Source: Rugalucina vietnamica
Lineage: Eukaryota > Mollusca > Bivalvia > Lucinida > Lucinidae
Direction of reading: 5' to 3'
DNA: 64,000 nt
Assembly (NCBI GenBank): GCA_964017185.1
Contig: OZ024883.1
Location: 2,914,001-2,978,000 of the forward strand
Shown here: positions 1 to 64,000 of the stretch, one piece after another
Position numbering within the stretch: the stretch's first letter is position 1
How the letters are laid out: each line of letters starts with the position of its first letter
Program-made: the position numbers and the translations under genes
Notes under the pieces: model-generated
Databases searched by the model: none
What the model was told of the DNA's origin: nothing
Seen by the model: only the letters and a program-made list of their open reading frames with translations

Positions 1-364
1 TATCTGGTTTGACAACTAAGGCTGTGTTTCTTACTTAGCATTGTCCATCATAGCTTCATCCACAAATTTAACTTGCACTTTGTCACTTTCTGGTCTCTAT
101 ATTATACCTTAAATTTCCAATAACTCGTGTTTTGAGTTATTTTGATGCAATCTGTAAGTAACTTACCTTTAGTTGAATTTTTACCTGCTGTTATAACACT
201 AAACGGACAAGGTCTCAATAAAATTCTTAATAACACTTCTTGACTTTTGTCAGCTGCTTGGGCAAAATCTAGGCAATCTTGCCTTTGGCTTTTTTGTAAT
301 CTATCAATTATTCCTAAACTTTGTTCTTTTCAGGAGATTGGACTCTTAGACGTTTCTGTGCCAT
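1..364. other. Unassigned AT-rich sequence
   Basis: No gene, repeat or RNA that I can recognise. Short open frames here show no codon or motif signal. Confidence 0.4.
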
Positions 365-585
365 ACAGGAGGCTGCGCTATAGCACACCCGGGAAACGGT
401 CAATTTGTACACCGCCGGTGCTCCATGGAAAGAGAAATTGACGGTTTCCGGTGTAGGAGTTGTTGGGTCAAATTAAAGGTTTGTGTTGTACCCGAGTGTG
501 TTCTAGGTAAGTTTTTTTTTGTTTCTTCTCCCCCTGTACCTAAAAATCCGAGAATGTCAGATGATGGGCTAATGAATAAAGACCA
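365..585 (+). repeat. Arm 1 of an inverted repeat pair (partner 4568-4775)
   Basis: Reads closely as the reverse complement of 4568-4775. Shared blocks include GGGAAACGGTCAATTTG, ACACCGCCGGTGCTCC, TTGACGGTTTCCGGTG and GAGAATGTCAGATGATG. The two arms enclose about 4 kb that contains the LINE relic at 876-2842. They may be the ends of one large element or two separate copies of a dispersed repeat. The block ACACCGCCGGTG is itself nearly palindromic. Confidence 0.6.
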
Positions 586-1395
586 TGCATACAAAAAAGC
601 ATGCACAAAAACTTACCAATTATCCACATATCGTTTTTCGGGTTTAGGAAACCCTGGTCAAAACTTGTGTTGTGGGATAAAAAGTGATTCAGTTTTCCGA
701 TATAGCTAACTCAAGTTTGATCTGATAGCCTAGAATTACAACAGAAGTCAATAGCATGTAATTTACATGGAATATTAAAAAGAAAAAAATAAAATATGTG
801 AACCATGGGTCATTTTTTCAAAAGTGTACCAATGGACGGTCGGTGTGAAATTTGACTAATGGGAAATTTTTTTTGTCATGATGGTCGTTCGTCTCTCACT
901 AATGAGAAATGTCATCATTATTTCTTGAATAGGTTCATATGTGTTGGTCAGTTTTTTGATGACTGACTAGGCCAATTCTAGCTCTGAACTGTCGGTTGCA
1001 AGTAGAGCAAGTCAATATCATGGAATCAGCTGGTGGCCCATTGGTACTGGCATTGCGTTCTCTGCGTTTTCTTTCAGCTTCACAGATTCTCTTTTTTACA
1101 TAGAGAGCTGCTCTTTTGTTGATGAGACCTCGCCACTTTGATCGCTCCTGTGCAGTCGGTTCCCAAGGCCCCATCGGTATGTCGAAATCCTTCAGAGAGT
1201 TTTTGAGGGTGTCTTTGTAGCGTTTCTTCTGGCCACCTTGAGAGCGCTTTCCCTCCTTTAATTCTCAATAGAAGACTTTCTTTGGAAGTTGCTTATCAGG
1301 CATTCTTCTAACATGGCCAGTCCACATAAGCTGTGCTAGCTTTAAGACAGTATGCATGTTTTGCATCCCTGCTTTCTTCAGGACCTCCGTGTCTG

Positions 1396-1505
1396 GAATC
1401 TTGTCTTGCCACTTGATTTTTTAAAGCTTTCTCAAACAGTTTAAGTGGAGAATCTTGTCCTGCCACTTGATTTTTAACAACTTTCTCAAACAGCTTAAGT
1501 GGAAA
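1396..1505. repeat. 54-bp tandem duplication inside the LINE relic
   Basis: Two adjacent units both read AATCTTGTC-TGCCACTTGATTTTT...CTTTCTCAAACAG-TTAAGTGG. The second is closer to the intact copy at 17758-20100. The duplication therefore happened after insertion, in this copy only. Confidence 0.8.
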
Positions 1506-2665
1506 TGGTTAAGTCTCTTTGCACGACGCTGGTATACTGTCCAGGTCTCACATACAAGAGGGTTGGCAGTACCAGAGCCTTGTAGACTTTCAGCCTGGTG
1601 TCAAGCTTGATTCCATTTCGCTCCCAGATATTTGCACAGAGTCTTCCGAATGACACACTTGCTTTTGCAATTCTTGCAGTGACGTCATCATCAACGTGCA
1701 CTTCTCTGCAGAATTTATAATTATCAACAACTTTCAGTTTGTGTCCATTCACAGTGACGGTTGGTTCATTGTACGGTTTTGCTGGTGCTGGTTGGTGTCT
1801 GATTGTGAGTTCATAATATCACATGACTGTGAGACTTGATCCATGACTCTTTGCATTTTGCCTCTGAGTTGGAATTCTTACCTATATCATCAGCATAAAG
1901 GAGCTCATCCAGCACATCAATCTGCACCTTAGTTTTGGCTTACAACCTTCTAGGGTTGAATATATTGCCATCCAAACGGTACCTGATTGGAAAATCAGTG
2001 TCACTGTCCTGAAAAGTATCCATGAGCATGGCAGAAAACATCATGCTGAACAACGTTGGTGCCATAACACAGACCTGTTTGACCCCATTTGTTACCTCAA
2101 AGGGTTCAGAGAACTCTCCATCATTTTGTACACGTGCCTGTATGCCATCATGAAATTGCCGCAACATTGCTATGAATCTGGGTGGACAGCCAAACTTGGC
2201 AATGATTTTCCAGATTTCTGATCCATACTTCCTCCTTTTGAACGTTTTCATTGCTTCCAAAGGATCAAACTTTTATATTTTATTCATCACGACTAACTGT
2301 GTCAAAAGCTTTGGTGAGGTCGACAAACGTCGTGTATAGATCTACATTCTGTTCTTGGCTTTTCTTCTGAAGCTTTCTTGTTGTGAAGATCATGTCTATT
2401 GTCCCTCTGTCTTTTCTGAATCCACACTGACTTTCTGGGATAGGTCCCTTCTGATCAAAATGAACATTCATGCGAAGCAACAGAATTTTCGCCAGTATCT
2501 TCCCAGCAATGGATAGGAGGGAGATGCCTCTCTCACGGGTTTTCAAAGACTTGAGGATTTCCTTTATGCTTGTATAGGTGGATTATGGGTGCATCCTTAT
2601 ATTCTTGCGGGATTGCCTCCTTCCTCCACATACAGTGAATCAACTCCGTAATTTTCTCTGACATG

Positions 2666-2702
2666 GGTAACCCCCCCCCACACACACACACACACACACA
2701 CA
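2666..2702. repeat. C-run and (CA)n microsatellite inside the LINE relic
   Basis: About ten C followed by (CA)n. In the intact LINE copy the same place (18380-18398) reads AAGGCTGGGGGGCTACCC, so the repeat grew from a short G-run within the coding sequence. Confidence 0.9.
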
Positions 2703-2842
2703 CCAAACGCATAAACCTCTGCATTAATTGCATCTGCACCTGGATCTTTGCCAGATGACAGTTGTTGAACTGCTTTTCTTGTTTCCATGACGGTTGGAAA
2801 TTCATCTAACAGAACATTGCACTCTATCTGTGGAAGCCTCAT

Positions 2843-4567
2843 TGGCGCTTGATTCAGCCCACTAAATGATATATGTATCAACAATGGAACATACATATAT
2901 TTTAAAATAAATCTCAGGCCGACAAAAGTTTTTCCATCAAGTTATTATACAAGTTATATCACTACAAATTAAAGCACGAGAACGATTTGTTCGTTTGGTG
3001 CTAAATACGTCCCAGTCAACACATTCGGTTATGTCGGGACGTCACCGTGTCAGCGGTCTCCATTTTATGTTGACTTCCATCCAACATTGGGGTGCCATGA
3101 CATGCGAAATAAGGTTTGAAATTTGGCACCCAAGTAACAAGCAAAAGTTTATATGTATGGATGGTTTGACTCAACCACTTTTCAAGGATAGGCTCAGGCC
3201 TTTTAACGGCGGTTAACGAGTAATCATATGGTCGGTCAGTCAGAATAAGTTTTGCCTAGAGGCACAAACAGTCAATAGAATCTTCCTTTGGTGTTTTCCC
3301 TTAAAGCCCATCTGGAGACATAAACAAATCATAGTCAGCAAAACGAGTTCTATATTTTTGTGTGTATACGTGAATCTCTGAATGACCAGGAATACATGTA
3401 GTTACATTTAACGCTATATGCATATATCACAAAAAGACGTGGGCTGAAAGAATAGAGCATTTGAATAATCGATAATCTTCTATTCGGGCTGCCAAATACT
3501 AGTATACATTATTAGATTTCAGTCAACAAAGGCGTCACATGTTTCAATCAATTTGTCCCTGCCAACAAATCTTGTGCTGCAAGGATCTGTTGTAAGACTG
3601 ATATGGAAAACCCCTTGAATCGGTGTTCAGATAGGCAATCATTAGAATGGTTACACGCAATCCCGAAATCCAAATGAGTTATCAAAAGCAGGATGGATAA
3701 ATCAGTTCTGTTACGGGTAGTTTTTCCTTTGGCATATGGACTTAATTGTATCACGAGATGTCAACTTGCAAGATTAAATATCAACAATATAATTCTTTAA
3801 CTAAACCTTCAATCTTGAATAGTTAAAGCTGTTTCTGGTACCTATAATCTCGTGTTCACATTAGCCATAAATATAGGAACAAACACTAAAGGGACTAGAT
3901 GTGTATACTGAAGTTAAGCAGCAAGTTGCTACACTGGGTTAGTATTGGTCAAATTGCACGCCCTAACGTCAATTAGCACACTCACAGAAATTAAGCGTTA
4001 AGATTGTAATCATTTAAGTTTCTGCAAGTGAAATACTTATAAGACATCTTAAGATATGTGGTGTAACTTGTAATGGCAAGATGAAGGTCAGACTATTTGA
4101 TTAACGGTTCATATGGCGATGAATTTCGGCAATTTCTATATCTTTGCAACAGTGTAGCATGAGCAGGCATGAAAATGAGACAAAAAGACAAGCAACATTG
4201 TTTCCGAAAGGGATTTTGTCGTCAAGGAAAACAACATGCATCAAAGTAGTGATATCACGGTTCTTATTTTAATTTATCACGATAGCATTGCAAATGCATT
4301 AGTTAAATTGCACTCCAGTCGTCAATTGGTACGCTTGTAAAATTTTGATTCCAATTTCTTGTAACCAAAGGTTATCTTTTATACACAATACCTTCAACCA
4401 GTAATGTGTACTCTAAACTTGGTATTTTATTTTCAACACCGCATATGGAATGTGTACATGACGTAATTCAGGCATTTTTAGACATGTACATTCACCAAAT
4501 AACCCAGTATTTCAAACGCAAAAACTGATTACTACATACTTTTATAAACTTTTCATGTAATATGAGT
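2843..4567. other. Unassigned sequence, no gene seen
   Basis: No recognisable coding region. Two loosely similar segments, 3946-3985 and 4303-4340 (both near AAATTGCAC...CGTCAATT), suggest an old direct repeat. Frames at 2995-3216 and 3754-3548 match no family I know. Confidence 0.4.
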
Positions 4568-4775
4568 TCCTGTAAAATCCCCAATCATAGGCGCATCATC
4601 TGACATTCTCCGATTTTTTAATGGATTTAGAATAAGGAAAATATTTTACCTTGAACTGGTTGACCCAGTAAAATTCTCTCTATTTACGTCGGTCAACTCC
4701 GGCACCGGAAACCGTCAACTTCACTTACAATGGAGCACCGGCGGTGTACAAATTGACCGTTTCCCAGGCGTGTAT
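4568..4775 (-). repeat. Arm 2 of the inverted repeat pair (partner 365-585)
   Basis: The reverse complement carries the same ordered blocks as 365-585, with scattered substitutions and small gaps. It contains GGAGCACCGGCGGTGT and CATCTGACATTCTCCGAT on the plus strand. Confidence 0.6.
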
Positions 4776-4979
4776 AGGCCGTTTTTGTCGTCAGTGATTA
4801 ACAAAACGTGATTCCATACTGCATGACAGATTCAGATTGCACAATCTCTCTAACATCGTTATGGATCTACATGAGAGTTAGCTACGGATGATAAGATAAG
4901 TAAAATATTTCTTGAAGTCATTAAAGAACATTCCATTTCAAGTTCAATAAAACTTGCGACTGGCAATTAAAGTGTGTTT

Positions 4980-5494
4980 CCTAGTGTCTGATAATGGTTT
5001 ATCGCAGATAATTTGCAACTGTTTAAATCCAGATGAAATACTTTCTTGTCATAATTGAGCATTTAGCTCGTCGAAAAATGTGCAGCAAAATAATTCAAAA
5101 TCGGTTGACATTAAGTTCTGGTCAAAAACATTTTTGAAGAGGGATTTTCTGTACAAAAATCTCACGAAAGGGAAATAAATATTTTCCCGCTAAAATTATT
5201 TAATTCTTGGTATTTCATTATGATTGCTCAAAATCATTATAAAATGACACAGAATAACTTACCTGAGACAAAAACTTATGTAAAGTACCCATTTTCATGA
5301 TCATGGATTAACTCCCTTGCCAATGCAAAAAACCCTATATAAAATTCATTTTGGCCATAAAAACTTTACCTGCTGGCCGATTTTCAAAATTTTGCAGGTC
5401 CTTTTAGGACAAACTAAGGTCAAGATTTTGACATGTAAATAACTTTCCTGTCGTCCTCCAAATGAAACTTTTCTGCTAAAACCATTATCAGGGG
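4980..5494 (-). mobile_element. TIR element, family F copy 1 (non-autonomous)
   Basis: The left end reads CCTAGTGTCTGATAATGG and the right end, reverse-complemented, CCCCTGATAATGG. The inverted termini run on with weaker similarity for about 35 bp. The interior matches 34572-35178 in the opposite orientation, for example AAATGCTCAATT, GGGAAAATATTTA and GATCATGAAAATGG. No transposase frame. An AT-rich MITE-like element of about 515 bp. Confidence 0.65.
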
Positions 5495-6303
5495 CAAATT
5501 TTTAAACTATAAATGTGTAGCATCTGTAAAAAAATAATGGTTAGATCATTTGGAAGCAGTAAAACAGGCAAAAAGTGACCCAAAAGTGTACAATATCGGG
5601 TAATGAACCCCCATAAGTGACCATTTACAAACTGCCGATGGAAACCAAACATTTGCGCTGCAAGTTCAAGACATTACAGCAGGATACATATTGTTTAAAT
5701 CAAAGACATATATTCCCAAAAGGGGCTAACTTATCAAAACGCCTATCTCCACTTCATCAAAATATAGTCCATACTGTATCCCTTTGAATGTTTTATTGCT
5801 TCCAAAGGATCAAACCTTTATATTTTATTATTTATCTTTATGTTGTGTGGCGATTCGGTCTGCCTCTCTGTTGTGCTGGACAGAGTTATCCATCTTGTTC
5901 ATCATGCGTGATGAGAATTTTTTATGTTATGTCATTAGTTGTCCCTGTGTTCGACCGCTGTTTGGTTTGGGCTTTAAGTATCAAATCCTGGGTGTTCTGT
6001 TCTTACTTTATTATGACTTTAATTACATAGGTTTATAAGATCTATGGATGTTTGAATATTGTTTTCAGGGAACGGGACAACTTACCAAAATGTCCAAAGG
6101 TAGCGTTGGTCACATAATATGTCACGTCTAACATTCAGCAACCGCATGTCACGTCTAACATTCAGCAACCGCACCAATTCACAGCATGCTCTACATCAAA
6201 CTTCACTGACAACCCGTTATCGACTCAGACGCAAGAGAAGTCCGACATTCGCGCTAACATGTGACAGGAGGATTCGCTCCGGTACAAGATTCTAGATAGT
6301 ATT
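5495..6303. other. Unassigned sequence with a 27-bp tandem duplicate
   Basis: No gene recognised. At 6120-6146 and 6147-6173 the 27-bp unit starting TGTCACGTCTAACATT occurs twice perfectly. Frames at 5784-6038 are AT-rich and match nothing I know. Confidence 0.5.
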
Positions 6304-6398
6304 GATCGTTAGTTTTGTTTTTTCCCACCTCGGTTTTTGGAGTGGGAATCTTTTTCTGATTGCGCCTTTTCCTGATCTTTGCCTACTTGTACTTTTTG
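6304..6398 (+). mobile_element. Family B retroelement, 3'-end fragment
   Basis: Carries the 3'-terminal block of family B: CCCACCTCGGTTTTTGG, AGTGGGAATC, TGATTGCGCC and TGCCTACTTGTAC. The reference copy for the family is 12036-13368. Confidence 0.8.
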
Positions 6399-6524
6399 AT
6401 AAATACAGTTAGTGTTTAGCTACCGATATGGCGTAATTTCGTCGAAACTAGTATTGTTTACTATACAACGGTATGGCCCAACCCCCTTCTCATTAATATG
6501 TTCGCTGCTCTTTAAGGATCTTAG

Positions 6525-6570
6525 TTTTTTTTTTTTTTTTTTTTTTTTTTTTGTTTTTTTTTTTTTTTTT
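6525..6570. repeat. Poly(T) tract
   Basis: 46 bases of T broken by one G. Simple sequence, possibly the tail of an old retrocopy, but no retrocopy is recognisable beside it. Confidence 0.95.
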
Positions 6571-7897
6571 CTATAGGATACCTTAGACTAACTCCTTGGA
6601 ATGAATTATTTTTTTTTTATTTTGCCAGTTTTCGATGTGGGCAATCAGAAAGGCAGCTGTTGTTGTGCCCATTGACCTTTTTAGAATAATTGACATTCAG
6701 TGACTTACCAACAAATGACATGTGCTGTAAACGTTATTTGAGCTTTTCTTGGGCGTACAATTGTCCTGACCACATAAATGTTTAATAATTTATGAAGCGT
6801 ATTTTCTTAACATTTCTATTGGTTTCCATGCGCAGACTGAGCAGACAATAGGGATTCAAAAGCGTACATGTAACTGTGTCTCTATGCACATTTTGAATAG
6901 TCATGCCTTTCTTTTTATGACAGTTTTAGCATATTAGAATTACCACTGTTTAGTGTTTTAACTTCATTATAATAGTGGTAGATGCCATGAAACCTTTTAT
7001 TCAATTACACGCTTCGCTGAAACGGAAAATTGACCCTTAAAAAGGTCCCTATTTTATCATTTGAAAGGTTTTCTTTTCTTTTGAGGGTAATGTCATTTGT
7101 CGTTTGCATACCTTTTTACAGCAGCCTCTATTGAAATTTGACAAACACATTGTAAAATTTATATGGATGCAAATTGTGATTTTATCACTGTCAATTTTAT
7201 ATTTATGACTTTGATTTTTGAAAAAGATTTCAGTTTCACTTTGCAAGCTTCAGCTAATTTTCTTTCAAAAAAATAAACGAACACAATAAATATCTATAGA
7301 TGGAAGCTAAATATTTAGTTGCTTACCATTTATTTAAGGTGTTTATTGCGATTTTGTGAGTTTTATTGTTTCGAACTAGAATAAGTTAAAAACGCATATA
7401 ATACATACATGTAATTGAGCAAGGGGCTTTAAGTTCATTTTTTACTTTTCTTACTATCTTCATTGTTTTTAAACAATTTAAAGATAAAAGTACAGAAATT
7501 TCAAGTTTAACGTCTTACTGTTAATCCTCTGTACCATTATGAATCAGCTACGTGCTTTACGATGTCTTTGACTATGAACAGTTTTGCCAGTTCAGTGACG
7601 CTTTACCAGTTCCGAATCGCCCGTGTTATTTTCAAATATGGCCCACAGTGATGCAAATTAATTGTAGTTTTGATTTTGAAAGCTTGGTTACTATTTGCCA
7701 GGGCAATAAATACACACGATTCACGATTTCAACTGCACAAAAATTCCGCTTGGAAGATCTTTGCGGCAAATTCATACTACGTAGAACTAACGTTGGAAAA
7801 ATCCTCCTATCAGTGACAAACCGGCAAAGGTATCTGTATAATTAATTTACAAACTAACTTGTTCTTTGTTGGAGATTTTTTTCAATTCAGTTCGAAG
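6571..7897. other. Unassigned AT-rich sequence
   Basis: No repeat family or known gene. A 97-codon frame at 7552-7845 begins at a GTG and shows no domain I can name; it could be chance. Confidence 0.4.
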
Positions 7898-8104
7898 TTA
7901 CGTCCCTTTCAAGATTATTACGACTCATATGAGACGGGCAAATCAGTAGGTTTGGGAAAACCGGAAAGCCCCGAGAAAAACCACCTGGCACACCCGCCAG
8001 CAGAACTTGGCTTGTCTCACATGTGGCCAGTGTGGGGTTCGAACCCACACCAGACAAAGCGGTAAGATAATCGAGTGATTAAGAAACAGCGCTCTTAACC
8101 GCTC
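7898..8104 (-). mobile_element. tRNA-derived SINE, copy 1
   Basis: On the minus strand: a tRNA-like head with GAGCGGTTAAGAGCGCTG (A-box region) and GGTTCGAACCCCAC (B box), then a body with GCCAGGTGGTTTTTCTCGGG and a 3' end CTTGAAAGGGACGTAA. The head resembles a tRNA-Leu type. The extreme 5' end present in copy 2 (21779-22000) is missing here. Confidence 0.85.
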
Positions 8105-8149
8105 CTTTTGTTGGAGTTGAGTGTATACTAGGTTTTAGCTGGGATTCAG

Positions 8150-9155
8150 CTGATGTTTTTCCTTTGCTCTGTATTTTCAGTAACGTTCTTTGGCACACAG
8201 CGATCTTCTGTCGCAGAGATGCTTATTGCATCTGTGAGTCCTAGTTTTTGACACACGATGGTGGTTATCATTAATTGGAAAAGGTCCCTCAGTGTTTACT
8301 TTGAATATGAAGAAAATTCTACCCATGATCGACTGCTCTCTCTCAATTACGCGTGTTGTCACATAAAGCGCTTAATAAAAACAAGTGAACCCGTCTATAC
8401 TGACTAGACAGTTAACCGCAATCAACTAAATTTATCCATTTTTGACACTCCCCGTCAAATAGCGGTAAAAGCTTGCAAGCAGTTTCGATTGTGGTGACTG
8501 CTTATCATAGCGCATCTAGGTTTAGATCGTAGATACCCTGACGAGGGAAACTATAGGAACTCTATATGGCTGACTTTTAGTCCATCACATCGGTCCCATG
8601 GGTCTGTTTCTGGTAGTGTGACTGCAGGACAAAATTCAGAACTCTGTCACAAATTGACTGCACTGCAAAATGGTTTTCTACTCATCGACATATTGATTGT
8701 AATCGTGTTCCCTTTAGTATTGGCTTTGGTTCCATAACATCAGAAATTTTGGTCAATGCCTTGAGTGACAGATGCACACACTGGTCAAGCGTTCATAACA
8801 AAAAACGACATTCATGTATGAGAATCGAAATTATTGACAAACCAGAGAATCAACAACACTGAAATCTAGAGCAAAAGGAATCTCTTATAACATACGGCTG
8901 CTGACCTTTTTATTGGTTTCTTTTTAAAGAAGCCAACTTGTGTTCTTTATTTGTGTATCATTGTTGATTCCTTGACAAGTCATCACGATGACGAACAACC
9001 AACTAAACATTGTGAACCACTGAAATAGCTGCTCACTCGGCTTTTGCATTTGTACCTGACTGGACTGTCAATTTAGTTTTGTACCACCGCGGCTTTTGGA
9101 GTGGGAATTTTTCTAATTGTGTCATTTGCTGATCATAGCTTACTTTTACATTTTA
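8150..9155 (+). mobile_element. Family B fragment split by a family G insertion
   Basis: 8150-8273 matches the middle of the family B 3' region (GTGAGTCCT, GGTGGTTATCAT). 8942-9155 resumes it (TTATTTGTGTATCATTG, GTGAACCACTG, GAGTGGGAATTTTTC). The sequence between, 8274-8941, is foreign and has a second copy at 42663-43346. In the family B reference the two flanks are contiguous. Confidence 0.75.
8274..8941 (-). mobile_element. Family G insertion, about 670 bp, copy 1
   Basis: Near full-length reverse-complement match to 42663-43346, with shared blocks such as CCCATGATCGACTGCTC (approximate), CAGAACTCTGTCACAAATTG and GTAATCGTGTTC. It sits inside a family B relic, so it is a mobile unit. No open frame, no clear terminal inverted repeat, mechanism unknown. 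Confidence 0.7.
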
Positions 9156-9737
9156 ATATTCTAATTCGTGTCTTTGGGTGTTTGCCTTAGCAGCTACAAC
9201 TCTGAAACAGATAGAATTTTGCCCATCAACATGAGAAACAACAAAGATAACAAAGATGCATGGATACCTTGAGGTATAATATGCGACTGATCTAAAACTG
9301 CATGAGATTTTGAATTCAAAAAGCAGTAAATGTACATGTAGTTTCTGTCTATCTTGGAGTTTTTGTAGTTTCGGTATATCTTGGACGTTTAGAATATCTG
9401 TCTCGGAGAAAGCAGTTATCAAAGATAGATATATGTACCTCTGTCGTGGACAAAATATTGGCAAGTAACTGTCTTATTTTATGTCATTCTTTAATCTCGA
9501 CGCCCCAAAACATTGAGATCTTCGGCTGTTGCGTAAGCTTTGACCTTTGTCGTTTTATGTCCTGATCATTTGTAACGCTACACCGTTAACCTCTGACCTT
9601 TTTCCACGTGATGCCGGTGATCAGGTTATTTTTATCCCCGAGACACACCTTTTACTACCGTATCATGACGACACCGGTGAACAACGAGACGTTGATGTGA
9701 CATAAAACACATTTTATGGAGGGTTAGGTTTACTTGT
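9156..9737. other. Unassigned sequence
   Basis: No gene or repeat recognised. The minus-strand frame 9464-9153 shows no known motif. Confidence 0.4.
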
Positions 9738-9977
9738 CATTACGAAAACTTGCCCATGCAATATATAGAGATTTTTTCACCTGTAAAAATTGAAAATTTT
9801 CAGTGGAGAATTTTTGATATTTTTCTTATTTTTGCTCAAAACATAGACTGTGGGTACCCACAATCTATGTTTTGGAGCAAAAATAAGAAAAATAGGTATA
9901 CTCCTGCAAACCCCAGTTTTTCTATATAAAAGTGGGGTTTAAAGGGGTATACATTTCACGGACATGTTTTCCTGATG
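9738..9977 (+). mobile_element. Palindromic MITE, family A copy 1, central GC hairpin lost
   Basis: Left end CATTACGAAAACTTGCCC and right end GGACATGTTTTCCTGATG are imperfect inverted repeats. The inner arms ACATAGACTGTGGGTA and TACCCACAATCTATGT meet directly at GGGTACCC. The GC-rich palindromic core found in most other copies is absent. Confidence 0.85.
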
Positions 9978-10885
9978 GGGTAGGTTTACTTGTGAAGGAA
10001 CAACAATACGTCTTTAATGTTCATTTTGGAGCGTAAATCAATTTAAGTGTCAGATAACCTTTTTCAGTATAATATCAATTATCCGAACACAATGGACTTG
10101 AAAGACTCGCATCGCCCCGACTAAACACGCAACAATAAAGCTGTCACAGGAAGAAGCTGAAACCGTACTCCACCATTATCCATTTTCACATTAAATGTAA
10201 ATTTCTTTTGTATCTATTATGTTACGAGAGGCATCGTTAATACCATAGACAGCTGTAAACATTCACTCATGGATGCCTTTCATTGTTTCCATGACAATAC
10301 ATCACATCAGGAATTCGACCACAAACCAAAACCTCTATTGTTCGGGCCTTATCTTACTGATGGAGCACACAATGGCTGTTTTTGCCATATTAGCGAATTT
10401 AATACCTTCTAGCAGCGGTACGGTTACAAAACTATCAGGGTGACAGAAATTACGCATTGAATTGAAGCGAAACTAGACTTCAGCAAACTCATTTCATTTC
10501 GGTAAGATTCAAAGGAACCAATTCAGCTTCAGAGTTATTGTAAAAATGATCGCTATGTGGTATATGTAAACAAGTCGTACAATGAAAAACAATGATAAGC
10601 AAATAAGTACCATCGTGTGGCTCAAGTCGATGACGCGTTTCCTTCAGATTTTGTTACTTTTTTGTTACTTTAATAATGACTTGGACTCCAAATACCGCGG
10701 CTTTTCAATACTCTGGCCAATTGTGGCGTTATTGTTTCTGTTAATAAAAATTATGAACAATGATATTGTGTATTTTAACCCGCAGTTGCATTAAACATGT
10801 TCTATGTTTTCTCTGCACTTTTACTGCAGTAAGCAAATGCAATGACTAGGAATGGACACAATATAGAAAGAAAGCCTTGTCATAG
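9978..10885. other. Unassigned sequence
   Basis: Nothing recognisable. The frame 10582-10794 is AT-rich with no known domain. Confidence 0.4.
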
Positions 10886-11305
10886 AAAAAAAGTACAAGT
10901 AGGCAAAGATCAGGAAAAGGCGCAATCAGAAAAAGATTCCCACTCCAAAAACCGAGGTGGGAAAAAACCAAACTAACAATCAGGTACTTATACCATGAAA
11001 CATATCGCAAGCCGAATGAGCAGCTATTTTCCCAATAGGTGGCCACTCAGTTACCTTAACTTAACTAAAAAATATGAAAACATACATAAGGCGCCAACAG
11101 CACATAAAAATTTTAAACACCAAGACATAAAACAAAAAGAACCACTACAGAAGTATCGACTTGGAACGATCAGTAACACAGTTACTGGCGGGCTTAAACC
11201 GGTTTTACAGGTACCTAACCTCACCCTCAGCTTCTGCAGTGGTTCACAACATTTAGTTAGTTCTTCGGTCCTCGTGGTGCATCTCTAACTAGTGCATCTC
11301 TAGTT
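10886..11305 (-). mobile_element. Family B 3' fragment
   Basis: Minus-strand copy reading from the 3' terminus (GTACAAGTAGGCAAAGATC, CCACTCCAAAAACCGAGG) inward to the block near CCTCGTGGTGCATCTC. No reverse-transcriptase coding part remains. Confidence 0.85.
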
Positions 11306-11602
11306 AAAACTAGGAAATATACAATCAAACAGAAACCATATTCCAAAATATATCACGTTTGGAAAATTGTCCATCCCTTCTATCGGCTCTTTATGTAGTG
11401 TCGGTATAATCGTGCATTTTGTCTGATGTTGGCCAGCATGGTCAGTTGATGTCAAATCAGGTTTCATAGGCAAATCGACATCAGAACTATTATAGATACA
11501 ACTGTCCATACACCTGTTGCCAGAAACAGAAAAGATCACTTTTCTGAAACACCTCAATAAAAATATGACCATGTCATCCTTTTGCAACCCATAAATCTTA
11601 AA
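11306..11602 (-). other. Unassigned minus-strand open frame
   Basis: A 95-codon frame runs from 11587 to 11300. On the minus strand it holds TTTCTGTTTCTGGCAACAG, which looks like a splice acceptor, so an internal exon is possible. I recognise no domain and would not call it a gene. Confidence 0.2.
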
Positions 11603-12020
11603 AAGTGCTGCAAAATATTTCAGAATCGGTTAACTAATAAAACTATTATGCCCAAACATTGTTTTGAATAGGCCATATGCCGATGTGCAAGTGAGGTAAT
11701 CCAAACTTCAAACAACTTAAAATTGAAAATCTTGCAAAGGGTAGAACAATTTTAAGAGAATGGCATTCAGCTATGTATACTTTGATCACCATTTTAATTT
11801 GTTTTTGGTGCAGTTGGTGCATTTAAATGAAAAATTGTTCGATTTTTCCGGGAAAATAGTTACTTCCGTTACAGTTTACTGACATTTCATAATGTAAAAA
11901 AACCCTATTCAAAATTATTTTTGGGCTTAAAATTTTTTATACGTCAGCCAATTTTCACCATTTTTGCAGTCCGTATTCGGATTTCGAAACGAAAACATGG
12001 TCATATTTTTCAGGTGTTTT
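11603..12020 (-). repeat. Degenerate family F-like sequence
   Basis: Weak similarity to 4980-5494 and 34572-35178, for example TGCAAAATATTTCAGAATCGG and ACCCTATTCAAAA. Termini are not clear. Confidence 0.4.
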
Positions 12021-12035
12021 TGAGATTTTTGAAAA

Positions 12036-13368
12036 GGCAGATTTTGGAAGATGATTTTCATTGACAACCCTTATTTTGAAGGTATGGTCAATCAAATTTA
12101 TCCACCTGAACTACAGTTGAACAAAGCCAGTATCTCAGATACCGAAGTCCCCTTTTTAGATTTACATCTTTCTGTTGCAAATGGATTTGTTTCCTCTAAA
12201 ACTAATGATAAGCGCGATGACTTTGATTTTGATATAGTAAATTTTCCGTTTTTGGATGGTGACGTTCCTCGTCGTGCTTCTTATAGTGTATTCATTTTAC
12301 AACTTATTAGGTTTGCTAGAGTCTGCAATCATGTTACGGACTTCAACGCTCGAAATAATTTTTTAACGACCAAACTTCTACAACAGGGTTTTCGGTATCA
12401 TAAACTTCGAAAAACATTTTCTAAATTTTACCGTAGACACTATGAATTGATTTCCAAATATAATGTTGGGTTAAAGACGCTTTTAGAAGAGGCCCTTTCG
12501 GAACCAGAATTTTATGGTGACTTGGTATACAAATTTAAGAAAATTATAGGGAGGAATGATTTTTCTTTTCAGTTCAGTAAAATCATTACACGTTACAGAC
12601 GTATAGGTTATAACTTGAATGTTATGCGACAGTCTGCATGCTTAGTTTTTAACCCAATCATGGTTGATAACTATGCTCCCTTCTTTAATTGCACGCCGGT
12701 GGGTCGGGCGTCAGACTGTATGATGGCCCCGACTTAAAGCTATTCATTTTAGTTGGTTTGGGCCGGAGCTCCTTGTCTGTTGCTTGGCCCACCGGGGTCC
12801 AACTGGTCTTTCTTTTGCTCCGGAGTTAGTAAGTTATTCGGCGCCCAGGGATCTCCATCGTTGGGCAGCTTACTGAATCTGTTGAGTCCTCGTTTTTGAT
12901 TCATCAGGATGTTTTTCATGATTTATTTGTTTGTTCTTGATGATTCATTGACTAGTTAGAGATTCACCACGAGGACCGAAGAACTAACTAAATGTTATGA
13001 ACCTCTGCAGAAGCTGAAGGTGAGGTTAGGTACCTGTAAAATCGATGTAAGCCCGCCAGTAATTTTATATAACTGATCGTTCCAAGGCGATACTTCTGTG
13101 GTGGTTGTTTCGTTTTATGTCTTGCTGTTAAAATTTTTTGTGCTGTTGGCGCCTTATGTGTGTTTTCATATTTTTAGTTAAGTTTAGGTAATTGAGTGGC
13201 AATCTATTGGGAAAATAGCTGCCCATTTGTCTTGCGATATGTATTCATGGTATAAGTACCTGAATGTTAATTTAGTTTTTTTTCCCATCTCGAGCTTGGT
13301 TTTTGGAGTGGGAATCTTTTTCTGATTGCGCCTTTTCCTGATTTTTGCCTACTTGTACCTTTTTTCAT
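12036..13368 (+). mobile_element. Family B retroelement, longest copy in the window (5'-truncated)
   Basis: Reference copy for family B. A 228-codon reverse-transcriptase C-terminal frame (12051-12737) is followed by a roughly 630-bp non-coding 3' region. That region holds GCGCCCAGGGATCTCC, ATTCATTGACTAGTTAG, CACGAGGACCGAA and the end block TTGGAGTGGGAATC...GCCTACTTGTACC. The element starts at about the catalytic aspartates, so it is truncated by reverse transcription or by deletion. The end block recurs far more often here than the coding part, the usual pattern of 5' truncation. Class uncertain: Penelope-like or another RT-bearing non-LTR element. Confidence 0.8.
12051..12737 (+). pseudogene. 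Reverse transcriptase C-terminal fragment (family B)
   Basis: 228 codons, open to the stop. It begins just after where an RT active-site motif (D-D followed by FIDNPYFE) would lie; the sequence before the ATG carries GATGAT in a different frame, so the start is not native. Ordered landmarks: IYPPELQLN (about 17-25), PFLDLHLS (34-41), KRDDFDFDIVNFPFLDGDVP (about 54-73), SQLIRFARVCNHV-like (85-97), LRKTFSKFYRRHYELISK (119-136), ITRYRRIGYNLNVMRQSACL and the terminal CTPVGRASD. Several fragments elsewhere (20197-20462, 22284-23207, 54165-55315) share these blocks. I know this RT family from invertebrate genomes but cannot assign the class with certainty. Without the catalytic half it cannot be active. 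Confidence 0.75.
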
Positions 13369-14134
13369 GGACATTAGGATGCATATTTAACCTAAAATGC
13401 GATAAAAAAAATTGGTTAATTGTACAGAGTGCGTTTCTTCTTTCGATGGGTATAAATTCATACAGTAACCAGACATATCACACAATGGTGACGTAGCTGT
13501 CCAAATATAAGTGAGTTCAACCCAAACTGATGTTGTCATCTTAAGCTCAGCGAACAGAAAAACATTCTATGAAGACTAAACTTCTTGCATGTTCTATGAA
13601 ACACCGATCGTGATTCTGCAACCCCGGCCATTTAATCAATCACTTACTTAACCAGTATGTGACAAACAATCACTTAGAATAGCGACAAGAACATGGTTAA
13701 TCAACGGTGTAACAATGTAGAAACAAACTGTCGCAATAATGAAACAAGTTCCATTTAAGACATTTAAATATTAGGACTATTTACACATGGAAATGCAATC
13801 TCAATCCGCGCGTGAAAAGAGTCCTGTTCTGGCTTTTAAGAGTAATTGAAAAGGATCAATGCTTTCAATTACGTCTTATTCTAACGGTAATTTGGCTAAA
13901 TGCAGGACACAGAAGCTTCATTTGCGTCCTATTCAAACCATTGACAAATTTCAAAGACGGCAGAAAAAAGATTGACGTATGCAAATTGGACAATAATGGA
14001 ATTTCGACGTCTAGTAACGGTGCATTGTAGCTTTAAATATAATACTCTGCTCTGATGTAATACACTTGGTCGGGGCCGTATTTCAGGTGACACAGTAGTT
14101 GTGCATCAAGAAAAATTGCGCCTGAATATACTCC
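13369..14134. other. Unassigned sequence
   Basis: No repeat or gene recognised. The frame 13812-14030 has no known motif. Confidence 0.4.
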
Positions 14135-14402
14135 TAACTTAAAAAGGTAAAAGTAGACAATGATCAGGAAATGGCGCAATCAGAAAGAAATTTCCACTCC
14201 AAAAATCTAGATGAAAAAAACTAAATTGACAATAAAGTACTTTTACTATGGGAACATATCCAAAGCCGAGTAAGAAGCTATTTCCCAATAGGTAGCCACT
14301 CAGTTACCCAAATGAAAGCGTACATAAGGTGCAAACGGCTCAAATATTCAACACCAAAACAATTAGAACCACAACAGATGCATCGCCTTGGAATGTAGTC
14401 TT
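14135..14402 (-). mobile_element. Family B 3' fragment
   Basis: Minus-strand 3'-terminal block (GACAATGATCAGGAAATGG, TTCCACTCCAAAAATC) running inward to GCCTTGGAATG. Diverged. Confidence 0.8.
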
Positions 14403-14610
14403 TCTGCTGCCAAAAACACGAAATACTCTTAGCCCATTTTAAATCCTACTTCTGTCAGCTTCATACTGACCTACCTCGTCGTTGATGAAACAACATCACT
14501 CCTTACGATTAACAATTTCCAAATGACTTATTGCTTAGCTCGGCTTTGGGTTGTGTTTAATTATATATAACAGTTCTATTTGCCACCGCATCATCCTGCA
14601 TGTAACTCCG

Positions 14611-16506
14611 CGTACAAAAAGGTACAAGTGGACAACGATCAGGAAAAGGCGCAATCAGAATATTCTGAAACTCCCACTCCAAAAACCGAGGTGGGAAAAA
14701 AAACTAAATTGACAATCAGGTACTTATACATTTGTTCATATAGAACATATCGTAAGACGAGTGAGCAGCTTTATCCCAAAAGGCGGCCACCCAGTTACCC
14801 GAACTTAACTAAAACTATTAAAACGTATATAGGAGGGGTGTTCTTTAACACTTGTCATTTGCTTGATTATTTTCACGTGGACTAACAATGAGGATGTTGT
14901 TTATATGTGGTGAAAGCATACTCTTTTCTGACCCGATTAGTATCAAAATTATTGCTCTCTGACGCACGACCCTATAGTAATCGCATTCTAAAACAGGTTA
15001 CAGTAATGACACTGCGTTGTTTTCCATTAAATTTAAAATATGTAATTTCGATCACAAGTATAGAAAATGCTGTAACATTCGCTACACTGTATACATGCCC
15101 GCTTCAATTTTACACATAAACTTGCCATTCATATGAGCATCAGAAAACATTTTTGTAGAATGTATTCACCTTTACTTCATATAATTATTGCCCCTGCTTT
15201 GTGACGTCACAATATTTTGACTATATGCCATTTAAAATCAATGCACAGGCTTCGCATTTCATTAGTTTAAGATAATTCATATTGGATTGTATGGTGAATA
15301 TATCAAAGTTATTGTTATCTTAATTTTGTCTTAAATGGTTTAAATGGATATTCGCTGTAAATTGCTTAACTTACACCAGGCTTAAGGTAAAGCAGGCACA
15401 CAGTTTCTAGGACAGCTGTTCGCCTCTATAATAATAGAAACCCAGTCAAAATTTCTGATTGAAACCGTCTACCAAAAGGCTTCCTAAAAATGTCAAATGA
15501 ATAGGTTTTGGGAAGCTGTAGTGGTATTAGCACATTGGACGCCTCTTTCAAAAGAATTTGGTGCTATTTTTCAAAATGTTACAACTTATAAATCAATGAT
15601 TTAAAGGATAAACAATCAAAAACTTGTATCAATGGAATTAGCAAAGATCTGACACATAGCAGCATTAACAGTTTGGATCAGCCTTAACTGAAAATGAAAT
15701 TATGAGGTTCTGAAACTTCTATACCGACGTTCTTTCATTTTACAATTCATAACAATTAAGCGTAGTGCTATGTTTACACTTCTCGTAAAAATCACAATTT
15801 CTGTTTTATGAAAATAACTTTTCGCCTAAGTGTTAGCAAGGTAATGAAGACTCCGCAAGTATAAAATGGTTCCTCTAACCATTTTAATTCAAACATTATA
15901 CTGTCTTTTGAGACTCAGTTTAAAATGATAAATTGTATCATCTAAAATGCTTTGGCGGTTTCAGTATCACAAATAATCTATGTATAACTATCAAGTAATT
16001 TTCTTCTGTTTAGGAGAAAAAGAGTCGATGACAAGAATTAAAGAACACCCCTCGTAAGGTTCAAACAGCACAAAAATCGACCCCAAAACATAAAACAAAT
16101 AGAACAACAGCTGAAGTATCGCATTGGAACGATCAGTAAAATAAAATTACTGAGGGGCTAAACCGGTTTTTTACAAGGCCCTAACCTCACCCTCATCTTC
16201 TACAGTGGTCCATAACATTAAGTAATTTGTTCGGTCCTCGTGGTGAATCCCTAACTAGCAATGAATCAATATGGACAAACAAATAAATCATGATAACCAC
16301 CATGATGAATCAAAAACGACGACACTCACAGACTCAGTAAGCTACCCGACGATGGAGATCCCTGGGCGCCGAATAACTTACTGAAATCCGGAGCAAAAGA
16401 AAAAACACCTGTTGAACCCCGGTGGGCCAAGCAACAGACAAGAAGCTCCGGCCCCAAACAACTAAAATGAATAGCTTTATGTCGGGGCCAAATCTTCCTT
16501 TGGATG
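14611..16506 (-). mobile_element. Family B copy interrupted by a TA-duplicating transposon
   Basis: 14611-14831 is the 3' end of a minus-strand family B copy. 16055-16506 is its direct continuation through CCTCGTGGTGAATC and TCCCTGGGCGCCGAA to the GTCGGGGCC stretch beside the coding end. The host sequence, AAAACGTACATAAGG in other copies, is split at its TA, which now appears on both sides of the insert. Confidence 0.9.
14832..16054. mobile_element. 1223-bp TIR DNA transposon with TA target duplication
   Basis: Ends are inverted repeats: left GGAGGGGTGTTCTTTAACAC and right, reverse-complemented, CGAGGGGTGTTCTTTAATTC, both continuing TTGTCA (23 of 26 match). TA flanks each end (14830-14831 and 16055-16056). 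The empty site is known from other family B copies. TIR plus TA fits the Tc1/mariner superfamily. The interior is AT-rich; the longest frame (14907-15119, 70 codons) is not a transposase, so the element is non-autonomous. Confidence 0.9.
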
Positions 16507-17224
16507 TCGCTCGTGACCCATTCATGTAACACGACCAATCCACCTAACTAAAACAGTAAGGAGGGTAGTACACCTCGCATTCATGTCTTCCTAAGAATAT
16601 CTTATCTTTACAGTATTTATTCAGTCCAGCAGATTAAGTGAAACAGGTCGTCTCTTTGTGTTGCTTGCTATACGTTCAAGTGCATTTGCCTGTATATTAT
16701 ATACTTGAGCCGTAATTCGTGGACTTGCTTTACATGGGCTGGCTGGTACGCAACCGCTGTCTTTTTGTGTTGACTATCAGGTCAGATTATGGTACGGGTT
16801 TATTACTAGAAATTGTGCAATATAGGCAAACTACTTTCATTAAGAATTCCTTCTGATTGTAAAGTTAACTGAATTCTTGAGGTAACTTCCTTCGTCGACA
16901 CACAGTGAAACAATTGTCACCTTTTCTACCATAGGTAAAAAGCTTTATTGAACATTCGCCTGGAGATTTATTTAAGCAGAACATTGCAACGGTATGTGTA
17001 TGTCTATTAGTAGCACGGATAGTGATACTTGACGGGCCTTTAGATATGCCATTGCTTGTGCATCTCTTCCCATTTAACCCCTCATTTCTTATTTGGCAAG
17101 AAACAGTTTTCAGTGCAACGTGACATTTGTTCATGCCCTTTCCATCAGCTGGATTACATTTGCTTTCTTACTCGGCCAGTAAAGGGGCACGTTCAGGTAC
17201 TTACAAGGCTACTGGCTGAATAAG
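16507..17224. other. Unassigned sequence
   Basis: Nothing recognised. The minus-strand frame 17134-16865 carries no known motif. Confidence 0.4.
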
Positions 17225-17757
17225 AAACCAAATAGAATCCAGAAAGAAAATCTCACTCCAACGACCGATGTGGGAAAAAACTAAATTAACGATCAAGTAT
17301 TTTTACTAAGAAAACAAATCGCAAGCCGAGTGAGCAACTTTCTCCCAATAGGCGGCCACCCAGTTACCCAATCTTAATTAAAAACATGAATCGCACATAA
17401 GGTGCAAATAACACAAAAATTCAACACCGAAACATAAAACAATTAGAATCAACACAGAGGTATCGCCTTGGAACGATCAGTAATATCAAATTACTGGCGG
17501 GCGTATACTACTTTTACAGGATCCAAACCTCACCCTCAGCTTCTGCATTGGTTCACAACTTTTAGTTAGTTGTCCGGCCCTCGTGGTAAGTCTTTAACTA
17601 GTCAATGAATCATCATGGACAAACAAATTAAGCATGATAGCCACCATAATAAATAAAAAAACGAGGACTCACAGATACAATAAGCTGCCTGGCGATGGAG
17701 AGCCCTGGGCGCCAAACAACTTATTGGAATCCGGAGCAAAAGAAGAACACAAGTGTT
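17225..17757 (-). mobile_element. Family B 3' fragment
   Basis: Minus-strand copy from GAAAATCTCACTCCAACG to GGAGCAAAAGAAGAACAC. Its edge abuts the 5' end of the LINE at 17758. Confidence 0.85.
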
Positions 17758-20100
17758 ACGTAAAACCGTCTTTCATAGTACAAGACAGTTTTCCATAAAA
17801 CAGTTCTTTCTTCAGCTGCAAGCACCTTAGGCCATCCATCTCGCAAACATCAAGACTGGTTTAATGAGAATGATGACGAAATTCAGAGGTTTCTTGAAGA
17901 AAAGCACCGATTGCACAAGGCACATCAAGATGATACTAGCTCAGTATCAAAGAAAGCAGCCTACAGCAACATTTGTAAGACAGTCCAGACTAAGCTTAGG
18001 GACATGCAAGATTCCTGGCTGAGGAAGAAAACAGAAGAAATTCAGTCTTTTGCGGATAGAAAGGACATGAAGAAATTTCATGATGCACTGAAAACCATTT
18101 ATGGTCCAAAGAGTTCTGGAGCCACCACATTGCTCAGTGCAGATGGAAACACTCTTCTCACAGATAAAGAAGCTATCTTGGAAAGGTGGGCAGAACACTT
18201 CAATAGTGTGCTTAATCGACCATCAAGCATCAATGAGGATGCAATCGACAGACTTCCACAGATAGAGTGCAATGTTCTGTTAGATGAATTTCCTACCGTT
18301 ACGGAAACAAGAAAAGCAGTTCAACAACTATCATCTGGCAAAGCCCCAGGTGCAGATGCAATTCCTGCCGAAGTTTACAAGGCTGGGGGGCTACCCATGG
18401 CGGAGAAACTGACAGAGTTGTTTCACTGTATGTGGAGAAAGGAGGTTATCCCACAAGAATTTAAGGATGCATCCATAATCCACCTATACAAGCGGAAAGG
18501 AAATCCTCAAGTCTGTGACAATCACAGAGGCATCTCCCTCCTATCAATTGCTGGGAAGATACTTGCAAAAATTCTGTTGAATCGTCTGAATGTTCATCTT
18601 GATCAGACGGGACTTATCCCAGAAAGTCAATGTGGATTCAGAAAAGACAGAGGGACAATAGACATGATATTCACAGCAAGACAGCTTCAGGAGAAATGCC
18701 AAGAACAGAATGTAGATCTATACATGACGTTTGTTGACCTCACCAAAGCTTTTGACACTGTTAGTCGGGATGGACTCTGGAAAATCATGGCCAAGTTTGG
18801 CTGTCCACCCAGATTCATAGTAATGGTGCGGCAGTTTCATGATGGCATGCAGGCACGTGTGCAAAATGATGGAGAGTTCTCTGAACCATTTGAAGTAACA
18901 AATGGGGTCAAACAAGGCTGTGTTCTGGCACCAACACTGTTCAGCATGATGTTTTCTGCCATGCTTATGGATGCTTTTCAGGACAGTGACACTGGTTTTC
19001 CAATCAGGTACCGTTTTGATGGCAACATATTCAACCTCAGAAGGTTGCAGGCCAAAACTAAGGTCCAGACTGATGTGCTAGATGAGCTCCTCTATGCAGA
19101 TGATATGGATAAGAATGCCAGCACAGAGGCAAAAATGCAAAGAGCCATGGATCAAGTCTCACAGTCATGTGATAACTATGATCTCACAATCAGCACAAAA
19201 AAGACAGAGGTTGTACACCAACCAGCGCCCGGAAAGCCATATAATGAACCAACCATCACTGTGAATGGGCAAAAACTGAAAGTTGTTGACAAGTTCACCT
19301 ACCTGGGAAGCACTCTCTCCAGAGCAGTGCATATTGATGATGAGATCACTGCCAGAATTGCAAAGGCTAGTGTGGCATTTGGACGACTCCGTGCAAATGT
19401 CTTGGAGCGAAATGGAATCAAGCTTGACACCAAGCTGAAAGTCTACAAGGCTGTGGTACTGCCAACCCTCTTGTATGCATGTGAGACCTGGACAGTATAC
19501 CAACGCCATGCAAAGAGACTTAACCATTTCCACTTAAGCTGTTTGAGAAAGTTGTTAAAAATCAAGTGGCAGGACAAGATTCCAGACACAGAGGTCCTGA
19601 CGAAAGCAGGGATGCAAAGCATGCATACAGTCTTAAAGCTAGCACAGCTAAGATGGACTGGCCATGTTTTAAGAATGCCTGATGCGCGACTTCCAAAGAA
19701 AGTTTTCTATGGAGAACTACAGGAGGGAAAGCGCTCTCAAGGTGGCCAGAAGAAACGCTACAAAGACACCCTCAAAGCCTCTCTGAAGGATTTCGAAATA
19801 CCAATGGGGTCCTGGGAACAGACTGCACAGGAGCGATCAAAGTGGCGAGGTCTCATCAACAAAGGAACAGCTCTTTATGAAAAGAAGAGAATCTGTGAAG
19901 CTGAAAGAAAGCGAAGAGAGCGCAAAGCCAAAACAAATGTGCCACCATCAGACTCTATGACATTGACTTGCTCTACTTGCAACCGACAGTTTAGAGCCAG
20001 AATTGGCCTAGTCAGCCATCAAAGAACTCACCAACACACATCAGCACTATTCAAGAAATAATGATGGTCTTTCTCATTAGTGAGAGACGAACTATCACCT
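17758..20100 (+). mobile_element. 5'-truncated non-LTR retrotransposon (LINE) with open RT frame
   Basis: The coding frame is already open near 17809, where GHPSRKHQDWFNEND is encoded, a linker that in related elements lies between endonuclease and RT. The endonuclease is therefore missing through 5' truncation. The 3' end lies near 20095, shared with the relic at 876-2842 (CTCATTAGTGAGAGACGAAC). Its 3' edge joins a family B 3' end directly. No target duplication was found. Clade: RTE-like or another clade whose ORF2 ends in a zinc finger; not settled by eye. Confidence 0.88.
17911..20061 (+). CDS. Reverse transcriptase with C-terminal C2H2 finger (LINE ORF2, N-terminus lost)
   Basis: 716 codons from the first ATG; the frame is also open upstream to about 17809, so this ATG is not the native start. 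It would copy element RNA at a nicked target. The RT has KDASIIHLYKRKGNPQ and NHRGISLLSIAGKILAKIL (fingers), FVDLTKAFDTVSRDG (about 274-288, first catalytic Asp), NGVKQGCVLAPTLFSMMF, and YADD at 395-398 (remaining catalytic Asp pair). Downstream are LLYACETWT and RWTGHVLRMPDARLP, typical thumb and connection motifs. At the C-terminus (about 688-708) is a finger, C-X2-C-X12-H-X3-H (CSTCNRQFRARIGLVSHQRT then H), probably for nucleic-acid binding. The lysine and arginine-rich stretch just before it (KKRICEAERKRRERK) supports that. No stop or frameshift, so insertion was recent. Endonuclease absent, hence not self-sufficient. Confidence 0.85.
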   Translation: MHKAHQDDTSSVSKKAAYSNICKTVQTKLRDMQDSWLRKKTEEIQSFADRKDMKKFHDALKTIYGPKSSGATTLLSADGNTLLTDKEAILERWAEHFNSVLNRPSSINEDAIDRLPQIECNVLLDEFPTVTETRKAVQQLSSGKAPGADAIPAEVYKAGGLPMAEKLTELFHCMWRKEVIPQEFKDASIIHLYKRKGNPQVCDNHRGISLLSIAGKILAKILLNRLNVHLDQTGLIPESQCGFRKDRGTIDMIFTARQLQEKCQEQNVDLYMTFVDLTKAFDTVSRDGLWKIMAKFGCPPRFIVMVRQFHDGMQARVQNDGEFSEPFEVTNGVKQGCVLAPTLFSMMFSAMLMDAFQDSDTGFPIRYRFDGNIFNLRRLQAKTKVQTDVLDELLYADDMDKNASTEAKMQRAMDQVSQSCDNYDLTISTKKTEVVHQPAPGKPYNEPTITVNGQKLKVVDKFTYLGSTLSRAVHIDDEITARIAKASVAFGRLRANVLERNGIKLDTKLKVYKAVVLPTLLYACETWTVYQRHAKRLNHFHLSCLRKLLKIKWQDKIPDTEVLTKAGMQSMHTVLKLAQLRWTGHVLRMPDARLPKKVFYGELQEGKRSQGGQKKRYKDTLKASLKDFEIPMGSWEQTAQERSKWRGLINKGTALYEKKRICEAERKRRERKAKTNVPPSDSMTLTCSTCNRQFRARIGLVSHQRTHQHTSALFKK

Positions 20101-20196
20101 GATTGTTAGTTTGGTTTTTTCCCACCTCGGTTTTTGGAGTGGGAATCTTTTTCTGATTGCGCCTTTTCCTGATCTTTGCCTACTTGTACCTTTTCA
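20101..20196 (+). mobile_element. Family B 3'-end fragment
   Basis: GATTGTTAGTTTGG to TACTTGTACCTTTT, directly after the LINE. Followed at once by an inverted family B coding fragment. Confidence 0.85.
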
Positions 20197-20462
20197 ACCC
20201 AACATTAAAATTGGAAATCAATTCATAGATTCTACAATAAAATTAAGAACAAAAGGTTTTCGAAAAGCCCTGCTGGAGACGTTTGGCCGTTAAATATTTA
20301 TGTCGCGCGTTGAAGTCCGTAATATGATTGCAGACTCTAGCAAACCTAAAATGTTGCGAAGTTTATACACCACAAGTTGCACGACGAGGGACGTCAACAT
20401 CCAAAAACGGAAAACGAACTATATAAAAACCAAAGTCATCGCGCTTATCATAATTTTTTGAA
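20197..20462 (-). pseudogene. Family B RT fragment, inverted
   Basis: The minus strand encodes a broken version of the family B RT: YDKRDDFGF, FPFLDVDVPRRAT, RFARVCNHITDFNAR and KRLQQGF, ending near the NVGL position. A similar inverted junction exists at 23208. Confidence 0.8.
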
Positions 20463-21778
20463 GAAACATATCCAGTTGCAATATGTTATCTTTGTATTAG
20501 TACCTGGTTGTAAGTTTTGATTTTTCCTACATCTGTCTTGGGGTAGGAATTTGGTTCTTATAGCATCAGTTCCTGATCATTGCTTTGTAGTTCAGCTTTG
20601 AGACAGCCAGTCCTTTGACGCTTTTTGCCTGGGATTAAATGAATTGAATTTTTTAGGCTGTGTTTGGTGACATCCAGAGTCAGCTAATTTTGAACTTGTT
20701 GATTCACATAAGGTAGTTAAAGATTATTGCAACGATTCCGATGCACGTATTTAGAATGTATCGGTCAAAGCCCTAGGAGATTCTTTCACATTCAGTTTGC
20801 TAACACTAAGACAGCTTTTCATTGAATGAAATGGCGTAGACTAATATAGATATAATGATCATACAAAACTATAATAAATGTTGCCACTTTATAGATATAC
20901 TCCATATAAACTCTTTTAATACATTTGTACCACAAAGCTGTATATATACTAAGAGAAAATTTCATATTTAAATTGAGCATTTATCTGGATTTATAAAACG
21001 TGAAATTACGCCATACAACTTGTAGTTTCGATGCGCTGTAGATATAATAAATGTATAAATTCTCACTTACTGAGGATAATATCTATTTTTCTGGTCTATT
21101 CATAAAATTTGAAAGCGTCACTCTTCGGATGATCTTATTTGGCATTTATTCATGGGTGACAAAAGATGCTTTTGTAGAAAACCAGCGTGCGAGAAATGTA
21201 GATTCAAATCATGAAACATTTCATCTAGCTTAATCAGATAAGAAGTATATTATACACGATGAAAGGAGACATGCTTCATGCAAACTGAACTTTAAGTAGC
21301 TGAGACCATTTATCATTTTTCTATTTCTAAAATATTTATTCGAACAAATAGAGACACGACAGTTTGAAAGCAGCTGTTTCAAAAAGAACCAGAGATTAAG
21401 ATTATTTTTGCTCATCATTTCATTAAAATGCAAAATAAACTGTCATTTTTGTTTTGAGTTACAGTTTGAAGTGTGAAGTTTGGTTGATATACAAATGATA
21501 TGGCATATATACATATATTAAAAATGCTAATATTTTGTTTGTAAATGCATGTGAAATACATACTAAAATAATATGTCGATCAATGAATCTAAGCTTTTGG
21601 GGTTACTATACAAGATCATCATTTTTGCATGAAAGCTCAATTCCTATAAGGGGAAATGGATTTCCCATTCGAGCAGAAACAACTGGGAACATTCTGTACT
21701 CGTTTATACTCAAGCGAATATTCTAAACTTTTGTCGCCTTCATCATAGCATTTATCATAATTCATTTTTTAATTCACT
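20463..21778. other. Unassigned AT-rich sequence
   Basis: No gene recognised. 20515-20580 has weak similarity to the family B 3' end (TTGTAAGTTTTGATTTTTCC, GTAGGAATTTGG). Confidence 0.4.
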
Positions 21779-22000
21779 TTTACGTCCCTTTCAAGATTAT
21801 TTCAGCTCATATGAGACGGGCCAATCAGTAGGTGGGCGAAAACGGGAGAACCCCGAGAAAAACCACCTGGCACATCCGCAAGCAGAACTTGGCCTGTCTC
21901 ACATGTGGCCAGAGCGGGGTTCGAACCCACACCAGACACCAGACGGTGAGATGAACGAGTGATTTAGAAACAGCGCTCTTAACCGCTCAGCCATGGGGCC
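21779..22000 (-). mobile_element. tRNA-derived SINE, copy 2 (complete head)
   Basis: The minus strand starts GGCCCCATGGCTGAGCGG and runs through AAGAGCGCTGTTTCT (A-box side), GGTTCGAACCCCGC (B box, 21917-21928), GCCAAGTTCTGCTTGCGG and GTTTTTCTCGGGG to CTTGAAAGGGACGTAAA. The head resembles a tRNA-Leu and should carry an internal pol III promoter. More complete than copy 1 at 7898-8104. Confidence 0.88.
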
Positions 22001-22034
22001 GCTTCATAACTCATAATTTATACTTAACTGGTCA

Positions 22035-22283
22035 AATTTAAAGTAGGCAACGATTAGGAAGAGATAAACCGAGGTGGGAAAAATTAGGTACTTACACCAA
22101 GAAAACACGTCGTAAGCCGAGTGAGCAGCATTTTCACAATAGGCGGCCACTGCGTTACCCGAACCTAACTAAAACTATGAATTCAAAGAGCATAATAATT
22201 CGACTCAAAAACGTAAAACAAATAGAGCCACAAAATTGAAGTATCGCCTTGGAACGATCAGTAATATACAATTACTGAGGGGC
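22035..22283 (-). mobile_element. Family B 3' fragment
   Basis: Minus-strand family B from GTAGGCAACGATTAGG to the ACTGAGGGGCTAAAACCGG block. It directly abuts a plus-strand copy at 22284, giving a tail-to-head inverted pair. Confidence 0.8.
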
Positions 22284-23207
22284 TAAAACCGGCTCATCTA
22301 GTAGGGCTATTGGTATCATAAATTTCGAGAAACCTTTTCTAAATTTTATCTTTATGACACTATGAGTTGATTTCCAAATTTAATGTTGGGTTAAAGACGC
22401 TTTTACGTGGAGCTTTTCGGAGCGACTTGGTTTACAAATTTAAGAAACTTATAGTAAGGAATGATTTTTCTTTTCAGTTAAAAAATCATTATACGTTACA
22501 GACGTAAAGGATATAACTTAAATGTTATGAGACAGTCTGCATGCCTAGTTTTTTACGTAATCACGGTTGATAACAATAGTGCCTTCTTTAATTGGTCCCG
22601 ACTTAAAGCTATTCATTTTAGTTGGTTGGGACCGGAGCTTCTTGTCTTGTCCCATCGGAGTTCAACTCGTGTTTCTTCTTTTGCTCAGGATTTTCAGTAA
22701 GTTATTCGGGGCCCAGGGATCTCCATCGTCGGGCAGCTAACAGAATCTGCGAGTCCTCGTTTTTTATTCATCATGGTGGTTACCATGATTTATTTGTTTG
22801 TCCTTGATGATTCATTGACTAGTTACAGATTAACCACGAGGACCAAACAACTAACTTAAGTTGTGAACCACTGCATAAGCTAAGGGTGAAGTAAGATACC
22901 TGTAACACGGCTTAAGCCTGCCAATAATTTTATATTACTGATCGTTCCAAGGCGATACTTCTGTGGTGGTTCAAAGTGTTTTATGTCTTGGCGTTGATTT
23001 TTGTGTTGTTTGCACCTTTTCTACGTTTTCATATTTTAGTTCAGGTTAGGTAACGTAAATGAGTGGCCACCTATTGGGAAAATAGCAGGTCACTCAGCTT
23101 ACGATATGTTTTCATAGTATAAGTGCCTGATTGTTAATTTGGCTTTTTCCCATCTCGGTGTTTTAGAGTAGGAATCCCTTTCTGATTGCCCTTTCTCCTG
23201 CCAAACA
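22284..23207 (+). mobile_element. Family B copy with degenerate RT and full 3' region
   Basis: Starts within the RT at the GYWYHKFRETFSKFY-like stretch, continues through decayed coding (ATGTTATGAGACAGTCTGC) and the non-coding region, and ends near 23207. Frameshifts and stops abolish coding. Confidence 0.82.
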
Positions 23208-23365
23208 TTAAATTTGAAAATCAATTCATATTATCTGCGATAAACTTAGAAAATCTTTTCTGGAAATTTATGATACCGATAGCCCTGCTGTAGAAGTTTG
23301 GCTGTTTAACGTTAATTTTGCGAGTTGAACTCCGCAACATGATTGCAGACCTAACAATCTATTCA
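23208..23365 (-). pseudogene. Family B RT fragment, inverted
   Basis: Minus-strand RT fragment with matches around AACATTAAATTTGAAAATC (NVGL region), AGCCCTGCTG and TCTGCAATCATG. It follows a plus-strand family B end exactly as at 20196/20197. Confidence 0.7.
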
Positions 23366-23482
23366 AAAAATCATTTTATCCCTTTTAAAAAGCAGCTTTG
23401 TGATCTTGTTCAACTGAACGTAAGCCAACTTTGAGTAAACCATTACATAAACACACCCATGTGATAAAGAGATTTGTCTTAA

Positions 23483-23731
23483 GTTGTGAAAACTGAAAAT
23501 TTTCATTACAAAAAAAAAAAATGATATTTTTAATAGTTTCGCTCAAAACATACATTGTGGGTACACGTTAGAGCCACCGCGGCGGGCGAGGCGGTTCTAA
23601 CGAGTACACACAGTGTATGTTTTGGATAAACAAAAAATAAGAAAATTAGGTATACCCCTGCAAACCCCACCTAATTTTTCTATATAAAAGTGGGGTTTAA
23701 GGGGGTATTCATTTCATGGACATGTTTTCCA
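23483..23731 (+). mobile_element. Palindromic MITE, family A copy 2 (degenerate)
   Basis: Inner arms ACATACATTGTGGGTACACG and GAGTACACACAGTGTATG flank a corrupted core (GAGCCACCGCGGCGGGCG). The right end has GGACATGTTTTCC; the left terminal repeat is mostly lost. Confidence 0.75.
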
Positions 23732-25131
23732 CCTTCTGTCTGGGTTGAACGGTAAGGAATCAACATTGACTCTGCAAATGTCATGGAGCATCGACCTAGA
23801 TACACGCACTGGATAATCACGGCTGAACTTTGAGACAGTGCTTATCCAACGTGTTAATTTGGAACTACCAGAAAATGTGCCTGAAACTGGTAATGGAACT
23901 AGCAAATCGAGAATATTATGAGCGTTATAGGGATGCGAGGTCTGTTAAAACAGCTGTAACTTAAACCCACAGTTAATTCAAATAATGTTTTATAACTTGT
24001 TATATTACACAATTTTCAATACGTTGAGCAGATGTTTGTTTCGTTAAGCGGAAGTCAGGAAGCATGATCCCTGGGGTTGCGTAATGCTAAGATTAAGCCC
24101 AGTTTCACGCATGAAATAATAACACGTATGATCGTACAGACTGCATCACTTCTGACCAACGTTTCTAAGCAAATAATCATGAAACTTTGTGAATTAATAC
24201 AATAGCTCATTGTTGGAATAACTATTTAACCCTAGCTGCTTTCTAGTCTGCCATAAAGCGACCTGCCGGAAATAGAATAATGGCGACATGTCGTAAAACA
24301 ACCGCGAAGAACTTGCAGGAAATTTTCTTTTCAGCTCACACCGTTTACCATTTTGCATAACAATTATGCATTTTTGTACAACATTGACAAAAGACATAAA
24401 ATTATTCACAATTAAAGTTAAAAGGTCGATTATTCCCACGAAATACAGCAAAAAAGCATCGGGTCTTATTTTAAAAGTCATAAAAATTTAATAGCCATAA
24501 TTATTGCTAGATTGTGACTGTCAACCCACAAGTAAATCAATATTATTGTCAGTGTCTGTAATTATGTATTGTGTTTTATTCGGCTGAATCTGTCACCTCT
24601 GTAACAAACATCAGGATAATATATCCGTTCTACAAACACTGAATCTGATGTAGACAATTAATGCGATCAAGAATAAGGAAGGGATGCAAAACAACAAATG
24701 GTCTTAAACCTAAAATTAATTCTGTTTGCCCTCTCTACCCTGTCTAGAAAAGTTGGGTAGACGGGTAGACACTTTTTGTTTTCAATGAACTACTATATTA
24801 TGTATAATTTTGGTCGAAGGCAAGATGTACAAAGCCAGTCACATGCAATTACAGTTGCATTGTATTGCTGAGCATAAGAAGAATTGAACAGCCAATTCCT
24901 GAGGAAGTTCATGGTATAAAAGATTTTCGGGATAAATATTTACTCTCTTACCGATTTTTAAGGATAATAAAACTATTTGAGTAGGCACCATTTTGGAGAA
25001 AATGTGGAAAGGGCAAACAAACATATTTTAGTTTTGGCCCTAGCTACCACATACCAAATAGAGAGAGTTTAGGAAACATGCCGCACGATGTCGAACCGCA
25101 AGTAGCGCTGCCTCTTCAATAAAGGAGTAGC
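23732..25131. other. Unassigned sequence
   Basis: No gene or repeat recognised. Minus-strand frames at 24481-24194 and 25024-24839 show no known domains. Confidence 0.4.
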
Positions 25132-25355
25132 CATCAGGAAAACATGTCCGTGCAATGTATACCCCCTAAACCCCACTTTTATATAGAAAAATTGGGCTAT
25201 GCAGGGGTATACCTCGGCGAGGCGGTTCTAACGTGTACCCACAATCTATCTTTTGAGCAAAAAAAAGAAAAAATATCCAAATTTTTCTGCTGAAAATTTT
25301 CAATTTTCAAAGTTCAAAAAATCTTTGTATATTGCATGGGCAAGTTTTCGTAATG
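25132..25355 (-). mobile_element. Palindromic MITE, family A copy 3
   Basis: Reverse orientation: begins CATCAGGAAAACATGTCCG and ends GGGCAAGTTTTCGTAATG. One arm of the central palindrome is deleted; only CTCGGCGAGGCGGTTCTAAC remains. Confidence 0.85.
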
Positions 25356-25369
25356 TGAGGAAAAGAAAA

Positions 25370-25555
25370 TTTACGAGAATGCTTGTATGTGAAGCTGAAA
25401 AACAGTACATATACCGAAAAGCCGGGATCAGTGAAACATCATCAATATCTTCTACAGTGACTTGCCTTTTTTGCAAAAGACAGCTTAGATTCAGCCATCA
25501 AATAATGTACAATAGCACATGACCAACTTATATTCAAGAAATAAAGAAGATAATG
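25370..25555 (+). pseudogene. Relic of the LINE ORF2 C-terminus (zinc finger end)
   Basis: Encodes CEAEKQYIYRKAG, VTCLFCKRQLRFSHQ and, out of frame, the IQEIK-like end before the stop. This parallels CEAERKRRERKA...LTCSTCNRQF...SHQ at the 3' end of 17911-20061. A deletion has removed part of the finger loop. It lies 15 bp after a family A MITE. Confidence 0.7.
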
Positions 25556-26880
25556 TTAGCAAAATTCTTTAGGGGCTATGTCTTGGCAACAAGAATCAGT
25601 TTGATTCCTCGAACCCTATTTCCAGGTCCAAATAGAATACCCCATTAGACCTTTCTCTTTACTGAAAGATGGACGGTCAGCTAAATTACCTATACAATAA
25701 TTGTGGGTGCTTCCCTTTGTACAAATACGAATTTAGACCGATGTCTTTCATATACCGATATAGAATAAAAAGATAAATGGGAGGAGTAATAGATCTGGGA
25801 CATAAAACGATGAAAATGTGTGTTTATTGAGTATTGAATTGTAAAATAGTATACATGATTGATGTATCCAAGTGTTTTGAAAGGAAATTTTCATAAACCA
25901 TATTTGATAAAGAAATCATTTAGTCGGCAAATATAAGAAAATGTTTAGAAGTCATTTGAACTATAAACGAACAAAATTACCCCCTATTTACCGAGTTATT
26001 ACATGGAATAACCAAATGAGATTCCTTTGAATGCTACAATAAGAAGTAGTTTAGAATATTTGTTTCGGTGTCTGAGTATACAAACATATACTGAATCCAT
26101 TTCTTGCCTTTGACTACGTTCTGATTACATGCTGAATAGATATAAAGACACATTATTTCATATATGGAGTATTAAGTGTATTTTTCAATAAAAATCATCT
26201 TGCTAGAGTAGTTTTATTTTTCTGAATAGAAAAAGGATTTTAGTATCAAACTGTGGTTCCATTTTATTGCACAAAGTCTAATAATGGGGTATTGAATATG
26301 ATATAAAGACGGCATATTAAGACTCCCTACGGGGGTTAGGGGCTTTTATTCCAATTATAGAACAAGACAATGTCAATAGACTGAATACATCGAAGAGGTT
26401 CTATCTATTTCAATATCAGAAAGAATAAAACTACGAAATGGATGGTCTGTAACTAGACACTAAGTATTCTTTAGAACACTACCCTGACATGATAGTTAAA
26501 TGTGTAAATGCAAACAAGTAATAATGATGTCCAAAGGTTTATAAAACATCGCACTTAAGTCATTAAGACGCGCATTATGCGTTTTTCTGCTTCTTTAACC
26601 TCGCTTTATACTGAAACAATTTATTACTGTTTATAGGGTTGACACTATTTGCTCAGAAAATTGTTTTTGGTTTGTTTATCTATTATTTTAATCAAATGGG
26701 TGGGATCGGTTGATATTCTCGGTTGAAAATGGCGTCTGAAATATCTGTACCTAACAATGCAGTGGATGTTATAAATCCGATATAAGGCGGTCAGGTTCCT
26801 ATTATAATGCGTCTTTTTATCTGGTTATTGTGTTGGAAGTCACGTCGCTGTTACACGGATGTATTCAAGTTAAATGTACA
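25556..26880. other. Unassigned AT-rich sequence
   Basis: No open frame of note, no repeat family and no RNA gene recognised. Confidence 0.45.
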
Positions 26881-26925
26881 GGAAAAGGTAGGCAATGATC
26901 AGTAACTGGTGCAATCAGAACCAAA
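26881..26925 (-). mobile_element. Very short family B 3' fragment
   Basis: GGTAGGCAATGATCAG and GGTGCAATCAGAACC match the terminal 40 bases of family B. Confidence 0.6.
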
Positions 26926-26939
26926 GGTCCATCCTTAAA

Positions 26940-27198
26940 CACTATGAAAACTTGCCCATATTATAAAATTTGAAAATTTCTTTGGAAAAAAATGATATTT
27001 TCTTATTTTTGCTCAAAAACATAGATTGTGGGTACACGTTAGAACCGCCTTGCCGAGGCGGTTCTAACGAGTACCCACAATCTATGTTTTGGATCAAAAA
27101 TAAGAAAAAAGGTATACCCCTGTAACCCCAGTTTTAGTTTAAGGGGGTTAAAATGGGGTTTAAGGGGGTATACATTGCACGGACATGTTTTCTTGATG
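26940..27198 (+). mobile_element. Palindromic MITE, family A copy 4
   Basis: CACTATGAAAACTTGCCC to GGACATGTTTTCTTGATG. The central core GTTAGAACCGCC-TTGCC-GAGGCGGTTCTAAC is almost a perfect palindrome. Confidence 0.9.
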
Positions 27199-27490
27199 TT
27201 CAGATATGGGAATTCGCTACTGTATAACGCCCTCGGTCCATAAGGAATGTTTCTATTCCACGTTAACGTTTATTTCTTGTACGGCTAATTCTTTTATGAA
27301 TTTAACTTGCTGGTGACACAGCAACATAAATTAATACAGTACATTTTATTTTACATGGCTGAATTGTCTTTCCTGTCTATCCATCACACTGATACCCAGG
27401 AAGCATTGGCTCCGTCCCGAAATTACTGAAAAAAAAACTGTTGATAGTGTTGTAAAACCTCAATACTTGCAAACACTCATGTTGGATTAT

Positions 27491-27575
27491 AAAATAGACA
27501 ATTCTGTCCCAAGGAACATCATTGGCATCAAAACTGAGCAGCAGAGCCCCGCCAAGGGACAGAATCGTCTATTTT
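27491..27575. repeat. Short inverted repeat (MITE-like), 85 bp
   Basis: AAAATAGACAATTCTGTCCC pairs with GGGACAGAATCGTCTATTTT around a 45-base loop. One mismatch in 20. Confidence 0.75.
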
Positions 27576-28353
27576 TGTCTAAGAATTAATATTTGAAATA
27601 GAAAATACAGTTATGCACCCCCGATGATATTAATCTGTTACGATCTTTCTATACAAAAAAAGCAGTTTGCATTGCTTCTGTACATGTAAATTTAGGCGTC
27701 ACGGAACAATTTGGCGGAAATAGCCACGGATGGTGTCCTTTATATTAACGCTTCCAGAATCAAAACGGAAGACGCGAGCATTACAAAAACTAAGCTGCAT
27801 GTGAAAAAATATGTCATGCCAAGTCATTTTGATAATTATATTATGATTAATTAGTAATGACTGTGGTGTAGAACGAAACTAGACATCTTACTATTTTTTA
27901 TCAAATTTATGTATTTACTTTGTACTGTTTACCTTTTCTTCGTTGCACACCTGTCTCCTTGCCAAACACTGCCATGAATGAAGGGTGGTAGTAGTCTACA
28001 GTTTTGTAAGCACTCGTGAACACGCGATAAGAAAGAAAGAGAACTCGTGGATGAATTATTTTCAATATTTTGTAATATATCTGCGACTGCACCGAGGTCA
28101 GTGTATATATTTTGTGTATCGGATTGAATGTTTAATTCTTCATTGGACAGCTTTAAAACCGCAAACAAAAAGAAGAAAAAAATACTCGATCTTTATAAAA
28201 TTGAAACAAGTAAACATTGATATGTTAGAAAAGTTGCAAATGGGTACTTTTTGAGCTACACTCTTTCAAAAAGCACTCCCCTTATAATAAAAAACTGCAC
28301 CTAATATCGCTTCTAGCTACCATTTGCCGCTATGCGAGCCGTGAATCTCCGTC
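27576..28353. other. Unassigned sequence
   Basis: Overlapping frames on both strands at 27907-28254, none with a known domain. Confidence 0.4.
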
Positions 28354-29336
28354 TTATTGAAAGCACAAGATTTGATTTACGTTCCTGTGCCCCTGCGGAC
28401 GAGCATGAATTCGTCGGGTGAGTTCATTCCAGACATGCTCAATCGGAGACATGTCTGTGGAGAAAGGCGGCCAGTCGAGCACTAAAACAGCATTGGCTGC
28501 CAGGAAATAGGCAGTTAGGCGAGCCCTATCATGCTGATAAATAAAGTTTCCTCTCCTGTTATTCTGACGCATAAATGGAACTGTAAAAGGACAAAGAATG
28601 TTGTCAATACAACGCCTAGCATTCACGTCCCCATTTAAAATGACTAGAAACGTTTTTATCAAACTGTTATTTCACCCCAAAACATGAACACTTCCACCCA
28701 CATCGCGGTTACATTTCAGAATATTATCCTCTGCAAATCGCTGGTCCCGTTCGCGATAGACTCTTACACGTCCGTCGCTATTATCCGCATAGAATTTCGA
28801 CTCAGCTGTAAAGAGGACTAACCCCCATTGCCCTCTAGTCCACCAACCCAGACCTAGTTTAGTCGCAGATTCTTGTGCCTGTTGGTCTGGACAAAGCGTT
28901 TCTTTGGCCTATGGCAGCGTAGCCCGGCTATCCGAAGCCTACGTCGCGCCATACATACGTTGATAGGACGTCTTAAAGTAAAGGATTTGAAAACATTGTC
29001 TAGAAACATTACTTAAAATGTTTTGTACATGTAATTGTAAATATTTTTTTCATCAAAAATATAAAACAACTTACCCTCGGAGTCCTACTGTTCGTCTGGT
29101 GGCTGCGGACCGGAACGGAAAGCGTCGATGTAAACGACGTAAATTGCCGTCTTGACATCGAGACCTTATTCTGGGTTGACCATTTCACGGTCCCAGTAGC
29201 TTGAAAACCATCCCTCAGGCGCTGAATAGATACATGTAGGTGGCAATTATAGTGCCGCGCGACGTCAGAAACACAGACTCCGGCTTGTTACATACCAATT
29301 GCGCCAGAACGTTCATGTTCGGGTAACTGTGGCATG
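28354..29336 (-). pseudogene. Tc1-like (DDE) transposase pseudogene with an intron
   Basis: Cut-and-paste transposase of the Tc1/mariner superfamily, decayed. Exon 1 (29336-29075): N-terminal helix-turn-helix, PQLPEHERSGAIGM then VCVSDVARHYNCHLHVSIQR-like residues, ending AATRRTVGLRG. A 103-nt stretch with GTAAGT...AG ends (29074-28972) interrupts it. Its removal joins the frame exactly as LRG-RPIN, where this family continues. Exon 2 encodes RLRIAGLRCHRPKKRF, a stop, then LFTAESKF, where the first catalytic Asp is replaced by Ala. DGRVRVYR and GGSVHV follow. The last part (28662-28354) holds QHDRARLTAYFL and SPIEHVWNEL. Only 29 residues separate the second Asp from the Glu, against 34 expected, because about five residues are deleted. 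Stops, shifts and lost catalytic residues mean it is inactive. No terminal repeats were identified. Confidence 0.85.
28972..29074 (-). other. Apparent spliceosomal intron in the transposase pseudogene
   Basis: Minus-strand donor GTAAGTTG at 29074 and acceptor TTTACTTTAAG ending at 28972. AT-rich, 103 nt. Exact excision restores the family's continuous reading frame. Confidence 0.7.
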
Positions 29337-29570
29337 ATAAATACAGCGAAAGAAATAAAACGTGTTTTTATACATGTACATGTATGTCAGGCTACTGATA
29401 ATTCAAAGATGCATGGTAATAAGGCTAAACCATTTTTCGTACGAACAGGTAAATAACGGTAAATGCAACTGTAGAGGCGAACTCTAAAACTTGGGATAGC
29501 GTTGCACATTGAAACAGGCAGTTATATCTAAAAGTTTGCAATAAATACATCTGGTGATGGCCAGTGCCTA

Positions 29571-30332
29571 AAGTCCAATTCGCATGCGCCAAAAATACAC
29601 GCGTGTAAATATACTCCGGTGTGCAAATTTTACTCGGGGTAAGCAAATGGCGCATGCCAACGCAAATACACACCGGAGAATATTTACATATGGGTAAATT
29701 TACTCCTGGGTCTGACCAGATGCAAATTTTATTTTTACAAATACGCACGTGTAAATTTACTATTTTGTCCCATGCGAACGCAAAGTAAAATTTACCCATG
29801 ATTATTTTTATTTTAAGTCAATATTCTGCTTTTAGATAACAAATTTTCACATTTTTTGTTCATAACTGATTATATGACAGTTGCTGAAACTTTGGATGAT
29901 TGTTGCTAAATAAGAGTTTATTGCCATTCAACACATTTTAGATCATATGGAGTGCAAACAGCGACACTATTTCTTCATCATTCTTGGTGAGATTCTTTGG
30001 GCATTTTAACAGTAATTTCTTGTAAAAGGATGATAAAAGGGAACTGAATAACTGCTAAGGTTATGCCTGACCATTACAAAATTCTCCTCTGCTGCCAAAG
30101 CCTACAAGAAGACCTTGAGGCAGCCTTTTCTTGTTTTGCAAATACATAAAACTTAAATGAACAGATTTTAATCCAGAAATGATAAATTTACGTACAAAAA
30201 TACTCCTGGTGATAAAACCCATGCGAACGCAATTTAAATTTACTCACAGGTTGATTTGCACACCGGAGTATATTTACACACCGGAGTATACTTACACAAG
30301 TGTATTTTTTTTTGCGCATGCGAATTGGACTT
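29571..30332. mobile_element. 762-bp TIR element with TA target duplication and subterminal repeats
   Basis: Left end AAGTCCAATTCGCATGCGCC; right end, reverse-complemented, AAGTCCAATTCGCATGCGCA. TA at 29569-29570 and 30333-30334. Inside, short units such as ACACCGGAGTATATTTAC and CCCATGCGAACGCAA recur near both ends in both orientations. No transposase. Non-autonomous, Tc1/mariner-type by TSD. A family A MITE starts four bases after the right TA. Confidence 0.85.
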
Positions 30333-30336
30333 TAAT

Positions 30337-30478
30337 CATCACGAAAACTCGCCCATTCAATATACAGAATTTTTTTAGCTTTAAAAATTGAAAACTTTCA
30401 GCTGAAAAATTTTGATTTTTTCTTATTTTTGCACCAAAACATAGATTGTGGGTATACGTTAGAACCGCCTCGCCGATG
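30337..30478 (+). mobile_element. Palindromic MITE, family A copy 5, half element
   Basis: CATCACGAAAACTCGCCC to GAACCGCCTCGCCGATG. The element stops at the centre of the palindrome; the whole right half is missing. Confidence 0.85.
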
Positions 30479-31039
30479 TCAACTGATGTAAATGGCGGAT
30501 TTTGTTGTAGGTAGTAGCTGGGTATCATTACCAACCCATTTGACTTGCTAAAACGATTGAAATTGTTTTTGGGAGCAAATAAAACGATTTTTCATGTTTT
30601 TTTTTTTTTGTTTTTGTTTTTGTTTTTTTTTTTTTTTTTTTTGTTTAGTTTTTTTTAACCGTTTTTAAAGCCCTTCAGTGAATGGCCGTTCATGGAGTAC
30701 ATTTTATGCAGTGGTTAAATTGTGTCCACTTGGAACAAAACAACAAAGGATCTCTAAAGTGCTGTGCAGAAAAAAAATAAGTAATTACAACTGTTTTCCT
30801 TCTAGATCTATGTCTTATACTATGATTATGACAGAACACCAGTTGACAGATCCATATGAATTAGGACATTTTATTATAAGAATTGTTTTTTGAAGGGGAA
30901 GGAGTGTGAACATTAATGAGCCCTTAAGTTAGCCCTTAATTATATCATGGGTGTGATAATGTCATTTGGCGTCTGACCAGTAAAATATTTTTACATGTGT
31001 CGTTTTGTTCCCACTTAACCACCTGCTCCGATTTTTCGC
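30479..31039. other. Unassigned sequence with a T-rich tract
   Basis: 30597-30655 is a T-rich simple tract. The remainder has no recognisable gene. Confidence 0.5.
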
Positions 31040-31205
31040 TGACTTTGCATTATCGGCTGGTTTCCAGCTTTCAAAAATCAATATTGGAAATACAGGTAAC
31101 GAAAACCACCCTGACCTCAAGGTCACGGTGGTTTTGGTTACCTGCATTTCCAATGTTGATTTTTTTTTCTAAGCTAGGAACCAGCCAATAATGCAAAAAA
31201 TGGTG
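31040..31205. mobile_element. Fold-back MITE (long near-perfect hairpin)
   Basis: Two arms of about 75 bases pair almost throughout: TTTGCATTATCGGCTGG with CCAGCCAATAATGCAAA at the outside, and GGTAACGAAAACCACC with GGTGGTTTTGGTTACC inside. The turn lies near TGACCTCAAGGTCA. Frames on both strands over it are by-products of the symmetry. Confidence 0.85.
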
Positions 31206-31363
31206 AATACGAAAGAAATCAGTCTATACTTCCATTCTGTCTATACCAGACAAAATCAACCAGTGCTATTGTTGCTGGGCATTGTGAACTAATTGTCTAG
31301 AAGGCATTCTGCTCTTTCAGTTTATGCTGCGTGCAAGGGAACATTGGTACCCCCAAATATGCC

Positions 31364-31660
31364 TGTATTTTATATTACTGATCGTTCCAATGCGGTACTT
31401 CTGTTGTGGTTCTTATTGTTTTATGTCTTGGTGTTGAATGTTTGTGCTGTTTGCACCTTATGTGCGTGTTCATATATTTTAGTTAAGTTTGGGTAACTGT
31501 AAGGCCACCTTATGGGAAATAGCTGCTCACACGGCTTAAGATATATTTTCTTTGTTCAAGTACCTGATTGTCAATTTAGTTTTTCCCACCTTGGTTTTTG
31601 GAGTGAAATTTTCTTTCTGATAGCGACATTTTCTGATCATTGCCTACTTGTATCTTTCTA
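31364..31660 (+). mobile_element. Family B 3' fragment
   Basis: From TTTTATATTACTGATCG through TTTTATGTCTTGGTGTTG to TTGCCTACTTGTATC. No coding part. Confidence 0.85.
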
Positions 31661-31690
31661 ATCCAAAATAATACAAAAAACAAAACAAAA

Positions 31691-31691
<1 letters not shown>

Positions 31692-31736
<45 letters not shown>
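31692..31736. repeat. Poly(A) tract
   Basis: 45 consecutive A, preceded by CAAAA units. Lies 30 bases after a family B 3' end, so it could be a retroposition tail of that copy. Confidence 0.95.
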
Positions 31737-31737
<1 letters not shown>

Positions 31738-31897
31738 ATACAATCACATACAATCACCGGATGACGTCAATTTTTGGAAACCCCACCGAATTTCATTTTC
31801 AAAACTGATTTTACTTTTTGGACCGTAATAAAGACTATTTACGTCCATCAGATAGTGCCAATCTGAGCGAAAATAATCAGTTGCTATAGAAAAAATA

Positions 31898-32100
31898 AAA
31901 TAAAACAGATTCTTTAATAGCAGTGAGCAAATTAATGAGAAAAGGGATGGGCCATACCGCTTTTTCGGCTACTTAAGCCTCTTCAGAGACCCTTTAGATT
32001 TGGTGGAATGGAGCCAAAGAGAAATACTGTAGTTTTGAAACTTTCAACAAAGACTAGTATTATTCAAAAAGAGCCAAAATATTAACGTTGGTTAGAAAAA
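31898..32100 (+). mobile_element. Family C retroposon, copy 1
   Basis: Shares ATTCTTTAATAGCAGTGAGCA, GGGATGGGCCATACCG, CGGCTACTTAAGCCTCTTCA and AAACTTTCAACA with 62435-62626 and 63379-63590. Confidence 0.7.
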
Positions 32101-32188
32101 TGAATCTAAACCGATAATGAATTTCTGATTTCTCAGAATACCCTCGCTGATCTCAAAGGACCAAAGGAAATATAATCTACACTATGTA

Positions 32189-33728
32189 CACGGCTACCGA
32201 ACAGTTTAATGCGTAACCGCGGTTAAGAAAAGAAATCCGATTCACGTCCTTCCGGTTTTGCGTGTGAGGTGCAGTAAAAGGTAAACAAACTTTCGCAGCT
32301 CGCGTTTCCAAGTAATTTATTTTCACCTGGAGAAAGTTATTAAAATTTTCTCAATGCAATTTTGTTAGTTATAAATTGATCTTATCGTATCTCAAAGGAT
32401 TTCCAGATTTGTCTCCTTATAATCGTGATTTTTATTCCCTCCTCCAAAATGCATGTTGAGATTGCATTGTACATGAAGAAAATATGGGTCAGTCATAGGG
32501 ATATTTTTAGATCCCCGCTAACTGCGTCATTATAAACGGACGGCAAGGCAGCGAACAGATGATTTAGTTCTGTGAACACTTTCCTTGCCAGTGACCGCTG
32601 CATTCTATGTATATGTGGCTAAAAGCTGTGTCAAAATTTCGGTCACGCATTTAATCATTAGAATGATAGCAAAATAATCGACATTAAAAGCACCTGTATT
32701 TTAGTTTCTCTCTCGAGTTCTACGTTTAACAATTTAATTATCACAGTGTCTCGTCATCTTTGTATGGTTTTTACCTCTACAAATCAAGTTTTATTGAAGG
32801 GTTTTTGACTTACAGTGGTATGCAAGAAAACACAAACAAACGAGAATCTGCATATACAAAAGCCTTAAATATACCTTTGTTTTCCTATTGTTCATGGTTT
32901 TAGTGAGTGATAATGCTAAATATTATAAACCCAGTTAATGCTTATAGACAACCCCTCTCAAGGAAAATGAAGAAAAAGAAATCCAAAATTGGTTTATTTG
33001 TGATGTTTGCAGTGAGAATACTTGGTATGTATCAAAATACAAACATTTTTGCAACAAACATGCAATACAAAACACTGTTATTTACATGTATGGTATTCCT
33101 GTTTATGATAAAACTTAGACTTTAAAACATTGTGAATACTGTAATTTGCTTTTTTTCGTTTGCTTTCATCTAAAACGCTGTACAGGGAATGTTAAATATC
33201 ATAAAACAGGCAGAGGTTTTCAAACATATCTTGAAATAAATCCCTCTTATTTTAATAATTAAATGCTTAACCATTTTTTTCTTCCCTTCGAAAAATAAAT
33301 GTTGAGCCCTAAGAAAAGTGAATACTGTGACAGACATCAGTTGTAATTTATTTAATATACAACTACAAATTTGTTGCGGAACAATCACAAAAACATGATA
33401 TTTAACAGCAAATTGCCCAATTTTTAGTTGTATTTTGCCGTTCTTGACCGTGTTGAAACACATGTTTCGAAGGAGGGAACAAATAACCCCCAAAAACATC
33501 AAGTAATGTTGCAAACTGTTTTGGTGCTGTCTAACAATGATAAATAAGTGACAAAATAGCATTCTTAGATTTTTGATACCGTTCTGTACTACAAAATAAT
33601 TATCGATCGATCCGAGTAGTGTATGTTTTGTTTACATTTTGTTGCACCTCACACGCAAAACCGGAAGGACGTGAATCGGATGTCTATTCTTAACCGGCGG
33701 TTACGCATTTAACTGTTTGGTAGCCGTG
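32189..33728. mobile_element. 1.54-kb TIR transposon with ~100-bp ends and ATGTA target duplication
   Basis: The left end starts CACGGCTACCGAACAG and the right, reverse-complemented, CACGGCTACCAAACAG. The two stay near 91% identical for about 102 bp, including CCGATTCACGTCCTTCCGG and TTTTGCGTGTGAGGTGCA. ATGTA lies on both sides (32184-32188, 33729-33733). The interior frames (32907-33125 plus, 33562-33170 minus) are AT-rich and not a recognisable transposase, so the element is non-autonomous. A 5-bp duplication with ends starting CAC is a combination known from Transib/ProtoRAG elements, but the rest of that terminus is not matched. Confidence 0.88.
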
Positions 33729-33824
33729 ATGTAGCTTTACTTAAGATTTATCATCCAATCATATTGGCTTAAAAGCGTCGGAGTTCCCTGTGTTATTTGA
33801 TGTCTGGGATATGTTTACATGTAT

Positions 33825-34060
33825 TGAGCCTCCTCATGAGAAAACCAACAATCTGCATAGGCGAAAACAAAGGCGCAGATCAGCTTCGCAGTAACTGCGA
33901 AGCTGATCAGCGCCTTTGTTTTCGCTACTCGGATAGTACAATTCCTCTTCTACTTAAATCCGAAATTTCAAGCTTGTAGCTCTTTTCTGTGCTTGTACAG
34001 CCCGGTTTGTGTCGGACCTGTTCTGAAACCACACCGTTGGTTTTCCCACGAGGCGGCTCA
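33825..34060 (+). mobile_element. Palindromic MITE, family D copy 1
   Basis: TGAGCCTCCTCATGAG...CACGAGGCGGCTCA termini; inner hairpin GGCGCAGATCAGCTTCGCAG / CTGCGAAGCTGATCAGCGCC with the turn at TAA. About 236 bp. Confidence 0.9.
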
Positions 34061-34571
34061 TTATTATAAGTCACCATGATAAGTTATCCCTGTCTCCTAC
34101 AGTTGCAGTTGTAGAAGATAATGTAGTTACGTTCGTATACTTATAACTTACGATACCACTTACATGTACCACTTTTAAGCCTTGAAGTAACCCAGATGAC
34201 CAAGGGCGTCTTAGTATGTCCAATTCGACACCCGCATACTACCTGAAGGCTCTGTCGACATAGAAATCCTGTTGCATTTGAATAAGATAATGCAGTTGTA
34301 GCTATATTTTTGTTGGGAAAGAGTTATTCCGCCAGCACTGACCATCAAGGAAGTCTGAAGGTACATCTTACATTTTAAGTTAGACGAAGATCAGAGACGG
34401 ATCGTTTGACGGATCATTTAGAGGGGGTGGGGTCTAATTTTCTCTATTAGCCAAATATTTTCTCCTACCTGTAAATCAGGTTGTAGCCTGAAAACCAGAT
34501 TTTTCCGACAAACAAACCGAGTGCTTTTTTGCAGTCATTAACACTAACAAGTTAAAGTTAAAGTTTAAAAA
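34061..34571. other. Unassigned sequence
   Basis: No gene recognised. Confidence 0.4.
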
Positions 34572-35178
34572 ACTGGACACTGATAATGGTTTGTCGCAGA
34601 ATTTTTTGTGTGGAGAAGGATAGGTAAGTTATTTTCATGTCAAAATCTTGGACTTAGTTTTTCGTAATGGGACCCGCAAAAATTTCGAAAATCAGTCGGC
34701 AAATAAAGTTTTAATGGCAAAACTGAATTTTGAATAGGAATTTTGCATCGGCAAGGGAGATAATCAATGATCATGAAAATGGATACTTTTCGAAAATGTT
34801 TCTGAATTTGAATGGTTTACTGGTGATTCGCCAAATTGACAATACATCACCAGGGGGGTGCGCCAGGAGGGAAATTAGTTTACTTGATCATGAAGATTTT
34901 GTCTCCGGAATTCATTTGTGTCACTTCATAATCATTTTGAGCATTTATCATGAAATACCAGAAATTTAATTTTTTTGCGGGAAAATATTTACCTCTTGCA
35001 TGAGATTAAAATCCATATTCAAAATTTCTTTGACCAGAATTTTTTATTTGTTAACCGATTTTTCAAATTTTTGCTGCAAACTTTGCGACAACCTAAATGC
35101 TCAATTGTGCCAAGAAATTATGTCACCTAGATCAAAACACTTGAAACTATCTGCGAAAACCCATCATCAGACACTAGG
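34572..35178 (+). mobile_element. TIR element, family F copy 2
   Basis: Left end ACTGGACACTGATAATGG; right end, reverse-complemented, CCTAGTGTCTGATGATGG; both go on to TTTGTCGCAGA-like sequence. Interior colinear with the reverse complement of 4980-5494, with about 90 bp extra around 34800-34890. Confidence 0.72.
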
Positions 35179-35848
35179 AAATACACTTAAAGCTGAGCTC
35201 ATGGGTGAGCATATTGGATGGGCATGCTAGAGGCATCGGCGTTGTCGTTTATTCTTTATTTCACTCAATCCATACAAATATGGCATCATGAGGTAAATAC
35301 AAATAACATTTCAGATCTATATGGCATGGCATGTAATTCTTTGGTTAAATGCAAAGGTCGCTCTGAGAGAGCACCGAGTTGATGTGTTGGCTCACAAATG
35401 CCTCCATATAATATAGGTTCATTTAAACATTCTTGACTATGTCACGACATAAAGCATTTTATTATTCCGCAAACTAGGTGAGCTAAGATTTCGAAAAGTT
35501 ACTTCATGCTCATATTAGATAATAATTTATGAGTTTTAGATTCGGAACACACCGATCATTTTGGAAAGGATAAGTATAAAAAAAATATGTTACGCTTATA
35601 CGAACACATGATAGTTATATAACTTGCCTTTAGTCGTGACATAGCCAGTATATAAAGCGGTCAGTGAATTAATCGATCAATATACCCAAATAACTATACT
35701 CAACACCCAAAGTAATTCCACAACAATGTACAGTTCAGACATAATCAAATAGTGGTTACAAACATATTAGTGTTTATACTACAGTGGATGAAATAGACAG
35801 TCTACACATATACTAAAGATCAACGGATATACAAATATCTAATCTTTG

Positions 35849-35852
<4 letters not shown>
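35179..35852. other. Unassigned sequence
   Basis: No gene or repeat recognised between the family F copy and the LINE tail. Confidence 0.4.

Positions 35853-35908
<56 letters not shown>
35853..35908. repeat. (GA)n microsatellite at the LINE 3' end
   Basis: 28 GA units. On the LINE (minus) strand it is a (CT)n run about 45 nt after the ORF2 stop, probably the element's own repeat tail or grown from it. Confidence 0.9.
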
Positions 35909-35913
<5 letters not shown>

Positions 35914-35951
35914 CTAGCTTATTACTGGGAGAACAATGAGAAATATACAAT

Positions 35952-38900
35952 TTAATATATCTGAGAGATTTGTTTAATAAACATACACAACTTTTTCAGT
36001 TGTAACGGGTTACTTGTTTGCATTAGACTTTTGTATTTTAGTACGTTTGGTTGCTTATAATATTTAGGTGATATATATAATTTCCTTAATGTTTTTAATT
36101 CCTTGCAGGTTAATAATGTGTGAAATTCGTCACCCTTGTCTTCATGGCACAATTTACATTTATCGGCGTTTGGCAATAATTTATTTTTACCCCAGTTTGC
36201 AGTTTCTGACGGCAGTCTGTGGTTCCTTGACCTAAAGGCCAGGAGTTGTTTTGCGTGCATAAAGTTAAGTTTCGTCAAGTACTTTTCAAAATGGAAAATA
36301 TCTTTAAATAAGCTATAGTTTTGACCACTACTACTTTCTCCTAACCATGCAAACCATTTTTGAACAAATATATCTTTTAGTTTTTGTCTGACAGATTCTT
36401 TTAACCGTTTAGGATTTTCGACATTTTGCAGGTCCCAAATTCCGCTTAACCCACATTCGATCAAAATACTACGGATTTTATTAACCCAATTTTGTTTTGT
36501 GAGATGTTTATCATGACTTAGAAGAACCCAGTACATGTCAGATGAGAGTTTGAATTCTTCGGAAGTTACGAGTTTCGCCCAAAAGCTGATCATTCTAGTA
36601 AAAACATCGATCTCTAGGGGATATATCCCAAATTCCCCATATATAATGTTTGATGGTGTACTTTTCTTAAGACCGAAAAGACTTTTGAAAAACTTAAGTT
36701 GCGCTCTTTCAAGAATTTCGAATTTTCCAAATCCCCATATTTCACATCCGTAAAGAAGGATGGGCTTAATAGTTTTCTCATATAAGTCAACCATTACATC
36801 AGCTGGTAGAGAGAGGTGCCTTATTTTTGAAAACAAACCGTACATAGCCCTTGTTGCCTGTTCTGCCGTATGCTTAAGACTTTTGACATAGGATCCATTT
36901 CTTGACATGATAATTCCTAAATACTTATATTCACTTACTATTTCTATTATACAGTTATTAAATCTAAACAGTAAATTCTTATTTTGTTTCCCCTTTGAAA
37001 AAATGACAATTTTAGTCTTACTTATGTTAACAGACAGTTTAAAGTCATTGCAATAACTCTCAAACGTGTTAAGTGCCTCTTGCAAACCATCACTTGTTTC
37101 ACTGATTATAACCGTGTCATCGGCATATAAAAGGATGAATAATTTAAAATATGTAACAGCTATGTCTTCTGCATCTTGTGTCTCGCATATTATACCCTCG
37201 AGTCCATGTTGCTCCAAATAGTCTTCCAAATCATTCATAAAGATAGAGAACAAAAAGGTGAGAGGTTCTCTCCTTGTCTGACACCCATATTTGAAATGAA
37301 AAAGTCTGATAATTTATTATTTAAAGATACACATGACTTTATGTTTGTATACATGTTCTTAATAACTCTAAATACTTTTCCATTTATGTTTGATTTTATT
37401 AATTTTTCCCAAAGGCCTGCTCTCCAAACAGTGTCAAAAGCACTCTTAAAGTCAACAAATGCACAATAAACGTTTCTGCTACAACTGTTTAAAATGCTTA
37501 TCAATGAATCCATTATGAATATATTTTCAACCGTAGAAAATCCTTTACGGAACCCAGCTTGATTTCGTTTTAAGATATCATTTTCAGTTACATAACTATT
37601 TAACCTATTATTTAATATGCTGGTAAATAATTTTGAAAAACAGCTAACGAGCGTAATCGGTCTAAAATTTTGAGAGTCTGATTTGTTACCTTTATTTTTA
37701 TAAATAGGTTTTATACTTCCAGTCACCCAGCTGGATGGGAAATGCCCGCTGTCTAAGATCAAGTTAACTTCTCGTATATATTTATCATAATAGGCGCAGT
37801 AGCCTTAATATGCTCGTTCAGTACATGGTCATATCCAGCCGCTTTGTTATTTTTAAGTTTTCTAATTGCGTTCATTATTTCATCTTCGGTAAGTTTACGG
37901 TTTATTTCTTGGTTAATTGTATCTGTTTGCTCAGGGATGTTTTCGTCATTACATTGAACAGATTCATTGAAATTTAAGTTTTTAAAGTGTTCAAAGAATT
38001 CATTTAAATTACAGTTATCTGTCGTGCTTTTATTTTTTGTGTTTAGGATTTTCCAATATTCCCTAGGGCTTTTTGTTTTAAGGTTTCTAATTTTATTAAT
38101 CTTCGAGTTTTTAAATTTTCTATAATGCTTACTTAAAACTTTTTTATATGCCTTACTTTTTTCATGCAGTATACTTTTATTTGATTCAGTTTTACGCTTT
38201 CGGTAGTAATATTTTGCTGAATGGAAATTTTTACGGGCCCTCTTACACTCTGGCCCAAACCACTGATCAGGCTTATCTTGGTTATATATGCATGTATTTC
38301 CAAATTTCATTGTTCCAAAAGTATCTCTAGCGGTATTAATCAGTAATTTGTTACAATTCTCAACCACCTCATTAATGTCGGATTCTGAAATATTTTGCAC
38401 CGCAGTCAAACGTGTTAACTGGTCAGTGATATTTATATGCATTTGACAGTCTACGTTTGTTATGAACTGATCTGCTTTTCGACTGTCCCATAAACGCACC
38501 CTTTCTTCTGAGTTCAGATTTTTGTTGCCTTCATATTTTCGACGATTGCTCTTGATTGATAAACATACTGGTTTGTGGACATCAGACAAAGTATGACAAA
38601 ACTCGTCAACGTAAAAATTACAGATTGAGGGAAACAAATCAAGAGAACAAACAAAATAATCCACTACACTCGCATTTCTACATGTCGTATCCCCTTTTAG
38701 TTTATCCAAAAATGTTCTACCATTTAAAATGTACAAGTTTTGGCTTTTACAAAAATCTAGAAGTCGATATCCGAAATTGTTCATTTTGTTATCTTTGCTT
38801 TCTCGTTTCAAACTAAAATGAGGCAAATCAAATACTGAGTAGTTTTCGTTAGTTTCTTGGGTAAGTTCATCTAGGCTAAATTCTTTATCCAAAAAGCAGT

Positions 38901-39449
38901 CAATTTCTATGAAATCTGTTCGGTCTTTTACTCTCGAGTTAAAATCACCTAATAACATGACGTGACTGTACTTTTCTTTAAGCTGACTTAGTTCATTTTC
39001 GATTTCGGTATATGGTTCATCAATACTAAACCTTGTTTGTTCGGGGGGAATATACACTACCCCTCCAAGGATATCACTAGTGGTACCAAATAATAGTTTA
39101 GATACTTTAAACCACAGTACTAAGCTACTCTTAGTTTCAATTATTGTTACATATTTATCAATGTCTTTTTCACCAGAAGAGCTAAACCACCCGATTTAAC
39201 TCTTGATACCTTACGTCTACTCTTATAATATGACATATACCCTTCAAAGTATTGTCGTTCGTCAACAAAGTCCATTTTGGTTTCTTGTAACCCAATAATG
39301 TCAAATTTATCGATATAATTTCTGAATTCCGGTATGATAGTTTTTGATTTGAGTCCGCACACATTCAAAGACACTAAATTCAGACAAATTTCTGCAATAC
39401 CAAAGTTTAGTAGTTCATTGTCCAGTTTATGTGTATCATTGCTCTCCAC
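35952..39449 (-). pseudogene. LINE ORF2: endonuclease, reverse transcriptase, zinc knuckle (three frameshifts)
   Basis: About 1165 codons if read through. The endonuclease nicks the target and the RT copies the RNA there. EN motifs: SLNVCGLKSK, DIIGLQETKMD, SGGLALLVK, then after a shift VVYIPPEQTRF and MLLGDFNSRV. RT motifs: FRPITLVSCFSKLF, NQAGFRKGFSTVENIF, AFVDFKSAFDTVWR, GVRQGENLSP and LLYADDT (about 37114-37132). C-terminal knuckle C-X2-C-X8-H-X4-C (CKLCHEDKGDEFHTLLTC). Three frameshifts, each fitting loss of one base, lie near 39170 (A-run), 37767 and 37255 (T-run); correcting for each leaves no other stop. No ATG occurs in this frame between the ORF1 stop and SLNVCG. Either the copy is barely dead, or some of the shifts are assembly errors in homopolymers. 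Confidence 0.85.
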
Positions 39450-39455
39450 GTAACC

Positions 39456-41178
39456 CTAGTCAACATCGACCTGATTTTGTCCGTCGCCGGTACCGATATC
39501 CATACCATCGTCTGTGTTGGTTTCATCGGGGCTGTTTTCTTTGTGAACATCTACTTCCACCGTTATTGCTGACCTTTGATTTACATCAATTTCAGTGTGA
39601 CTATCAGCACTTTCAGTTTGTTTTGCGTTTGCAACACCAATATCAGTTTGTTCGTTTGCGTCCGTTGGAGTTTTGTTATTTGTTTCGTCTATTTTGTTGT
39701 CCCGCGCTTCTTCACTGAATGAACCTTCACGGAGTTCTTTAATATCCCTCTCATCAAATGGTGAATTAAGTTTTTGTTTATTTCGGACCACTGATTGGGT
39801 TTCTTCAATTCCTTCCTGTTCTATACTTTGATATCGGTTTGGTGTGGTAAAGTCAATATTTGGGAAATTTGGTGGGTTTAAACGTACTCTTCCCGCTCTC
39901 ATAAATTTTCTAGAGTCCATATCATACGCCCTCGGTGTGCTCTCAGACCTTTCATTTTGGGGATTTTCTCTCATTGCTTGGTAACTTGATATATTGTCAT
40001 TATTTGTTCGCGTGATTGGTCTATTCCACGGGTATTGACGGGTTTCAGAGGGTTTTGGCTTGAATTGTTCGAACTTCTTGTCCTTTTTATCATACAGACT
40101 ATCGTTACAATTTGTCACGTACCATACGCACTTTATTGTTTTCCCCCTTTAACGCTTTTCGCATCACTGGGTATAATTTCTTACGTCTCTCTTCAATTTC
40201 GGGTGGGAAATGTTCTCGTATGCTTATTCTGGAATCCTCTATTGTAGTCGCAGCATTGCGCACCAATTCACGGTCTCTGAATTTCTCAAACTGAGCCACT
40301 ATTGGCCGCGGTCTTGGCGCCTCCATGAGTCTATTATGTGCTTTACGCCGTCCTAATCTGTGAACAACATTAAAAGACAGATCGCCAGCAACCTTTCCAT
40401 CTGGTAAAGTCAATTCATTCTCGATGACGTCACGAAGCAAATCCTCCGTTTTCCCATCTTTCTCAATCTCGTGAATGCCAAAGAAAATCAAGTTATTTTG
40501 CATGGTTCGTGTTTTCAGTTCAAGGAAATTTTCATACAAAGCGTCATGTCCCTTCTTCATGTCAGTAATTTCCGTTTTTGCCCCATCGAGTTCCGACTTC
40601 AATCGCTTATTTTCCTTTTTCAGATCCGAAACTTCGTCAGAAATTTTTATTTTGGTATCTAAAAAGTCATCACACACTGTTCCAACTGTTTCAGCAAAAG
40701 TTTCAAATGTGTTCATTTTGGTTCTTATATCATGATTTTCTTTTTGAATTTTATTAAAATGAATGTGTATCTGGTTCATGTCTTTCTGGATGTCATTTAA
40801 CTTCGATACTGAGCCTTGGATTTCAGACATTCTTTGATTTACATGCCACATAAAGTTCATTATCATGCTATGGCCCTCGGCACTCACCGTAGTTTCACTA
40901 TTCATTGAAGGGTCATGATGTGACATCATGACATTATAAGGTGCCATCATACTCATAGGTGGGGGAGGTGTGGGCAAATAAAGAGGTCCCGGTGGGCTCA
41001 CATAAAACGATGGAATTGATGTCGAAGGCATTCCGCCACTAAATTGACCAGAAGCAGCTTGATCACTCACCCTGGTGGATTTGGTTACCGTTCTTCGTTC
41101 ACCTGTCCGCCGGCCTTCACTTTTTGAATCAACGTTTTTCCCACTTAATCTGTCACTTTCCTTATCCTTTTCAGACAT
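39456..41178 (-). pseudogene. LINE ORF1: coiled-coil, RRM nucleic-acid binding protein (one frameshift)
   Basis: Starts at the ATG of MSEKDKES at 41178, the first true ATG of the frame. N-terminal basic segment (RRTGERRTVTKSTR), a proline stretch about 62-74 (SPPGPLYLPTPPPP), a predicted coiled coil about 115-225 (LKKENKRLKSELDGAKTEI), then an RRM starting NNLIFFGIHE at about 229 and a C-terminal domain with RPIVAQFEKFRDRE and IREHFPPEIEERRKKL. This is the L1-type ORF1 layout, an RNA chaperone that coats the element RNA. A shift near 40110, just after VRMVRDKL, moves to a second frame that adds about 200 residues of polar, acidic tail (40115-39456) ending QVDVD and TAG. A one-base insertion or two-base loss explains it. 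Confidence 0.82.
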
Positions 41179-41357
41179 TTTAACACAATAAAGTACCACT
41201 CTAGTTCATCCAATCGTCAGTTTTTTTCAAATTAATATGAAGAAATCACAGAAAAAAGTCTTTTTATCACCACGATATAAATGTCAACATTGCCATACAG
41301 ATCACGTGACACCCAAAAAATCGTCGTCGTTGTCGTAGTCCACAATGTTCAAACATA

Positions 41358-42340
41358 CAGTGAACTTGACAATAGAGAATCATCGACAATGGCGAACCAC
41401 TCGTAAAGATATTGCAGAATTTCTTGAAACTTAAACATAATATTATTTATTATATAACCCAGTCATTTACTTTCGTCTATGCCTTGGGGTTTGGTAAAAG
41501 AATGGAGTCAAATTTCCACCAGACAATAAAATCAGGGTTGCTGAAACGCTTGACCCCTTAACTAAGATGCCTAGTTTATTGTTCCACAAAAAGTAACGTT
41601 CAGATAAAATTGGTTTCATACCTCTTTTCTAAGCATTTGATGATGGCCACTTTTGCATTACTTTAATGCCTAATATCCCTAGTTATGCAATATGCCTGTT
41701 TTTGATAAAAGTTTTGACATTTAATGTAGATATAAGTGGGGAAAGATGTACATGTAAATTCGACAATAGCGAATCATACTTTGTGTGGTAAAAAGAATGT
41801 GCACAAAGTACTGATAATCTGCCTTTTGAAGGCCTGCCCTGGAACCATTTGGTTTGGTCAATGGCGTAACTAATATTGGTGCAAGTCGTGGTTTAACCAT
41901 CTTGCTTTTAGGCTTACATTGATTCATTAAAGCAATGACATGCTTAAATCGGTAAAATTGACCTTTCCGATATGGCATTTGCTGTTGACAGTTAACGTAA
42001 AGGTTAAAAGCAAATTTACACAATATTATCGAACACCATTTAGTTTCGAATGATGATGGCAACATTTGTATGCAAAAATACTCTTCTAAAATGGTTTCTT
42101 TTGGGCTATAGGCTATTTGATTCGCCATTGTCGAGTTTGGTTCGCCAGTGTCTAATGCAGGAGGTATCATATCAACAGAGTTATCTCCCATTAAGAAATA
42201 GAATAAATTAAAATTATTATTTTCCTGTAATGCTGAGACATGTTAGACGTTCTTAGTATCAAATAGAATAAAATTCCCATGATCATGTTTAAAATAATAG
42301 CGTTAGATCGCTTAGTGATTCGCCATTGTCGAGTAAACTG
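41358..42340. mobile_element. 983-bp TA-flanked TIR element with repeated terminal motif
   Basis: Left end CAGTGAACTTGACAATAGAG, right end reverse-complemented CAGTTTACTCGACAATGGCG, 20 of 25 matching; TA on both sides (41356-41357, 42341-42342). The motif CGACAATGGCGAA (or CGACAATAGCGAA) recurs inside at 41384, 41762 and, inverted, at 42120-42134 and 42140-42150 (partial). These may be repeated transposase-binding sites. The minus frame 42191-41721 (156 codons) has no transposase motif. Tc1/mariner-type by TSD and CAGT ends. Confidence 0.82.
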
Positions 42341-42662
42341 TATTCTTTTCTGAAACCCCTTGGCTAATCAAAACAAAACTTCGTATGGAACAGCCTTATG
42401 GAGGGGGAACAAAGATTTATATAAATTGGTCCAGGTCACATGACCAACATGGCCATCAGTGATATAAATGGCCAAAACGTTTAAAAAATCTTCTTCTGTA
42501 GACCCCACAGGCACATGATATTGAAACTTGGCATGTACAGAAATCCCTATTCAAAATGTCTTTGACCAGAACTTTTTATTTGTTAACCGATTTTCAAAAT
42601 TTTTGTTGCACATTTTGCGACAACCTAAGTGCTCAATTGTGCCAAGAAAATATGTCAATACA
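42341..42662. repeat. Degenerate family H and family F fragments
   Basis: 42481-42536 is a family H fragment (CCCCACAGGCACATGATATTG). 42537-42660 is an end part of family F (TTTGACCAGAACTTTTTATT, TGCGACAACCTAAGTGC). Together they form the left flank of the family G copy. Confidence 0.6.
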
Positions 42663-43346
42663 AGTTGGCTTCTTTAAAAAGAAACCAATGAAAAGGTCAG
42701 CAGCAGTTTGATATAAGAGCTTCCTTTTGCTCCAGATTTCAGTGTTGTTGATCAATTTCGATTGCCATACGTTTCAGTTTCGTATAAATATCGTTTCATG
42801 TTATGAACGCTTGACCAGTGTGTGTATCTGTCACTCAAGGCATTGACTAAAATTTCTGATGTTACAGAATCAAAGCTAATTCTCAAGAGAACACGATTAC
42901 AATCAAATATGTCGATATGTCACAGTGTAGAAAACCATTTTGCAGTGCAGTCAATTTGTGACAGAGTTCTGAATTTTGACTTGCAGCCAGACTACCGGAG
43001 AGAGACCCATGGGTCCGATGTGATGAACTAAAAGTCAGCCATCTAGAGTTCCTATAGTTTATGTACCCCTCATCAGGGTATCTACGATCTTAACTTAGAT
43101 GCGCTATGATAAGAAGTCGCCACGATCGAGACTGCTTGCTAGATATTTAACGCTTTTTGACAGGGAGTGTCAACAATGGATAAATTAAATTGTTTGCGGT
43201 GAACTGTCTGGTCAACATAGACGGGTTCACTAGTTTTTATTTAGCGCTTTATGTGACAAAACGCGTAATTGAGAAAGAGCAGTCGATCATGGGTACAATT
43301 TTCTTCATATTCAAAGTAAACACTGTGGAAAAGGTCCTGAGGGACC
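42663..43346 (+). mobile_element. Family G element, copy 2
   Basis: Opposite-orientation partner of 8274-8941, near full length. Ends with GGAAAAGGTCC-TGA-GGGACCTTTTCC, a small hairpin only partly present in copy 1. The frame 42822-43031 is broken in the other copy, so coding is unlikely. Confidence 0.7.
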
Positions 43347-43352
43347 TTTTCC

Positions 43353-43560
43353 AATAAATCTTCTTCTCCAGACCCCACAGGCACATGCTATTGAAACTTG
43401 GCATGTAGCATCAGGGTCTAAAGCTCTACAAAAGTTATATAAATCATGACATTGGGATGGCCTTGACCAATTTTACAGCATGGTCATCTTAGGTCGCCTA
43501 TGCATTTGAATTGGGGAAAATTGGCCAAATGTCATTAAATGGGGAAAGACTTGTCGGGTG
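43353..43560 (+). repeat. Family H dispersed repeat fragment
   Basis: ATCTTCTTCTCCAGACC, TTGAAACTTGGCATGTAGCATC and GGCCTTGACCAATTTTACAG. Related to 42481-42536 and to 45236-45395. It resembles a unit I know to be very common in bivalve genomes. Confidence 0.6.
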
Positions 43561-43652
43561 CAACTGGTGCCTTTCTTTTGCTCCGGGTTTCAGTAAGTTA
43601 TTCGGCGCCCAGGGATCACCATCGTCGGACAACTCACTATATCTGCTCAAGA
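43561..43652 (+). mobile_element. Family B internal fragment
   Basis: GCAACTGGTGCCTTTC, TTTTGCTCCGGGTTTCAG and TCGGCGCCCAGGGATC match the family B non-coding region. Confidence 0.75.
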
Positions 43653-43824
43653 ACAAAACTATCAAGCTCTCCCAGATTCAATGGCCCATCAACAGAAAGA
43701 CAATACCAAATCTAAATTGCTCTTCTTGCAACTGACGGTGCTAAAGCTAAATTAGCCTATGCAGCCGGCAAAATAGTAATCCAACATGAAATGTTCATTT
43801 TTATGAAACGTTTCCAAAATATTT

Positions 43825-44165
43825 CTATACACAAGGTTTGGCAATGATCAGGAAATGGCGCAATCTGAAAGAAATTCCCACTCGAAAAACCGACGGGTGG
43901 GAAAATACTAAATTGACACTTAGGTACTTATCCCAAGAACATCGTAAGCCGAGTGAGCAGCTCCAAAAGGCGGACACTCAGTTACCCGAACTTTACTAAA
44001 ATATGAAAACGTGCATAAGGCTCAAACAGCACAAAAATTCTACTCCAAAACACAAAACAATTAGAACCACAACAGAGGTATCGCCTTGGAACGATCAGTA
44101 AATTTACTGGGGGCTAAAGCCAGTTTTACAGGACCCTAACCTCGACCTCAGCGTCTGCGGTGGAT
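43825..44165 (-). mobile_element. Family B 3' fragment
   Basis: Minus strand, from the 3' terminus (GGCAATGATCAGGAAATGG) to the ACCCTAACCTCGACCTCAG block. Confidence 0.8.
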
Positions 44166-44385
44166 GAATTATACACAAATAAAAGCAAAAAATAAGGTAA
44201 ATCGTGTTAAGAAAATATAATACATAAGTACCAACATGTAACATGCATAATGGAAAGCAGGGTGGGCAGCTGTTGAAGTGAGTTGCTTGGACAGAACAAG
44301 TAAAAACGCAGAGGGCTAAGTGAACAGCCAAGTTATATTCAAGTGGCTACAAAATTATGCAACATGAAACTCCTTATTGGAATAA

Positions 44386-44612
44386 CACAACAATAGTACC
44401 GCCTTGAAACGCTCAGTTATAAATACATGTAACTTGGGATTTTGAACCGGTTTTACAGGGCCCTAACATCACCCTCATTTTCTGCAGTGGTTCACAACAT
44501 TTGGTTAATTGTTCGGTCCTCGTGGTGAATCTCTAACTAGTCAACGAATCATCATGGACAAACAAAAAAATATATTATGTTAACCACCATGATGAATCAA
44601 AAACGAAGAAAC
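44386..44612 (-). mobile_element. Family B internal fragment
   Basis: ACCGCCTTGAAACGCTCAG to AATCAAAAACGAAGAAAC, covering GTTCGGTCCTCGTGG. The 220 bases between this and 43825-44165 are unrelated. Confidence 0.75.
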
Positions 44613-44732
44613 ACTACCATATTGTTTTATTGAAAATTTAGACAAGGTCTAAATGGGATTAGATAATCTTATGAACACGGGATTAGCCGAATTTGTCTTT
44701 ACCCCATAGATTAAAGCGTCATATGTGAGAAA

Positions 44733-44968
44733 TGAGCCACCTCGTGAGAGAACCAACAATCTGCATAGGCGAAAACAAAGGCGCAGATCAGCTTCGCAGT
44801 AACTGCGAAGCTGATCACCGCCTTTGTTTTCGCTACTCAGATAGTACAATTCCTCTTCTACTTAAATCCGAAATTTCAAGATTCAAGCTCTTTTCTGTGC
44901 TTGTACAGGCCGGTTTGTGTCGGACCTGTTCGGAAACAACATTGTTGGTTTTCCCACGAGGCGGCTCA
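44733..44968 (+). mobile_element. Palindromic MITE, family D copy 2
   Basis: TGAGCCACCTCGTGAG to CACGAGGCGGCTCA with the GCAGATCAGCTTCGCAG hairpin. Confidence 0.9.
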
Positions 44969-45013
44969 AATATATATGAGGTCTCGTCAGAACTGGCGAG
45001 AATGGGTATAAAA

Positions 45014-45227
45014 TGAGCCGTCTCGTGGGAAAACCAACAATATGGTTTCCGAACGGGTCTGACACAAATCAGACTGTACAATCACAGAAGCAGGCTAGAA
45101 GCATGAAATTTCGGATTTAAGAAGAAGAGGGATTGTACTATCCTTGTAGCGAAAATAAAGGCGCTGATCTGATCTGCGTCTTTGTTTTCGCCTATGCAAA
45201 TTTTTGGTTTTCTCATGAGGCGACTCA
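45014..45227 (-). mobile_element. Palindromic MITE, family D copy 3, inverted next to copy 2
   Basis: TGAGCCGTCTCGTGGG to CATGAGGCGACTCA, reverse orientation, 45 bases after copy 2. The inner hairpin has shrunk to GGCGCTGATCTGATCTGCG. Confidence 0.85.
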
Positions 45228-45235
45228 AATATTTT

Positions 45236-45395
45236 AAAAATCTTCTCGGGATTTCAATGAAATTTGATATGTAGCACAAGAGACTCTTGTACACCATGGT
45301 TTGTATAAATCATTGACTTTGAGTGACCTTGGCCCATTTTACAGCTAGGTCAAATTAGGTCACATTGGTTTTCAATTGGAAAGAGTGTAAGCAAT
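45236..45395 (+). repeat. Degenerate family H fragment
   Basis: AAATTTGATATGTAGCA, TATAAATCATTGAC and GACCTTGGCCCATTTTAC parallel 43370-43520. Confidence 0.5.
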
Positions 45396-45656
45396 GGCTG
45401 ATTCAGAATCAGTGTTAGTCTGTGGCCTGAATATTGATAGTTACAGACAGTAAATTGTTTATCATATGACGTCGCTGTTTTCCAGTGGATAACGTCATGT
45501 CATAAAAATCATATGACCACACGTGTATTAACACTTTTGCGGGAATACGTAACGTCATTGACGACGTCCGTGACAACACAATGTAAATTTTCATTGAAAA
45601 TATGTCCACTTCGAAGGCGATAAAATCCTATTTTAAAAGTCATATGATAAAACGAA

Positions 45657-45750
45657 TCTTACACTCGTGGTCATTTCGTATGAAATTTATTAAACTCGCC
45701 GAAGGCTCGTTTAATAAATTTCATATGAAATGACCACTCGTGTAAGATCC
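45657..45750. mobile_element. Hairpin MITE, 94 bp
   Basis: ATCTTACACTCGTGGTCATT pairs with AATGACCACTCGTGTAAGAT, and the inner GAAATTTATTAAACTCGCC with the mirror GGCTCGTTTAATAAATTTC. Nearly perfect. Confidence 0.85.
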
Positions 45751-45764
45751 TCTATTTATGAAAT

Positions 45765-45885
45765 CATGTGGCTGTTAAACATTTATTTCGCGTGTTGAAG
45801 TCCGCTACATGACCGCAGACTCTAGCAAACCTTTTAAGTTGCGAAATGTATACACCATAAGAAGCACGGCGTATGCAGGGTCAAT
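45765..45885 (-). pseudogene. Family B RT fragment
   Basis: The minus strand carries the family B stretch around RFARVCGHVADFNTR (CTTCAACACGCGAAATAAA on that strand). Short and broken. Confidence 0.7.
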
Positions 45886-46215
45886 ATTTTTTAACCTTGG
45901 CCAAAAGGTATTTCGAAGACCAAAACTCAGGTGAGCGTCTTCAGGACCATTTGTCCTCTTCTTTCCATCGTTTCTGGAATCAGTTTGTTTCTTTGCTTTT
46001 TTTTTTTAAGTTTTTTTTTTATATACAACTGTGTTTTACCAGAAAACATCCCCAGATTACCAAAACGTCGGCCCTTTACTTATAACATGTAGCGCTAAGG
46101 TACTTTTTTAAATGTGCGGTGAGCCCAAATCCCTGAAGATATAACTGCAGGAATAGAATACTTGTAATGTAAACATTGGAGAATCATTTCTTACATCCCC
46201 TCTTGTTTCATTTTA
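45886..46215 (+). other. Upstream region of the TRIM-like gene, ending in a splice acceptor
   Basis: 46196-46215 reads CCCCTCTTGTTTCATTTTAG, a pyrimidine-rich tract with AG, so 46216 probably begins an exon and the 5' UTR exon lies upstream. 45925-45965 contains CTCAGGTGAGCGTCTTCAGG, a common dispersed-repeat end. No promoter could be identified. Confidence 0.55.
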
Positions 46216-46251
46216 GTGTATACCAGGAAACCTGGTTGTCGGTTTGTCGCC

Positions 46252-47181
46252 ATGGCAATGAGCAAAGAGGTTGTCAAGATGGAAACAGGCAGTGATTCAG
46301 TGAAGGACAGCGTCTGTGTCCCGTGCCTTGATGTTGGGGATCTTCGCGAGGCCGTCAAGTTCTGTATTGATTGCGCTCATCTTGTCTGTCAGATCTGTGT
46401 TGAAAGCCATCGCCGATTCAAGCAGTTGAAGGAACATAAACTGATAGATATTAGTGTAACAGAAGACCTGACACTGTTTCAGAATCTATCGAACTTGCTC
46501 TTCTGCCCAAATCATAGAGATAAAAAAGTTGAATTGGTCTGCAAGAATCACGACGTTCTGTGTTGCCTGGCGTGCGCCACCGTAAACCACCGTGGATGTA
46601 AGTCCGTGGTAGACTTGGCCAAGGAAGTTTCGGATCCTACGCAAACACCAAACGCAGGAGAATTGATAAAGCATCTGACCGCTGCGAAGGACTATATGAA
46701 CGGCATCGTGAATGAGAATGAGAGATGTAAAAAAGCATGTATTGCTTCAGTAGATGAACTAATACCGAAGACGCTACGCGAGTTAAAGCTTAAGTTTGAT
46801 CGAGCATTTGCTGTAATGGAGGAAAATATCATGAGAGAAGGAGCCAGGCAAAAAGAAATCATGGTTTCTAAGCATACAGAGAATAAAGCGAAATGGGCGA
46901 AATCTATTGAGTCTGTTAACGAAGCGACCATTCTTCTATTATCTGTTCAGCAAAATGGGTCACCTACTCACATGTACATTATTGCCAATAAGATACAGAA
47001 AATGATTAAAATTGTGGATGCAGCCATCGCCAAACAAGGGAGAGAAGTTCAATCTAAACGCATTTCATTAGAAGTTGGTGCTGATTTACAAAATGTCTTG
47101 TCAAGCAGTCCAACCAAGATGGCAGTACTTACTGTTAAAGATAAGATTATGCGAGCCTTGAATGCTTATACTAAAAATTAA
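46252..47181 (+). CDS. TRIM-like double B-box protein without RING or NHL
   Basis: 309 residues from the ATG at 46252 (GTCGCCATGGC, a strong start context; the frame is open upstream only to the acceptor at 46215). B-box 1 at 22-62 has all ligands (C22, C25, C38, C41, C46, C49, H53, H62). B-box 2 follows at 85-113 (C85, H88, C97, H100, C105, C108, H113). Residues about 140-240 look like a coiled coil, with heptad-rich LIPKTLRELKLKFDRAFAVM. There is no RING finger and no NHL, B30.2 or filamin domain before the stop. Proteins of this type are greatly expanded in bivalves and are studied as candidate innate-immunity or ubiquitin-pathway scaffolds; without a RING it would not be an E3 ligase by itself. 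B-boxes and coiled coil suggest oligomerisation and protein binding in the cytoplasm. All coding sequence is in one exon. Exact orthology unknown. Confidence 0.88.
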   Translation: MAMSKEVVKMETGSDSVKDSVCVPCLDVGDLREAVKFCIDCAHLVCQICVESHRRFKQLKEHKLIDISVTEDLTLFQNLSNLLFCPNHRDKKVELVCKNHDVLCCLACATVNHRGCKSVVDLAKEVSDPTQTPNAGELIKHLTAAKDYMNGIVNENERCKKACIASVDELIPKTLRELKLKFDRAFAVMEENIMREGARQKEIMVSKHTENKAKWAKSIESVNEATILLLSVQQNGSPTHMYIIANKIQKMIKIVDAAIAKQGREVQSKRISLEVGADLQNVLSSSPTKMAVLTVKDKIMRALNAYTKN

Positions 47182-47417
47182 ACATGTAAAGTGTTTCAAA
47201 TGTAAGGCCATGGCTCCTGCCAAATATCCATGGAAAATTGGGGACCCCATTGTGTTCTGCCCTCATTGTCGTTATCCTACTTTTACTTAATACATTGCTT
47301 ATGTGGAAATACGGGAACTTGTATCGATGATGAAGAGTCTGGTAATGCCAGTATTTTGACAGTTTTTAATCATCATCCACAAATCTTGTCGCACAGACCA
47401 CGCAAGCTCTATGTACT
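47182..47417 (+). other. 3' flank of the TRIM-like gene
   Basis: AT-rich, no clear AATAAA seen. Merges into a minisatellite. Confidence 0.4.
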
Positions 47418-48215
47418 TATCACTATAGACACAATTTGACGAAATTGCTACAGATACGACTGCAAATGTGATGGAATTGCCACAGACACAACTTTAAATT
47501 TGGTTGAATCGCTATAGATACAACTGCAAACTTGGTGAAAACGCTATGGACACAACAGCAAACTTGGTTGAAACGCGATATAGACACAACTACAAATTTG
47601 GTGTAAAAAGCTATAGACACAACTGCAAATTAGACACAACTGCAAATTTGGTGTAAAAAGCTATAGAGACAACTGCAAATTTGGTGTAAAAAGCTATAGA
47701 GACAACTGCAAATTTGGTGTCAAAAGCTATAGACACAACTGCAAATTTGGTGTAAAAAGCTGTAGAGACAACTGCAATTTTGGTGTAAAAAGCTATAGAG
47801 ACAACTGCAAATTTGGTGTCAAAAGCTATAGACACAACTGCAAATTTGGTGTAAAAAGCTGTAGAGACAACTGCAATTTTGGTGTAAAAAGCTATAGAGA
47901 CAACTGCAAATTTGGTGTAAACAGCTATAGAGACAACTGCAAATTTGGTGTAAAATGTTATAAATTTGGTGTAAAATGTTATAGAGACAACTGCAAATTT
48001 AGTGTAAAAAGCTATAGACACAACTGCAAATTAGACACAACTGCAAATTTGGTGTAAAAAGCTATAGAGACAACTGCTAATTTGTTGTAAAAAGCTAAAG
48101 AGACAACTGCAAATTTGGTGTAAAAAGCTGTAGACACAACTGCAAATTTGGTGTAAAAAGCTCAACTGGATACTTGTGATAGAATCGCTATAGACACAAT
48201 TTCACTATTGGTGAA
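47418..48215. repeat. 33-bp minisatellite, about 24 units
   Basis: Unit GCTATAGAGACAACTGC followed by AAATTTGGTGTAAAAA. Units in the middle are near-identical; those at 47418-47600 and after 48050 are diverged, and some are shortened. Because 33 is a multiple of three, the minus strand stays open for 136 codons (11-residue period SIAFYTKFAVV). That is most simply a consequence of the repeat. Confidence 0.95.
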
Positions 48216-48226
48216 ATATAAATGCA

Positions 48227-48498
48227 CATTACGAAAACTTGTCCATGCAATATATACAGATTTTTTTCACCTGTAAAAATTGAAAATTTCATCAGAAAAA
48301 AATTGATATTTTTCTTATTGTTGCTCAAAACATAGATTGTGGGTACGCGTTAGAACCGCCTCGCCGAGGCGGTTCTAACGAGTACCCACAATCTATGTTC
48401 GAAATAAGAAAAATAGGTATACCCCTGCATACCCCAGTTTTGCTGCATAAAAGTTGGGTATAAGGGGGTATACATTACACTGACATGTTTTCATGATG
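48227..48498 (+). mobile_element. Palindromic MITE, family A copy 6
   Basis: CATTACGAAAACTTGTCC to GACATGTTTTCATGATG. Full central palindrome CGTTAGAACCGCCTCG with its mirror CGAGGCGGTTCTAACG. Starts 12 bp after the minisatellite. Confidence 0.92.
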
Positions 48499-49227
48499 AC
48501 CAAATGCTTATGAAAATAATACGACTCGCAAAGCAGAAGCAGAATGTCCAATGTCTTTAACCAGTTCATTATTCATGGTAAGTTCGTGTCTGTTGTGCCT
48601 GTGGCTATCGTTTGTATCCTTATCATGGATAGACTGCCATCAAATTGAGTTTTCGATAATGATAATGTGAAAGGGAAAAACGATTCGTGTTGCAGGTGTA
48701 GGAAATATATAATGCTATATTTGTGAGACCTTCATCAAGCCAGACGTGTATTTTCTCACATTAGTGCATTAGGCACATTCGTGTTTTCGGCATATACATG
48801 TACACATACTCTGTTGTGACATTATGTTTTTGTTTTGTTTTGTTTTTTTTTGTTTTTTTGTGTTTTTTTTTTTTTTTTTGTTTTTTTTTTTTTTTTTTTT
48901 TTGTTTTTTTTTTTGTTGTTTGTTTGTTTGTTTTTTTTTTGTTTTGTTTTGTTTTTTTTTTTTTTTTTTTCATTTCAAGTGCGCTGTTTGCGGGGTTCTT
49001 TTTTAACGTAATATAATCTGGACTCAGTTTTCAAAAACAAAGCAAATTTTTGTTTATGAATTGTTTATAGTTCGTTAATCGTCAAGAAATACTGTTGTTG
49101 TTTTTATTCCCTGAAAAGTCTTTATTCAAATCGCATTTTCTATAAAGCTTGTTACAAACATTGTCGCCACGAAATGACATTTAACATCATTTTGCATGGG
49201 TACATGGAGTCAGGTTAAGGGTATGCC
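48499..49227. other. Unassigned sequence with a T-rich tract
   Basis: 48823-48970 is mostly T with scattered G. No gene recognised; the frames over the tract are artefacts of its composition. Confidence 0.6.
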
Positions 49228-49801
49228 AATTGTCAAAATCTAATACCTGTATGATTTTTACCTGTATAAAGAAAAATGCCAATTTTACCAAAAAGACTTG
49301 ATGTTCTTGAAACATTTTTGAATGGGTAATTCAAACATCACATAAAGCTTATTTTATGTCCCAATATTCAACTTTAGAACGCTCAGCAACACGCTTATCA
49401 GCAACTGTCAAGTTTCTTCCTGGTTTGATACCGTTGTCAACTGTGTCATACTGGGTAAAGTTTTTGAACATATATTACCATTAACATAATCTACAACTTG
49501 CTGACCACAATCTTTGAAATTATTTCGAACCATATTTTTGAAGACATTATGCTATTTACAATTTCTGCTGTAACTAGGTTTCAGCAGATATGATACTAGT
49601 AAATAACATGTTTCCCCCCCCCCCCCCCCCCCAAAAAAAATGAATCTCTGAGTATACCAACGTTCAAAGATTGTTGTCAGAAAGTTGAAGATCATGTTGA
49701 AGATAGTTTTCCTTAAATTTATGACGCACCAGTTTTCTGGTTAAAGTTGCAATTTTTCTTTATACAGGTAAACATTATACAAGTATTAGATATTGACAAT
49801 T
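49228..49801. mobile_element. TIR element with ~70-bp inverted ends, 574 bp
   Basis: The left AATTGTCAAAATCTAATACC and the right, reverse-complemented, AATTGTCAATATCTAATACT continue similar through TTTACCTGTATAAAGAAAAA. Contains a poly(C) run at 49614-49632. No coding. Target duplication not identified. Confidence 0.75.
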
Positions 49802-49824
49802 TATAGACACTTAAAGTAAGAATA

Positions 49825-49945
49825 GAAAAAGGTAAAAGTAGACAATGATCAGGAAATGGCGCAATCAGAAAGAAATTCCCACTCCACAAACAACCAAAAC
49901 GACATCTAGGTACTTATACCAAGAAAACGTATCACAAGCCGAGCG
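49825..49945 (-). mobile_element. Family B 3'-end fragment
   Basis: GTAGACAATGATCAGG, GAAATTCCCACTCC, then CACAAGCCGAGCGAGCAGC. Short. Confidence 0.75.
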
Positions 49946-51764
49946 AGCAGCTATACCCCCAAAGGATCTTTGACAGTGGTAATGGGAGTCACAATGTATA
50001 GCTGCCTTGTATTTCGAAAAATGTAAAAGTTGGTAAAATGCTTCAACCAGCACACATTAATTCACTGTCAGTCCATATTTTAGCATATTGGACTTTGGTC
50101 CCCATTTCGATACATGTATAGCTTTATTTTGGGGCTAAAACAGCTACTTTTTGTATTGAACATATAGGAAAACAGAAAGCTATTTTTGAACGTTGTCCCC
50201 CCCCCCCCCCCCCCGATTACCAACAAATCCTTTTGCATGGTGATAGGTCATCATAAAATACATATTATATTTGAATGGCGTGTTGGTAATTGGGGGGAAC
50301 AATGTTGCCCAGTCAAAAATGTTACCCGAAAACTATGTACATGTATATAAAATAGTTATAAGTACTTAATACAGTGAGAATGGTAGAAATAAGGTTCTTT
50401 CCTATCAAGTGCAGTTAATCGAGACATACATGTACTAGTTTTGTCATCCGATACGGGAAAATAATTGATTTTTAACCATTTTTCATTTTTGATTCATTCA
50501 AAAAATAGAGAAATAACATTTCATGGAACAAACTTTTGCACCAGCCTATACTATAATACAAGTTAAAGCATACACGCCCCCTAATCTTTCAAAGCACATG
50601 ACTGAATTCAACATGTGGAGAGATCAGTCTTGATTAAAGGACAATTAACGGGACATTTGTCCCTCAATGCACTTAGACTATACATTGGAAAGTTGTTGGA
50701 GTAATGGATGATCTCTAAGTACATGGTATTTGGTGTCAGCATCATGACATGAAGATTTTGACTACTTCAGGCATTTGCTTTATTAAACTTCTTAATCCAT
50801 GATTTACAGGGAATTAAGGTCTGTGCATCTTGTCAAACACTTAAGTGACATCATCTTGGTTTACTCTTGACAGTATGTCTTGACTCATTTATACTAACAA
50901 TATTTCACTGATGTACTTCATTCTCTATTCATTTCATTGATGTGTGTTATGAAATAGATAGCAGAGCGTGTTATAGCTATACCAGGTGTATATGCCATAG
51001 TTTAAACATTGAAAAATATTTGATCACTGTAGGAACATTTTAACAACAGAAAGCATTTAATTTTCATATGTATCTTAATTTGAATGGTGGCATGCATGCG
51101 GTCATTCATTCCAGACTTGCAAATAAATTCTTCTATGTCGTTTTATGTTTATGAAAATCATACAGTAACTGAGGCATTCATGAGATGTACCAAGCTTAAA
51201 GTACAGCTCAGCTGTGTGGTAGTCGCCAGTTGCATGGACATTTTGCTTCCTCTGCGTTTTTAAACCCCGATTTGTGAAGTATTTTGTCATTTGGCTACAT
51301 AACTTGGGTTTATGTTCTACCTGTTTCGAAACTAATGACAGATTTTCTCATGACTTTGCTCAGTACTTGTCATTGTTAGCAATGATATACAGGTAACTCC
51401 CAAAATGATTTATGAAAATAATGTTGCTTATTAATCATCAAACATTTGAGATGAATTTTAGGGTGTCTAAGACCCTTATCACTGACCTACATGATTAAAA
51501 AACACAACAATGGAGGAAGTGAATACAGACATGCAACAAAAATTTATTTTTATTCCAATTTATATTTTCAAATTTTGACCCCTGCCTCCGCTTCGCTAGC
51601 CATTTTTACAGTGTGTGGAGGAATGCTTCATACATTATAGCATTTATCTGTTCTTAAGACATCATACTACCTTTCTCATTGCAAAGTTGTAGTACAAATT
51701 GCATTAAAACGTAGTTTTGGGCTTTCGAAAACAGGGCATATTTTACAGGAAAGGGTCAATGGTT
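49946..51764. other. Unassigned sequence
   Basis: A poly(C) run lies at 50197-50213. No gene or repeat family recognised; the minus frame 51290-51102 has no known motif. Confidence 0.4.
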
Positions 51765-52185
51765 CTTGCGGCCACTTAGTTATCAGAACCTAACCAAAAA
51801 ACATGAAAACGAACATAAGGCTCAAACAACACAAAGATTCCAAACATTCGACTCCAAAAACACAATACAATATGAACCACAAGAGAAGTATTGCCTTGGA
51901 ACGATCAGCAATATAAAATCACTGGGGGGCTTAAACCGGCTTAACAGGCGCCCAACCTCTCCCTAATCTCATGTCTGCAGTAGTTTAGTTAGTTGTTCGG
52001 TCCTCGTGGTGAATCTCTAACTGGTCAATGAATCATCAAGGACAAACGAATAAATCATGACAACCACCCTAATGGATCAAAAACGATGACTCAACAGATT
52101 CAGTAAGCTGCCCGACGATGGAGATCCCTTGGTGCCGAAAAACTTACTGAAACCCGGAGCAAAAGAAAAACACCAGTTGAACCAG
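51765..52185 (-). mobile_element. Family B 3' fragment
   Basis: GGCCACTTAGTTATCAG to AACACCAGTTGAACC on the plus strand, covering the usual inner blocks. The extreme 3' end is missing. Confidence 0.82.
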
Positions 52186-52775
52186 TTCATTCTGAATAGA
52201 CAATCGCCGATACTTCATCATCTTTTTTCATGACATAGAGTGTCATCCAACATTGCTATTGATACGGTGTTTATCACAGCCCACTCTTCGACAAAGGTCA
52301 AAAGCTTCCAAAATGCAAACTTTGGGCACTACGTGAAAGTAAGGCCATCTATTCTGCCAGTCCATGGAAAAATTTAGACCGATTTTGTGGTGTTTTCAAT
52401 AAGTGTGTTAGACGTTTGAGAAGGCATGATGACTTGCGAAAATAGGGCAACATTTCAAAAATCACAAATTGCACGTGATGCACGTGCACCATAGTTCCAG
52501 GGCTAGTGGAACTATTTAATGTCCATAAATCAGTTTGCTGTTGACCAGAATCACGAATAAAAACAACAATTTTGATATACCGAAATTTTAGTGGTGGTAA
52601 CTGAGTATATATTAAAAAAAAATAAAAAAGGTACAAGAAGGCAATGATCCTTCCTCCAGGCACCATGCTTGAACAAAGTGCAGTGCGAAACATCACAAAA
52701 ACATATTACATTACGCATGAAAATGACTAGCTCTTCCCCAGTAAGGTAGTCGGCATCCGGCCAGCCTCAAACAAG
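52186..52775. other. Unassigned sequence with a tiny family B 3' end
   Basis: 52628-52650 (AAAGGTACAAGAAGGCAATG) matches only the last bases of family B. The minus frame 52696-52349 shows no known domain. Confidence 0.4.
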
Positions 52776-53009
52776 TGAGCCGCCACATGGGAAAACCAAC
52801 AATCTGCCTAGGCAAAAACAAAGGCGCAGATCAGCTTCGCAGTAACTGCGAAGCTGATCAGCGCCTTTGTTTTCGCTACTCGGGTAGTACAATTCCTCTA
52901 CTTAACTCCAAAATTTCAAGCTTCTAGCCTGCTTCTGTAGCTGTACAGGCCGGTTTGTGTCAGACCTATTCGGAAACCACATTGTTAGTTTTTCCACGAG
53001 GTGGCTTCA
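52776..53009 (+). mobile_element. Palindromic MITE, family D copy 4
   Basis: TGAGCCGCCACATGGG to CACGAGGTGGCTTCA; inner hairpin as in copy 1. AAGTGA occurs at the left edge (52773-52778) and again about 10 bp past the right end, a possible target duplication with an A-rich tail. Confidence 0.88.
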
Positions 53010-53305
53010 ATAAAAAAGTGACGAGTACAATAGAGAGGCAGGCAGAAGGAGATAACTAACGACATAATCGAATTGGAACTTCCAGTAGAATAACTGGAGA
53101 CACTTTACAGTATAAAACCCAATTTAAGAAAACTACTCATTTATACGCAAAGAAGGAAAATCAGAAACAAAGACTTATAGAAAACCTTGCAACAGTTGTG
53201 CTTTGCTTTGGTCAAAAGCCGGGAAATATGCTACCGTAAATCTACAAGCCAATCACGGTGCAACAAAGTCGATGTTTGAACATTGTTTTAATTGTGCATG
53301 AATTA
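53010..53305. other. Unassigned sequence
   Basis: Nothing recognised. Confidence 0.4.
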
Positions 53306-53490
53306 GGCAACGATTAGGAAAAGGCGCAATCAGAAAAAGATTCCCACTCTAAAAACCGAGGTGGGAAAAACCAAACTAACAATAAGGTATACTTATACCA
53401 TGAAAACATTTCAGATGGAGAGATCCTTGGGTGCCGAATAACTTACTGAAGGCCGGAGCAAAAGAAAAACACCAGTTGAACCCCGGTGAG
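53306..53490 (-). mobile_element. Family B 3' fragment with an internal deletion
   Basis: GGCAACGATTAGGAAAAGG to the ATGAAAACATTTC block, then a jump of about 350 bases to GGAGAGATCCTTGGG and TGAACCCCGGTGAG. Confidence 0.8.
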
Positions 53491-54160
53491 AATACCAGGG
53501 TTTAGAATACCATGTAGACGAGCTGTTAAAGATCCCATATTAATGAAAAGTTGCTCTGTAAAAGTGTCAGGCCACTTTGGTATTCCAAGCTGAGGAAACA
53601 AACCATGAGACTGAATAATGAAATGCCAGACGGTTATAATCAGTAACAAATGCAGAAGTGACTACACAGGGTTTGAAGGCATGCTTACATCATGAATGAA
53701 CCCACTTGCAATGTATTTTTCGTATGGTTTCCTGGTGGGATTTTATGTCTTGGGGAAATTACATGGATGTATTTCAGAGTTGTTAAGTTTTTATCAAATA
53801 CTTTAATTTTAAAATACGCATGTCATGAAATTCATAATGTTACTTCAGTCTTAGAACAAAAATGGTTATTCTTTTGTTAAACACAAACAAAATATGACGG
53901 TCCGTTATCAAAGAATCCTGAAATCGAATCTAAGCTACTTTTTGTAAAAATAAATCTGGGCTTCGCATATGTTATCAATTTAGGCATAAAGCACTTGAGA
54001 TTTGGAAGTTTTATATCAGAAGGAAATATTTACAAATATTCCTTACAAAATATATATATACAATATCCTGCAAGTGTCCATTTCCTGCTAGTGACAATTG
54101 TTCACACAAACGAAGAGTTCTCAATCAATTTCTAAATATTGCAGGGGTATATTAATAATT
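53491..54160. other. Unassigned sequence
   Basis: No known gene. The frames at 53649-53443 and 53692-53880 have no motif. Confidence 0.4.
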
Positions 54161-54282
54161 GAACGCAGCTGTAGGTATCATAATCTTCGAAAATACCCCC
54201 CCCCCCTACATTTTATCGCCTGCACTATGAGTTGGTTTCTAAATTCATTTACATTATGTTTTTTGGGTTTTTTTTTTTTTGG
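54161..54282 (+). pseudogene. Partial family B RT piece in tandem before a fuller copy
   Basis: Encodes RYHNLRK, a C-run, then YRLHYELVSKF-like residues. This is a downstream RT segment placed in front of the upstream segment GDVPRRASYG at 54285, so two partial copies lie head to tail. Confidence 0.65.
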
Positions 54283-55315
54283 ATGGTGACGTCCCCTCGC
54301 CGTGCTTCTTATGGTGTATACATTTCGCAACTTATTAGGTTTGCTAGAGTCTGCAATCATGTTGCGGACTTCAATGCGCAAAATAAACGTTTAACAGTCA
54401 AACTTCTCCAGCAGGGCTATCGGTATCATAAGTTCTAAATTCTATCGCAGACACTATCAATTGATTTCTAAATTTAATGTTGGGCTAAAGACCCTTTTAC
54501 GCGAGGGCCTTTCGGAACCAGAATTTTATGGTGACTTGGTTTACAAAGGCTTTAAGAAACTTATAGGAAGGAATGATTCAGAAAAATCATAACATGTTAC
54601 AGACGTATAGGATATAACTTAAATGTTATGCGACAGTCTGCATGCTTAGTTTTTAACCCAGTCATGGCTGATAGCTATGCTGCCTTCTTTAATTGCACGC
54701 CGGTGGGTCGGGCGTCAGACTCTATGATTGCCCCGACATAAAGCTAGTCATTTTAGTTGGTTTGGACCGGAGCTTCTTGTCAGTTGCTTTGCCCACTGGG
54801 GTTCAACTGGTGTTTATCTTTTGCTCCAGAGTTCGTAAGTTATTTGACGCCCAGGTATCTCCTTCGTCGGGCAGCTTACTCAGTCGATGAGTCCTCGTTT
54901 TTGATTCATTATTGTCCACGATGATTCATTGACTAGTTAGAGATTCACCACGAGGACCGAACAGCTAACTAAATGTTGTGAACCACTGCAGAAGCTGAAG
55001 GTGAGGTTAGGTACCTGTAAATTATATTACTGATCATTCCAAGGCGATACTTCTATGGTGGTTCTTATTGTTTTATGTTTTGGTGTTTAAATTTTTGTGC
55101 TGTTGGCACCTTATGTATGTTATCATATTTTAAGTTAAGTTTAGGTAACTGAGTGGCCACCAATTGGGAAAATAGCTGCTCATTCGGCTTACGATATGTT
55201 TCATTGTACGTATAAGTACCTTATTGTTAGTTTGGTTTTTTCCCACCTCGGTTTTTGGAGTTGGAATCTTTTTCTGATTGTGCCTTTATCTGATTGTTGC
55301 CTATTTGTACCTGTA
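54283..55315 (+). mobile_element. Family B copy with degenerate RT and full 3' region
   Basis: RT residues WMVTSPRRASYGVYIS, QLIRFARVCNHVADFN and KLLQQGYRYHKF, then frameshifted remnants to GCACGCCGGTGGGTCGGG. The complete 3' region ends at 55315. Second best copy in the window. Confidence 0.85.
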
Positions 55316-56178
55316 TATAGTGGTAACTTGATTTAAAACCCGTATAATATTTGACAAAACTAAAATCGTGTAGAGTCGAAAACATTTCAATATCTTGTAA
55401 ACAGATTTCTATGTGTCTTTAAAATATTCTTGAACAAACGTGTAGGCACAATACTACGAGAAATTGAAGGTAATCTACGAAACCCGAAAACAAATATACA
55501 GACATGCTTAGCTACATGCATTTCTACATGTAAGTATGCACAAAGAATAATTCATTTCAAAATGACCAAAGAAAACAATCAAACAAAGTGTTATATAATC
55601 TATATTTTGACTTGGTGCTTACAGGGCACAGCATTTGCGTTAAGAAAGAAATTCCCAGTCCAAAAACCGTGTCTTTTTTTTCTTTCTTGAAAATGGATTA
55701 AAAATATGGAAACGTGCTAAAATTAATCATAAGTACTCGAAACAAACATGCGATGAAGTTTAAACCAGTAGGAAAAGAAAGAAAGAGAGTTGAACTAGTA
55801 TTGTTGAAATAATAGTTGTTTTTAAATCATTGTCTGCTTTCCACTTAAAATGTTGAGGGTCGGTCGGCATGAAAATATTTTTATTTTATTTTTATTGGCA
55901 ATAAAAACTGCAGGGTCGGCGCAAAAACTCACGAGTTGGTCGGGTTAGTGGAAACACAGCTATTTTTTATTTACGCCTTACCGCTATGATGAATCAAAAA
56001 CGAGGACAAATAGATACAATAAGCTGCCTGGCGATTATAATCCCTGGGCAAAATGAGCAAAGACAATATGCGCCGTTTTTATTTATCAGCCACTATTAAA
56101 GGACAATGCAGCAAAGGAAATTCCGACACATTCTTTCACTAAAAGGTGTTGTTATTGACTCCTTTATCTACTCTTTCC
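55316..56178. other. Unassigned sequence with small family B scraps
   Basis: 55978-56052 is a minus-strand family B scrap (GATGAATCAAAAACGAGG, ATAAGCTGCCTGGCGAT). 55646-55672 resembles its 3' end. Otherwise nothing. Confidence 0.5.
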
Positions 56179-56456
56179 CATTACGAAAACTTGCCCATGC
56201 AATATACAGAGATTTTTTAAGTTGTAAAAATGGAAATTTTCAGTAGAAAACTTTCGATATTTTTCTTATTTTTGCTCAAAACATAGATTGTGGGTACACG
56301 TTAGAACCGCCTCGCCGAGGCGGTTCTAACGAGTACCCACAATCTATGTTTCGGAGCAAAAATAAGAAAAATAGGTATACCCCTGCATACCCCAGTTTTA
56401 CTATATAAAAGTGGGGTTTAAGGGGGTATTCATTGCACGGACATGTTTTCATGATG
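56179..56456 (+). mobile_element. Palindromic MITE, family A copy 7 (upstream of SoxB2)
   Basis: CATTACGAAAACTTGCCC to GGACATGTTTTCATGATG, with an intact core GAACCGCCTCGCCGAGGCGG. It ends about 860 bp before the SoxB2 ATG. Confidence 0.93.
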
Positions 56457-56649
56457 CAAGACTTATTAGGCAACAGATCGAGTCTGTTACAAAAGAAATT
56501 CTAAGTCTGTTGAAAACATTCCAACCATTCTGATACAATGTAATTTCTGCAAAAGAGGTCTTTAATCCGTGGATTCATTTTGATGGAATCTGGGATTATT
56601 TTATTGATGACTTTTGCAGAAATCGGAAAAACGTGGTGATTCGATCAAG

Positions 56650-56785
56650 TCAAATAGGCGGGACTAAAACGCGGTAAATGAAACTACTTTTCCAATCACG
56701 GCGGAGTAATTGTTGTATTCTTGAGCCAATGAATGTAGTTCTACTGTCGTCAACTGAGCGAGGGCAATGTTTATTGGTCGTTTGA
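56650..56785 (+). promoter_or_regulatory. CCAAT-box cluster upstream of SoxB2
   Basis: Three CCAAT boxes within about 85 bp (56692 and 56726 forward, 56773 as ATTGG), a GGCGGGA element at 56657 and an ATTGTT Sox-type site at 56709. NF-Y boxes at this spacing are common in proximal promoters of Sox genes. They lie 540-660 bp before the ATG, which would allow a long 5' UTR. No initiator could be fixed. Confidence 0.4.
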
Positions 56786-57317
56786 TCTGTTTCTGACACC
56801 CGATATCGGCACACTTCATAGCTTCCGATTCAATGTCTAATGTAAATGCAATAAAACATTTATTTACGTTTTTGAAACTGTGATAAAGGGTTGTTATTAT
56901 AAGGGACACTCGTTTAATACGACTATATCTCTGCGGTTTGACTCAGTTGTATTTACGACATTGACAATGCAAGAGGAACGAAAGGACAATATATAATAAC
57001 GCTATATTCAGGAAAATAGAATAGATGTGTTGACAGATTAGTAAAACTTGAAAAGTTCTTGTCAAGTTTTAAAGAACAAAAGTGAAACCAAAACAAACTT
57101 TTAAGAAGTGAAAGAGGTTTTGATTTTGCAGAATAAGTAGTGTTGGGGTTGACTTTGTAGTGTTTTCTGAAACTTTGACAAATGATAAAGTGACAGGAGC
57201 TTAAAAGGGAAATTTAAAACTGAACTGGAAATTGTGTGTTGAAAATAAGAATATACAATTTACAAACTCAGAACTTATCAATTTTGTGCAAAAACTGTAA
57301 AGCAACATAGGAAAGGA

Positions 57318-58166
57318 ATGAGTTCTAGCGATATATCAGGGGAATTGTCCCCACGTGGGAGTCTCATGGACGAAGATAACGGAATGAGCCGTCACGGGGA
57401 TCACATGCACGGCGAACACGTAAAACGCCCAATGAACGCTTTTATGGTGTGGTCACGTGGCCAAAGAAGAAAAATGGCACAAGAAAACCCTAAAATGCAT
57501 AATTCTGAGATCAGCAAACGCTTGGGAGCCGACTGGAAACTGTTAACGGAACACGAGAAAAAGCCTTTCATTGATGAGGCAAAGAGACTACGGGCGCTAC
57601 ATATGAAAGAACACCCGGATTATAAGTACCGCCCACGACGAAAACCAAAATCGTTACTGAAAAAGGATAAGTACGCATTTCCGTTGCCAATGTTACCCGG
57701 ATTGGGACCGGCTGCGTTCGGGGGACTACCACCGTTGACGGGACTACCACCCATGAGCCTTGGCAGCTCACCAGACAGTGCTAGTGCTGTTAACCAGGCC
57801 GCGATACTCAGTGAGAAAATGCGGGCGTTTCACCCGCCAACATCATCACATCCATTATTTTCACATTTAGAAAGCAGTGCTGGGAGTAAAATCGACAGTT
57901 CTAACTTCAACTTACGGACTTCTCTCTCCGAACAAATGTCTCAGATGTCACACCTCTCCGCCAGTTCTCTCTATAGTTCCTATCTCTCGGCACAGAGTGC
58001 GGCGGCGCTGGGCTCGATCCCGCCCACAGCCCACTCCCACCCAGGACAGTACATAGTGCCATGTTGCCCACCGGGTTATCTCCCTAGTTCCCAGGATGTA
58101 CACAGACCTGTGGCTTACGTTCTAGTGAAACCAGAGGACCATTATAGGCATTCGTCCGTTATATAA
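57318..58166 (+). CDS. SoxB2: SoxB2 transcription factor (Sox14/Sox21 type), single exon
   Basis: 282 residues, intronless as usual for SoxB genes. The HMG box at 35-106 runs from [18 protein letters not shown] through [16 protein letters not shown] to HPDYKYRP; it bends DNA at ATTGTT-type sites in the nucleus. Directly after it is [20 protein letters not shown] (105-124), the group B stretch in its Sox14/Sox21 form. The C-terminus is rich in Ser, Pro and Ala ([23 protein letters not shown]) and ends YRHSSVI. SoxB2 proteins mostly act as repressors in neural development and balance SoxB1 activators. The start is the first ATG (GGAATGAGT) after in-frame leader. Length fits the family (about 240-280). 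The GC-richer coding sequence stands out from its AT-rich surroundings. AATAAA signals follow at 58168 and 58177, though the true 3' UTR may be longer. Confidence 0.95.
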
Positions 58167-58837
58167 AAATAAAGACAATAAAACAATTTAAGTCCCTGTG
58201 CTTGAAACTCTGCTTTTGAGGGTTTGATCCCGGTTTCACACAAACCAAAATTCGACTAAATGCTAGAATCCTAAATTTTGGTTATGCATACTATCAAAGC
58301 AGTGAACAATTCAGATGTTGCTAAAAATGCATGTATGTGTGCGAATTGCTCATACGAGTATTTTAAGCAGATTTTCTTGCAGAGGGTCTAATTAAATAGT
58401 AGCTATCAGATTGTTTAATACGAGAAAAACGTTTAAATAGATCTCTATTATTGTGTAGTGCTTATTTTATGGCATTGCACTGTTGTTATAGTGAATTATT
58501 TTTCCAGTTTTTGCAAAGTTGAACAAGGAGCGCCACACATAGCATACCACATACGTTGTCAGGTCTCAACAATATTTCATATTTCATTCATGTTCAATAT
58601 TTAATTAAGGGCCAGTTGTACAAAATTATCGACACCATTGGCTGACGTTTCGTCAATTTTCAAGCAACAAAATTAAGACGTTTTTCATTACCTTTTGCAA
58701 TGCAACAAAAACTTTTATTTCCTCACGTGTATTATCATTATTTGAACCAAGAGGCATTATTTAACTAACGGTGTCCATAAATTTGTTCAACTGGTGTTAT
58801 ATATACTTTTGCATTTAGACGATTGTCAGCATTTACT
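58167..58837 (+). other. 3' flank of SoxB2
   Basis: Two AATAAA hexamers within 16 bases of the stop, then AT-rich sequence with no recognisable feature. Confidence 0.5.
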
Positions 58838-59093
58838 CATTATGAAAACTTGCCCGTGCAATATATAGAGATTTTTTTAGCTTTAAAAATTGAAAATTTG
58901 CAGCTGAAAATTTTTGATATTGTTCTTATTTTTGCTCAAAACATAGATTGTGGGTACACGTTAGAACCGCCTCAGCGAGGCGGTTCTAACGAATACCCAC
59001 AATCTATGTTTTGGAGCAAAAATAAGAAAAATAGGTATACCCCTGCGTACCCCAGTTTTGCTTTGTACATTACACGGACATGTTTTCGTGATG
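58838..59093 (+). mobile_element. Palindromic MITE, family A copy 8
   Basis: CATTATGAAAACTTGCCC to GACATGTTTTCGTGATG; core GAACCGCCTCAGCGAGGCGG. About 670 bp after the SoxB2 stop. Confidence 0.92.
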
Positions 59094-59163
59094 TAACTTT
59101 TCTTTATGTAATTTTTTTCAACGACGGATTACTTTTTTCCGATTGTTAGTGTATGTTCCCATA

Positions 59164-59429
59164 CATCACGAAAACATGTCCGTGTAATGTATACTCCCTG
59201 AAATCCCACTTTTGTATAGTAAAACTGGGGTATGCAGGGGTATACCTATTTTTCTTATTTTTGCTCCAAAACATAGATTGTGGGTACTCGTTAGAACCGC
59301 CTCGGCGAGGCGGTTCTAACGTGTACCCAGAATCTATGTTTTGAGCAAAAATAAAAAAAAATATCAGTATTTTTCAGCTTTTCAAGATAAAAACATCTCT
59401 GTTTATTGCATGGGCAAGTTTTCGTAATG
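59164..59429 (-). mobile_element. Palindromic MITE, family A copy 9, inverted partner of copy 8
   Basis: CATCACGAAAACATGTCC to GGGCAAGTTTTCGTAATG; core GAACCGCCTCGGCGAGGCGG. Separated from copy 8 by 70 bp, so the two could form one large stem. Confidence 0.92.
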
Positions 59430-60708
59430 AAATTCAAAATTTTCAAACAGCAGACGATCATTTCTGAAAAGATACCAAATCATTTTTTCACAATTAACAT
59501 TTTAATCATGATTCTTAAACTGCCCTTTAATTGGATTATTTCATACCTATAAATAGGCCTAGTATGGCACAAAAACCAAGAATCAATGTCTTACGTTTAG
59601 GCAAATCATGAAATTTCAATAGCGCTGTTAGATGTCCTGTCATTAACACATCTGTATTTAAAACATGTTGGTTATTATTTGCTGAATATACGATTCCTTT
59701 TCAATCCTCTGATTACAGAATTTTAATTAAATAAGGCCGAATCGAGTTACTGTTTTTTGGAAAGTGCTCTGTAAAATGAATTCTAAAATACTATAAACCA
59801 GTTGATGTAGCTTTTTTACTTCAAAGTTGATTTTCTTTTTCGGGGTGTGCATCATCTATCAAGTGATCGACTGCTGTTTGATGAGGCCAAATCTGACTTA
59901 TTCTCGTAATATGGTGAATTATAGATTGTCTCGGAAACCAGGGTAAAAATCATCTGTCATGAAACGTTTTGTGAGCCCATGGTGTTTGTCATTTTCAATA
60001 CCGTTGTGCATTTGTTCGTTAACGTACATGGAGATTAAGATCTGATATTTTCTTTCATAGTAGCTAAGTTATTCATGTAGTAATGTTAACCGATTTTTAA
60101 AGTGCTGTGATTTTGTTGGCAGAAAGTGCTCTGTAGAAAATTGAATTTAGTTTATTATTTCATTTCTGAAATCCATTGTAGTTTTCTTTGTATTGCCTGG
60201 GATATTTTCAATCACTATCAATTTCGGTCCATCGCGTATGTCATTTCAGCATCTCCGTTCTAAAATTGAATAAACCATAAAAAAGGGATAAAAATACAAA
60301 TGTAAATGATATAGGCATCTTATTAGGCGACTTGTGTTATAATAACAGTACTTGCATCTCTTTGTTCATTCTTCCTTTTCTGTTTTTCTCTCTTTAATAT
60401 TTTTAAAATCATCTGAACAAATCTTAAGATATAATCTATATAGCAAAACGATGTATCTAAACTGATAAACGATTTCTCCTGACAGTATTTAAAAACACGT
60501 ATCTTTTCACTAAAAAAAGTCTGTTCCACATAATTTTACTATTCATCAAGATTTTAATATGTAGATTGCCTTCAGAACATCGCAAGAATCTGATTGTTTT
60601 AGTGATTGAAAATAGCACAGTTTATGCAAACTGTTACCCATGCCAGATATCGTATCAGCGTCATTCGTTCGTGTAATAAGTCAATGACATTTTTATAGGG
60701 TGATCAAA
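59430..60708. other. Unassigned AT-rich sequence
   Basis: No gene or repeat recognised. The minus frame 60529-60323 has no known domain. Confidence 0.4.
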
Positions 60709-60944
60709 TGAGCCGCCTCATGGGAAAAACAACAATCTGCATAGGCGAAAACAAAGGCGCAGATCAGCTTCGCAGTAACTACGAAGTTGATCAGCGCCTT
60801 TGTTTTCGCTACTCGGATAGTACAATTCCTTTTCTACTTAAATACAAAATTTCAAGCTTCTAGTTCTTTTCTGTGCTTGTACAGGTCGGTTTGTGTCAGA
60901 CCTGGTCGGAAACCACATTGTTGGTTTTCCCACGAGGTGGCTCA
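60709..60944 (+). mobile_element. Palindromic MITE, family D copy 5
   Basis: TGAGCCGCCTCATGGG to CACGAGGTGGCTCA. The ten-base TGATCAAATG lies at the left edge (60701-60710, overlapping the first two element bases) and again at 60949-60958, a likely target duplication. Confidence 0.9.
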
Positions 60945-61012
60945 TATATGATCAAATGTAACATTTACTACATGATCTTTTTTTCTCAGACATTCATGCA
61001 GATACTTTACAT

Positions 61013-61292
61013 CTGGTCCCGAGGTTAAATTTTTTTTCAAGCTCAGCTCAGCCGAGCGTGAAATTTCAACTGCTCATAAATGCTGAAATAGTCAAAATTA
61101 GTGAAAAAATCAGGTTCAAAACTCAAAATCTAGTAATTTATCCTGCTCATAAATGTTAAAATGCCAACAATTGTTGGCATTTTAACATTTATAAAATGCC
61201 AACAATTGTTGGCATTTTAACATTCATGAGCGGGATAAATTTTAGTCTCAGCTGAGTTGAGCATGAAAACTATTTTATAACCTGGGGACCTG
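61013..61292. mobile_element. Inverted-repeat MITE with two internal palindromes
   Basis: Arms of about 100 bp: left CTGGTCCCGAGGTTA and GCTCAGCTCAGCCGAGC, right mirror CAGGTCCCCAGGTTA and GCTCAACTCAGCTGAG. At 61157-61227 the block AAATGCCAACAATTGTTGGC occurs twice in tandem; TGCCAACAATTGTTGGCA is a perfect 18-bp palindrome. Confidence 0.85.
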
Positions 61293-61767
61293 GTCGAGTA
61301 AAAGTGAAAACGGTAAAGTGCGTAAGCTTTAATTGGTAAAGGGTAATAAAAGGCACCATGATAGGCTACGTGGTTTTGGTAGTTTTACTAAATGGCATGT
61401 AAACGACTCGACGTTTGTATTGGCATCATTGATAATGCGTTAGTAGAATTCCTTGTTATTTTGTATTGACGACTTTGTTTGTTTCAATGCTGTTTTAAAC
61501 TGAGAGTATAAAATACAAACTGTATCTGTTTGGTTGTTTTCCCATTATTTGTAAAGTGAACCTTAAATATTCTCAAACTTCTTTCAGGTAGACCTACGCA
61601 TTTAGCTAAGTGCATTGGGCATGTACATGTACGTGTTTTTCATTTTTAAAAAGTTGAAATGGTTAATATGTGACCTGGGTCTACACTGAACGAATTTTGA
61701 TTATACTTAAGGTGGCCTATATAATATAAAAAAGGTTATATTTTCCAAAAGTACAGATGCTCACCAG
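61293..61767. other. Unassigned sequence
   Basis: Nothing recognised. Confidence 0.4.
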
Positions 61768-62053
61768 CATCAGGAAAATATGTCCGTGCAATGATTATCC
61801 CCTTAATATAAACCCCACATTTATATAGCAAAACTGTGGTATGGAGGAGTATACCTATTTTTCTTATTTTTGCTTCAAAACATAGATTGTGGGTACACGT
61901 TAGAACCGCCTCGGTGAGGCGGTTCTAACGTGTACCCACAATCTATGTTTTGAGCAAAAAATTAGAAAAATATCAGATTTTTTTCTACTGAAAATTTTCA
62001 TTTTTGACATCTTTAAAAATCGCTGTATATTGCACGGGTATGTTTCCATAATG
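61768..62053 (-). mobile_element. Palindromic MITE, family A copy 10
   Basis: CATCAGGAAAATATGTCC to GGTATGTTTCCATAATG; core GAACCGCCTCGGTGAGGCGG with intact outer arms ACATAGATTGTGGGTACACG and its mirror. Confidence 0.9.
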
Positions 62054-62129
62054 ATACTATCAATCATGATTGTCAGAAGTACATGTGCATCGAAGCATGT
62101 CGATGATACCCGATTGCTTTTGTGATAGA

Positions 62130-62950
62130 AAAAAAGGTAAAAGTAGGCATGATCAGGAAGTGGTGCAATCAGAAAGAAATTCCCACTCCAAAAACCGAGG
62201 TGGGGAAAAACTAAACTGACAACATAAAGAAAATATATCGTAGGCCGAGTGAGCAGCTATTTCCGAATAGGCGGTCACTCAGTCACCCGAACTTAATGTG
62301 AAAACGTACATAAGGTGCAAACAGCACAAAAGTTCAGCACCAAAACATAAAACAAACCTATATAAAATGAGCCCGATTGCCATGCTGACGTTGCAGGAAA
62401 TAATAGGGTTGTTATATTTGCTTTACCTTTCTAGTGAATAAAAATAAAACTGAGATCCTTTAAGAGCAGTGAGCATATTTTTGAGAAAGGTGATGGGCCA
62501 TACTGCGGTTTTGGCTATTCAAGCCTCTTCAGTGACCCTTTAGATTATTACTGAAATTTTGCAACTTTCAACAGGGTAGACAATACAAAGACTAGTATAA
62601 TCAAAACGGCTAAAATCAACATTAAAATAAAACAAATAGAACCACAACAGAACGATCAGTTATATAAATTTACTGGGTCCTTTAAACCGGTTCTACAGGG
62701 CGCTAACCTCACCCTCTAATTAGTTGTTCAGTCCTCGTTGTAAATTTCCAACTAGTCAATGAATCATCAAGAACAAACAAACAAACAAATTATCAAAACC
62801 ATCATCACTATGATCAAAAAAGAGGACTCACAGATACAATATGCTACCCGGCGATTGAGAAAATCTGGAGCTCTGGAATTCAACTGGTGTTAATGTTCTT
62901 CCATATTAACACCAGTTGAGCTCTGGTAGACCAAGCAATAGACAAAAAGC
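62130..62950 (-). mobile_element. Family B copy interrupted by a family C retroposon
   Basis: 62130-62356 is the 3' part and 62637-62950 the continuation. At the break the host bases ATAAAACAAA are present on both sides. Near 62885-62935 a short inverted repeat (GAGCTCTGG...CAACTGGTGTTAAT and its mirror) has grown. Confidence 0.85.
62357..62626. mobile_element. Family C retroposon, copy 2, with 10-bp target duplication
   Basis: 270 bp between two copies of ATAAAACAAA (62347-62356, 62627-62636). The ends are not inverted repeats. The body shares GATCCTTTAAGAGCAGTGAG, GATGGGCCATACTGCGG and CCTCTTCAGTGACCC with copies 1 and 3. SINE-like by size and duplication, but no pol III boxes seen. Confidence 0.75.
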
Positions 62951-63257
62951 TCTTTGGATCGGTGTATAGTCTGACGCCTGACCACCAGCATGCAATTAAA
63001 GAAGGAAGCAAAGTCATTAACCTTAACTGGGCTAAAATAAGCATGCATACTGTCACATCACATTTAGGTTATACTGTATACGTTAATAACGTTGGTCAGA
63101 AAAATAATTCCTGCTTAAATGTATGTGCCAAGTCACCATACAATTCTGGTTTCCGGAAAGCGTCTGGCGATAAAATTAAGAAGTAATTTTTCGATGTGTA
63201 TGATATCTATTGTCCCGCTGGACAGGTTTGGCCATTTAAAATTTATTTCTCATGTTT
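62951..63257. other. Unassigned sequence
   Basis: The frame 62962-63186 (74 codons) shows no known domain; its first bases continue a decayed family B edge. Confidence 0.4.
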
Positions 63258-63378
63258 AAAACGGTAGGAGTGGGTAATGATCAGGAAAATGTGCAATCAG
63301 AAAGAAATTCCTACTCCAAAATCACATAATTGACAATCAGGTAATTTTACTTAGAAAACATATCGTAGACCGAGTGAT
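63258..63378 (-). mobile_element. Family B 3'-end fragment
   Basis: GTGGGTAATGATCAGG to CATATCGTAGACCGAGTG, cut at the start of a family C copy. Confidence 0.78.
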
Positions 63379-63590
63379 AAAAATTAAAACTGAGATTCTT
63401 TAAGAGCAGTGAGCATATTAATGAGAAAAGGGATGGGCCATACCGTGGTTCCGGCTACTTAAACCTCTTCAGTGACCCTTAATAAGAGTTGACAAAATGG
63501 TACCAAAGTGAAATACTGTAATTCTGCAACTTTCAACCGAATAGTCGATACAAAGACTAGCATTATTACACTGAAGAGCTTTAAAAACGC
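63379..63590. mobile_element. Family C retroposon, copy 3
   Basis: GATTCTTTAAGAGCAGTGAG, GGGATGGGCCATACCG and CTGCAACTTTCAACC. It replaces the rest of the family B copy. Confidence 0.7.
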
Positions 63591-64000
63591 AAAAAAAGAA
63601 AATTGGTAATTTTTTGCACCAAGGATATTTTAAGTCTTCCGTAACAGGTGAAAGGGATCAGTAACTGTACTCTGCTTCTATTTTAACACGAAACCGGCAT
63701 TTGTAAAGTCACTGACCACCCACAGGAATAAAAAGCCATTTTATACTTTTTGCCATGTGGCGTCACGTTGAATTAATGAAGAAAAACATTTGACCATTTC
63801 ACACGGAGCTTGTCGCAATCCATATCTAAAAAACACTTTAGTTTTCGTTTTGTTTCATTTTTGACAATTCTACGGGTCTTTGGAAATGAATTATCCAGCA
63901 CAATTGAATTTTTACTAACTTTATGACGTATATGTGATGCCACGTGACGTCATAATTACCATTTTTCATCTATACGGCACTGCAGCAGTCCCTCCGAGGC
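63591..64000. other. Unassigned sequence to the window end
   Basis: No gene recognised. Confidence 0.4.

What the first reader, a model, noticed from the sequence alone, without database searches (positions are those of the whole stretch)
32189..33728. TIR transposon with CAC-starting ends and a 5-bp target duplication
Near-identical inverted ends of about 102 bp begin CACGGCTACC, and ATGTA flanks both sides. Five-base duplications with CAC at the terminus are the signature of Transib/ProtoRAG elements, relatives of the RAG recombinase. The rest of the terminus does not match the CACWATG-type heptamer I know, so this may be a divergent or different superfamily. Interior non-coding, so a non-autonomous derivative.
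Basis: partly seen in the sequence, partly recalled or inferred. Interest (0 to 1): 0.72.

Follow-up and report, generated by a model that had tools for sequence, protein, structure and literature searches.

The report
Abundant non-autonomous DNA transposon, unknown transposase
The feature is one copy of a common, protein-less jumping element that duplicates a 5-letter stretch of target DNA when it inserts; a link to the immune-system RAG recombinase is not supported, and the enzyme that moves it was not found.

Summary
Window 32189-33728 is a 1540-bp element with inverted ends starting CACGGCTACC, flanked by ATGTA on both sides. A 31-bp end pattern with up to 3 mismatches occurs 870 times forward and 864 times reverse in the 1.09-Gb host genome, control 0. 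Of 53 distinct copies with both ends located, 40 have an exact 5-bp duplication and 5 a 6-bp one; shuffled flanks average 0.87. The 27 copies aligned are 0.8-2.9% from consensus, though others are about 8-9% away. The interior shows no coding constraint.

The RAG/Transib reading is not supported. The end scores 8 of 17 against the protostome RAG-like consensus, as 80% of random CAC-starting sequences do. Duplications are AT-rich (GC 20% against 36.5%), and the target resembles CC-WWNWW-GG. RAG1-like core sequence was found at two loci; the one I could read lacks these ends. No parental element was found, but ten candidate long spans were not fully read. The superfamily stays open.

The parts
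32184..32188 (.). left target-site duplication, ATGTA
   Evidence: family-wide 5-bp rule
32189..32290 (+). left terminal inverted repeat, starting CACGGCTACC
   Evidence: genome-wide matches
32291..33626 (.). interior, non-coding; the longest frame of the consensus drifts neutrally across copies
   Evidence: no Pfam match at E 0.01 for window 33170-33562 (-)
33627..33728 (-). right terminal inverted repeat, ending GGTAGCCGTG
33729..33733 (.). right target-site duplication, ATGTA

Best explanation
It is one copy of a non-autonomous cut-and-paste DNA transposon family, a long MITE-like element of about 1.55 kb, with on the order of 870 copies in this genome if most ends are paired. Shown: ends, target duplications, end count, low divergence of the copies aligned, lack of coding constraint, target preference. 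Inferred: a DDE-type transposase encoded elsewhere binds the roughly 113-bp ends, cuts at the CAC/GTG tips and joins them to target DNA with a 5-bp stagger (sometimes 6), favouring an AT-rich 5-mer with C on its 5' side and G on its 3' side; gap repair makes the duplication. The superfamily is not identified. My split: hAT5 about 35%, Transib/RAG-like about 13%, another CACTA-type enzyme about 7%, something else or undescribed about 45%.
For: 870 forward and 864 reverse end matches, control 0. Of 53 copies, 40 have exact 5-bp and 5 exact 6-bp duplications; shuffle mean 0.87. The 27 copies aligned are 0.8-2.9% from consensus. In the longest frame substitutions fall 80/94/92 on the three codon positions; synonymous/other/stop counts are 69/189/8 against 64.1/191.6/10.4 expected; 15 of 27 copies have a net length change there that is not a multiple of three. 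C/G just outside the duplication in 43 of 80 flank positions, p 6e-13, on both sides at once in 9 of 40 copies; duplication GC 39 of 195 bases, p 7e-7.
Against: No parental element was found, so movement in trans is inferred from the pattern. Eight of 53 copies lack an exact 5- or 6-bp duplication, which I read as later mutation or rearrangement. The low divergence comes from copies chosen as best matches to the window copy; copies found by their ends include several only about 91-92% identical to the consensus (L051, L057, L059, L061, L077; L091), so the family also has an older or diverged part.
Confidence: 0.93

Rival explanations
1. The mobilising enzyme is a hAT5-type transposase, the hAT group defined by 5-bp duplications.
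For: hAT5 makes 5-bp duplications and hAT6 makes 6-bp ones (PMC12730594). hAT5 is named among transposons enriched in piRNA clusters of a pond snail (PMC6128900, one passage). This genome has many hAT genes: 116 matches, 150 of 199 candidates scored, several with open frames over 500 aa.
Against: The nearest of the 39 hAT matches on contigs C1-C6 to any of the 100 listed exact ends is 28.1 kb away. This is weak: 1634 of 1734 ends were not listed, and on C6 the listed ends stop at 11.4 Mb. I recall hAT ends as usually starting CAG or TAG (recalled, not tested). No hAT5 end sequence was available to compare.
Confidence: 0.35
2. A Transib-type or RAG-like (RAG1L/RAG2L) transposase mobilises the family.
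For: CAC tips and 5-bp duplications. The wider CACTA-Mirage-Chapaev-Transib group mostly has CA..TG ends and 2-5 bp duplications (PMC12730594, passages). The host has a RAG1L-RAG2L pair in convergent orientation with an open RAG1L frame of 782 aa. The end has CAAAC six bases after CAC, where published RAG-like ends have it three bases after (PMC7204232; PMC9435367; passages); chance of CAAAC in that stretch is about 1%, noticed after the fact.
Against: End at 8/17 against the protostome RAG-like consensus, which is chance. AT-rich duplications. Only 1 of 40 exact duplications fits the CANTG core of the Drosophila Transib motif. RAG1L found at two loci, the C11 pieces 53% and 56% identical to C9, against hundreds of element copies. 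The C9 locus has none of these ends and no CAC..GTG pair with 5-bp duplications between its first 900 and last 2100 bases of 9.5 kb.
Confidence: 0.13
3. The family belongs to another known superfamily with atypical duplication length, or to an undescribed one.
For: CACGG ends, 113-bp repeats, 5-bp (sometimes 6-bp) duplications and a CC-WWNWW-GG target were not matched in full by the groups I read about.
Against: Only a few groups were compared, mostly through passages of papers, and the parent is missing.
Confidence: 0.45

Closest known systems
MITEs / non-autonomous TIR DNA transposons
   Same: Inverted ends, target duplications, many copies, no coding constraint.
   Different: At about 1.55 kb it is long for a MITE (size range recalled).
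hAT5 (hAT superfamily with 5-bp duplications)
   Same: Duplication length (PMC12730594).
   Different: No hAT gene linked to these ends among those compared; hAT5 end sequences not available to compare.
Transib / RAG-like (ProtoRAG, RAGL) transposons
   Same: CAC tips; 5-bp duplications; host carries RAG1L/RAG2L genes.
   Different: End at chance level against the protostome consensus; AT-rich duplications and different target motif.
Ginger2/TDD
   Same: Long inverted repeats; [quoted passage not shown]
   Different: Ginger ends follow TGTNR; these start CAC.

Membership tests
Non-autonomous TIR DNA transposon | terminal inverted repeats with target-site duplications in many independent copies | tested here: met
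   40 of 53 copies exact 5 bp, 5 of 53 exact 6 bp, 8 of 53 neither; shuffle mean 0.87
Non-autonomous TIR DNA transposon | no transposase encoded | tested here: met
   neutral pattern in the longest frame; no Pfam match for window 33170-33562; shorter frames were listed but not searched
Transib / RAG-like | 5-bp target duplication | tested here: met
   5 of 53 copies have 6 bp
Transib / RAG-like | ends begin CAC | tested here: met
   consensus end CACGGCTACC
Transib / RAG-like | end matches the published consensus beyond CAC | tested here: not met
   8 of 17 positions against CACTWMCAAACKTYKBB; 80% of random CAC sequences do as well. CACWATG, quoted in the finding: mismatch by eye
Transib / RAG-like | GC-biased duplications or CCANTGG target | tested here: not met
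   GC 20% against 36.5% in flanks; 1 of 40 fits CANTG
Transib / RAG-like | RAG1/Transib transposase between matching ends | tested here: inconclusive
   RAG1L core found at two loci; C9 locus lacks these ends; C11 locus could not be read; Transib itself sought only through RAG1 queries
hAT5 | 5-bp target duplication | tested here: met
hAT5 | hAT transposase between matching ends | tested here: inconclusive
   nearest of 39 hAT matches on C1-C6 is 28.1 kb from the nearest of 100 listed ends; 1634 of 1734 ends unlisted
Ginger | ends follow TGTNR | tested here: not met
   ends start CACGG; TGTNR from PMC2836005

The most novel reading that the evidence does not exclude
The host's RAG1L/RAG2L pair, which has an open RAG1L frame, mobilises this large family in trans through divergent CAC ends. 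That would make it a RAG-driven family of hundreds of copies in an invertebrate.
Probability: 0.06. Interest if true: 0.8.

Novelty: new member of a known kind. Interest (0 to 1): 0.3.

Why it matters
It corrects an attractive reading: CAC tips and a 5-bp duplication alone do not mark a RAG relative, because the rest of the end, the composition of the duplication and the target motif all disagree. The measured target preference (about CC-WWNWW-GG) and the 5/6-bp stagger are handles for identifying the enzyme. That the same genome holds a RAG1L-RAG2L pair makes a direct cutting test worthwhile.

Tried and rejected
Parental element. I fetched 40 copies around full or partial matches, 30 loci around end matches and 18 longer stretches, one already held. 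Spans over 1.7 kb with both ends located that could be read (L043, L047, L079, L080, L082, L083, L085, L087, L088) are element sequence interrupted by inserts. L081 was read except for its last 395 bp and shows the same. Six stretches (L084, L090, L092-L095) show one end only within the piece fetched. Long frames in L079, L088, L090 and L092 look like reverse transcriptase or other retrotransposon proteins by eye; no family search was run on them. Of 32 adjacent +/- pairs of exact ends on C1 to C6, 18 are 2 kb or longer. Nine of these were not read at all (C1:23207627, C3:58573550, C5:18170312, C2:45476692, C3:20298915, C4:41540645, C2:49031458, C2:49248278, C2:60187470). Three were read in part: C1:97785645 (L040), C1:62324400 (L092, first 4.6 of 7.5 kb) and C2:62016911 (L081).

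Coding interior: rejected. RAG ends at the C9 locus: none found; the inverted repeats at L096 771-840 and 7792-7861 are foldback sequences that each also pair with themselves, so I do not read them as transposon ends. A paper search for CACGGCT with transposon and inverted repeat gave 5 papers, none on a eukaryotic transposon family by title (listing only). A search with CACGG, Transib, TIR and non-autonomous found 54 papers; none of the 15 listed holds CACGG (listing only).

Full report
What was checked. The element at 32189-33728 is present as described: inverted arms, CACGGCTACC ends and ATGTA on both sides. The host genome has 1.09 Gb in 47 contigs and is unnamed; a SOX-type HMG-box gene and a B-box protein in the window point to an animal, which is an inference. 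The element is one of a large family. The 31-bp consensus end, up to 3 mismatches, has 870 forward and 864 reverse matches in the genome and none for the reversed-pattern control. How many ends are unpaired was not counted. The whole-element search scored only 40 of 1420 first-look candidates and the end search 40 of 1919, so those lists are samples.

Duplications. I collected every distinct pair of ends 300-8000 bp apart in loci L009-L095, leaving out L096, which is the RAG locus: 53 copies. Of these, 40 have an exact 5-bp duplication, 5 an exact 6-bp one and 8 neither; six of the 8 differ by one base (by eye). Shuffling partners gives a mean of 0.87 and a maximum of 6 in 2000 shuffles (same counts). 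An earlier, stricter count used 29 of 40 fetched copies and dropped 11 with a missing or damaged end: 20 exact 5-bp and 4 exact 6-bp.

Target. The 39 copies with exact 5-bp duplications and enough flank were laid out as target sites. Duplication GC is 39 of 195 bases (20%) against 36.5% in flanks, p 7e-7. In the 40 copies the base just outside the duplication is C on the 5' side or G on the 3' side in 43 of 80 positions (p 6e-13), and the next base out in 29 of 80 (p 1e-4); both inner positions fit at once in 9 of 40 copies. The preferred target is thus a loose palindrome, roughly CC-WWNWW-GG. Positions are treated as independent in these tests.

Age and coding. The 27 near-full-length copies aligned lie 0.8-2.9% from their consensus, which suggests recent activity. 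They were taken from the best matches to the window copy. Among copies found by their ends, several are only about 91-92% identical to the consensus, so there is also an older or diverged part. The longest interior frame (153 codons) shows no codon-position or synonymous bias, and 15 of 27 copies carry a net length change there that is not a multiple of three. I conclude that the element encodes nothing that could move it.

Who moves it. The RAG idea was tested in four ways. (a) Sequence: 8 of 17 positions match the protostome RAG-like consensus CACTWMCAAACKTYKBB (PMC7204232, passages read), which 80% of random CAC-starting sequences reach. In its favour: CAAAC occurs in both, but three bases further in here; chance about 1%, noticed after the fact. 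(b) Target: ProtoRAG, Transib and RAG favour GC-biased duplications (PMC8289069, passages), and Drosophila hopper and transib2 prefer CCANTGG (PMC3276498, passages). Here duplications are AT-rich and 1 of 40 fits CANTG. A C just outside the duplication is common to both motifs. (c) Genes: a RAG1 profile gives three matches at two loci. A RAG1L protein query gives the same two loci; its other 49 of 52 matches fall within query residues 4-209, the RING-bearing N-terminal part. Transib itself was not queried with a Transib protein. (d) Ends: the C9 locus, read over 9.5 kb, has no copy of these ends and no CAC..GTG pair with 5-bp duplications around the gene pair. RAG-like mobilisation is therefore unlikely but not excluded.

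hAT5 is another group with 5-bp duplications (PMC12730594, section 12 read; the original descriptions in Repbase Reports were seen only as references). The genome has many hAT genes. The nearest of the 39 hAT matches on contigs C1 to C6 is 28.1 kb from any of the 100 listed exact ends. This is weak evidence, because 1634 of 1734 ends were not listed and on C6 the list stops at 11.4 Mb. Searches for PF14291, PF21787 and PF02992, which I recall as a hAT-like, a P-element-like and a CACTA family, did not complete.

Verdict. A well-supported, ordinary non-autonomous DNA transposon family whose enzyme is not identified. The RAG/Transib label should not be applied on present evidence.

Noticed in passing
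L096 (G000 C9:34093000-34102500), 894-2399 + and 4042-6884 -: The host has a convergent RAG2-like (kelch and PHD) and RAG1-like (RING, RAG1 core; importin-binding match in an upstream frame) gene pair. The main RAG1L frame is open over 782 aa; its best solved relative is RAG1L of entry 6b40, E 1.5e-194. A second RAG1L, in two pieces 6.3 kb apart, lies at C11:21950292-21958865, 53% and 56% identical.
   Followed up: partly
33861-33925: A near-perfect 32-bp hairpin (97% complementary, 1-base loop) just right of the element; the overlapping stretch 33905-34062 recurs inverted at 45012-45169, 86%.
   Followed up: no
17911-20061 and 937-2839: A 716-aa reverse-transcriptase frame and an inverted second copy of the same repeat, blocks 88-92% alike.
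   Followed up: no
47443-48162: Tandem array with a unit of about 33 bp, 16 copies in the best row.
   Followed up: no
57318-58166: SOX-like HMG-box frame of 282 aa without interruption.
   Followed up: no
L048 914-1012; L075 about 791-889: L048, the copy closest to consensus (0.8%), carries an extra segment of about 100 bp at consensus position 704-713. L075 is interrupted at the same place by a similar length; the two segments were not compared. This may mark a subfamily.
   Followed up: partly
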